From a virus: DNA of 36,090 nt. The notes under the pieces were generated by a model that was given only the letters and a program-made list of their open reading frames with translations, ran no database searches and was not told the DNA's origin. The position numbers and the translations under genes are program-made. Shown here piece after piece: positions 1 through 36,090 of this stretch (the first letter of the stretch is position 1; the number at the start of each line of letters is the position of its first letter). The stretch covers positions 1 to 36,090 of IMG/VR virus record IMGVR_UViG_3300045931_000399; one strand, given 5' to 3'.

Positions 1-36
1 GTCCCGCGCGCAATATGAACAAATCGACTTAGGGGT

Positions 37-1251
37 ATGACCAGAAAGACCACCCTCGGGGACTTGGTGCCAGACCCGGCCAATCGCCGGAAACACAACC
101 CGCGCAACCTGGCGATGGTGACGGAGGCGCTGCGCGAAGTCGGGGCCGCGCGGTCGATCGTCATCGACGAAGACAACACGGTGCTGGCGGGGAATGACGT
201 GGCTGAAGCGGCGGTGGCGGCCGGGCTGTCCCGGGTTCGCGTGGTGGAGGCGGATGGGTCAGAGCTGATTGCGGTGCGCAGAAGAGGCTTGACTTCGGAG
301 CAAAAGCGAGCGCTGGCCATTTACGACAACCGCACGGCGGAACTCGCGGAATGGAACTTCGAGCAACTGGCCGCGGACCAGGCGGCCGGGTTGAGCCTGC
401 AGCCGTTCTGGACCGACGACGAAGAGGCTACGTTGTTCCCAGAAGCTCTGAAGCAAGGCAAGACAGACCCCGACGATGTGCCCCCGAAGCGGCCCACGGG
501 CATCGTGGGGGGCGATCTTTTCGAGTTAGGGGTACATCGGCTGCTGTGTGGAGATGCAACGACACAGGGCGACGTGGCGCGGCTGTTGGCCGATGTGACG
601 CCGAGTCTGATGGTCACCGATCCGCCCTATGGCGTTGAGTACGACCCCGATTGGCGAAATGAGGCTGCGGAGAAGGGATTGATTTCCCACGCGGCACGCC
701 GCGTGGGAAATGTGACGAATGACGACCGTATCGATTGGACCCCTGCGTGGCAGTTGTCGCCATCCGCAATTTGCTACTGCTGGCATGCCGACCGGCATGC
801 CAGCAGTGTTCAAGCCTCGCTCGAGTCGGCCGGGTTTGTGATCCGGTCACAGATCGTTTGGGCCAAGCCGCGATTTGCAATCAGCCGCGGCGATTATCAC
901 TGGCAGCATGAGCCGTGCTGGTATGCGGTTCGTAAGGGCGCGACAGCCCAATGGCGCGGCGACCGCAGTCAGACCACGCTCTGGTCGGTAGCACTGGATC
1001 CGAACGTAGCCGGCGGGCATAGCACGCAAAAGCCGGTGGAACTTGTCCTGCGGCCGCTCCGCAATCATTCCGGCGATGTCTACGACCCGTTCCTCGGAAG
1101 CGGGACGGCCCTGATCGCCGCCGAACAAGTCAATCGCGCTTGCTACGCCATCGAAATCGAGCCGGTCTATTGCCAGGTCGCGATTGACCGCTGGGAAGCC
1201 TTCACCGGCCAGCGCGCGGTAAAAGTCGGAGGGGCCGTCTGTGGGGCGTAA
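37..1251 (+). CDS. ParB-like N-domain fused to DNA methyltransferase (beta-class N6-A/N4-C)
   Basis: A 404-aa two-domain protein. Residues about 5-100 resemble the ParB/Srx nuclease-like fold (NRRKHNP near 17, an ILAGN-like VLAGN near 49). Residues about 155-385 are an S-adenosylmethionine-dependent DNA methyltransferase: catalytic DPPYGV at 195-200 and the SAM-binding DPFLGSGT at 350-357. The order catalytic motif first, SAM motif last, is that of beta-class enzymes, which methylate adenine N6 or cytosine N4. Such ParB-MTase fusions commonly sit directly upstream of terS in siphoviruses and may protect phage DNA or mark the packaging region. The start has an AGGGG ribosome-binding site. No restriction endonuclease partner is adjacent, so it looks like an orphan methylase. 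The GR expected after LAGN/H in many ParB-like domains is DV here. Two long palindromes lie inside the gene. Family assignment is confident; target site is unknown. Confidence 0.93.
   Translation: MTRKTTLGDLVPDPANRRKHNPRNLAMVTEALREVGAARSIVIDEDNTVLAGNDVAEAAVAAGLSRVRVVEADGSELIAVRRRGLTSEQKRALAIYDNRTAELAEWNFEQLAADQAAGLSLQPFWTDDEEATLFPEALKQGKTDPDDVPPKRPTGIVGGDLFELGVHRLLCGDATTQGDVARLLADVTPSLMVTDPPYGVEYDPDWRNEAAEKGLISHAARRVGNVTNDDRIDWTPAWQLSPSAICYCWHADRHASSVQASLESAGFVIRSQIVWAKPRFAISRGDYHWQHEPCWYAVRKGATAQWRGDRSQTTLWSVALDPNVAGGHSTQKPVELVLRPLRNHSGDVYDPFLGSGTALIAAEQVNRACYAIEIEPVYCQVAIDRWEAFTGQRAVKVGGAVCGA
682..711. repeat. Perfect 14-bp inverted repeat, 2-nt loop, inside methyltransferase gene
   Basis: Left arm 682-695 and right arm 698-711 are exact reverse complements separated only by AC. 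The DNA encodes the segment around SHAARRVGNV of the methyltransferase. A 30-nt near-palindrome in coding DNA is much longer than expected by chance. Confidence 0.9.
776..807. repeat. Perfect 15-bp inverted repeat, 2-nt loop, inside methyltransferase gene
   Basis: Left arm 776-790 and right arm 793-807 are exact reverse complements, again separated by AC. The sequence encodes the CWHADRHASS part of the methyltransferase. It starts 64 bp after the end of the first palindrome, has the same loop dinucleotide and could form a cruciform or an mRNA hairpin. Confidence 0.9.
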
Positions 1252-1711
1252 GGCGCTGCCGCTCGCCGTGAAGTTAATCACGAGGCAGGGCCGGTATCCG
1301 CTGAACCTGAACGAACCGAGAAACAGCGCCCTCGATCCGGACTGTCCAGAGGAGCTGATCGATCCGGTGGCGCGGGCCGAATGGGCGCGTATCGCGAAGA
1401 CACTGAGCGCCAGCGGCCATTGCACAAGCGCCGATCGCAATACGCTCATCGGCTACTGCCTGAAGTACGCGCAGTGGCGGGCGCTCGAGGAGGAAGCGCG
1501 CAAGCATCCCTTTGTGGTCAAAGCGCCGAGCGGCTATCCGATCCCGAATCCCGCGCTCGGCATGGCGAACAAGGTGTTTAACCTGGTCCTCAAAACCGCC
1601 GCGGAGCTCGGGCTGACGCCGAGCTCGCGCACACGAGTCGTGGCCGCGAAAGGCGCCCAGGCCGGCGATGACTTCACGCACTTCCAGCGTCGCCGTCAAA
1701 AAACCGCGTAA
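1241..1711 (+). CDS. terS: Terminase small subunit (P27-like)
   Basis: A 156-aa protein between the methylase and the large terminase. Length, position and content fit the P27 family of small terminases: a short basic N-terminus, then helices of the type WARIAKTL...CTSADRNTLIGYCLKYAQWR, then NPALGMANKVFNLVLKTAAELGLTPSSR, the conserved C-terminal part of the family. It recognises phage DNA at the packaging site and hands it to the large subunit. Translation starts at GTG (1241), overlapping the methylase stop by 11 nt, with CGGAGGGG upstream as ribosome-binding site. The 3' end overlaps the terL start by 44 nt, so the two are translationally coupled. Confidence 0.88.
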   Translation: MGRKALPLAVKLITRQGRYPLNLNEPRNSALDPDCPEELIDPVARAEWARIAKTLSASGHCTSADRNTLIGYCLKYAQWRALEEEARKHPFVVKAPSGYPIPNPALGMANKVFNLVLKTAAELGLTPSSRTRVVAAKGAQAGDDFTHFQRRRQKTA

Positions 1712-3398
1712 GCGATTGCCGGCGCTGCACCGCGTCGATCGCTATGTGCGCGATGTACGCGCCGGGAAGACCATCGTCGGGCCGCTGGTGCGCCTGGCGT
1801 GCGAACGGCACGTCAACGACCAGGCCCAGGCCCAGGCCAAGGGGTTCGAGTTCGATCCGGATACTGCGTCCCATGCGATCGACTTCATCGAGCGCTGGGT
1901 GGTGCTGCCCGATGCGATTGACGACGACGGCCATCCGCGGCCGTTCATCCTGCAGCCCTGGCAAGCCTTTATCATCGGTTCGCTGTTCGGGTGGCGCTGG
2001 CGCGCATCCAAGCATCGCCGCTTTCGGAACGCCTACATCGAAGTCGGCAAGGGCAACGGCAAGACGCCGATGCTGGCGGCCGTGGGCTTGTACGGCTTGC
2101 TCGCCGATGGGCAGCATGCGCCCGAGATCTATGCCGCGGCCACCGACCGCGACCAGGCGATGATTCTCTATCGCGATGCGGTGCGCATGGCGCAGGCCTC
2201 GCCCGCACTGGCCTCGCGCATTCAGTTCTCCGGCATCGAGCACGTCCACAACATGGCGTACGGGCTCGGGTTCTTCCGGCCGTTCAGTCGCGAGCAGAGC
2301 GCCAAGTCAGGCACGCGTCCGCATATGGGGCTCATCGACGAAGTCCACGAGCATCCCAATGCCGACATCATCAACAAGATTCACGCGGGGGCGAAGGGCA
2401 ACCAGGAAGCGCTGTTTCCAGAAATCACCAACAGCGGCTTCGACCGGACGTCGATCTGCTGGCAGCATCACGAACACTCGCGCAAGGTGCTCGAGGGCAC
2501 GGTGGAAGACGAGCGGTGGTTCGCCTACGTCTGCACGCTGGACGAGGGCGACGACCCGTTAGTGGATGAAGCCTGCCACGTCAAGGTGAATCCCAATCTT
2601 GGCGTGTCCATTCATCGCGAGTATCTACGCGACCAGGTGGCCGCGGCGCGGAACATCCCCGCCGAAACGAACACCGTGCTGCGGCTGAACTTCTGCGTGT
2701 GGACCGCGGCGTATTCCCGCGCGATCGACATGGCGCGCTGGCAGGCATGTCCACCGCTGCCCACGGAAGCGGAACGCACGAAGGCGCCGTGCTTCGGCTG
2801 CCTGGACCTGGGCGAGACGGACGACTTCAGCGCCTGGGGCTGCGTGTGGCCGTTCGACGATGGGCGGGTGGCGGTGACGATGCGGTACTTCCTGCCGCGA
2901 GCCGCGCTCGAGAGCAAACCGAATCGGCCGTATCGGGAGTGGGAACGCGCGGGCCACCTGACCGTGACGCCCGGCGATGTCACCGACTACAGCTTCGTGC
3001 GGGAGGCCATCGAGGCCGACTGCCTGCGCTGGGGCATCCGGCAGGTCTTTTACGATGCGCGCTCGGCCCGCGAGACGGCGCAGCTGCTCCAGGCCAAGGG
3101 CATCGACGTGGTGCCGCTGCTCCAGGGTTTTCAGCTCACCGAGGCCATCACGCGGCTGCTGGCGCTCATCACCGCCGGCGAGCTCTGTCACGACGGGGAT
3201 CCGATTCTCGCGTGGATGGCGTCGAACCTCGTGCTCATCACGGGCGTGCGCGGCGATCGGCGGCTGGCGAAAGAGAAGGCGCCCGAGAAGATCGACGGCA
3301 TCGCGGCGCTGGTGATGGGCATCGAGGGCGCGCTGGTGCGGCGCGAGCGGACGCCCGGCCCGCAGTATCAGATGTTGTTCTTCGGAGGCCGACCATGA
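1668..3398 (+). CDS. terL: Terminase large subunit (Terminase_1 type)
   Basis: A 576-aa DNA-packaging motor. ATPase domain: LQPWQ adenine-binding motif at 96-100, Walker A VGKGNGKT at 126-133, Walker B-like GLIDEVHEH at 221-229. Nuclease domain: acidic residues in CLDLGE (Asp380), FYDAR (Asp463) and KIDGIAAL (Asp543). This layout is characteristic of the Terminase_1/HK97-type family. The enzyme translocates DNA into the prohead and cuts the concatemer. The start at 1668 lies inside terS; a long leader before the first conserved motif is usual, but a slightly later start cannot be excluded. The stop overlaps the next gene by ATGA. Confidence 0.96.
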   Translation: MTSRTSSVAVKKPRKRLPALHRVDRYVRDVRAGKTIVGPLVRLACERHVNDQAQAQAKGFEFDPDTASHAIDFIERWVVLPDAIDDDGHPRPFILQPWQAFIIGSLFGWRWRASKHRRFRNAYIEVGKGNGKTPMLAAVGLYGLLADGQHAPEIYAAATDRDQAMILYRDAVRMAQASPALASRIQFSGIEHVHNMAYGLGFFRPFSREQSAKSGTRPHMGLIDEVHEHPNADIINKIHAGAKGNQEALFPEITNSGFDRTSICWQHHEHSRKVLEGTVEDERWFAYVCTLDEGDDPLVDEACHVKVNPNLGVSIHREYLRDQVAAARNIPAETNTVLRLNFCVWTAAYSRAIDMARWQACPPLPTEAERTKAPCFGCLDLGETDDFSAWGCVWPFDDGRVAVTMRYFLPRAALESKPNRPYREWERAGHLTVTPGDVTDYSFVREAIEADCLRWGIRQVFYDARSARETAQLLQAKGIDVVPLLQGFQLTEAITRLLALITAGELCHDGDPILAWMASNLVLITGVRGDRRLAKEKAPEKIDGIAALVMGIEGALVRRERTPGPQYQMLFFGGRP

Positions 3399-3580
3399 GT
3401 GTGGATCCGCCGTCCCCGAAAAAACCCGGGCGCCCGACCCTCGACGAGACCGAGCGGAAGACACTCGTGTTCTCCATGCGCCTCTCGCAGGCACACTATG
3501 ACGCGCTGGTGAAAGAGGCCGATCGGGAGCGTCTGAGCCTCGCCGCCGTCGCCCGGCGCCGCCTGACCCGCGGGAATTGA
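3395..3580 (+). CDS. Small ribbon-helix-helix-like protein
   Basis: A 61-aa protein starting at the ATGA overlap with terL. After a Pro-rich start (PPSPKKPGRPTLDE), residues about 24-61 (KTLVFSMRLSQAHYDALVKEADRERLSLAAVARRRL) have the strand-helix-helix pattern of ribbon-helix-helix/CopG-like DNA-binding proteins. Its place between terL and the capsid gene suggests a packaging accessory or a small regulator of the late operon. Function is inferred from fold pattern only. Confidence 0.6.
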   Translation: MSVDPPSPKKPGRPTLDETERKTLVFSMRLSQAHYDALVKEADRERLSLAAVARRRLTRGN

Positions 3581-3612
3581 TGTAGTACAAAAAATACAGA
3601 TTTCGCCAACCT

Positions 3613-3637
3613 GTGCTGGACTAGTGCGCACCGGCAC
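3613..3637 (+). promoter_or_regulatory. Possible mRNA hairpin directly upstream of capsid gene start
   Basis: GTGCTGG (3613-3619) can pair with CCGGCAC (3631-3637) with one G-U pair and an 11-nt loop. It ends three bases before the ATG at 3641, which has no visible Shine-Dalgarno sequence. The A-rich stretch just before it (3587-3600) could hold a promoter for the capsid gene, but I see no convincing -35/-10 pair. Confidence 0.25.
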
Positions 3638-3640
3638 TCC

Positions 3641-5539
3641 ATGCACTGGGCCTACAGCACCATCGAGTGGCTCGTCACCAAAGGCGTTGACGACGAGCAG
3701 CGCATCCTCGAGGGCATCGCCACGACGCCCACGCCGGATCGTGTGGGCGACATCATCGAGCCGACGGGCGCCGTCTTCTCGCTCCCCATGCCGCTGCTCT
3801 GGCAGCATGCGCAGGGACAGCCGATCGGGCATGTCCTCGAGGCGCGCGTGGCGTCCACCGGGATCCACATCCGCGCCCAGATCGCCAAGGGCGTCACTGA
3901 CACGATCGAGGATGCCTGGCGGCTGATTAAGGGCGGGCTGGTGCGCGGGTTCTCGATCGGCCTCAAGCCGATCACCGCGAGTGTTCGGAAGGGCGGCGGG
4001 CTGCACGTCACCACCTGGGAATGGCTGGAGACGTCCTGCGTGACGCTGCCGGCCAATACGGACGCCTCGATCCTCCTCATCAAGTCGCTGGATACCGCGC
4101 AGCGAGCCGCGCTTGGCCCCGCCGCGGGCATCCCGTCCATCCGTCCCGGCGCTGCGGGCGTTACCGCGAGAACGACGACCATGACCGTCTCTGACCAAAT
4201 CACCGCGCTGCGCACGCAGCTCCAGACCAAGCACGCCCGGATGGGCGAGCTGCTCAAGATGGAAACCGAGGACGGCCTCACCCTCACGGAGGAGCAACAG
4301 ACGGAAGCGGACGGCCTCACGGGTGAGGTCGAGACCATCGGCGTCCGGCTGAAGCGGCTCGAAGTGATGGAGCAGGGCAGTGCCATGCTCGCCACGCCCG
4401 TGGGCGGCTCGAGTCTCGACATCGCCCACAAGTCACGTGGTGGCGCCTTGCCGCGCATCGAGGTGACGGATCCGACGCCGCCCGGGATCGGGTTCGCGCG
4501 CGGCGTGATCTGCAAGATGGCCGCGCTGATCAGCGGCGGCGCGATGACGGCGCTCGATATCGCGAAGGCGCGGTATCCCCACGACCCGCGCATCCCGGTC
4601 ATGCTGAAGGCCGCCGTGGCCGCCGGCACGACCACGGACGCGACGTGGGCCGGACCGCTCGTCTACGCGAACAACCTGGCGTCGGAGTTCATCGAGTACC
4701 TCCGCCCGAAGACGATCGTCGGGCGCATCCCGGGCCTGACGCGCGTCCCGTTCAACGTCCGCATCATCGGGCAGACGAGCGGCGCGTCGGCCAACTGGGT
4801 CGGCCAGGGCGTGCCCAAGCCGGTGACCAAGTTCGACGTGGCGCCCGTTACCGTGGGCTTCACGAAGATTGCGGCGATCTCGGTCATCACCGACGAGCTC
4901 GCGCGCTTCTCGAGCCCGAGTGCGGAAGCCCTCGTGCGCGATGAACTGGGCCGCGCCATCGTCGCGCGCATGGACATCGACTTCATCGACCCGGCGAAAG
5001 CCGCGGTCGCCAACGTCTCCCCGGCGTCGATCCTCAACGGCGTCTCGCCCGTGGCCGCGACCATCACCGATGCGGATTCGGTGCGCGCGGCGATCGGGGA
5101 TCTGCTCGAGGCGTTCCTGACGGCGAACAACACGCCGGAATCGGCCGTGCTCATCATGCCGTCGACCGTCGCGCTGCAGTGGTCGCTGATGTTCAACGCG
5201 CTGGGGCAACCGGAATTTCCGACCCTGTCGATGATGGGCGGCACGCTGCAAGGGATCCCGGTCGTCGTCTCGCAACACGCCTCGATCGGCGGCAACTCAC
5301 TCGTGATTCTGGTCAATGCCGCGGACATCCTGCTGGCCGATGACGGCGGTGTGACCGTGGACGTGTCGCGTGAAGCCTCGATCACGATGTCGTCCGATCC
5401 GGTGGCGGATGCCGCCACGGCCGACGTCATCTCAATGTGGCAGGCCAATAGTCTCGCCCTGCGCGCCGAGCGGTACGTGAACTGGGCGAAGCGGCGCAGC
5501 GGCGCCGCGCAGTACATCTCGATCGACGAAACGCCGTAG
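3641..5539 (+). CDS. Fused prohead protease and HK97-type major capsid protein
   Basis: A single 632-aa ORF carrying two normally separate genes. Residues 1-150 are a U35-type prohead protease: LEGIATTPTPDRVGDIIEP, candidate catalytic His56 (LWQHAQGQ), Ser105 (RGFSIGLKP) and the conserved ETSCVTLPANTDA block. A linker and a coiled-coil/delta-domain-like region (about 180-250, rich in Gln, Glu and Leu) follow. The HK97-fold major capsid protein covers about 270-632 (typical stretches near ANWVGQGVPKPV, FTKIAAISVITDEL and GTLQGIPVVVSQH). The protease presumably cleaves itself and the delta domain off during prohead maturation. The start ATG lacks a clear ribosome-binding site. No stop or frameshift separates the two parts. 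Confidence 0.94.
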   Translation: MHWAYSTIEWLVTKGVDDEQRILEGIATTPTPDRVGDIIEPTGAVFSLPMPLLWQHAQGQPIGHVLEARVASTGIHIRAQIAKGVTDTIEDAWRLIKGGLVRGFSIGLKPITASVRKGGGLHVTTWEWLETSCVTLPANTDASILLIKSLDTAQRAALGPAAGIPSIRPGAAGVTARTTTMTVSDQITALRTQLQTKHARMGELLKMETEDGLTLTEEQQTEADGLTGEVETIGVRLKRLEVMEQGSAMLATPVGGSSLDIAHKSRGGALPRIEVTDPTPPGIGFARGVICKMAALISGGAMTALDIAKARYPHDPRIPVMLKAAVAAGTTTDATWAGPLVYANNLASEFIEYLRPKTIVGRIPGLTRVPFNVRIIGQTSGASANWVGQGVPKPVTKFDVAPVTVGFTKIAAISVITDELARFSSPSAEALVRDELGRAIVARMDIDFIDPAKAAVANVSPASILNGVSPVAATITDADSVRAAIGDLLEAFLTANNTPESAVLIMPSTVALQWSLMFNALGQPEFPTLSMMGGTLQGIPVVVSQHASIGGNSLVILVNAADILLADDGGVTVDVSREASITMSSDPVADAATADVISMWQANSLALRAERYVNWAKRRSGAAQYISIDETP

Positions 5540-5556
5540 TCACGGGAGGGCGACGC

Positions 5557-5859
5557 ATGGTGCACCTGGTCGCGAAGAAGGCGCTCACCTACGAGCGCCG
5601 TCACCTCAAGGCCGGCGATCCGTTCGTCGCCCGTCCGCATCACGCCCGATGGCTCCTCGCCACCAAACTCGCGGCGCCCGTCGCGCCGCCCGCGCCGCCC
5701 GCGCGCCCCACGCCGCCACCAGAGGTCGCCCCGGCGCCCGTCGCGCCGGTGCCGACGCCTGATCCGGATCCGCCCGAGGACGAACCCGCGGCCGGACCCC
5801 TCACCGACCGCGTGCGCCGCGTCGTGGGCCGGCGCCCGCCCACGCACCGGAAAGCCTGA
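5557..5859 (+). CDS. Small Pro/Ala-rich head-region protein
   Basis: A 100-aa protein with a good ribbon-like N-terminal motif (KKALTYERRHLKAGDPFVARPHHARWLLATKLA) of the kind found in short phage head proteins, followed by a long Pro/Ala-rich linker (about 45-80) and a basic tail. GGGAGGGCG precedes the ATG. It lies between capsid and portal and overlaps the portal start by one base, so it is co-translated with structural genes. The role is unknown; decoration or scaffold accessory is a guess from position. Confidence 0.7.
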   Translation: MVHLVAKKALTYERRHLKAGDPFVARPHHARWLLATKLAAPVAPPAPPARPTPPPEVAPAPVAPVPTPDPDPPEDEPAAGPLTDRVRRVVGRRPPTHRKA

Positions 5860-7214
5860 TGCGGCTCCTGGGCTACGACATCACGGTCACGAAAGCGGCG
5901 GCCGGGCTGGTCCCGGCCGATCGCAGCTCGCGCCGCGGCTGGTGGCCGATCGTCATCCATGAACCGCACACCGGCGCGTGGCAGGCCAACCTCGAGGAGC
6001 CGGTGGAGACGGTGCTCGCCTATCCGCCGGTCTACGCCTGCATCACGCGCATCAGCGGCGACATGTCCAAGATGGGGCAGGCGATTGTTCAGGAGACCGA
6101 CGACGGGATCTATGTGCCGGTGGAGCACGCCCCGTGGACCCCGGTGCTGCGGCGGCCGAACCCGTATCAGAACCGGCTGCAGTTCGTGCAGTGGTGGATG
6201 AACAGCAAACTGGTGCACGGCAACACCTATGTGCTCAAGGCGCGCGACGGCCGCGGCGTGGTGAGTGCGCTGTACATCCTCGACCCGGCGCGCGTGCGCG
6301 TGATGATGGCGCCCGATGGCAGCGTGTTCTACGAACTGAAGACCGATACGCTCTCGACGCTCACCGGGACCGAGGCGATCCTGGTGCCGGCGCGCGACAT
6401 CATCCACGACCGCACGCATCCGCTCTTCCATCCGCTCATCGGCATCGCGCCGCTCTATGCCGCTTGGATCTCGGCGCTGCGCGGCATGCGGATCGAGCGC
6501 AACTCGCTCGAATTTTTCGGCAACGGCGCGCAGCCCAATGGGGTGCTCACCGCGCCCGGGTTCATCAGCCAGGAAGTGGCCGACCGCGCCAAGCAACGAT
6601 GGGATGAGGGCGTGCAGGGCGTGGCGGTGCTCGGCGACGGGCTGAAGTACGAGCCGATGACGCAGAGCGCCGTGGATTCGCAACTCATCGATCAGGAGAA
6701 GTTCACGGCGGAATTCGTGTGCGCGTGCTTCCACATGAAACCGTGGATGATCGGGATCGGCCCCGCGCCCAACTACACCAACGTCGAAGCCATCCAGCAG
6801 TCGTATCTCACCGACTGCCTGCAGCTCCACATCACGCAGTATCAGGCCGTGCTCGCCGATGGCCTCGAGCTGCCGCGGTCCTACACGGTGCACTTTGCCC
6901 TCGAGGATCTGCTGCAGATGGACACGGCGACGAAGATGACCGTGGCCGTGAACGGCGTGGGGGCGGGCATCTTTACGCCGAATGAAGGGCGCAAGAAGTT
7001 CAACCTGCCGCCGAAAGAGGGCGGGGATTCCCCGTACCTGCAACAGCAGTACTGGAGCCTCGAGGCACGTGGGGCGCAATCGGCCGCCGTCGTGGCGACG
7101 CCCGAGACGGCGATGCCCGCTGTCGTCGCGCCTGCGGAGGACGACGAGGATGAGGACACGCTGACGACGCGGGCGATGGTGCTGACGCGGAAGACGTGGC
7201 GAGGCGCGGCATGA
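5859..7214 (+). CDS. Portal protein (HK97 family)
   Basis: A 451-aa portal that forms the dodecameric ring at the capsid vertex through which DNA enters and leaves. Recognisable family stretches: VYACITRISGDMSKM near 65, LRRPNPYQNRLQFVQWW near 100, HGNTYVLKARDGRG, the turn HDRTHPLFHPLIGIAPLYAAW, and the C-terminal GAGIFTPNEGRKKFNLPP. The acidic C-terminal tail (DDEDEDT) is variable in the family. The start overlaps the preceding stop (TGATG), and the stop overlaps the collagen-like gene. Unusually, the protease and capsid lie upstream of the portal, whereas HK97 has portal-protease-capsid. Confidence 0.93.
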   Translation: MRLLGYDITVTKAAAGLVPADRSSRRGWWPIVIHEPHTGAWQANLEEPVETVLAYPPVYACITRISGDMSKMGQAIVQETDDGIYVPVEHAPWTPVLRRPNPYQNRLQFVQWWMNSKLVHGNTYVLKARDGRGVVSALYILDPARVRVMMAPDGSVFYELKTDTLSTLTGTEAILVPARDIIHDRTHPLFHPLIGIAPLYAAWISALRGMRIERNSLEFFGNGAQPNGVLTAPGFISQEVADRAKQRWDEGVQGVAVLGDGLKYEPMTQSAVDSQLIDQEKFTAEFVCACFHMKPWMIGIGPAPNYTNVEAIQQSYLTDCLQLHITQYQAVLADGLELPRSYTVHFALEDLLQMDTATKMTVAVNGVGAGIFTPNEGRKKFNLPPKEGGDSPYLQQQYWSLEARGAQSAAVVATPETAMPAVVAPAEDDEDEDTLTTRAMVLTRKTWRGAA

Positions 7215-7969
7215 CGGAGCAGGCGCTGGCGGCGATCGTGGCGGGCGTGGTCACCGAGCTCCGGGCGCAACTCGCCACCGAGATCGCGCCGCTGCTGACG
7301 CGGATGACCGCGCTCGAAGCGCGCACGCCGCGCGACGGCCTCGACGGGGCGCCGGGCGTGAATGGGCGTGACGGGATGCCGGGGCCGCCTGGGCTGAACG
7401 GGCGGGATGGGACGGATGGGCGCGACGGCGTGCCCGGGCCGGCCGGTCTCAATGGCCTTGACGGCAAGCCTGGGACCGATGGCCGCGACGGGCGCGATGG
7501 GGCGCCGGGGATGGCCGGGCGCGACGGGGTGGACGGCGCACCCGGGGCCGCCGGGCGCGACGGGGTGGATGGCGCACCCGGGGCCGCCGGGCGCGACGGG
7601 GTGCTCAAGGGCGGGCTCGTCGTCAAACGGCTCGACGTGCGCCGCTATCAACTCTGCTGGTCGGATGGGACGCCGATGACGGTGGTCGACGAGGCGGGCA
7701 CGCCGATCGAGAGCGTGATCCGGTTCCCGGTGCCGATTCACCAGGGCGTGTGGCGCGACGCGACGCCCTACGAGGAAGACGATGAGGTCACCGAGAAGGG
7801 GAGTGTGTGGCTCGCCAAGCGCGACACCACGAGCCGCCCAGGCGAGGGGGCGACGGATTGGCAACTGATCGTCAAGCGCGGCGCCGAGGGGCCGCGTGGC
7901 AAGCCCGGCGACCCCGGGCCGGCCGGACGCGATCTGACGCAGATGGATTTCCAGGGCCGGAAGTGGTGA
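7211..7969 (+). CDS. Collagen-like (Gly-X-Y) structural protein
   Basis: A 252-aa protein. Residues about 1-35 form a helical, trimer-forming-like N-terminus. About 37-130 is a run of collagen triplets (GAPGVNGRDGMPGPPG and similar). Residues about 135-235 are a beta-rich domain (QLCWSDGTPMTVVDEAGTP, then GSVWLAKRDTTSRPGEGATDWQLIVKRG, a carbohydrate-binding-like pattern seen in phage fibres). A short second collagen run (GPRGKPGDPGPAG) closes it. I chose ATG 7211 (ATGA overlap with portal) over GTG 7196. It probably makes a trimeric rod on the virion, as a head fibre or neck appendage. Location among head genes favours a head decoration. Confidence 0.85.
   Translation: MTEQALAAIVAGVVTELRAQLATEIAPLLTRMTALEARTPRDGLDGAPGVNGRDGMPGPPGLNGRDGTDGRDGVPGPAGLNGLDGKPGTDGRDGRDGAPGMAGRDGVDGAPGAAGRDGVDGAPGAAGRDGVLKGGLVVKRLDVRRYQLCWSDGTPMTVVDEAGTPIESVIRFPVPIHQGVWRDATPYEEDDEVTEKGSVWLAKRDTTSRPGEGATDWQLIVKRGAEGPRGKPGDPGPAGRDLTQMDFQGRKW
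7515..7603 (+). repeat. 36-bp tandem repeat in collagen-like gene
   Basis: Two copies of a 36-bp unit (7515-7550, 7551-7586) and a partial third (7587-7603). Each unit encodes 12 residues, four Gly-X-Y triplets (GRDGVDGAPGAA). Near identity between units suggests recent slippage or unequal exchange that changes rod length in whole triplets. Confidence 0.85.
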
Positions 7970-7973
7970 CGCG

Positions 7974-8336
7974 ATGCTGATCGATTACACGATGGCGGCG
8001 CAGCACTTGAAGCTCTACGAGCTGGCGAGCGACCCCGAGATCCAGGCCGACGTCGAGCGCAAGATGGCGCAGGCCGATGCCATCGTGATGACGCACCTGA
8101 AAACGCATCTCTGGGAGACGCCGCCGACGTGGGACGAGACCACGGATCCGGAAACGGATTTCCAGTACGCCCTCGCCCAGAGTGCCGTGCTGCTGGTGCT
8201 CTCAAATTTGTGGCGGTTCCGCGGGGACGATGAGCAGGCCTCGAGCGCCGGTGGACCGATGCCGGCGAGCGCTGGGCCGCTCTCCCCGCGCGTGGCCGAA
8301 CTGCTCGCGCAGATCCGCGATCCCTCGTTTGCGTAA
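7974..8336 (+). CDS. Head-tail connector protein (gp6-like)
   Basis: A 120-aa mostly helical protein in the usual slot after portal/capsid genes. Pattern and size (helical N-terminus LIDYTMAAQHLKLYELASDPEIQADVERKMAQADAIVMTHL, then QYALAQSAVLLVLSNLW) fit the gp6/gp15-like connector family that attaches under the portal ring. It follows the collagen-like gene by 4 nt and precedes the head-closure gene. Confidence 0.75.
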   Translation: MLIDYTMAAQHLKLYELASDPEIQADVERKMAQADAIVMTHLKTHLWETPPTWDETTDPETDFQYALAQSAVLLVLSNLWRFRGDDEQASSAGGPMPASAGPLSPRVAELLAQIRDPSFA

Positions 8337-8341
8337 CGTCC

Positions 8342-8704
8342 ATGGCGCAACTCACCCACGTCGCCCCGGCCGGCACGCGCACCGCGCGCGTGACCGTCGA
8401 GCACCTCGTGGAGGACACCAGCAGCGGCTTTCCGGATCCGACCTGGGAGGCACTCGTCACCGTGTTCATGCAGAAGATCGATCTCATCGGACACGAGGCC
8501 TTCCGCGCCGATCAGATGACGGCGCGGTATGACGTGCGGTTCATCGCGCCGTACACGCCCGCGCTGGACCCGGAGCTCGTCGACGTGCCCGCGACGCATC
8601 GCCTCTCGCACCGCGGGCACATCTACGACATCGTCACGGCGGCGATCGTGGGATCGTTCGAGGGCGTCGAGTATCACGCCCTCACGCACACGGGAGGCGG
8701 ATGA
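8342..8704 (+). CDS. Head closure / head-tail joining protein
   Basis: A 120-aa beta-rich protein matching the pattern of the phage head-tail joining family (SPP1 gp16/HK97 gp7-like): basic N-terminal strand, then DLIGHEAFRADQMTARYDVRFIAPYTPAL and the typical ending LSHRGHIYDIVTAAIVGSFEGVEYHAL. It closes the connector after packaging. The stop overlaps the ATGATG start of the next gene. Confidence 0.82.
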   Translation: MAQLTHVAPAGTRTARVTVEHLVEDTSSGFPDPTWEALVTVFMQKIDLIGHEAFRADQMTARYDVRFIAPYTPALDPELVDVPATHRLSHRGHIYDIVTAAIVGSFEGVEYHALTHTGGG

Positions 8705-9141
8705 TGGTCATCAGCGTGCAACTCACCGGCCTCGACGCGCTCGTGCGCACGCTCGTGCACGACCTCGACGAGGCGGTGCAGGTGCCCGTGCTGCGCAAGA
8801 CGCTCGTCGCGGCGGCCGAGCCGATGCGCGCCGGCATGGCGGCGCGGGCGCCGCGCGGCGCCGATCCTGCGCCGCACATTGCCGAGCACATCCTCACGAA
8901 GCCATTGTCCCCGAGCGAGCTCGAGGCCGTGACCGATGACAGCGCGGGCGTGGAGCTCGGGCCGGCGAAAGAATTTTTCTACGGGTATTTCTGGGAGTTT
9001 GGCGGGCCCAACGTCCGCCATCCCGCGCGCCCCTTCATGCGGCCGGCGTTCGACGCGCACCAGGGCGAGGTGCTCGCGCGCATCGGATCCGATCTCGGCG
9101 CGGCGATTCTCGCGGCGGCGGCGAAGGAGACCAAGCGGTGA
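8701..9141 (+). CDS. Neck/tail completion protein (HK97 gp10 family)
   Basis: A 146-aa protein with the gp10-like signature: N-terminal VQLTGLDALVRTL, MRAGMAARAPRG, and the conserved YFWEFGGPNVRHPARPFMRPAFDA, where WEFG and PARPFMRPA are the diagnostic blocks. This family joins the head connector to the tail. ATG codons at 8701 and 8704 are both usable. The gene ends in a GTGA overlap with the next one. Confidence 0.88.
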   Translation: MMVISVQLTGLDALVRTLVHDLDEAVQVPVLRKTLVAAAEPMRAGMAARAPRGADPAPHIAEHILTKPLSPSELEAVTDDSAGVELGPAKEFFYGYFWEFGGPNVRHPARPFMRPAFDAHQGEVLARIGSDLGAAILAAAAKETKR

Positions 9142-9581
9142 ATCCCGAGGAGGCCGTGCGCCTGCGCATCCTCGCCATTCCCGCCGTCACGGCGATCGTG
9201 GGCACACGGGTGTACGTGGTCCTGTTGCCGCAATCGGTCATCACGCCGTGCGTGCGCGTGCAGCAGATCAGCCAGATTGACGAGGGCCAGAACCTGCGCG
9301 GCGGCGGCGGGAGTCGCGGCTGGGCGCGCGTGCAGGTCGATGCGATCACGGCAGTCGCCGATGCCGGCAATGCCTACGAGACCGCGCGCACGCTCACCGA
9401 GGCGATCCACGGCGACGGCCTCGGCGACGGCGCGAGCGGGCTGCTCGGCTGGCGCGGTGTCAGTGACGGTCTCACCGTCACCGGGATCTTTTCCATGCTC
9501 GATGCGGTCGCCGAGTTCGAACCGGAAGAACTGCAGCAGCTGCGCCTGCGGCGGGATTATCAAGTCTGGTTTGCCCAGTAG
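9138..9581 (+). CDS. Tail completion protein (DUF3168-like)
   Basis: A 147-aa protein starting at GTG (9138) in the overlap with the previous stop. Features of the DUF3168/tail terminator family: EEAVRLRILAIPAVTAIVGTRVY at the start, RVQVDAITAVADAGNAYETARTLTEAI in the middle and a final LRRDYQVWF strand. It is thought to cap the tail tube at the neck. Position before the tail tube gene supports this. Confidence 0.83.
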   Translation: MNPEEAVRLRILAIPAVTAIVGTRVYVVLLPQSVITPCVRVQQISQIDEGQNLRGGGGSRGWARVQVDAITAVADAGNAYETARTLTEAIHGDGLGDGASGLLGWRGVSDGLTVTGIFSMLDAVAEFEPEELQQLRLRRDYQVWFAQ

Positions 9582-9593
9582 AGGAGAACAACG

Positions 9594-10280
9594 ATGGCCG
9601 ATGTGACCGATACCTACTACGCGAGCGAAGGGCAGATCGGGTATGGCGCCCAGTTGCTCGTCGCCGTCGACGACGATCCCGACACGGAGGCCACCGTGGC
9701 CGTGGCGGAGGTGACGACGATCACGCCCGGGTCGATCGACACCGAGGATGTCGTGCGGACGCACCTGCGCTCGCCCGACGCGCACCACGAACACATGCCG
9801 GGCATCCGTGACTCGGGCGCCTTTGAGCTGGTGGGCACGCTGCGGCTTGACCACGAAAGTCAAAATAACAATCCCGGGCCGCCCGGCGGGCTCATCTACC
9901 TGCAGCGCACGCGCGCCGTCGTCAACTTCGGGATCCAGCTCGCGGACGCGACCCTGCTGCCGTTCCGCGGCTACGTCCAGCGGTTCCAGCTGGGCGCGAT
10001 CGGCGTGACCGGGCTGACGACGTTCACCGCGGCGATTATGCCGACCGAGAGCTACTCCGCCGATCTGCCGGGCATGGCGGCGACAGGCGCGACCGCGGGC
10101 TCCCCGGGGAGCTTCACGCCATCCGGCGCGAGCCTGCCGGCCGACCTGGCAGCGCTCAACGCCGCCAGTGTGACGGCCTCGCCGACGTCCGCGTGGACGA
10201 CCGGCCAGCATGTGGTGCTCGGCGACGCCTCACAGGCGCACTGGAACGGGACCACCTGGGTCGTGGGGGCGGCGTCGTAA
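9594..10280 (+). CDS. Major tail tube protein
   Basis: A 228-aa beta-rich protein with AGAGGAG-type ribosome-binding site, lying between tail completion and tail chaperone genes as in all siphoviruses of this layout. The tube domain covers about 1-150 (IGYGAQLLVAVDDDP, FELVGTLRLDHESQNNNPG, FRGYVQRFQLGAIGVTGLTTFTAAIMPT). The C-terminal part (about 160-228, GSFTPSGASLPADLAALN ... GQHVVLGDASQAHWNGTTWVVG) is an added small beta domain seen on many tail tube proteins, probably exposed on the tail surface. The stop overlaps the next ATG by one base. Confidence 0.85.
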   Translation: MADVTDTYYASEGQIGYGAQLLVAVDDDPDTEATVAVAEVTTITPGSIDTEDVVRTHLRSPDAHHEHMPGIRDSGAFELVGTLRLDHESQNNNPGPPGGLIYLQRTRAVVNFGIQLADATLLPFRGYVQRFQLGAIGVTGLTTFTAAIMPTESYSADLPGMAATGATAGSPGSFTPSGASLPADLAALNAASVTASPTSAWTTGQHVVLGDASQAHWNGTTWVVGAAS

Positions 10281-10651
10281 TGGCCGCAAATCCAGAACGC
10301 GGCGAGGTCGAGATCCTGTGCCACGGGAAGCCGTATGTCTTGCGCATGACGATGAACGCCCTGCGCGCCGTCGAAAAACGTACGGGCAAGACCCTGGGTG
10401 AGCTCGGACTCGGCATCGCGCGCTCGAGCGTGCTCGATCTGTGTGAGTTTGTGTGGGCGCTGCTGCAGCCGTATCACGCCGCGGAGTTTCCCACCGTCGA
10501 CAGCGTCGGGGATTTCATCGACGACGTCGGCATGGTCGAGTGCAGCGCGAAAGTCGGGGAGGTCATCCAGATGAACCAGCCGCCCGGGACGGCCGAAAAC
10601 CCTCCGGAGGCTGGGACTGGCGACGGCAAGTTATCGAGTGCCGCCGCCTAG
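10280..10651 (+). CDS. Tail assembly chaperone, upstream frame (GTA gp11-like)
   Basis: A 123-aa protein that begins in the stop codon of the tail tube gene. The core (GEVEILCHGKPYVLRMTMNALRAVEKRTGKTLGELG) is typical of the tail chaperone of gene-transfer agents and related siphoviruses, the functional equivalent of lambda gpG. It ends in a disordered AENPPEAGTGDG stretch which contains a -1 slippery heptamer. It should coat the tape measure protein during tail assembly. The short form stops at 10651. Confidence 0.85.
   Translation: MAANPERGEVEILCHGKPYVLRMTMNALRAVEKRTGKTLGELGLGIARSSVLDLCEFVWALLQPYHAAEFPTVDSVGDFIDDVGMVECSAKVGEVIQMNQPPGTAENPPEAGTGDGKLSSAAA
10597..10603 (+). promoter_or_regulatory. 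-1 programmed ribosomal frameshift site AAACCCT
   Basis: A canonical X XXY YYZ heptamer. In the chaperone frame it is read A AAC CCT; after a -1 slip the codons are AAA CCC, which is exactly the frame of the downstream ORF (GRKPSGGWDW). A CCTCCGGAGG palindrome overlaps the 3' side (10601-10610), and the GGAGG in it could act as a stimulatory Shine-Dalgarno-like element or part of a stem. Confidence 0.85.
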
Positions 10652-10962
10652 GTCTCAGCCGCGACGAGTTCTGGGGCTCGACGCCGCGCGAATTGTTCGA
10701 TGCGGTGGACGCGCGGCTGCTGGCGCAGCGCGACGAATGGAACCGTGATGTCCGGCTCGCCTGGCGGATTGCCGATCTCGTGGTGGCCACCTGGGCGAAG
10801 GGCCGCACGCCGGACCTGCAGAGTCTCCTGATGCAGGAGCGATCGACGTGGCCGCAGTCGCTCGCCGAACAGAAGGCGGCGCTGCAGATTCTGGCGGGAC
10901 GTCTCGGACGGCCGCTGCAGCAGAAGGGATGGCGCAGACAGATGCGAAAGGCGCTCCGGTAA
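10603..10962 (+). CDS. Tail assembly chaperone, frameshift extension (lambda T-like)
   Basis: The region read after a -1 shift at 10597-10603, adding 119 aa to the first 108 aa of the chaperone, for a fusion of about 227 aa. Conserved extension features are WDWRRQVIECRRLGLSRDEFWGSTPRELFDAV, equivalent to the second-frame domain of GTA-like tail chaperones. No good independent start with ribosome-binding site precedes this domain in its own frame, which supports expression as a fusion. In lambda the G-GT ratio is needed for correct tail length. It ends one base before the tape measure start. Confidence 0.82.
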   Translation, partial: SGGWDWRRQVIECRRLGLSRDEFWGSTPRELFDAVDARLLAQRDEWNRDVRLAWRIADLVVATWAKGRTPDLQSLLMQERSTWPQSLAEQKAALQILAGRLGRPLQQKGWRRQMRKALR

Positions 10963-13494
10963 ATGGCGGCTTCCGGCACCGTCGGGATTCTGCGCGCGCT
11001 GCTGACCGCGGATGCGTCGTCGTTTCAGAAAACGATGAAGCAATCCGCCGACGCCGCGACCGGGTTCGGCAAGTCTGTTAATCAGCTCGGCACGACCGCG
11101 ACGAAGGTCGGCGGCCAGTTGAATCGCCTCGAGGCGAGCTTCCGCGGCGACAAGCTCCTCTCCACCGCCAACAACCTCACGCGCGCCATCACGAATCTCG
11201 GCGGCGCCTCGCGGCTCACCGCGCAGGAACAGGAGAAAGTCAATCGGCAGCTGACCGTCGCGATCGAGAAGTACCGCGTGATGGGGCAGCAGGCGCCCAA
11301 GGCGATGATTGACCTCGAGGCCGCGACGCGCAAGACGGGCACCGCGGCGGGCTTCCTCAATACGCAGATGGTCGCGATCGGGAGCGCCATTGGCAGCTTT
11401 GTCGGCAACCTCGCGACGCGCGGCATCTCGGCGGTCGTCAATCTTGGCACGGCCGCCCTCGAGAGCGCCGGGCAGATTGCCGACATGAGCAAGCGGCTCG
11501 GCATCTCGGCGCAGGCGGTCCAGGGCTTCCAGTTCGCGGCGGAGCAGAGCGGCACGACGATCGATGCGTTCGGCACCGCGATCAACAAACTGAACATCCA
11601 TCTCGCCGAGGGCAACAAGAGCACCATCGGTGCGCTCGAGGGCCTCGGGCTCGAGCTGACGAAGCTGCGCCAGATGAAGCCGGAGGATGCCTTCCTCGCG
11701 GTCGCCGACGCGCTCGCCGAGATTAGCGACCCGATGGAACGGGCGCGGCTCGGCGCCGAGCTCCTCGGCAAAGGGTTTGCGGACATCTCCCCGGCCATTC
11801 AAAACGACCTGCGCAAGATCGCGGCGTCGGCGTCGAAGATGTCCGATGAGACCGTCGAGGCGCTCGACAAAGCGGGCGATGCGCTCGATCAGTTGAAGCG
11901 TGACGCCACCATCGTCGCCGGGAGCGTCGTCGGGTTCTTCTATTCGATGGGGTCTGCGGCGCTGGACTTCGCGGCGAAAGCGACCGAGGCCAAGACCAAG
12001 GGGCAGGAGTTCGAAGAGGTCGCCGCGCGCATCCGGCAAAGTCAAAGCACGCCAGACCTGCCGGCGGCGCCGGGCTTGCCGACGTTGCCCGCCCTCGGCG
12101 GCGGGACGCACCGCGAAGCCACGGCGCAGGAGATTGCGCAGACCGAGCGCCAGGCGGAGGCGCTGTCGAGAGCTGCGGCCGCGCAACAGAAGTGGAACGA
12201 GGCGCGCGCGAAGGAACGCGAAGCCATCGAGGCCGCCTCGCAGGGGATGACCTACTGGCTGGCGGGGATGAAGACGGCCCCCGCAGCGATCGAGAGCATC
12301 GGGAGTTCGCTGACGTCTGACTTTCTGCCGGCGATGCAGATGTCGACGGATGCCGTGATGGCGTTCGCGACGCAGGGCCAGGACTCGCTGCTCAAGTTCG
12401 AGAAGACGATCGTCAGTCAGAACGTCTCGGGCGCGTCCAAACAGCTGCTGACGTTTTGGCGCGACGAACTACCGGACGTGGCCAAGGACGCCTTCGAGGG
12501 CATGACGCGCGGCATGAGCTACGCGATGGCCGACATGTTGACATTCACGCAGGGTTTCAAGGACGGCTTCCTCAACATCTGGCGATCGATTCAGGCGGCC
12601 TTCAGCAACATCCTGGCGAGCATGCTGCAGGAGTTCATCAGTGGATTTCTCAAGCGCATGTTTGCGGCCATGGCCGGGCGCAGTGCGGCCGGCGGCATCG
12701 GGGGCGGGCTGATCGGTGGAGGACTCGGGAGCCTCTTTGGGGGCGGCGCGGCGAGTGCGGCGGCGTTCGGGGCGGCGCCGGCCGTCGGGACCGCGGCGGG
12801 CGCGGCAGGCATGGCGTCGCTCGGCTGGACGGTGGGGGCGCCCACGACGGCCGCGGGCGGCGGGATGGCGGCGGCGATGGCGGCGTTCGCCACGAATCCG
12901 TTCACCATCGCCGCGGCCGGTGGCCTGGCGCTCGGGCTCGGCATCTGGAAGAAAGGCTGGTTCCGGGGCGGGCAGGAAGGCATCGCGGTCAACCCCGCGC
13001 GCGATCGCTTTCTGCGGCAGTTCGGGCCGCCGGGGACCGGCGAGGGTTCTGGCTTTCACACGCTCGCGTCGTTGCTGACGCAGCTGACCGGCCAACCCGG
13101 CGGCGGCGCGCTCTTCGCGGCGTTGACCTCCGCCGACACGATGAAAGAGTTCACGAGCGCCTCGACGCGCATCCTGACGCTGCTGCAGCGCAAGGGCGTC
13201 GCGGTGCCGGCGCCGAGTGGGGCGGGCCGCATTGCGCCGCCGGCCAATCCCCTGCCGGCGCTGGCCGCCGCGACGCGCAGCGCGAGCGCGGCGCCCGTGC
13301 CCGTCGCCACCGTCGCGACGCCGGTGCCTGGCGCCGGCGGCCTGGCAAGTGCGCCCGTGACGATGAACGTAACGATTCAGGCGTGGGACCGCGCCGATAT
13401 GGCCGACGCCTTTCGCACCGAGATTATTCCGCGCTTCAAGGATGCGTTGCAGTTCAATCAGTCTGGCTTGCGGACCGCCGTGGCAGGTGTGTGA
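10963..13494 (+). CDS. Tape measure protein
   Basis: An 843-aa protein directly after the tail chaperones. The N-terminus (GTVGILRALLTADASSFQKTMKQSADAATGFGKSV) is typical of tape measure proteins; the middle is long alpha-helix with Ala/Lys/Glu. Hydrophobic Gly/Ala-rich segments at about 560-665 could insert in the host membrane on injection. It sets tail length; by the usual scaling 843 aa implies a tail a little over 120 nm. It has no lysozyme-like motif that I can see. The stop overlaps the next ATG. Confidence 0.92.
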   Translation: MAASGTVGILRALLTADASSFQKTMKQSADAATGFGKSVNQLGTTATKVGGQLNRLEASFRGDKLLSTANNLTRAITNLGGASRLTAQEQEKVNRQLTVAIEKYRVMGQQAPKAMIDLEAATRKTGTAAGFLNTQMVAIGSAIGSFVGNLATRGISAVVNLGTAALESAGQIADMSKRLGISAQAVQGFQFAAEQSGTTIDAFGTAINKLNIHLAEGNKSTIGALEGLGLELTKLRQMKPEDAFLAVADALAEISDPMERARLGAELLGKGFADISPAIQNDLRKIAASASKMSDETVEALDKAGDALDQLKRDATIVAGSVVGFFYSMGSAALDFAAKATEAKTKGQEFEEVAARIRQSQSTPDLPAAPGLPTLPALGGGTHREATAQEIAQTERQAEALSRAAAAQQKWNEARAKEREAIEAASQGMTYWLAGMKTAPAAIESIGSSLTSDFLPAMQMSTDAVMAFATQGQDSLLKFEKTIVSQNVSGASKQLLTFWRDELPDVAKDAFEGMTRGMSYAMADMLTFTQGFKDGFLNIWRSIQAAFSNILASMLQEFISGFLKRMFAAMAGRSAAGGIGGGLIGGGLGSLFGGGAASAAAFGAAPAVGTAAGAAGMASLGWTVGAPTTAAGGGMAAAMAAFATNPFTIAAAGGLALGLGIWKKGWFRGGQEGIAVNPARDRFLRQFGPPGTGEGSGFHTLASLLTQLTGQPGGGALFAALTSADTMKEFTSASTRILTLLQRKGVAVPAPSGAGRIAPPANPLPALAAATRSASAAPVPVATVATPVPGAGGLASAPVTMNVTIQAWDRADMADAFRTEIIPRFKDALQFNQSGLRTAVAGV

Positions 13495-14297
13495 TGTGGT
13501 ACGCGCTCCCGACCGACGACCTCGCCCCGAGCGCGATCGCGGTCACGGCGAGCGCCGAGGATCCGGGCTACCCGGCGGATCTGCTCATCGATCCGAATCC
13601 CGCGCACCCGGCGAAACTGACGACGACCACGGGCAGCTGGGTGCTGCAGTTCGGGACGTCCATCGCGCCGGTCGCCGCGGTGCTGGTGTATCCGCAACTC
13701 GATGGCGGGCTCGCGGTCTCGCTGCAGGGGCACGCCACTGACAGCTGGGGCGCGCCGAGTTTCTCGCAGGCCTTCTCGATTCCCGGCCCGCATGAAGACG
13801 GCGCGAGTATCAGCCCGATCCTCGAGCTCTCGGGCACGCCGAGCTATGCCTACTGGCGCGTCAACGTGACGGGCACCAACTCCGTCCCCGTCGGCATCGG
13901 GCGGCTGATGCTGCTCTCGCACCTGCGCGCGTTCGAAGACGGCACCTCGGTCCAGTGGGGTGTCGAAGAGAGCGAGGACTACGGGGTCGTCGAGATGGCG
14001 ACCGAGCTCGGCGTCGAGACGATCTACGATCTCGGCAACAAACGGCGATCGCTCCAGGGCCAGATGCTCCTGCGCCAGGAAGGCGCGACGCAGTTCCTGA
14101 CGTTGCGGCGCGCGACGAAAGGGCGCGTCGAACCGTGGTTGCTCATTCCCTTTGAAGACGTGAACGACGCGTATCTCGTGCGGTGGAGCGAGCGCGCGAG
14201 CCTGCGGCAGATCAACTGGCCCGACCTCGTGGCGGGCTATGCGCAGATCCTGCCGCTGCGCGTGACGGAAGTGAGCCGGGGGCTGCCCTGGCCGTAG
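13494..14297 (+). CDS. Distal tail protein-like, DUF2460-position protein
   Basis: A 267-aa protein starting at ATG 13494, one base into the tape measure stop. It begins MWYALPTDDLAPSAIAVTAS and has a discoidin-like beta-sandwich pattern in the first 150 residues (PADLLIDPNPAHPAKLTTTTGSW, SYAYWRVNVTG, VPVGIGRLMLL), then a domain with EWLL-like repeats near the end (LVRWSERASLRQINWPDL). Position right after the tape measure suggests a distal tail or adaptor protein at the tail tip. Precise family is not certain. Confidence 0.7.
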   Translation: MWYALPTDDLAPSAIAVTASAEDPGYPADLLIDPNPAHPAKLTTTTGSWVLQFGTSIAPVAAVLVYPQLDGGLAVSLQGHATDSWGAPSFSQAFSIPGPHEDGASISPILELSGTPSYAYWRVNVTGTNSVPVGIGRLMLLSHLRAFEDGTSVQWGVEESEDYGVVEMATELGVETIYDLGNKRRSLQGQMLLRQEGATQFLTLRRATKGRVEPWLLIPFEDVNDAYLVRWSERASLRQINWPDLVAGYAQILPLRVTEVSRGLPWP

Positions 14298-14305
14298 GAG
14301 ATCCG

Positions 14306-15427
14306 ATGCTGCTCTTCATGGACGGCCAGGCGCACTACAGCACGGCGCAACTCGGGCGCAAGTGGACCTATACCGATCCGTATGAGACCTGGACGATCGT
14401 GAACGAGGGACGCTGGTCGAGTAATCCCTGCATCAAGCGCGTCGCGATCGATGATGTCTCGCCGCCGGGCTATCTGCTCAAGGGACCGATCATGACGCAA
14501 GGCGGCGCCTGGACGGCGGCGAGTACGGGCGTGTGCGGCTTCGCCTTCAAGACGGAGGACCTCTCCTTTCACCGCGAGGGCCAACCCGGCTCGGGGGCCG
14601 CCGACGGCGGGATCCTGAAAATCCTCGAGGGCTCCTCGGTGCACCTGGTGGTGTATCTCAATCCGGACGGCTCGATGAGCCTGTACCGCATGCCGCCATT
14701 CGGGGCGATGACGTTACTGGGGACCAGCCTGGTCGCGCTGTTCAACAACACCTGGGCGTATGTCGAGTTCAAGTGGACGATCGACGATCCCGGTGCCTTT
14801 GCCATCCGCGTCAACGGCCTCGAGGTGCTCACCTACACAGGCCGCACGATTTCGGATTCCCTGACCGATACCTATACGTCGGTGTGGACCTCGGTGCGGG
14901 TGCTCGAGTTTCGATCGTCCGAGGCGCCGGATTTTGCGACCTGCTGGATGAACGACTTCTATTTGCTCGACCAGAACGGCAGCGGCGACGAGCTGCGCGA
15001 CTTTCTCGGCGACGTCAAGATCCTCTGTATCCGCCCGAACGGCGTCGGCACGCATGCCGCCTGGACGCCGAACACCGGCGCCAACTGGGCGGCCGTCGAC
15101 GACACGCCGGCCGACGATGACACGACCTACGTCAGCACGAGCGCCGCGAATACCCGCGACAGCCACACCTTCGAGGACATCCCGACCAACGTGACCGTGC
15201 TCGGGTTTCAGACCTGCCATCTCTCGAAGCGCGCCACGCCCGGCAGCGCGGAGCTGAAGCCGACCGTGCGCTCGGGCGGGACGACGCATGATGGGAACAG
15301 CCAGAGCGTCGCGTCCGACACCGTCTACAGTTACGCGCTGCAACCCTACGACACGAATCCCGTGACCGAGGCGCAGGCCACGGCGGCGGAGATCAACGCG
15401 GCCGAGTTCGGCACGCTCTACGTGTAG
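14306..15427 (+). CDS. Tail structural protein with LamG-like domain
   Basis: A 373-aa protein with GTAGGAG upstream of the ATG. Residues about 1-230 look like a concanavalin/LamG-type jelly roll (GVCGFAFKTEDLSF, VHLVVYLNPDGSMSLYRM, TWAYVEFKWTIDDPGAFAIRVNGLEV, DFATCWMNDFYLLDQNGSGDE); the last hydrophobic-acidic strand is diagnostic of this group of phage tail proteins. The C-terminal half (TFEDIPTNVTVLGFQTC ... PTVRSGGTTHDG) is a second beta-rich domain common in the same proteins. Likely part of the tail tip, perhaps glycan binding. Confidence 0.75.
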   Translation: MLLFMDGQAHYSTAQLGRKWTYTDPYETWTIVNEGRWSSNPCIKRVAIDDVSPPGYLLKGPIMTQGGAWTAASTGVCGFAFKTEDLSFHREGQPGSGAADGGILKILEGSSVHLVVYLNPDGSMSLYRMPPFGAMTLLGTSLVALFNNTWAYVEFKWTIDDPGAFAIRVNGLEVLTYTGRTISDSLTDTYTSVWTSVRVLEFRSSEAPDFATCWMNDFYLLDQNGSGDELRDFLGDVKILCIRPNGVGTHAAWTPNTGANWAAVDDTPADDDTTYVSTSAANTRDSHTFEDIPTNVTVLGFQTCHLSKRATPGSAELKPTVRSGGTTHDGNSQSVASDTVYSYALQPYDTNPVTEAQATAAEINAAEFGTLYV

Positions 15428-15436
15428 CAGGACCCC

Positions 15437-18400
15437 GTGGCGTTCCCGACTCGCCTCGGCCTCCGATCGACGCAGGCGTGGTTTCCTGGGGGCGCCACGC
15501 TCGCCACCTCGGGCGCCGCCTGGGTCGTCTCGGCCGGGTCCACGATCGTCGTCTGCGTGGGCGGCGTGAACAGCGGGGGCCAGACGGTCACCTCCGTCAC
15601 CGACAGCGCCGGCAATACGTACACCAAAGTCGATCACGTCTTCCACGCCGGCGACCTGTACCGCGGCGAAATGTGGTACAGCGCCGGCATCGGGGCCGAC
15701 AGCAACCTGGTCGTCACCGTGACCTGGTCGGCGGCGGTCGACTACAAGGGCATCGTCGCGATCGAGTACGCCGGCATGCTGACGCCGACGCCGCTCGATG
15801 CCAGCGCGAAAGGAACGGGCGACGGGAGCACGGCGACGACGGGCACGCTGACGACCACGGCCACCGATGAGATCCATATTCTCTTCGGCCGCTGGGGCAT
15901 TGCCTCGGTCACCTATCCAGCGGGCTTCAGCAGTCTCCTGGCCGGCGGGTCGCTGATTCCCGTCGCGGAGGCCACGGTGGCCGCGACGATGTCGGGCACC
16001 TATACGCTGACCCAGTCGTTTGCCTATTTTGCGCTGGCGGCGGCCTTCAAGCCGTCACCGACCACCGTCCCGCCCTTATTGACGCAGGTCGTGGTTGAAG
16101 TGGCGACGGCCGTGGCCGCGGAGGGACAGCTCTCACAGGCCATCGTCGAAATTCTCGTGGGCGCGCCGGCGGAGCCGATCCCGCCCGGTGGGTGGCTGGC
16201 GTGGATCGAATGGCCCGAGACCGCGGAGACGCGTGTCAGTGGTCCCATCCCGGACATCGTCGCCTACAGCGACTGGGACCTGCAGGATCCGCCGAGCTAT
16301 TACCACGGGTACAAGCAGGCGCGCGTCGAGCGCTTCGGCCAGGCGACGCGCACGCTCAGTGAACCGCGCACGGGCGACTGGCAGGGGAGCGCGTTTGATT
16401 TCCGGTTGTCGGATTTCGATCGGATCCTGCGCACGCAGCTGGAGAGCCTGACCGATCGGTACTGGAACGTCGGCCACTTTATCTGTCGCATGGTGACGCG
16501 CCCGGTGCGCGCGGCGCTCGGGGAGCCGCTCATCATCTTCGTCGGGCCGCTGCGGCGCGCCGATCCGGTCGCGCCGCTCTCGATGGAGCTGCTGCTCGAG
16601 GATGCCGTCGGGCACGGCATGCTCTCGGAGCAGCTGCTCATTCCCCAGCGCGTCGTGGATGCCAGCGACTGGGACGACGTCGAGATTGTCGAGAGCGCGA
16701 AGGGGCATCCGGTGCCCATCATCTACGGCACGCACAGTCGCCCGGCCGGGGCGTTCGCGCCGATCTATCTCGGGCTCGAGGACGACGGCACCGATCACGT
16801 CTGGCTGGTCGCGGGCCACTACGCCCACGTGACCGACATCTTCATTGACGGCATCAGTGTGCTCGGGACCGAGGGCACCGACTGGACGCTGCCGGGGATG
16901 AGCGGCCCGGCGTACGAGGAGGTCGCGGGGACACGCTACACGCTCATCCGCGGGCGCAAGGGCGTGCCGGCCACGCCGGTCGGACCCGGGGGCACGGGGC
17001 CGATTCTCTACGGCGACAACGTCGGCTGGGCCGTCGAAGGCTATTTTGAGACCTGGTCGGCGAGCTATCCGGTCTCAGGGGAAACAACGCGCTGGGATGT
17101 CAACGCCACCGTCGATACGCACGGCGGCACGCGCTGCATCACCGGCGTGGACCTCCCCGAGGGGGATCATCTGGTCGGCAACTTCGGCATCACGACCACG
17201 GGCGAGCAGGGCTATGCGCTCGACGACTACGACGAGCTCCACATCTGGATCAAGAACGCCACGGCGAGCTGGATCCTCAGCACGCTCGAGATCAACTTTG
17301 CGATCCGGCCGACCCCCGCCGATCCGGTCGAGGCCGTCGGCATCGTCGTCGAGGTCTATGACGGGCAGTACGGCTTTGACGAGACCAACGTCACGACCTG
17401 GCAGGAGCTCGTGATTCCGATCGCCGATTTCATGGCCGACCCCGGCGCGCGCGCGGATTACCTGATCATCCGCAAGTGGGGCGAGGACGATATCTCGCTC
17501 AGTCTCGATGACATTACGCTCGGCTTTGCGGGCGACCCGCCCGAGGCCGAGGATGAAGTGACCCAGGCCGATGCGGTCGCCGCGGGCACGATGACGCTGA
17601 CCATCAACGTGGAGGGCTGGACGACGACCGGCGATGACGAGGGCGACGTCTATCACGACATCTACGACCAGTATTACCACTGGCTTGTGAACTATGTGGC
17701 GCATCCCGACGGCTATCAGACGGGCGCGTCCCTCACGAATCCGGTCGTGAACCTCTTCGATCGCCTCGTGCACGCGGTCCTGGCGGAGAGCTTCGCGACG
17801 GCGAAGGCGCAGGCGGAGGTCCGCTATCCGCCGACCGGCTATCTCGGGCACGCGATTTTCGGCGCGGGGCCGGGCGATCGCCTCCCGGTGCGCAGCTGGA
17901 TCAGCCGCTGGAACCTGAGCGCAGATTGTCGCTTCGGCGTGACGCGCTACGGGGAACTGTTCATCGTGCTGCACGAGCCGACGATTGCCGACCAGGAGGC
18001 CGCGCCCGTGGTCGATGAGGTGCTCGACATCCTCGAGGGGAGCTTCTCGATCGAGATGGGCTGGGAGGTGCAGGCGACGCGGATTCCCTTCCGCGCCGAC
18101 TTCAATTACGCGACCGGCGAGTGGCTCGTGCTGCGCGATGCCGAGGATACCGCCACGTCCGAGGCGTACGGGCGGCCCGAGGGCATCCCCGGCCCGGTGC
18201 GGGAGTATCTCTTCATCAAGGACACCGACCAGGCGAAAAACGTCGGCGAGCACGAAGTGCAGCGCGTCGGGCACCCGCCGCGCGTGCTGCAGTTCGAGAC
18301 GAACCTCGGCGAGCTGGTGACGCAGGAGCTCGGCGCGTATATCACCGTGCGGCACTTCGCGGGCGTGGGACCCAGCGAAGAACGCTTATGTCAGATCGAA

Positions 18401-18622
18401 GAGCTCACGATTGGCCCGGGCACGCGCCGCATGCGTGTGCGGGCGCTCGATGTGACGGCGCTCGTGCCGCCGGAAGAAGAAGAGCTCGAGTTTGATTCGA
18501 GCGCGCGGATGGACATCGGCGCGATGGACATCATGCGCGTCGGCTATCGGGGCGATGCGCCGCAACCGACCCCGTGGCGGCCGCGGCGGCGCCGACGACC
18601 AGGAGGGCGACCATGGCGATAG
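15437..18622 (+). CDS. Large tail tip / baseplate hub-type protein
   Basis: A 1061-aa protein, GTG start, AGCAGGA upstream. Residues 1-205 form an all-beta domain with VTSVTDSAGNTYTKV, a motif frequent in phage and environmental surface proteins. Residues about 260-500 (ARVERFGQATRTLSEPRTGDWQGSAFDFRLSDFDR, VPIIYGTH) resemble the tail-hub region. A carbohydrate-binding-like insert covers about 535-700. Residues about 735-1020 return to a hub-like fold (LPVRSWISRWNLSADCRFGVTRYGELFIVL, GPGTRRMRVRALDVT). The tail is Arg-rich. It is the largest virion protein and probably carries receptor contact or tail-tip assembly. Domain boundaries are by eye. Confidence 0.75.
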   Translation: MAFPTRLGLRSTQAWFPGGATLATSGAAWVVSAGSTIVVCVGGVNSGGQTVTSVTDSAGNTYTKVDHVFHAGDLYRGEMWYSAGIGADSNLVVTVTWSAAVDYKGIVAIEYAGMLTPTPLDASAKGTGDGSTATTGTLTTTATDEIHILFGRWGIASVTYPAGFSSLLAGGSLIPVAEATVAATMSGTYTLTQSFAYFALAAAFKPSPTTVPPLLTQVVVEVATAVAAEGQLSQAIVEILVGAPAEPIPPGGWLAWIEWPETAETRVSGPIPDIVAYSDWDLQDPPSYYHGYKQARVERFGQATRTLSEPRTGDWQGSAFDFRLSDFDRILRTQLESLTDRYWNVGHFICRMVTRPVRAALGEPLIIFVGPLRRADPVAPLSMELLLEDAVGHGMLSEQLLIPQRVVDASDWDDVEIVESAKGHPVPIIYGTHSRPAGAFAPIYLGLEDDGTDHVWLVAGHYAHVTDIFIDGISVLGTEGTDWTLPGMSGPAYEEVAGTRYTLIRGRKGVPATPVGPGGTGPILYGDNVGWAVEGYFETWSASYPVSGETTRWDVNATVDTHGGTRCITGVDLPEGDHLVGNFGITTTGEQGYALDDYDELHIWIKNATASWILSTLEINFAIRPTPADPVEAVGIVVEVYDGQYGFDETNVTTWQELVIPIADFMADPGARADYLIIRKWGEDDISLSLDDITLGFAGDPPEAEDEVTQADAVAAGTMTLTINVEGWTTTGDDEGDVYHDIYDQYYHWLVNYVAHPDGYQTGASLTNPVVNLFDRLVHAVLAESFATAKAQAEVRYPPTGYLGHAIFGAGPGDRLPVRSWISRWNLSADCRFGVTRYGELFIVLHEPTIADQEAAPVVDEVLDILEGSFSIEMGWEVQATRIPFRADFNYATGEWLVLRDAEDTATSEAYGRPEGIPGPVREYLFIKDTDQAKNVGEHEVQRVGHPPRVLQFETNLGELVTQELGAYITVRHFAGVGPSEERLCQIEELTIGPGTRRMRVRALDVTALVPPEEEELEFDSSARMDIGAMDIMRVGYRGDAPQPTPWRPRRRRRPGGRPWR

Positions 18623-19296
18623 ATCGAACCAAATTCAACAAGTGGGTCGACGACGATGGTTCGGGGCTCACCGGCACCATCCTCAACAAGACCCGGATGG
18701 ATGATGACATCCTCGATCCGATTGATGCGGAGCTCGCGCGGCTCGATGGCGCGCTGGCGGGCACGATCGCGCCCGGGCAGATTAGCCCGGTGCAAGCGTC
18801 GCGGCTGCTCGGGCGCAGCGCGACGGGCGCGGGTGATGCCGAGGAGCTCGCGATCGGCGCCGGGCTCGAGCTCCAGGGCGCGACGCTTGTCGCCACGGCG
18901 CAAAACTCGGGTCTCTATGGCTACGGCTTTTCGGTGCAGACGACGGAGCCGCCCTCGGCGCGCACGGCGCGGCTGAATGCGCCGCATCCCTACACCGCCT
19001 CGACGAAGCTCTGGATCACGTTCCAGAACAGCAACAGTGAGGATCTGTATTTCGAGTGGATGGGCGTGCCGGTGGGCAGCGTGCTGCTCGTCCAGGACAA
19101 GGACACCCACGGGCAATTTGCCGAGCTCACGGTGACGGCGCCGCCGATCGACAAAGGGACGTATTGCGAATTTCCCGTCGCGTGGAAGGCGAACGGCACC
19201 GCGCTGGCGACGCAGGACTGTCTGGTGCGGACGCACCTGGGCGGCGCGCTGGCGGCGCTCGAAGCGCGCATCGCGGCGCTCGAGGCGCGACGGTAA
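18613..19296 (+). CDS. Tail fibre-associated protein
   Basis: A 227-aa protein starting at ATG 18613 with AGGAGGGCG, overlapping the hub gene by 10 nt. The N-terminus (AIDRTKFNKWVDDDGSGLTGTILNKTRMDDDILDPIDAELARLD) is a fibre-attachment pattern. The rest is beta-rich, and the end is a short heptad coil (ALAALEARIAALEARR) suggesting trimerisation. The order hub-fibre base-fibre suggests it is the connector or base of the tail fibre. Confidence 0.7.
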   Translation: MAIDRTKFNKWVDDDGSGLTGTILNKTRMDDDILDPIDAELARLDGALAGTIAPGQISPVQASRLLGRSATGAGDAEELAIGAGLELQGATLVATAQNSGLYGYGFSVQTTEPPSARTARLNAPHPYTASTKLWITFQNSNSEDLYFEWMGVPVGSVLLVQDKDTHGQFAELTVTAPPIDKGTYCEFPVAWKANGTALATQDCLVRTHLGGALAALEARIAALEARR

Positions 19297-20159
19297 TGGC
19301 CGCCATCGATCGTCGCGCGACGATTACGGCGGCGCAAGTGCGCGGGCTGCGCGCGCAGCTGGCCCGGCTCCCGTCCAGCGGCGGCGGGACGCCGAGCGCG
19401 CACGCGAGCAGCCACGAGGACGGCGGCAGCGACGCGCTTGACGTCACCACGCTCGACGGCTTCCCCGGCGGTACGACGGATTTTCTGCGCGCCGATGGCA
19501 CGTTCGCGGCGGTGCCCGGGGCGGGCGGCAGTCACGCGAGCTCGCACGAGACCGGCGGTGGCGATCCGTTGTCGGCGCTTTCGGCCGCCATCCTGACCAG
19601 TGGCACGGTACCCGATGCGCGGCTCTCGACCAATGTGCAGATGAAACCGATCGGGGCGGCGGATCTGCCCTCGCCGTTGACGCTCACGGGCGGGCAGATC
19701 GCGTTTCCGGCGACGCAGAGCCCGAGTGCCAACGTCAATACCCTGGACGATTACGAGGAGGGGACCTGGACGCCCTACTGGGCGGGCAGCGGGGGCCAGA
19801 GCGGACAGACGTATCTGGCGCAGGATGGGAGCTACACCAAGATCGGCAATCGTGTCTTCGCGACCGGGCGGATCGTGCTGGCCGTGCTCGGCACGATCAC
19901 GGGCAATGCCCTGGTGGCCGGTCTGCCCTTTCAAGCCTCGGGGAGCTTCTATGCCGTGGGGACGCTGACCGTGACGTTTGTCGCGAACCTCGGCGCCGCG
20001 GTCTCCTTGATCAGCGGGCAGGTCGGGCAGGGGGGCTATTACGCGGACATGTATTACGTGCCGGCCGCGGGGGGGACGAGTTTCACGGCAGTGACCGCCA
20101 CCCAGATGACCAGCAACCTCGATCTCTATTTCCACGTGTCCTATCAGGCGAGTGCGTAA
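19296..20159 (+). CDS. Tail fibre protein
   Basis: A 287-aa protein starting in the previous stop codon (TAATG). Residues about 25-110 carry repeated HASSHE.GG motifs (SAHASSHEDGGSD, SHASSHETGGGDP), common in phage fibre shafts. Residues about 145-205 contain the widespread fibre motif NTLDDYEEGTWTPYW...YTKIGNRVFATGRI. The C-terminal beta domain (about 205-287) is the likely receptor-binding tip. It closes the tail module together with the small genes downstream. Confidence 0.83.
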   Translation: MAAIDRRATITAAQVRGLRAQLARLPSSGGGTPSAHASSHEDGGSDALDVTTLDGFPGGTTDFLRADGTFAAVPGAGGSHASSHETGGGDPLSALSAAILTSGTVPDARLSTNVQMKPIGAADLPSPLTLTGGQIAFPATQSPSANVNTLDDYEEGTWTPYWAGSGGQSGQTYLAQDGSYTKIGNRVFATGRIVLAVLGTITGNALVAGLPFQASGSFYAVGTLTVTFVANLGAAVSLISGQVGQGGYYADMYYVPAAGGTSFTAVTATQMTSNLDLYFHVSYQASA

Positions 20160-20177
20160 GCCGCGGGAGGCCCGACG

Positions 20178-20450
20178 ATGCCCATCATTCAAGCCGGGAA
20201 GCAATTCACCAAAGAGGACCTGCAGCGGACCGCGGGCGATCTCGCGAGTCATCTCGTGAACTTCACGCAAGACGCGACCGATTTCGGCAGTCAGCTCGCG
20301 ACGTGGACGGATGCCGACCTGCTCGAGCTCGGGCTCGACCAGGAGGAAATCAACGCGATTAAGGGCTTTTATATCGGGGACCTGCCCGCGGTGCGCGCGG
20401 CGCTCGAGGCCTCGGCGTGGCTGCGGCAGCTGCTCGGGCTGGGCGTGTGA
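20178..20450 (+). CDS. Small acidic protein of unknown function
   Basis: A 90-aa protein with CGGGAGG upstream of ATG. Helical pattern: FTKEDLQRTAGDLASHLVNFTQ, WTDADLLELGLDQEEINAIKGFYIGDLPAVRAALEASAWLRQLLGLG. No family is recognised with certainty. It is translated with the tail genes and overlaps the next small membrane protein by 4 nt (GTGA), which suggests a role late in infection. Confidence 0.7.
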   Translation: MPIIQAGKQFTKEDLQRTAGDLASHLVNFTQDATDFGSQLATWTDADLLELGLDQEEINAIKGFYIGDLPAVRAALEASAWLRQLLGLGV

Positions 20451-20587
20451 CCTGGCTCCTCATCGCCGCCGCGGTCGCCTGGGCGTTTCTCTCGACGCTC
20501 GCCTGGCCGCGGCGGGACCGGGGCCACGGGCGCGTCAGCGAGCACTGGCGGCGCGATCACGGCGGCGGCTGGCATCCGGAGGGCTGA
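20447..20587 (+). CDS. Short membrane protein, possible holin-like
   Basis: A 46-aa ORF from GTG 20447 in the GTGA overlap. One hydrophobic segment (WLLIAAAVAWAFLSTLAW, residues 3-20) is followed by a basic, His/Trp-rich cytoplasmic-type tail (RRDRGHGRVSEHWRRDHGGGWHPEG). Placement at the end of the tail operon is where lysis genes often sit, but one short TM segment is weak evidence for a holin. Confidence 0.5.
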   Translation: MTWLLIAAAVAWAFLSTLAWPRRDRGHGRVSEHWRRDHGGGWHPEG

Positions 20588-20634
20588 GGGATGCGCGCGG
20601 CGCCCCGCGCGGCTGGCATGGTCGAGGCGGCGCG

Positions 20635-20742
20635 ATGACGGCCTGGGAGCGCCTGCAGCTCGTGCTGGCCGGCTGGGTGCTCGTGCTGCTCGGGGTGATT
20701 GCCTGGGTGGCGCACTGGTGGCGCCACCGCGGGCGGGACTAG
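20635..20742 (+). CDS. Very short membrane protein
   Basis: A 35-aa ORF: TAWERLQLVLAGWVLVLLGVIAWVAHWWRHRGRD. One TM helix (about 8-27) and a basic C-terminus. No strong ribosome-binding site, though GAGGCGGCG lies upstream. It could be a lysis accessory or spanin-like peptide; that is only inferred from size, topology and position at the end of the late operon. Confidence 0.4.
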   Translation: MTAWERLQLVLAGWVLVLLGVIAWVAHWWRHRGRD

Positions 20743-20747
20743 GGCGC

Positions 20748-21113
20748 TTACCAGCGCAGGGTGTAGGCGACGCCGGCGCCCTTGACCGTCGGGTAGACCG
20801 TCACGCGCGAGAAGCCGACCGCCATCATCGCGCCGCCCGCGGCGAGCAGCGCCCAGCCGAGCGGGCGCCGATTCGGGTTGACCTGGCATTCGCCGGCCTC
20901 GACGGTGTAGGTGCCGGTGACGCAGTAGTCGTAGCCGACGATGTGGTATTCCTCGCCGACCGGCGCAAACTGCGCGGCGCCGACCACCGCGGTCACGAGG
21001 CCGGCGAGCGCGAGCGGCCCGCTGCGCATGCGGGTCTGCGGCTGCTGCGCGAAGGCGGGCGCGCTGGTGGCGAGCAGACTGAGGACGACGAGCGTGCACG
21101 TGACTTGTCGCAT
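20748..21113 (-). CDS. Exported protein with signal peptide
   Basis: A 121-aa protein on the opposite strand, converging on the late operon. It starts at 21113 with GGAGGGCTC upstream. A clear signal peptide (MRQVTCTLVVLSLLATSAPAFAQQ, likely cut after AFA) is followed by a mature part with two Cys (YDYCVTGTYTVEAGECQVNP) that could form a disulfide, and hydrophobic segments at about 35-50 and 85-100. It is not a recognised phage structural protein; as an exported gene in the lysogeny half it may alter the host envelope (lysogenic conversion). Two larger upstream in-frame starts were not used because the signal peptide marks the start. Confidence 0.65.
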   Translation of the reverse strand: MRQVTCTLVVLSLLATSAPAFAQQPQTRMRSGPLALAGLVTAVVGAAQFAPVGEEYHIVGYDYCVTGTYTVEAGECQVNPNRRPLGWALLAAGGAMMAVGFSRVTVYPTVKGAGVAYTLRW

Positions 21114-21126
21114 TGAGCCCTCCAGG

Positions 21127-21363
21127 CTACGCACCGGTCGCGGCCTCGCGCTGTGCTTGCTCCTGCTGCCGCCACGCTTTGTACGCGACCTCTGAGGGAT
21201 CGGCGTGCAGTTCACGATGGTAGACGTGGGCCTGCGCGAGGCGGGCATAGATGGCGAGGAGACAGCCGAAACAGACGAGGGCAACACCAATGGTGGCCTG
21301 CGAAGCAAAGAGCAACCCGAGCAGCGCGACGAGCAACGAGACAACCGCAAGGAACGTGGACAT
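21127..21363 (-). CDS. Two-TM small membrane protein
   Basis: A 78-aa protein with two hydrophobic helices (about 3-20 and 22-42, VVSLLVALLGLLFA and TIGVALVCFGCLLAIYARL) and a soluble Gln/Ala-rich tail containing a HVYHRELHADPSEVAYKAWRQQ segment. It is 13 bp upstream of the exported protein gene and probably in one transcript. The open frame extends upstream to 21588, but that part is low-complexity and not membrane-like, so I start at 21363. Could be holin-like or a superinfection factor; unknown. Confidence 0.5.
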   Translation of the reverse strand: MSTFLAVVSLLVALLGLLFASQATIGVALVCFGCLLAIYARLAQAHVYHRELHADPSEVAYKAWRQQEQAQREAATGA

Positions 21364-21557
21364 TGGTTCAATCACTTTCAAGGCAGGCGCTGGCACGCCT
21401 CGACCATCGTCGCCGAAAACTGTAGAGAGGGCGTCTCCAGAACGGCGCGGTTCCGCACGGTTTCTTTGAGGGCGAAGCACATTCGCTTGGTCTTCGCTTG
21501 CCGTGGCACCAACGGTCTTGCCTTGACTGGGCCGCCTAAGCGAAAACAAGTTCGGCA

Positions 21558-22226
21558 ATGAGCACATTAAGTCACTGGGACTCGTCACCGATCGCCTTTC
21601 GGTCTCGGGGGCGACCGGTCGTGTATATGGAACCGGTCATCGTTGGGATGGTGGAGGAGATTCGGACCACCATCGAACTACTCAGTAGCCAACTTGAGTG
21701 GCCAATCCGAAACATCTTTCGCAGACCCCGGCCGCTCTTGATACATCCGCGCAAAATCGAATTCGTCGAGACGCGCGCCTCGGTGAATGAATGTGCCACC
21801 GGATATCTCAATGCCCTAGAAGAGTCGCACGATTGGGCGAGCGCAGAACTTGACCGCGCACGATTCCTTGCACCCTATACGTGCGCCAGCTGCGGCGGTT
21901 TCGGTGATGAACCCGTGAACGTCGTCTATATGCTTCGGCCAGTGCCGGTGCACATGTTCGACGAGATCGACACTCTCAGTGCTGAATTGAAATACCTGGA
22001 GCGTCGAATCGACGAGCGATCACAAATGGTTCGCTTTGCGATGTGGCTGCTCAACGCCAAAGAGCCTGGACGTAGCTTCGAGCTATCACGAAGAGAATGC
22101 AGGCGACGTCTATCTACGATTGCCCGTGAATCGAAGCCGCTGGTCATGTCAATCAAGCGAACCCGCGAAGGCCGTTTGTGGACGGTCACCGAAGATCACG
22201 ATCAGGAAATGCGTCATGCCGGATAA
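21558..22226 (+). CDS. Hypothetical coiled-coil protein, + strand insert in lysogeny region
   Basis: A 222-aa protein of unknown family. It has a helical, charged character, a possible metal pair CASCGG near 115 and a coiled-coil-like segment (IDTLSAELKYLERRIDERSQMVRF). The base composition is visibly less GC-rich than the phage modules on either side and the gene runs against its neighbours. It overlaps the downstream HNH gene by 11 nt. No clear ribosome-binding site at the first ATG; an internal ATG at 21627 is an alternative. I see no match that would name it. Confidence 0.5.
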   Translation: MSTLSHWDSSPIAFRSRGRPVVYMEPVIVGMVEEIRTTIELLSSQLEWPIRNIFRRPRPLLIHPRKIEFVETRASVNECATGYLNALEESHDWASAELDRARFLAPYTCASCGGFGDEPVNVVYMLRPVPVHMFDEIDTLSAELKYLERRIDERSQMVRFAMWLLNAKEPGRSFELSRRECRRRLSTIARESKPLVMSIKRTREGRLWTVTEDHDQEMRHAG

Positions 22227-22467
22227 CTATCTCGACTCCGACCGCTGGCGTGCTCTTCGCGCCCGCGCTCTCCATCGCGCCAACTACCGCTGCCAGTTGT
22301 GCAATGGCCAGCGTTCGTTGGAAGCGCACCATCGTACATACGTGCGCTACGGCTATGAGCTGGTCGATGATGTGACCGTGCTCTGTGCTGTCTGCCATCG
22401 TCGCCATCATGGAACGACGCGATCCGACGCGCGCATCAACGACACGCAACTGAAGCTGCCTCTCTAG
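22216..22467 (+). CDS. Small HNH endonuclease
   Basis: An 83-aa protein with the HNH fold: Cys26/Cys29 (CQLC), His38-His39 (LEAHHRTYVRYG), the conserved hydrophobic VTVLC, Cys57/Cys60 (CAVC) and His61/His64. Two zinc-binding Cys pairs frame the nuclease motif, typical of small free-standing HNH enzymes. It overlaps the preceding ORF, so the two make a unit. HNH genes of this size are often mobile or act in packaging; here it is far from terminase, which favours a mobile or anti-competitor role (inference). Confidence 0.8.
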   Translation: MPDNYLDSDRWRALRARALHRANYRCQLCNGQRSLEAHHRTYVRYGYELVDDVTVLCAVCHRRHHGTTRSDARINDTQLKLPL

Positions 22468-22775
22468 AAGTGAAGCCGTTTTCCTGGGTGGCGCTCGGTC
22501 ATCTCGAACGTCTCCACGAGCCACTGCGCGATCGGGACGTACCGCGCCCACCCGGCGGCGTCGGTGTCCTGATCGACCGCTGACAGCCTGAAGGCTAATC
22601 GCCGCACGGGATCGGCGCTGGTATCACGATAGGCGCGGAGCAGATCGATCGGCGTCGCGGGTGAGAACCGGCGCGCGACTTTCTTGCTGCGGCCGGTGAC
22701 CGGATCGGGCTCGCGGTGGTAGACGCGGAACCCGTGTGGCGTTTGGTAAATGTTCTCTTCGAGACGTGTCTCCAT
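22464..22775 (-). CDS. Free-standing copy of the integrase N-terminal domain
   Basis: A 103-aa ORF with a good ribosome-binding site (GGAGGG) before the ATG. Residues 7-51 are nearly the same as the first 53 residues of the intact integrase: shared TPHGFRVYHRE, DPVTGRSKKV, RRF, AYRD. The nucleotide match to 27027-27095 is about 83% by eye. The rest (VRRLAFRLSAVDQDTDAAGWARYVPIAQWLVETFEM) is unrelated to the integrase and ends in a normal stop. It lacks the core-binding and catalytic domains. Either it is the stump of an older integrase or a kept arm-site binding protein that modulates recombination. Confidence 0.7.
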   Translation of the reverse strand: METRLEENIYQTPHGFRVYHREPDPVTGRSKKVARRFSPATPIDLLRAYRDTSADPVRRLAFRLSAVDQDTDAAGWARYVPIAQWLVETFEMTERHPGKRLHF

Positions 22776-22955
22776 CGACCCTCCGCGTGCGGTACCTATC
22801 GATCACTTTCGCCTGTTGAGCTGAGTACCATCCAAAAACTACACAGTGAAATCCTTAGCAAAAAACCTGTACGCCATTGCCCGCTACTAGACACGCGGTA
22901 CCACCAGCCCGTGCGAAGCTACTAACGAAGGTCGGCGAATTCATTCAGGAAAAGG
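22776..22955. repeat. Gap with scattered GGTACC and ACTTTCGCC motifs
   Basis: No gene is visible. The stretch carries GGTACC at 22791-22796 and 22897-22902 and ACTTTCGCC at 22805-22813, the same motifs that mark the attachment-like repeats to the right. It looks like an eroded copy of that repeat. Confidence 0.45.
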
Positions 22956-23005
22956 TGGTGGGCGCGGCAGGATTTGAACCTGCGACCCCTCGCGTGTGAA
23001 GCGAA
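22956..23005 (-). other. tRNA-Val 3'-end fragment, likely attP core (copy 1)
   Basis: Read on the - strand: anticodon stem-loop TTCGC-TTCACAC-GCGAG (anticodon CAC, Val), variable region GGGTC, intact T arm GCAGG-TTCAAAT-CCTGC, acceptor strand CGCGCCC, discriminator A and encoded CCA. The 5' half of a tRNA (acceptor 5' strand, D arm) is missing; the sequence upstream is phage-like. This is the classic structure of an attP/attL core in which a phage carries the 3' part of its target tRNA gene. Confidence 0.8.
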
Positions 23006-23097
23006 AAACTCGCAAAATTGCTAGCAAATTCGCGACATTGGTACCGACTGGTACCAGGTTGGAACGCAAACGAATTTCTTACCGTTGGACTTTCGCC
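22956..23097 (-). repeat. Attachment-like repeat, copy R1
   Basis: A roughly 140-bp block: tRNA 3' fragment, near-palindrome around TTGCTAGCAA (23019-23028), two GGTACC hexamers (23040 and 23050, 10 bp apart) and ACTTTCGCC (23089-23097). It aligns end to end with 24670-24808 at about 84% identity by eye. Its upstream end overlaps the 3' end of a small gene whose last codons are part of the repeat. Confidence 0.8.
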
Positions 23098-23492
23098 GTC
23101 GTCGGCCAACTCAATCGTGTCGCACCATCAGCGAATGGGCGGCGCCGGCCGATGAGGAGTTGCCACGGGCTTTCTGCGAGCACGACATCAGCCTGCAAGC
23201 GCACCGGATAGTAACCAGTGGCACGTAACCGCTCACACTCCACGGGCGTGAACCATCGGAGTACAGCGTCCAGTGAGCGACACGCGGACCCGTACATCAT
23301 GGTGGTCGGCAGCGCGCGAAGCTGACTGATAGGCATGAGATCCATCACAGTTTCGGTGAGACGATCGGCTGGGGCATCACCGTCAATCCACGTCTGGCTC
23401 CAGCCGGGCCGCCAGGGTCCCCGGCCATCGGCGGCCTGCACCCGATAGACGATGATTGGGCGGCCCAATTCATTCGTCTTCGGTCTCGACAT
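23079..23492 (-). CDS. Conserved phage hypothetical protein (GRGPWRPGW motif)
   Basis: A 137-aa protein. The pattern IVYRVQAADGRGPWRPGWSQTW near the N-terminus and a later LRWFTPVECERLRATGYYPVRLQADVVLAE is one I recognise as a recurring small phage protein without known role. ATG 23492 has GAGGTG as ribosome-binding site; GTG 23498 is the alternative. The ribosome-binding site lies in the third attachment-like repeat, and the stop lies in repeat R1, so the gene is framed by two copies of the same repeat. Confidence 0.7.
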   Translation of the reverse strand: MSRPKTNELGRPIIVYRVQAADGRGPWRPGWSQTWIDGDAPADRLTETVMDLMPISQLRALPTTMMYGSACRSLDAVLRWFTPVECERLRATGYYPVRLQADVVLAESPWQLLIGRRRPFADGATRLSWPTTAKVQR

Positions 23493-23499
23493 AATCACC

Positions 23500-23603
23500 T
23501 CGTGTGAAGCGCAAACTTCGCAAATTCCCTAAGAAAACGGCCTCAAAAGGTACCATCGGTACCAAGTTGGAACCCAAACTATTCTTGCCCTGGGACTTTC
23601 GCC
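23500..23603 (-). repeat. Attachment-like repeat R2, lacking the tRNA part
   Basis: Shares with R1 and R3 the CTTCACACG-like junction, a pair of GGTACC hexamers (23549 and 23558, 9 bp apart), a GTTCCAA stretch and ACTTTCGCC (23595-23603). Homology stops at the anticodon-loop position, where R1 and R3 continue into the tRNA 3' end; here the sequence continues into the ribosome-binding site and start of the gene at 23492. Confidence 0.65.
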
Positions 23604-23800
23604 TCAGTGCGCACATAGCACTTGCGCGATAGGTCGTACTGCATCAAGTCGGGATGCTGACGCTGAAACGTCGTCAGATCCTTCGACGCTTGTGGCTGCG
23701 AAATCCCGAATTTCCGCATGAGATGTTCGCGGTTGATGAAGCCGAAGACATGAAGCGTTTCGGCGATCCATTCGAGGCGTGTCTGCTCGAACCAGTTCAT
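23579..23800 (-). CDS. Small HTH DNA-binding protein
   Basis: A 73-aa protein: WFEQTRLEWIAETLHVFGFINREHLMRKFGISQPQASKDLTTFQR is a winged-helix/DeoR-like HTH found at the N-terminus of WYL-type regulators and as free small proteins in phages. The recognition helix would be QPQASKDLTTFQ. It starts in an ATGA overlap with the upstream gene and ends inside repeat R2. Probably a regulator of the lysogeny-region genes or of the att block it overlaps; target unknown. Confidence 0.7.
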   Translation of the reverse strand: MNWFEQTRLEWIAETLHVFGFINREHLMRKFGISQPQASKDLTTFQRQHPDLMQYDLSRKCYVRTEAKVPGQE

Positions 23801-24198
23801 CGCTCTGGCGGCAGCATCTCCAGGAGCTGCTTCGCTTCATTGACACTAAGTGGTTGGGACGCCGTCTGAGCCAGCCAGGCGATCAGGGTTCCCAGCGTCC
23901 GTTTCACCGAAGCAAGTTCGGCCTGCGTTTGTAAAAGCGCCTTCTCGACTTGGGCTGGCGTCATCGGTTCCTCGCTGACGAATAGATGTGGACCAAATAG
24001 GCCGCTGTACCCGCTGACTTCTACCATGCCATCGAGTGCGACGTGCTTGACGACCAGGGGTGCAGCCCGCTCTTTGTCATTCGCGAAATAAACACGAGCG
24101 CCGACGGTCAGCCGTGGCGTCAACCCACTTGCGCCATAGTGGTGCCGCATGAATCGCTCGCTGACCGGACCATGGGGCGGCTTTGTTTTGCGCGCCAT
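23797..24198 (-). CDS. Hypothetical protein with C-terminal coiled coil
   Basis: A 133-aa protein with GAGGAG upstream. Residues about 25-75 are beta-rich (GARVYFANDKERAAPLVVKHVALDGMVEVSGYSGLFGPHLFV); residues 78-133 are a coiled coil (PAQVEKALLQTQAELASVKRTLGTLIAWLAQ). No recognised family. It overlaps both neighbours by 1-4 nt and so belongs to a translationally coupled - strand set. Confidence 0.65.
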   Translation of the reverse strand: MARKTKPPHGPVSERFMRHHYGASGLTPRLTVGARVYFANDKERAAPLVVKHVALDGMVEVSGYSGLFGPHLFVSEEPMTPAQVEKALLQTQAELASVKRTLGTLIAWLAQTASQPLSVNEAKQLLEMLPPER

Positions 24199-24503
24199 CA
24201 CAACTCCTCGAAGGCATGGCAGCGACCGCAGTACCTGTGCTCGCGGTCGTGCGGATTGAAGGAGACGGCGCCGCAGCGCGGGCAGCAGTACGGCGCCCCA
24301 CGGTCCATCGCATCGACCAGCGGCAGGGCGCATTCATTCGGTCGCACCACGTAGCGATTGGCATCCGCCACGATCTGGTTCGCTTCCGACTCTGGGTAGC
24401 GGCCGGCCTGGGCGAGATCCGCCACGTAGCCCATGCGCCCCGGCCCCCACCAGGCGTCATGCTCGAAGGACCAGATCACGAATGGATAGAAGCCCCGCGA
24501 CAT
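24198..24503 (-). CDS. WSFEHDAWW-family phage protein with zinc ribbon
   Basis: A 101-aa protein. The N-terminal half (FYPFVIWSFEHDAWWGPGRMGYVADLAQAGRY...NQIVADANRY) is clearly paralogous to the early gene at 35383-35604. The C-terminal half adds a zinc ribbon CCPRC...YCGRC (two Cys pairs). I prefer ATG 24503, which has GGAGGG at a good distance; ATG 24578 also has a strong GGGAGGT and would add 25 residues of unlike composition. Function unknown. Confidence 0.7.
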   Translation of the reverse strand: MSRGFYPFVIWSFEHDAWWGPGRMGYVADLAQAGRYPESEANQIVADANRYVVRPNECALPLVDAMDRGAPYCCPRCGAVSFNPHDREHRYCGRCHAFEEL

Positions 24504-24582
24504 CTGTTTCCCTCCACGTCGGCCATTGGGATTGAACCACGCGCCCACACTGCGCGGCGACCACCGAGCGCGAGACATGGTC

Positions 24583-24606
24583 CTACCTCCCGCGAAAGCG
24601 CAACAC
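24583..24606 (-). pseudogene. Possible remnant of an integrase 3' end (VLRFRGR-stop)
   Basis: Reads GTG TTG CGC TTT CGC GGG AGG TAG on the - strand, giving VLRFRGR and a stop. The intact integrase ends with the same seven residues, and 20 nt are identical between 24587-24606 and 25993-26012. In both places a small gene starts within a few bases, with the GGGAG of the last codons serving as its ribosome-binding site. The frame is open upstream for about 29 codons but does not otherwise match the integrase. Confidence 0.4.
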
Positions 24607-24669
24607 GTCGCCCTCGTGCGCCAATTCTAAATAGACCGTTTTCGTAGCATCGGCCTCGCGAACTTTTTG

Positions 24670-24717
24670 TGGTGGGCGCGGCTGGAATCGAACCACCGAC
24701 CCCTCGCGTGTAGCGAA
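24670..24717 (-). other. Degenerate tRNA 3'-end fragment (copy 2)
   Basis: On the - strand it retains the acceptor strand CGCGCCC, A and CCA, the T loop TTCGATT, and GGGGTC. One T-stem pair is broken (GGTGG against CCAGC) and the anticodon loop is two bases short relative to copy 1. It is an older or decayed sister of the fragment at 22956-23005. Confidence 0.65.
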
Positions 24718-24808
24718 AAACTCGCGTTTTTGCTAGCAAATTTGCGACATTGGTAACGCCTGGTACCACCTTGGGACGCAAACGAATGTCACGCCTCGGA
24801 CTTTCGCC
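24670..24808 (-). repeat. Attachment-like repeat, copy R3
   Basis: Same order as R1: tRNA fragment, TTGCTAGCAAATT near-palindrome, GGTAAC (24752) and GGTACC (24762) 10 bp apart, CGCAAACGAAT, ACTTTCGCC (24800-24808). Overlaps the 3' end of the next small - strand gene, as R1 and R2 do. Confidence 0.8.
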
Positions 24809-25094
24809 TCTGCCGGCGGTGATACTCCGCAACGGCGGCGAGGAAGGTTTCTCGTTCAATGAACGAGATTCGGGTGTAGCCCTCACGCTTCGCGATTTCT
24901 CGCTCACCGAGCATGATCTGGCCTGCGCCTCCCCAGATGGACAGGCCATTCAGTGCCGTGACTTCATGCGGAGCAGTGGCGAAATGCAGCCGGGATTGCC
25001 CGCGCGATCCTTCTGGGACGCGGTCGCAGAGATGCAACACGCCTGAGCCGTCTTCGTGCAGTTCCACATACGCCACGTTGGCATCAATCGCCAT
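24789..25094 (-). CDS. Conserved phage hypothetical protein (MAIDANVAYVE)
   Basis: A 101-aa protein: AIDANVAYVELHEDGSGVLHLCDR, PHEVTALNGLSIWGGAGQIMLGEREIAKREGYTRISFIE. I recognise the pattern as a recurring small phage protein with no known role. ATG has GAGAGGCGAC upstream. The final codons (RRQRRKSEA) are formed by the ACTTTCGCC end of repeat R3. Confidence 0.7.
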   Translation of the reverse strand: MAIDANVAYVELHEDGSGVLHLCDRVPEGSRGQSRLHFATAPHEVTALNGLSIWGGAGQIMLGEREIAKREGYTRISFIERETFLAAVAEYHRRQRRKSEA

Positions 25095-25138
25095 GTCGCC
25101 TCTCCGAAATGTTTCCTTCAGACTTCAGGAAGTTTCCT

Positions 25139-25312
25139 TCAGACTTTCATCGGCTCGGTCTGAATTATTGCTTGCCGACTTTCGCCCTCTCCAGAAACGG
25201 CCGTGCGCACGGCTCGAAGTGGATACGGCTTTGCGTCCGGATCGAACCATTCGGTGTACCACCACATGTGCCCGTCGTACTGCATCGGCGGGATACGAGC
25301 CTTTCGTTTCAT
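25139..25312 (-). CDS. Short hypothetical protein
   Basis: A 57-aa protein (KRKARIPPMQYDGHMWWYTEWFDPDAKPYPLRAVRTA) of a type seen next to similar small phage genes. Start at 25312 is preferred over the upstream in-frame ATG at 25375, although its ribosome-binding site is weak. Its 3' part contains a fifth ACTTTCGCC (25178-25186). No domain is recognised. Confidence 0.45.
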   Translation of the reverse strand: MKRKARIPPMQYDGHMWWYTEWFDPDAKPYPLRAVRTAVSGEGESRQAIIQTEPMKV

Positions 25313-25374
25313 GGCTGTTAGAAGAATTAGAATTACGAACTTTTTACCAGCCCGACGAGTTCGGCCGGCGAACA

Positions 25375-25572
25375 TTAGTCGTTGAGCGGCGGCGCGTCAT
25401 CATCCGCCAGCGTGGCCTCAACCGCCTCTTCGTAGTACACCCGCAAGGCGCGGAAGACCTCGGGTTCCAGATAGATCGTATCCGTGGCCTCGATGCCGTT
25501 CTCCGCGGTGAGCTTCAACATCCCACGCTCAACTGCGACATACACGCCGTCACCGAGGTATCGCTTGGTCAT
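25375..25572 (-). CDS. Small conserved phage protein (RYLGDGVYV)
   Basis: A 65-aa protein: KRYLGDGVYVAVERGMLKLTAENGIEATDTIYLEPEVFRALRVYYEEAV is a pattern I have seen in many phage and plasmid small proteins of unknown function; mostly beta with a final helix. Its ATG overlaps the stop of the upstream gene by 4 nt, so both are translated together. Confidence 0.7.
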   Translation of the reverse strand: MTKRYLGDGVYVAVERGMLKLTAENGIEATDTIYLEPEVFRALRVYYEEAVEATLADDDAPPLND

Positions 25573-25985
25573 TGCGGGCGCACCACGTCGCGGCTGCCCT
25601 GCCGCAGTTCGCGCAAATCGAGCAGGATGGTGCCTTGTCGATGGGCATCGTCAATCCCGACTTTCTCGAGCAGCTTGATGGTGATTTCGTCGGAGATAGC
25701 GGCCTCGCTGCCCTGCAGCAGCATCAGCCCAATCTCGCGAGCCTTCGCGGCGTCCATCTGCGTCAGCGTTTCGTTGATGGTCAGTTCGACGAACCCGCGC
25801 CGGCTGCTATGCCCGAAGCCAGAGCTGACCGTCACGCTGTCGCTGCCGCCGGGCGCATCGACACGGCCCTTGTGCTTGAGGGCGCCTAGAGCCTGTTCCC
25901 GGAATTTGTCGCGCAGCTTCTCTGAGACGCCAATGACCTGCAGCATCGCGAGCACTTCATCCAGTACCAGTAACGTTCGTGCCAT
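25569..25985 (-). CDS. Hypothetical protein downstream of integrase
   Basis: A 138-aa protein with an N-terminal helical part (VLDEVLAMLQVIGVSEKLRDKFREQALGAL) and a middle beta segment (RGFVELTINETLTQMDAAKAREIGLMLLQGSEAAISDEITIKLL). No family is recognised. It starts 3 bp after the integrase stop and uses the GGGAG within the last integrase codons as ribosome-binding site, so it is co-expressed with the integrase. A directionality or control role is possible but unsupported. Confidence 0.65.
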   Translation of the reverse strand: MARTLLVLDEVLAMLQVIGVSEKLRDKFREQALGALKHKGRVDAPGGSDSVTVSSGFGHSSRRGFVELTINETLTQMDAAKAREIGLMLLQGSEAAISDEITIKLLEKVGIDDAHRQGTILLDLRELRQGSRDVVRPQ

Positions 25986-25988
25986 TCG

Positions 25989-27122
25989 TCATCTCCCGCG
26001 AAAGCGCAACACGCCGGCCGTGCGGCGCTGCGTGGACGCCGCGACCTTGGCCATCTGCGTCCGCAGCACCGTGGGCACCGCCCCGAGGCTATAGCGGATC
26101 GTCATCGGTGACCCGGGCGCGTGCTGCAGCATCTGCGCGACCGTCGTGAGGTCGCCGGTCTCTTCGAACGTCTTCGTCCCGAACGAGTGCCGCAGGTCCT
26201 TGATGCGGATGTGCGGGATCTTGAAGTCGGGATCCTTGTATTCGATCTGCAACTGCTTCTCGACGCGCCGACAGGCGGCGTGCCACGTCTTCGTGAGCGC
26301 CTGCACCGAGAATGGTCCCCAGCCGTCGCAGGCGATGAGCCGCTGAAAGGCTTTCACCCCCTCGGGCAGCAGCGGCAGCCGCACCACGGGCCGCGGCGTG
26401 CGCCGGCGCCGCGCGCCCTTGCGGCGGAAGGGCGGCGTATACCACTGCGCGACGAGGTCGAGATCCGTCGCCGGATCCATGCGCATCAACTGCCCCGGAT
26501 CCATCCCGGTCCACGCCAGCACCTCGAGCCGCGCGCCGGACTTCTCGCCATTCAACCGGCCGCGCTGCTTCGTGTGCGTGCACGGGATGTCCGCCAGGAT
26601 GGCCGTCAGCAGCTCGTAGTCGTGGCCCCGCGCGGTGAGCTTGGCCTCCTCGAACATCACGGCATCGCGCACCGGATTCGCGGCGCTGCGCCCGTCGAGC
26701 AACGTCCAGACATGCATGAGGGCCGTTCTGAATTTGTTGACGCTGGAGTTACTGTGGCCGGCTTTGCGCAGCGTGTGAAGTTCTTCATTGATGCGCGTCG
26801 TCGTAATGTCGGCGCGCGGCGTGTCCTTGAAGAGGTCGTCCCAGGCGTCGAGCTCGTAGAGGCGCGTCTTGATGGCGGGCATCGCCTTGACCTGCTCGAG
26901 CGCGCGGTAGCGGCGCGTGTCGGCGCGAAAGCCGGTGTCCTCCTCGTACGCTGCAACCTCGATCTGGTCGCGGTACGCCTGGAGCTGCGCGAGCGTATGG
27001 CCGGGGCCGAAGCGCCGCCCGACTTTTTTGCTGCGGCCGGTGACGGGATCGATCTCGCGGTGGTAGACGCGGAAGCCGTGCGGGGTCTTCCAGATGTTGG
27101 GGGCGATGCGGACGTCACCCAT
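25989..27122 (-). CDS. int: Tyrosine recombinase (integrase) with atypical active site
   Basis: A 377-aa integrase starting at ATG 27122 (GAGGAG upstream). Residues 1-55 are the arm-type DNA-binding domain (TPHGFRVYHRE...GRSKKVGRRF). About 60-180 is the core-binding SAM-like domain (NEELHTLRKAGHSNSSVNKFRTALMHVWTLL). The catalytic domain follows: the box I position reads TGMDPGQLMRM where the family has G-x-R; box II reads KDLRHSFGT (Lys for the usual His, Arg kept); then LQHAPGSPMTIRYS with the later His and the nucleophile Tyr. The first catalytic Arg is thus replaced by Asp by my alignment. It may be a divergent subfamily or a damaged enzyme. The tRNA 3' fragments nearby fit its expected target. 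Confidence 0.88.
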   Translation of the reverse strand: MGDVRIAPNIWKTPHGFRVYHREIDPVTGRSKKVGRRFGPGHTLAQLQAYRDQIEVAAYEEDTGFRADTRRYRALEQVKAMPAIKTRLYELDAWDDLFKDTPRADITTTRINEELHTLRKAGHSNSSVNKFRTALMHVWTLLDGRSAANPVRDAVMFEEAKLTARGHDYELLTAILADIPCTHTKQRGRLNGEKSGARLEVLAWTGMDPGQLMRMDPATDLDLVAQWYTPPFRRKGARRRRTPRPVVRLPLLPEGVKAFQRLIACDGWGPFSVQALTKTWHAACRRVEKQLQIEYKDPDFKIPHIRIKDLRHSFGTKTFEETGDLTTVAQMLQHAPGSPMTIRYSLGAVPTVLRTQMAKVAASTQRRTAGVLRFRGR

Positions 27123-27306
27123 GATGCCGCTCCTCGAGCGCCCGCAGACGGGCATCGAACACTTCCTCGACGCGATGCAGCTCGGCCCGCCAGAGATCCC
27201 GCATGTCGTTGAAGCGTTGGTTCACGAGGGTATACAGCACGGTCGTGGTGATGAGGTTGAAGAAGATGGGCAAGCCGATCGCCAGGTACAGCTGTTCGTT
27301 GGTCAT
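27115..27306 (-). CDS. Small membrane-anchored coiled-coil protein
   Basis: A 63-aa protein with one TM segment (YLAIGLPIFFNLITTTVLYTL, about 7-27) and a charged helix (NQRFNDMRDLWRAELHRVEEVFDARLRALEERHHG). It overlaps the integrase start by 8 nt. Such small TM-coil proteins are frequent near phage integrases and superinfection genes; no function can be assigned. Confidence 0.65.
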   Translation of the reverse strand: MTNEQLYLAIGLPIFFNLITTTVLYTLVNQRFNDMRDLWRAELHRVEEVFDARLRALEERHHG

Positions 27307-27334
27307 TGGCTCAGTTTCTCAGTAGTTCGTAGTA

Positions 27335-27363
27335 TTGACGACAGATTTTGTTGGCCCTATTGT
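27335..27363 (+). promoter_or_regulatory. Predicted + strand promoter
   Basis: TTGACG (27335-27340), a 17-bp spacer and TATTGT (27358-27363) match sigma70-type -35 and -10 elements at 5/6 and 4/6. It points at the small + strand ORF at 27470, about 100 bp downstream. A C8 tract follows at about 27420. Confidence 0.4.
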
Positions 27364-27469
27364 TGCGAACTTTCACGGACGTACGGTACTGATGGCAACG
27401 ACGTTCTCTCCGTAGAATCCCCCCCCACTCGAAGCCTTCTGCGTACCTCGATCTCGGGAGGTTACGGCT

Positions 27470-27700
27470 ATGCCCAAAGCGGCGGCGGCGACGGACCGTT
27501 CTCTCCAGCACGACCGCGACCTGGCCTGCAAGCTGGCCTGCACGTACATCCGCGACCTGCCGGACGCCGATGTTCCTACCGCCCTGGCGCTGTTCAAAGC
27601 GCTGACCAAGGGCCTGCGTACACGCTTCCACCGGCTGCGGGCCGTCCGGACCCGCGCCATTAAATTCGTGCGCTGTCTGAAGCTCGTCGTGCCGATGTAA
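27470..27700 (+). CDS. Small hypothetical protein between integrase and repressor
   Basis: A 76-aa basic protein (KAAAATDRSLQHDRDLACKLACTYIRDLPDADVPTALALFKALTKGLRTRFHRLRAVRTRAIKFVRCLKLVVPM). It has four Cys and many Arg/Lys, and a GGGAGG 14 nt before the ATG, a long spacing. A predicted promoter lies upstream. It runs against the surrounding - strand genes and its stop abuts the repressor stop. No recognised domain; could be a small regulator of the lysogeny switch. Confidence 0.45.
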   Translation: MPKAAAATDRSLQHDRDLACKLACTYIRDLPDADVPTALALFKALTKGLRTRFHRLRAVRTRAIKFVRCLKLVVPM

Positions 27701-28096
27701 CTAGCGCTTGCGCGTCTCCCGTCGCGGGCCGGGCTGGCGGGCAAAGAGTTCGACGGCCGCGATAACCCGATCCCGCAGCTCGGGGTTGGCCTCGAGCCGC
27801 TGCAGGAGCCGGAGCCATTGCGCCTGACGGCGGGCCTGCGCCGTGTCGATGGGCGGGGGCGGCTCGGGCGCGGCGCCCTCGACCAGGGGGTTGGGTTTGA
27901 GGCGCAGGGCGCGAACCAGGGCGACGGCGTCCTCGATGCTCGCATGGCGTTTGCCTCGCAGGAACTGCCCAATCCAATTCGTGGGCCGGCCAATCCCGCG
28001 CGCCAGGTGGGTCGCGGCCCCGTGTCCCTGCTTCCGGAGCCAGGCTTCGGTGGCCTGACGGATCTGTAATTCCAGCTGCCCGGTGCGACGTGCCAT
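27701..28096 (-). CDS. Cro/CI-type HTH repressor, no autoprotease domain
   Basis: A 131-aa protein divergent from the cro-like gene. HTH at about 12-66: IRQATEAWLRKQGHGAATHLARGIGRPTNWIGQFLRGKRHASIEDAVALVRALRL, with GRPTNWIGQFLRG as turn and recognition helix. The rest (PPPPIDTAQARRQAQWLRLLQRLEANPELRDRVIAAVELF) is a helical dimerisation-like region. No LexA/S24 peptidase residues are present, so RecA-stimulated self-cleavage is unlikely. I start at ATG 28096, 17 bp below a TATAAT box, instead of the longer frame to 28219, which would run through the promoter. Confidence 0.75.
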   Translation of the reverse strand: MARRTGQLELQIRQATEAWLRKQGHGAATHLARGIGRPTNWIGQFLRGKRHASIEDAVALVRALRLKPNPLVEGAAPEPPPPIDTAQARRQAQWLRLLQRLEANPELRDRVIAAVELFARQPGPRRETRKR

Positions 28097-28112
28097 CTCG
28101 GGCAGGGTATCA

Positions 28113-28118
28113 ATTATA
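28113..28118 (-). promoter_or_regulatory. -10 box of repressor promoter
   Basis: A perfect TATAAT on the - strand, about 17 bp upstream of the repressor ATG. No good -35 is seen at 16-18 bp, which would fit an activated or autoregulated promoter. The leader would be only about 10 nt. Confidence 0.45.
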
Positions 28119-28228
28119 CTCCGACGGATTTGTTTGTGTTTGAACAGATACGGAAGTGTATACCAGACGAGTTCGATCCGAAACCGCCGACTTGCCTTTC
28201 CTGACGATTCCGTGTACAACCGTGCCGA

Positions 28229-28258
28229 TTTGTGATCTTCTCACAAACGAAATATTCT
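28229..28258 (+). promoter_or_regulatory. Early promoter overlapped by operator-like inverted repeat
   Basis: TTGTGA (28230-28235), a 17-bp spacer and TATTCT (28253-28258) form a plausible -35/-10 pair. The perfect inverted repeat TTTGTGA-TCTTC-TCACAAA (28229-28247) covers the -35 and half the spacer, where a bound repressor would block RNA polymerase. Two related GTGTA motifs (GTGTATACC near 28157, GTGTACAACC near 28212) could be further operator half-sites. Confidence 0.55.
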
Positions 28259-28268
28259 GTTCTGCAAC

Positions 28269-28550
28269 ATGTCGCCTACCCGTTCTCCCTGGGGTCCGAA
28301 CAAACTGCGGCGGCTGCGCGGCGCCCTGAGCTTTGACGGCCGCCGGCCGGCCAGCCAGCGCGAAGTGGCGCAGGCGATTGGCGTCGGGCTCGATCGCTAC
28401 TACCAGATCGAAAACGGCTTTCATCCGCCGACGCGGCGCGAGCTCGACGCGCTCGCGAAGGTCTTCGGCGTCAGCCCGCGCACGCTCGGCCTCAAGGCGC
28501 GCGAGTCGACCCGCGTCGTCGTGCGCGACCAGGACGAGGCGTCGTCATGA
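28269..28550 (+). CDS. Cro-like HTH protein
   Basis: A 93-aa XRE-type HTH: LRRLRGALSFDGRRPASQREVAQAIGVGLDRYYQIENGFHPPTRRELDALAKVFGVSPRTLGL, with SQREVAQAIGV-GLDRYYQIENG as the helix-turn-helix. It is the first gene of the rightward early operon. No Shine-Dalgarno sequence precedes the ATG and the predicted transcription start (about 28265) is only a few bases upstream, so the message may be leaderless. ATGA overlap with the next gene. Likely controls the lysis-lysogeny decision with the divergent repressor. Confidence 0.8.
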   Translation: MSPTRSPWGPNKLRRLRGALSFDGRRPASQREVAQAIGVGLDRYYQIENGFHPPTRRELDALAKVFGVSPRTLGLKARESTRVVVRDQDEASS

Positions 28551-28858
28551 GCGCCTGGCTCAATACCCGCCAGGCCGCGGCCTACGTCGGCTACGAGCCG
28601 GGCACCGGGCCGCTCGCCCAGGACCCGCAGATCCGCTGCTTCTACGCCTGGTGCAGGGCGCGCGGCGTGCATCAGCAGCCCGGGCGCGCCGTCTACGCGC
28701 AGGCCGATCTCGACGCGGCCATCAGTGGCACGACCCCCGAGGCGCCCGCGCCCGCGCTCGCGCGCATGCGCCAGCTCGCGCGCCAGGACGTCGCCGATCG
28801 CCGGCGGCGCGCGCGCCTGCGCCTCCGCACGCCCGTACTCACCCGACAGGAGACGTAA
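28547..28858 (+). CDS. HTH protein, MerR/excisionase-like
   Basis: A 103-aa protein: SAWLNTRQAAAYVGYEPGTGPLAQDPQIRCFYAWCRARGV is the winged-HTH pattern of HTH_17/excisionase proteins (NTRQAAAYVGY with a following aromatic R-x-G-V wing), then an Arg-rich tail. In temperate phages such proteins act as excisionase or early regulators. Position second in the early operon suits either. The ends overlap both neighbours. Confidence 0.7.
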   Translation: MSAWLNTRQAAAYVGYEPGTGPLAQDPQIRCFYAWCRARGVHQQPGRAVYAQADLDAAISGTTPEAPAPALARMRQLARQDVADRRRRARLRLRTPVLTRQET

Positions 28859-28962
28859 TGACGAAGATGCTCGATTCGCAGCGTGGTGACCTTGTACGGC
28901 TCGTGCTGTTCGTGGTGGGCGTGCTGGTGACGCTCGGCTGGCTGGCGCTGTACATGGACTGA
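28858..28962 (+). CDS. Very short single-TM protein
   Basis: A 34-aa ORF (TKMLDSQRGDLVRLVLFVVGVLVTLGWLALYMD) with one TM helix at about 13-31, starting in the TAATG overlap of the preceding stop. Short hydrophobic proteins in early operons are common; role unknown. Confidence 0.5.
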   Translation: MTKMLDSQRGDLVRLVLFVVGVLVTLGWLALYMD

Positions 28963-29030
28963 GCCGCGCCGTGGATCGGCGGCAGCGGATGCGGCGGGCC
29001 ATCCGCCGCGATGAACGACGGAGGAGAACG

Positions 29031-29828
29031 ATGCCGACGACAACCGCCTTGACCGTGCTGCCGACCGAGACGCGCAGTGCGCTGACGGTGAGCCCCGAGC
29101 AGCTCGAGCTGATTCGCACGACCATCGCCAAAGGCGCGACGGACGAAGAGCTGAAACTCTTTCTCTACGACAACCAGCGGCAAGGCTTCCACCCCTTAGA
29201 CAAACTCCTGCACTTCACGAAACGCGGCGGCAAGTACACGCCCATCGTGTCGATTGATGCGATGCGGATGCGCGCCGCGGAGACCGGGGAGTACGTCGGC
29301 AACGATAGCTATGAGTACGCCGGCACGCCTGGCAAGGCGGGCTTCACCGCCATCGCCCGGGTCTGGCGCCTGGTGCAGGGGCAGCGCGTGCCCTTCAGCC
29401 GCACCGCGCGCTGGGAGGAGTACTGCCCGCCCGCGGGGCAGGATCACATGTGGCGCCAGAAGCCGCACGTCATGCTGGGGAAATGCGCCGAGGCGCAGGC
29501 GCTGCGCGCGGGGTTCCCGCGGCAACTGCATGGCCTGTATGAGGATGCCGAGATCCCAGAGCCAGCTCGGCCTGTGGAAAACTCCCCAGCTCGGCCTGTG
29601 CAAAAGTCGAAAGCTCTGCCTGTGGAAAACTCCGCGGCGACGCTCGATCCGGAGCAGCGCAAGCGGCTCTTCGTGACGGCGCGGAAACATGGCTGGACCG
29701 ACGAACAACTCGAGGCGCATTTGACCGAGTGCGGCTGGGCGTCGAGTGCCGAGATCCCCGTCGCGGTATTCGACGAGCTGCTCGCGGCGCTCGCCAAGGG
29801 GCGCCAGGTGGGCGAGGTCGACGGCTGA
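29031..29828 (+). CDS. Single-strand annealing protein RecT/Bet
   Basis: A 265-aa phage recombinase. Residues about 15-180 match the Bet/RecT core: LTVSPEQLELIRTTIAKGATDEELKLFLYDNQRQGFHPLDKLLHF, YTPIVSIDAMRMRAAETGEYVG, KPHVMLGKCAEAQALRAGFP, LYEDAEI. A repeat-rich linker (about 178-203) is followed by a small helical domain (RKRLFVTARKHGWTDEQLEAHLTECGW). It anneals complementary single strands and normally works with a nuclease; two nuclease-like genes follow downstream. I start at ATG 29031, which has GGAGGAGAA; a GCGGCGG/CCGCCGC hairpin lies just upstream. Confidence 0.92.
   Translation: MPTTTALTVLPTETRSALTVSPEQLELIRTTIAKGATDEELKLFLYDNQRQGFHPLDKLLHFTKRGGKYTPIVSIDAMRMRAAETGEYVGNDSYEYAGTPGKAGFTAIARVWRLVQGQRVPFSRTARWEEYCPPAGQDHMWRQKPHVMLGKCAEAQALRAGFPRQLHGLYEDAEIPEPARPVENSPARPVQKSKALPVENSAATLDPEQRKRLFVTARKHGWTDEQLEAHLTECGWASSAEIPVAVFDELLAALAKGRQVGEVDG
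29562..29633 (+). repeat. Three 24-bp tandem repeats in the recT-like gene
   Basis: Units 29562-29585, 29586-29609 and 29610-29633, encoding PARPVENS-type octapeptides. Each contains CTGTGSAAAA, one or two mismatches from the reverse complement of a DnaA box (TGTGGATAA), and a related TGTGGAAAA appears at 31136 in the replication gene. Confidence 0.75.
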
Positions 29829-30007
29829 TGGACGAAGCGTGGGTGCTGACGGCGAAGGACCAGGCCGCGCGCTTTCGCGAGCAGGCGTCCGACCTGGTGA
29901 AGCGTGCCGAGGAGCTCGAGGAGTGCGTGCGGCGCGTCGAGCGCTTCGGGCGCGAGGAGCGCGAAGGGCCGGCGTGGTTCGACTTTGAAGCGAGGGCCGA
30001 GGAGTGA
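29828..30007 (+). CDS. Short coiled-coil protein
   Basis: A 59-aa charged helix (LTAKDQAARFREQASDLVKRAEELEECVRRVERFGREEREGPAWFDFEARAEE), starting in the TGATG overlap with the recT-like gene. Its heptad pattern suggests oligomerisation. Possibly a partner of the recombinase; no family is recognised. Confidence 0.65.
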   Translation: MDEAWVLTAKDQAARFREQASDLVKRAEELEECVRRVERFGREEREGPAWFDFEARAEE

Positions 30008-30138
30008 GCTACGACGATCACCAACTCGCCGCCGTGCTGGTGACCTGGTTGTGTTGCCGGCGCACGGTCTGGACGACGAATCCGAAGCTTGGGTGCTTGA
30101 AGTGTCGCGCGTCGAACTACCGGCGGCGGTGGCGGTAA
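30004..30138 (+). CDS. 44-aa Cys-rich (zinc ribbon-like) protein
   Basis: Starts at GTG 30004 in the GTGA overlap of the preceding stop. Sequence SYDDHQLAAVLVTWLCCRRTVWTTNPKLGCLKCRASNYRRRWR has CC and CLKC pairs spaced like a small zinc ribbon, and an Arg-rich end. Tight overlap with the upstream gene supports translation. Another ORF in a different frame overlaps but lacks a start signal. Confidence 0.5.
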   Translation: MSYDDHQLAAVLVTWLCCRRTVWTTNPKLGCLKCRASNYRRRWR

Positions 30139-30149
30139 TGGAGTGAGTG

Positions 30150-30674
30150 ATGGCGGACTCGACAGAGATCTATGCCATGCCTGATGTGCAAACTGCGATC
30201 GAGCAGGCAATCGCGACAGCGTGCGACCGAATTCGCGCGAACGCGGAAACCGATGTTGAGATGTTCGCGACCGCGAGACGGATGCCGCCCTTAGAGAGTC
30301 CGATCGAAGCCATCTTTGAACAATGGTTCTGGATCCTGCGGTCCGTCGATTCGAACTTCGCGCGCCAACTCACCCTGGATCGACAAGTGGAGGTCGAGAC
30401 CGGTGACGGCACGCGGTATCGATTGGACTTCGCTGTGCGGGCCATGGATCCAGATCGTGACCTCAAGATCGCTATCGAGGTTGATGGGCATGACTGGCAC
30501 GAGCGCACCCGTGAGCAAGTCATCGACCGCAACCGGCGCGATCGTCGTCTCTCGTGTGGTGGGTGGCGCATCTTTCATTTTTCTGGCGCAGAGATTCTTC
30601 AGGATGCGGCACGGTGCGTGGACGAAGTGTTCACGTATGCGACGTTGCTCCTCTTAGATGAAGTGGCGAAGTAA
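30150..30674 (+). CDS. PD-(D/E)XK endonuclease, DUF559/VSR-like
   Basis: A 174-aa protein with GGAGTGAG upstream. Catalytic pattern: Glu53 (PIEAIFEQWF), Asp93 (RLDFAV), Glu110-x-Asp112 (IAIEVDGHDWHERT), then basic RNRRDRRL and a final WRIFHFSGAEIL strand. This is the arrangement of DUF559/very-short-patch-repair type nucleases. In the early operon after RecT it may process DNA ends for annealing or attack competing DNA. GC content is visibly lower than that of the surrounding genes. Confidence 0.78.
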   Translation: MADSTEIYAMPDVQTAIEQAIATACDRIRANAETDVEMFATARRMPPLESPIEAIFEQWFWILRSVDSNFARQLTLDRQVEVETGDGTRYRLDFAVRAMDPDRDLKIAIEVDGHDWHERTREQVIDRNRRDRRLSCGGWRIFHFSGAEILQDAARCVDEVFTYATLLLLDEVAK

Positions 30675-30683
30675 CAGAGATCA

Positions 30684-31361
30684 ATGGCTTCAGCCCCACC
30701 CGCGTTTCCCTTCTACGCCCAGGACTTTTACATGGGCACCTTGAGCTTCAACAACGAGCTCGTGGGCGCCTATGTTCGCCTGTTGATTACGCAATGGCTG
30801 AGCGGCGGAATCCCCGATAACGAGGCAAATATCGCCCAAACAATGCTCGTTAATCGCCGATCTTTCCGCCGTATATGGTCGAAGTTGCGTTCCAAATTTG
30901 TCCTGGGATCGGATGGCCTCTGGCGCAACGTGCGGCTGGAAGAGGTGCGCCAGAAGCAGCGCGAATACAACGCCTTACAAGCGGAGAAGGGCGCCAAGGG
31001 TGGGCGACGGAAGGCGCAGAACCGTCTAGCCGGGGCTAGCTCCCGGCTACAGCCGAAACGTAGCCTTTCATCTTCATCTTCATCTTCATCTTCTTCAGAA
31101 GATCTTAAAAACGCGGCTGCGCCGCGTGCTCACCCTGTGGAAAAGTCACGCCGGCCCAAAGGACGCCCCAAGGTGTCCGTGTTGGCAGCCATGATCTGCG
31201 AAGAAATCTTCCCGATGGGTTTCATGTCAATCGCTGACCAGGCTGATGCGGCAAAAGCGCGTGCGGCCAAACTCGGACTGCCCTACGATAGCCGGTCCAT
31301 CGCCAACGCTTTAGCATCGGCGCAGGCGCAAGTCGCCAAAGGCCTCCGGTATGACAGTTGA
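30684..31361 (+). CDS. DUF1376-type replication protein
   Basis: A 225-aa protein. Residues 5-85 are DUF1376: PAFPFYAQDFYMGTLSFNNELVGAYVRLLITQWLSGGIPDN...RIWSKLRSKFVLGSDGLWRNVRLEEVR. Proteins of this family begin phage replication operons and have a primosome-like winged-helix part. A linker (about 105-150) holds a run of ten Ser encoded by repeated TTCATC. The C-terminal part (about 160-225) is helical and basic. No separate helicase loader is visible nearby. Confidence 0.8.
   Translation: MASAPPAFPFYAQDFYMGTLSFNNELVGAYVRLLITQWLSGGIPDNEANIAQTMLVNRRSFRRIWSKLRSKFVLGSDGLWRNVRLEEVRQKQREYNALQAEKGAKGGRRKAQNRLAGASSRLQPKRSLSSSSSSSSSSEDLKNAAAPRAHPVEKSRRPKGRPKVSVLAAMICEEIFPMGFMSIADQADAAKARAAKLGLPYDSRSIANALASAQAQVAKGLRYDS
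31027..31049 (+). repeat. Inverted repeat in replication gene
   Basis: TAGCCGGG and CCCGGCTA (8-bp perfect arms) flank a 7-nt centre GCTAGCT, just upstream of the TTCATC tract. Could form a stem; within coding DNA. Confidence 0.55.
31067..31096 (+). repeat. Hexanucleotide TTCATC tract coding a Ser run
   Basis: Four perfect TTCATC units (31067-31090) and one TTCTTC, coding ten consecutive Ser in the linker of the replication protein. Slippage by whole units would alter linker length without breaking the frame. Confidence 0.8.
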
Positions 31362-31647
31362 CTGGTTCCTCTCGCGCGTCGGCGTCCGCTGCGGCGGCTG
31401 CAACCAGCGTATTGCGGCGGCCTCGCCCATGCGGCGCCTGCGCAGCGGCGGCTTGCGTTGCGCGCCGTGCACCAAGGCGCTGCTCGGCGAAGCGCCGCCC
31501 GAGTTCATTCTGGTCGACGCACCGCTGCCGTTCCCGAAACCAAACGGCAACAGCACTGAGCAGCCGCTGCAACCGTTCGTCAATCTGTTTCGTGAACGGC
31601 TGCTCGGGTATCCCGACGTGAAGAAGCGCGCGGGAGGCGACCGGTGA
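31351..31647 (+). CDS. Zinc-binding phage protein
   Basis: A 98-aa protein with CGGC (14-17) and CAPC (37-40) pairs, a likely zinc ribbon: VRCGGCNQRIAAASPMRRLRSGGLRCAPCTKALLG. The rest is Pro-rich. It overlaps the stop of the replication gene by 11 nt. Several small zinc proteins occur in this early operon; their role is unknown. Confidence 0.65.
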   Translation: MTVDWFLSRVGVRCGGCNQRIAAASPMRRLRSGGLRCAPCTKALLGEAPPEFILVDAPLPFPKPNGNSTEQPLQPFVNLFRERLLGYPDVKKRAGGDR

Positions 31648-31799
31648 CGGATCGCCAGGAACGCGCCCTCGAGCTGATGGATCAAGGCGCGGAGGCGATC
31701 TTCATGGCGCTCTTGGCCGTGGCGTGTGTGCTGCTGTCCCCGCTGATCCTGATTGGCTGGCTCGTGGGGAAGACATCAGACGACGGAGGCGATTCGTGA
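31644..31799 (+). CDS. 51-aa single-TM protein
   Basis: Starts at GTG 31644 in the GTGA overlap. TDRQERALELMDQGAEAIFMALLAVACVLLSPLILIGWLVGKTSDDGGDS has one TM helix at about 19-42 and an acidic end. Ends overlapping the next GTG by four bases. Probably a real coupled gene; function unknown. Confidence 0.55.
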   Translation: MTDRQERALELMDQGAEAIFMALLAVACVLLSPLILIGWLVGKTSDDGGDS

Positions 31800-32170
31800 A
31801 GGCGACCTGGCGGGCGCAGCCGCGGCTCTTTGCCATGGCGAAGTGTGACCTGCCGCCGCCGCGCCCGATTGAGCAGCAGCTCGAGGCCGCGCAGTTGCCG
31901 CCGGCGGATCCCGAGTTCGCATTTGCGCCGGGCCGCAAGTGGGCATTTGACTTCGCGTGGCCGCCGTGGAAAATCGCGCTCGAGATTGAAGGCGGCACAT
32001 GGGTGCGTGGCCGCCATAATTCGCCGCTCGGCTACGAAGAGGACTGCCGCAAGTACAACCGCGCCGCGGTCCTGGGTTGGCTGGTGATTCGGGCGACGCC
32101 GGCGATGGTGCGGCGCGGCCAGGTGCTCGGCGAGCTGCGCGCCGCCTTTGCTGCGCGCGGACTGGAGTGA
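31796..32170 (+). CDS. PD-(D/E)XK nuclease, phage resolvase-like
   Basis: A 124-aa protein from GTG 31796 with GGAGGC upstream. FAFAPGRKWAFDFAWPPWKIALEIEGGTWVRGRH...YEEDCRKYNRAAVLGWLVIRAT is the pattern of small phage endonucleases of the VRR-NUC/restriction-like fold: Asp52 (FDFAWP), Glu63-x-Glu65 (ALEIEGG) and the following Lys/Tyr-rich helix. Likely a structure-specific nuclease or Holliday junction resolvase in recombination-dependent replication. Confidence 0.82.
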   Translation: MKATWRAQPRLFAMAKCDLPPPRPIEQQLEAAQLPPADPEFAFAPGRKWAFDFAWPPWKIALEIEGGTWVRGRHNSPLGYEEDCRKYNRAAVLGWLVIRATPAMVRRGQVLGELRAAFAARGLE

Positions 32171-32172
32171 CG

Positions 32173-32436
32173 ATGCGGAAGCTGCACGTCGTGCGGATGG
32201 ACCCGCCCGAGCTCGGAACGTGTCATGCACCAGGGTGCGAGCGTCGCATCGAGTGGGTCAAGACGGTCGCCGGGGACAAGTGGCTGCCGGTGAATGCGCC
32301 GCTCACCGCGCTGGCGACCTACGCGCGGCAGGACGACCTGCCGCGGGTGACCGTGATTGATGCGGCGACGAATCATTTCACGACGTGCGTCGCCGCCGCG
32401 GTCGTCGCGCCGCTCGGGCATCGGAGGCCGGCGTGA
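32173..32436 (+). CDS. Small zinc-site phage protein (DPPELGTCHAPGC)
   Basis: An 87-aa protein: CHAPGCERRIEWVKTVAGDKWLPVNAPLTAL resembles the recurring phage family with a Cys-x-x-x-x-Cys near the N-terminus and K-x-x-PVN. The Cys pair (GTCHAPGCER) and His/Cys later (FTTC) may bind zinc. Start ATG with weak GGAGTG upstream. Function unknown. Confidence 0.65.
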   Translation: MRKLHVVRMDPPELGTCHAPGCERRIEWVKTVAGDKWLPVNAPLTALATYARQDDLPRVTVIDAATNHFTTCVAAAVVAPLGHRRPA

Positions 32437-34319
32437 AACCGGCACACGCGATCGCCGCGGCGCTGCTGCTGCTCGTGCTGATCCTGCTGCTCGTGGTACT
32501 GCTGCGGCCGGATCTCTTCGACGTCGCGACCTGCGGCGGCGCGCGTCCGAACCTCGTCGCGACGAATGACCAGCCCACGATTGCCGCCTGCCTGGCGATC
32601 GCCGAGGACGGCGACACGATCTCGATTGGCCCGGGCACGACGACGGTCAACATGCTCACCATTCCCGCCGGCCTCAGCGTCACGCTCGCCGGCGCCGGCG
32701 TCGACCGGACGATCTGGGTCGATGGCTCGGGCGCCGCCGCCGGCGTCGATGTGCTGCTGACGCCCGGGCAGTTCGTGCGCATTACCGGCGTCACGATGGA
32801 CGCCGCCATGATTGGCAACAAGAGCGGCACGGGCAGCATGCTCTCGATCCGCACCGAGCCCAACCCGAGCGGCCAGCCCTCGCGCATCTTCGACGACGCC
32901 TTTCGCCTCGACAGCTTCCGCATCGTCAACATCAAGCAGTGGGGCGTGCTGATGAACTGGTACGGCAACCTCGTGAGCGGATTGATTGACAGCGGGCGCG
33001 TCGAGTGTCCCTCGACGACGGGCGCGTGCCAGGCGTTTCGCCTGCGCGCGAGCGGCACGCAGGACCTCGACGTGTGGGTGCACGGCTGGGACCACAACGA
33101 TGCGCGCATGGTCGTCGTCGAGGACGTCGAGTTCTTCTACAACGCGCAGCAGGATGGCGGGATCGAGGGCTACGGCGGCGCGCGCTACGAGCTGCGCTTC
33201 TCGCGGCTCCACGGCGTCACGCAGGGTCATCATGGGTTCGATAGCGGCAACTATGCGGGCACGATGGCGTTTCGCATTTACGCGAACGCCTTCGACACGG
33301 TCGGCTGCACCGGCTGCAGCGGCAGCGAGCGCAAGCATCATTTTCGCAGCGGCGTCGGGGTCATCTGGGGCAACACCTACGCGCCCGAAGGGCACAAGGG
33401 TGCGATGGCGGTCGTGAACTACCGATCGAATCCCGCGCTCAATTACGGATCGTTCGAAGCGCTCGGCTGCGCGGTGCCGCCCGAGAAGTGTCACTGTGAC
33501 GGCACGCGCGCGCTTGACGGCAACTCGGCGCTGGCGACGACGGGCAGCGGCTATCCCTGCCGCGACCAGATTGGCTGGCTGTTCACGAACAAACCCGACG
33601 GCGTGGCGACGTTCCTCGGCCTCTACGGGTTCCTCAATCGCCAGGGCACCACGCGTGTCGCGCTGCAAGCCGATAGCGGTGGGCACAATCCGGCCGACCT
33701 GCAAGCCAATCGCGAGTTCTACAACGAAGGCGACGGCGTCGGCGTCGGGCCGCTGGCGCTGCGGCCCATCACCTGCACGCCGCGGCGCGCCTGGTGGGCG
33801 ACCGACGAGGGCGGTTGGAACAGCGGCACCAATGTGCTCTATACCGGGCAGGGCGTCTTGTCCGTGTGCACCGATGCGGGCCTGTGGCGGGAGCGCGCGT
33901 ATGTGCCGCAGCGCTATCCGCACCATCTGCGCACGACCGACCCGCCCGATCCGCCGGACCCGCCCGAGCCCGAGGGCATCGTCGACCCGACGGCCGTCGG
34001 CTTCCTCTGTCCCGACCACGCCACCGACGACGGACACGAGGTCGATATTCTCGACGACGATGACGACGTGGTGGCGACCATTGACGGCGGCGACCCGAGT
34101 GCGGGCGAAGGTGGTGCGGTGCGGATTCCGATTGATGTCAGTCGCCTTGAGCCTGGCCGCTATCGCTTCGTGGTGCGCGCGAAAACGCAAACGCGCGAAT
34201 CGGCCAACTCGCCACCGTCGGCACTGTGGTCACGTAGCGATCCGACCCCGCCCGATCCGCCGATGCCCGTCGCCCCGGCCGCGCCGTCAACGCCAGTGCC
34301 CTTAAGCACGGTTCGCTGA
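32433..34319 (+). CDS. Membrane-anchored right-handed beta-helix protein
   Basis: A 628-aa protein from GTG 32433 (GTGA overlap). Residues 5-30 are a hydrophobic signal-anchor (HAIAAALLLLVLILLLVVLL). About 35-440 are a parallel beta-helix pattern: repeated turns such as GDTISIGPGTTTVNMLTIPAGLSVTLAGAGVDRTIWVDG, ITGVTMDAAMIG, SGRVECPSTTG, VVEDVEFFYNAQQDGGIEGYGGARYELRFSRLHGVTQGHHGFDSGN. Several Cys pairs may form disulfides outside the membrane. A Pro-rich hinge (DPPDPPDPPEP) near 507 leads to a Fn3-like domain. Beta-helix proteins are often glycan-binding or -cleaving, but no catalytic residues can be asserted. Its place among early/accessory genes instead of tail genes suggests a host-surface function. 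Confidence 0.75.
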   Translation: MKPAHAIAAALLLLVLILLLVVLLRPDLFDVATCGGARPNLVATNDQPTIAACLAIAEDGDTISIGPGTTTVNMLTIPAGLSVTLAGAGVDRTIWVDGSGAAAGVDVLLTPGQFVRITGVTMDAAMIGNKSGTGSMLSIRTEPNPSGQPSRIFDDAFRLDSFRIVNIKQWGVLMNWYGNLVSGLIDSGRVECPSTTGACQAFRLRASGTQDLDVWVHGWDHNDARMVVVEDVEFFYNAQQDGGIEGYGGARYELRFSRLHGVTQGHHGFDSGNYAGTMAFRIYANAFDTVGCTGCSGSERKHHFRSGVGVIWGNTYAPEGHKGAMAVVNYRSNPALNYGSFEALGCAVPPEKCHCDGTRALDGNSALATTGSGYPCRDQIGWLFTNKPDGVATFLGLYGFLNRQGTTRVALQADSGGHNPADLQANREFYNEGDGVGVGPLALRPITCTPRRAWWATDEGGWNSGTNVLYTGQGVLSVCTDAGLWRERAYVPQRYPHHLRTTDPPDPPDPPEPEGIVDPTAVGFLCPDHATDDGHEVDILDDDDDVVATIDGGDPSAGEGGAVRIPIDVSRLEPGRYRFVVRAKTQTRESANSPPSALWSRSDPTPPDPPMPVAPAAPSTPVPLSTVR

Positions 34320-34331
34320 ACTGGAGGAGTC

Positions 34332-34535
34332 ATGCCCACGTACCTGCACACCGAGGTGACCGACGAGTACCTGCAAGGGTTGATTGCGGCCTATCGGGAG
34401 GGCTACGCCACCGTCGACCAGAACGTCGAAGACGGCGACCAACCCATCATCGAACAGCTCGAAGCCAACAAGATTCTGACGCAGCTCGGCGCGCGCGAGC
34501 TCGGGGTCACCGACGCGCACGCGCAGGCGGAGTGA
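34332..34535 (+). CDS. Short hypothetical protein
   Basis: A 67-aa protein with GGAGG upstream (PTYLHTEVTDEYLQGLIAAYREGYATVDQNVEDGDQPIIEQLEANKILTQLGARELG). Helical and acidic, unknown family. The stop overlaps the next ATG. Confidence 0.6.
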   Translation: MPTYLHTEVTDEYLQGLIAAYREGYATVDQNVEDGDQPIIEQLEANKILTQLGARELGVTDAHAQAE

Positions 34536-34792
34536 TGCCCCAGACGACCCTGACACTGATCGAGGCGGCGATGTCGATCGCCGCGCGCGAAACGTTCGAG
34601 AGCATGCATCGCATTCGCGAACGGCTGCTCGAGATCGGCATCCTCGATGAGCGTCTCAGCAAAGAGCTCGAGACGCTGGCGCAGATCGCCGCCGCCCTCG
34701 CCACGATGGCAAAGGATGTCTCGACCCCGGCTTCGCACGAGGCGACGATCGTCCCGTGGGTGCCCCCGACGATCCCCTCGGAGGTGAACTGA
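34535..34792 (+). CDS. Helical hypothetical protein
   Basis: An 85-aa protein in overlapping TGATG context on both sides. Amphipathic helix SIAARETFESMHRIRERLLEIGILDERLSKELETLAQIAAALATMA, then a disordered Pro-rich tail. No recognised domain. Confidence 0.6.
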   Translation: MPQTTLTLIEAAMSIAARETFESMHRIRERLLEIGILDERLSKELETLAQIAAALATMAKDVSTPASHEATIVPWVPPTIPSEVN

Positions 34793-34968
34793 TGGATCTG
34801 ATCACGCTCATCGTCACGCTCGTCGTCATCGGGTTCGTGCTCTGGATCCTCGTCACGTACGTGCCGATGCCCGACCCGTACCGCAAGGTGCTCATCGCGA
34901 TCGTCATCCTGCTCGTCGTGCTCTGGCTGCTGCGCGTGACGGGCCTGTTCGTGTCGCCGCGGCTCTGA
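34792..34968 (+). CDS. Thivi_2564-like small membrane protein
   Basis: A 58-aa protein with two TM helices (LITLIVTLVVIGFVLWILV and KVLIAIVILLVVLWLLRVTG) and the hinge YVPMPDPYRK between them. Pattern matches the Thivi_2564 family of tiny two-TM proteins (x-x-P-M-D-x-x-x-K) found in phages and bacteria. Could act as a holin by topology; this is inference. Confidence 0.7.
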   Translation: MDLITLIVTLVVIGFVLWILVTYVPMPDPYRKVLIAIVILLVVLWLLRVTGLFVSPRL

Positions 34969-34981
34969 AGAGGAACACCTG

Positions 34982-35383
34982 ATGTCATCACCGCTGACGA
35001 TTCACACCACCCTCGCCTACGAGACCATCGACTGCTACAAGTGCGGCGTCACGTTTGCCGTGGCGGCCTCCCTGCGGGCGAATTGGGTCCGCGACAAGAC
35101 GCAGTTCTTCTGCCCGAACGGCCACAGCCAGAGCTACGCCGAAAACGAAGCCGACCGCTTGCGGAAGCAGCTCACGACGGCGACGGCGGAGGTCGATCGG
35201 CAACGACAACTGCGCATCAAAGCCGAGCAGCGCATGAGCGCCCAGATCGCGGTCAACACGAAACTCCGCAAGCGCATGAACGCCGGCGTGTGTCCCCATT
35301 GCCACCGCACCGTCAGCCAGATGGCGCGCCACATCAAAAGCAAACATCCCGAAGTGCACACGACGCCGCCAAGGTTGGTGTGA
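34982..35383 (+). CDS. Double zinc-finger phage protein
   Basis: A 133-aa protein. First zinc site: Cys18, Cys21 (DCYKCG), Cys44, His48 (FFCPNGHSQ). Middle: coiled coil 55-98. Second: C2H2-like Cys104, Cys107, His117, His122 (CPHCHRTVSQMARHIKSKH). This two-finger layout is a recurring phage protein that probably binds nucleic acid; its exact role is unknown. The stop overlaps the next start (TGATG). Confidence 0.75.
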   Translation: MSSPLTIHTTLAYETIDCYKCGVTFAVAASLRANWVRDKTQFFCPNGHSQSYAENEADRLRKQLTTATAEVDRQRQLRIKAEQRMSAQIAVNTKLRKRMNAGVCPHCHRTVSQMARHIKSKHPEVHTTPPRLV

Positions 35384-35604
35384 TGTCTGATCGTGTCTAC
35401 GTGATCTGGTCCTTCGAACACGATGCCTGGTGGAAGCCCCATCGTCTCGGCTACACCCTCGAGATCGAGGAGGCTGGGCACTACTCAGCAGATGAGGCCA
35501 ACGAGATCGTGGATAACGCGAATCGCTTCCAACCGCATGAGTACGAGCGCGCCATCTTGCTCGAGGATGCGCGCAAGGTTGGACCGCCGATCAAGGACGC
35601 CTGA
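35383..35604 (+). CDS. WSFEHDAWW-family phage protein
   Basis: A 73-aa protein: SDRVYVIWSFEHDAWWKPHRLGYTLEIEEAGHYSADEANEIVDNANRFQPHEYERAILLEDA. It shares VIWSFEHDAWW, GY, AG.Y, ANEIV.NANR with 24198-24503 on the other strand, but lacks the zinc ribbon. Starts in the previous stop and overlaps the HNH start by one base. Confidence 0.7.
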   Translation: MSDRVYVIWSFEHDAWWKPHRLGYTLEIEEAGHYSADEANEIVDNANRFQPHEYERAILLEDARKVGPPIKDA

Positions 35605-36020
35605 TGCCAACCGCTGCACTGCCGTTCTGTCCTGTGCCTGGTTGTTCGCAGCGCAGTCGGGGTCCATGCCCGCAACATCGCGCCGCGCAGCAGCAGCAGT
35701 TCGATGCGCGGCGTGGGACCACTGATGCACGCGGCTACACGCGTCGATGGAAGCGGTTCCGACAGGCCTTCTTCACCATGCTGATCGCCCGGCACATCAT
35801 CCCCATGTGTGGCGCGCGGCTCTCTGGCGTGCCGAGTGCACGGAGTGGATGTGCGATGCAACACCGCATGACGTTTGACGACTTGCATCTCGACCACGAC
35901 CCGCCGCTCGAGGACTGGGAGCGCAGCCATCCCGAGCGTGTGTGTGACCCGCAGCGCGTCGGGTTCCTCTGTGCGTCGTGTCACAGCGTCAAGACGCGGC
36001 AGGAGATGATTCATGCCTAG
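35604..36020 (+). CDS. HNH endonuclease
   Basis: A 138-aa protein. N-terminal CPVPGC and CPQH (22-25) give a zinc site typical for terminase-associated HNH proteins; DARGYTRRWKRFRQAFF is the helical block that precedes the nuclease. The HNH motif is LHLDHDPPL (His98) and VGFLCASCHSVKT (Cys123, Cys126, His127). HNH genes of this kind lie just upstream of terS/terL and are needed for DNA packaging in several phages. Its position at the right edge, facing the terminase cluster at the left edge, is the main evidence that the window is circularly permuted. Confidence 0.9.
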   Translation: MPTAALPFCPVPGCSQRSRGPCPQHRAAQQQQFDARRGTTDARGYTRRWKRFRQAFFTMLIARHIIPMCGARLSGVPSARSGCAMQHRMTFDDLHLDHDPPLEDWERSHPERVCDPQRVGFLCASCHSVKTRQEMIHA

Positions 36021-36090
36021 TCGTCGAGACGTGATGCAGGGATCGGGCAGGGGGGGAGGGTCTGCACAGATGATCGCGACCCGTGGCGAC
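36013..36090 (+). other. Short tail of the window, possible cos/pac region
   Basis: A G-rich stretch (GGGCAGGGGGGGAGGG near 36044) follows the HNH stop, and a reading frame from 36013 (PSRRDVMQGSGRGGGSAQ) runs off the end. If the window is circular, it would end 13 bases into the left edge at TGA. Between HNH and terS genes the packaging site is usually found, so cos or pac may lie here or near 1-36, but no overhang can be read. Confidence 0.25.

Follow-up and report, generated by a model that had tools for sequence, protein, structure and literature searches.

How did a single phage genome come to hold more than one copy of the 3' half of the same tRNA gene, and what are the small genes that lie between the copies? 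This question was raised by a window of 36,090 bases, which is the whole IMG/VR record IMGVR_UViG_3300045931_000399. All data behind the window and its relatives are metagenomic contigs without hosts. The initial annotation had interpreted two blocks in this window as stacked attachment sites (attPs), and this interpretation turned out to be well supported: the attP anatomy is common to a second phage (L005) with another tRNA, and several relatives contain both a current and a relic attP.

Organization of the repeated blocks

In a BLAST comparison, the two blocks (attP1 and attP2; Table 1) share 83.8% identity over 142 bp (E=2e-38), in agreement with the match of about 84% over about 140 bp that had been reported. 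On the minus strand, both blocks follow the same order, which is GGCGAAAGTCC, a spacer in which the upstream small gene has its stop codon, two GGTACC-type hexamers at a distance of 10 bp, an AT-rich near-palindrome around TTGCTAGCAA, and the 3' half of tRNA-Val(CAC), including the anticodon stem-loop, the T-arm, the acceptor strand and the encoded CCA. The tRNA 3' part to the CCA, the near-palindrome and the paired hexamers (GGTACC at 23040 and 23050; GGTAAC at 24752 with GGTACC at 24762) had all been pointed out in the initial annotation, and all of them are real. GGTACC pairs spaced 8-12 bp occur twice in the window versus 0 in 500 shuffles, while ACTTTCGCC has 5 occurrences (expected 0.39), all within 22805-25186. 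The homology between attP1 and attP2 has functional edges, as it begins at GGCGAAAGTCC/GGCGAAAGT and ends at the tRNA 3' end CCA(C).

The description of two copies was correct and incomplete. A third, truncated copy (attP3) had been missed, together with the P'-side GGTACC sites at 22791 and 22897 and a paralogue of the integrase N-terminus. An assembly artefact was rejected, given that the similarity of the copies is just 84% and 75%. No complete tRNA gene exists in the window and no Rfam family matches the blocks, so that a known RNA family or a complete tRNA was rejected as their identity. Besides the blocks, there is a lone boundary motif, GGCGAAAGTC, which is rare across the fetched loci, yet close to attP in the window (22805-25186), in L019 (6245) and in L035 (8245). 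It is perhaps the site of an accessory protein.

Table 1. Features of the integrase-attP locus in the window (strand "." means that no strand is assigned)
Feature	Position	Strand	Basis or remark
Integrase N-terminal paralogue, stand-alone ORF of 103 aa (putative arm-binding domain), C-terminus unrelated	22464..22775	-	self-comparison
attP1 P' side: GGTACC 22791-22796 and 22897-22902, GGCGAAAGT (- strand) 22805-22813	22791..22902	.	core of L005 likewise flanked by GGTACC on either side
attP1: GGCGAAAGTCC, GGTACC arm pair, AT-rich CTAGCAATTTT segment, tRNA-Val(CAC) 3' half to CCA	22956..23097	-	same layout in L005
attP1 P-side arm pair GGTACC-4-GGTACC, putative integrase arm-type sites	23040..23055	.	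arm pair tracks integrase family in relatives
g8, between attP3 and attP1; final codons inside the attP1 element	23079..23498	-	PHROG 1106, function unknown there
attP3, probable relic, truncated after GGCGAAAGTCC, GGTACC pair (spacing 9) and anticodon loop TTCACAC	23499..23606	-	74.5% partial copy
g7; final codons (AKVPGQE) supplied by the attP3 element	23579..23800	-	L023 homologue lacks these codons
g6, no assigned function	23797..24216	-	ORF
g5, C-terminal CxxC motifs (zinc-ribbon-like by eye)	24198..24578	-	homologues in L010, L021, L023, L024
34-bp copy of integrase 3' end and ribosome-binding region (VLRFRGR*), adjoins attP2	24587..24620	-	repeat of 25993-26024; 88%, E=6e-4, modest (self-comparison)
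attP2, probable relic: layout as attP1, one arm hexamer mutated, no P' arm	24670..24808	-	84% to attP1
g4; final codons inside the attP2 element	24789..25094	-	ORF
Lone GGCGAAAGTC boundary motif	25177..25186	-	near 3' end of gene 25139-25375
g1, directly 3' of the integrase gene	25569..25985	-	related sequence near the integrase gene in L039, L042, L053 (weak, via antisense frame)
Tyrosine integrase, 388 aa	25989..27155	-	PHROG 1 integrase, E=7e-15; 43% to L005 integrase

The integrase and its arm-type sites

According to the PHROG match, a tyrosine integrase gene is present in the same region as the attP blocks. The protein matches Pfam PF00589 with E=2e-4, below the curated cut-off, and its structure model, made from a two-sequence alignment, is poor (pLDDT 47).

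In the viral collection, the only close relative of this integrase is that of L005 (43% identity). At the end of the L005 integrase gene there are two GGTACC sites and CTAGCAATTTT, followed by the anticodon stem and the 3' half of tRNA-Arg(CCT) to CCA; past the CCA come a hairpin and three more GGTACC sites. The distance from CTAGCAATTTT to the anticodon stem is 20 bp in L005 and 19 bp in the window. Because L005 shares this layout although the tRNA differs (Arg versus Val), the blocks are regarded as attP sites. A scan of the viral collection for the arrangement shared by L005 and the window returned the contig of L005 alone.

For a wider comparison we used the phages sharing the tail gene at 20178-20450. 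Each of six integrase families in this group has a tandem arm pair of its own next to the tRNA half: it is GGCTACCAGTCA in L024, L027 and L030, GGCTGGCA in L019, L010 and L029, GTTCCCG in L022, TTGGTAGT in L014 and AAGTTGCCAGG in L035. Each arm type in the group goes with one integrase family. Judged from these comparisons, the integrase family in the window very likely has GGTACC as its arm-type site.

The paralogue of 103 aa, which sits just beyond the P' arm of attP1, resembles the integrase N-terminus over about 50-60 residues. Its model shows a plausible beta-sheet-plus-helix N-terminal domain (pLDDT 74-92). Foldseek found no significant match in PDB, so the domain is not confirmed, and a sequence search of solved structures gave no match. 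Compared with the integrase, the best conserved 28 codons have 7 synonymous and 3 non-synonymous differences, while over 45 codons there are 11 synonymous versus 15 non-synonymous differences; these numbers only hint that the paralogue may have retained a function.

The tRNA half had no match in genomes (one for each of 84,980 species) or in viral contigs, and the searches yielded neither a host genome nor a prophage nor an intact tRNA that matches. There were no close relatives by DNA among GenBank phages and none by integrase in phages, plasmids and genomes. Among viral contigs, no exact match of the blocks and no near-identical phage turned up.

One probable working site and two probable relics

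attP1 has an intact anticodon stem-loop (TTCGC-TTCACAC-GCGAG) and an intact T-arm (GCAGG TTCAAAT CCTGC), corresponding to the tRNA-Val(CAC) allele GCAGGTTCAAATCCTGC, and it is the only site with arm-type repeats on both sides of the core. Since no other copy combines an intact anticodon loop with arms on both sides, attP1 (22790-23097 with the P' arms) is probably the working attP of the phage. One observation stands against this: in the relatives the current attP is usually integrase-proximal, whereas here the intact site is tail-proximal, about 2.9 kb from the integrase gene.

The other two sites have a P-side arm only, without a P' arm, and are probably relics. In attP2, the anticodon loop TTCACAC has become TACAC by a 2-nt deletion and the T-stem has one mismatch, which agrees with the broken T stem and anticodon loop that the initial annotation had stated for its copy 2. 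The T-arm of attP2 (GGTGG TTCGATT CCAGC) differs from that of attP1 and includes a compensated A-T to T-A change. It looks like another (host) tRNA allele, and the predicted source is a tRNA-Val(CAC) allele of the GCTGGTTCGATTCCAGC form. The DNA past the CCA of attP2 is unrelated to that past attP1. As for attP3, it stops after the anticodon loop, while attP1 and attP2 run through CCA, and its end serves as the leader of g8. Breakpoints just 3' of the anticodon loop are found in attP3, L010 and L041, a hint that this position may mark the exchange point, with three cases being too few to claim it.

Small genes between the sites

The genes g5-g8 form a segment that has no integrase of its own and has att sites on either side (attP2 and attP1). 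The homologue of g7 in L023 (72%) has no attP3 element, which provides a partial presence/absence comparison. The similarity of the two genes ends at the residues RT, just before GGCGAAAGT, which means that the gene existed first and the attP3 element was attached to its end. Generally, homologues of the genes between the sites stand in other orders in other phages; because they have phage homologues, these genes need not derive from host flanks. The earlier proposal that the 1.7 kb between the two copies is one previously integrated cassette is thus too simple, as this segment holds a further attP relic and genes that are reordered in other phages.

A paralogue of g5 was also seen at 35356-35604 on the opposite strand, and the homologues in L010, L021 and L024 lie far downstream of the tail gene.

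Relic sites and arm arrays in related phages

The related phages contain a similar layering. Next to the tail gene, an attP-Ala has been retained by L014, L015, L018, L019, L022, L035/36, L039, L053 and L054, and the Ala-type integrase is present in L015, L018, L022, L039, L053 and L054. The integrases of L014, L019 and L035/36 belong to three other families that come with attPs of their own, and attP-Ala is a relic in these phages. Its loop is changed in two of these three relics (L014 and L035), and it is intact in L019 and where the Ala integrase is present. Besides, L010 has a tRNA-Met half-attP of the L024 type next to a tRNA-Ser-like attP, and L042 keeps a tRNA-Met half-attP alongside attP-Ala. 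As L014, L019, L035/36, L010 and L042 hold an old attP in addition to another integrase-attP module, at least 5 related phages are stacked.

Some relatives also repeat the arm without the rest of the site. A 45-bp element, composed of the L024-type P arm and CCACRTTGGCGGGGC, lies between small genes in L010, L024, L029, L031 and L032 (nhmmer E down to 4e-16). In most cases the upstream stop codon is inside the element and the next start codon follows just after it. At the attPs of L027 and L031, the element is followed by a tRNA-Met anticodon arm, while the array elements of L024, L010, L029 and L032 have no tRNA core. Many of the L024-type elements are just upstream of starts; in the window only attP3 is near a start. 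The window has an array of this kind too, built with a different arm sequence. Small genes recur near the elements in differing contexts, such as C2 (L024, L031, L032), C5 (L024, L010) and C6 (L029, L041). This reuse is most simply explained by homologous exchange at the shared elements.

The elements span 11708-13190 in L024, 11799-12880 in L010 and 4515-5610 in L029, and they are often followed by a mini-ORF, for example MTAVIRPSTV*.

Origin of the stacked sites

From the comparison of sequences, we propose, with a probability of about 0.6, that the attP blocks are scars of successive recombination at the integrase-attP locus, either by accretion or by module exchange, in which small genes were trapped. 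The tyrosine integrase family of the phage would target the 3' half of tRNA-Val(CAC); the integrase may bind the GGTACC arm sites on both sides of attP1, with the anticodon loop as the place of strand exchange. attP2 and attP3 would be left from earlier recombination at the same locus. Their form, a P arm and a tRNA half with foreign DNA straight after, would be that of an attR, in which an old prophage end is joined to flanking DNA. In this scenario a related prophage or remnant was present at the same tRNA gene when an ancestor inserted beside it or recombined with it; the ancestor then left as a composite, by which the small genes between the sites would have been gained while the inner site stayed as a scar. 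The relatives show a parallel process between different integrases, in which a new integrase-attP module takes the place of its predecessor and the older attP persists as its tail-side half. In line with accretion, attP2 has one arm, a tRNA half and foreign DNA past the CCA, as an inner att site of an accretion composite does. Against it, the L024-type array elements have no tRNA core, which accretion alone leaves unexplained. The proposal as a whole is also weakened by the fact that just one other phage with this integrase type (L005) was found and that the 34-bp repeat is modestly significant.

A plain duplication of one attP within the phage through illegitimate or homologous recombination, after which one copy decayed and the small genes were inserted later and independently, would fit the 84% identity, the shared orientation and the damage in one copy, and an integrase 5' piece and a 3'-end repeat are duplicated nearby as well. 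Nevertheless, we consider it unlikely. The edges of the duplicate match the functional edges (GGCGAAAGT and CCA) with no homology past them, a compensated pair such as that in the T-arm is rarely produced by decay alone, and relatives stack attPs for different tRNAs, which is impossible by duplication. The suggestion in the initial annotation that attP had been duplicated so that one copy could decay therefore holds in part: copy 1 looks complete and copy 2 is damaged, while a simple duplication is less likely because attP2 has the T-arm of another allele with a compensated pair, unrelated DNA past its CCA and no P' arm.

The blocks might instead be regulatory units, with the integrase or the 103-aa paralogue binding the arm pairs and controlling the small genes, and attP recruited as an operator. 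Arm pairs are placed between genes both in the window and in L010, L024, L029, L031 and L032, mostly with the upstream stop inside and the next start just after, as would be expected of such units, and the significance of the 45-bp elements and the excess of synonymous differences in the 28 conserved codons of the paralogue point the same way. Yet the attP region of the window has no promoter-like or terminator-like enrichment, an arm hexamer of copy 2 is mutated, tRNA halves have no obvious regulatory use and the paralogue is without a structure match, which makes this explanation rather improbable. An integron-like system, in which gene-plus-att units enter and leave these sites through the action of the integrase, is very improbable, even though the same small genes (the C2, C5 and C6 sets) lie near elements across phages and genes end inside the element. 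The L024-type array elements keep arms without a core, so that a tyrosine integrase has nothing to cut in them; the different loops of attP1 and attP2 should block exchange between these two sites; and homologous recombination through the shared element suffices. A bolder idea, and a long shot, is that temperate phages of this group carry working small-gene arrays between attP-arm copies, whose genes are controlled or rearranged by a detached arm-binding domain or by the integrase. If it were true, an attachment site would have been turned into a platform for gene gain and expression.

Comparison with known systems

attPs at tRNAs, arm pairs and island accretion are already known. In mycobacteriophages CrimD, Pixie, Giles and L5, as described in PMC3203893, the tyrosine-integrase attP lies at the 3' end of a tRNA or tmRNA gene and has 11-bp arm-site pairs. 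As in the window, the core is a tRNA 3' end, short arm pairs adjoin it, the integrase is near, and one group contains differing integrases and cores; unlike in the window, where there are one complete and two incomplete attPs, the descriptions there are of one attP per genome. Site-specific accretion at tRNA genes, known from ICE/IME tandems and CIMEs, leaves inner att sites in composites (PMC5704250). It is similar in that an element without integration genes but with att sites is joined to a relative at the same target, and different in that chromosomal ICEs, IMEs and islands are involved, whereas here decayed inner sites stand about 0.4-1.1 kb apart in a virus record. The tandem ssrA islands of Dehalococcoides also record repeated integration in many copies of an RNA-gene 3' end with variable cargo between them, but they are chromosomal, their integrase is related to staphylococcal cassette recombinases, and their 20 bp repeats have no arm pairs (PMC3146451).

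With regard to the arrays, the start-associated sequences of cluster K mycobacteriophages are likewise short repeats between small phage genes and next to starts; in PMC3203893 they are not described as attP-related, whereas the repeats here carry an attP arm pair. Integron cassette arrays, too, consist of small genes each followed by a recombination-site-like repeat. An integron has a recombinable site for each cassette, whereas the elements of L024, L010, L029 and L032 are coreless, their repeat being the attP arm of the phage itself. A literature search, which covered open-access papers and is a weak one, found no report of stacked attPs in one phage genome, and the open-access literature gave no description of relic attPs after integrase change in a phage group or of arm-derived elements between small genes.

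The layering also occurs in related viruses, so that past swaps of the insertion machinery and the pickup of genes can be read from these loci. Relic attPs reveal the former tRNA targets and integrases of a lineage from phage sequence alone, so that a count of target switches needs no host genomes. The layering also marks the integrase-attP locus as a place where genes were gained again and again, and makes the choice between accretion and homologous exchange via shared att elements one that lysogens can test. It is also a warning for annotation, as a tRNA 3' half in a phage need not mark the current attP.

Away from the locus, near-perfect palindromes of 30-32 bp were observed at 682-711 and 776-807, inside the gene at 37-1251, which is methyltransferase-like by eye.
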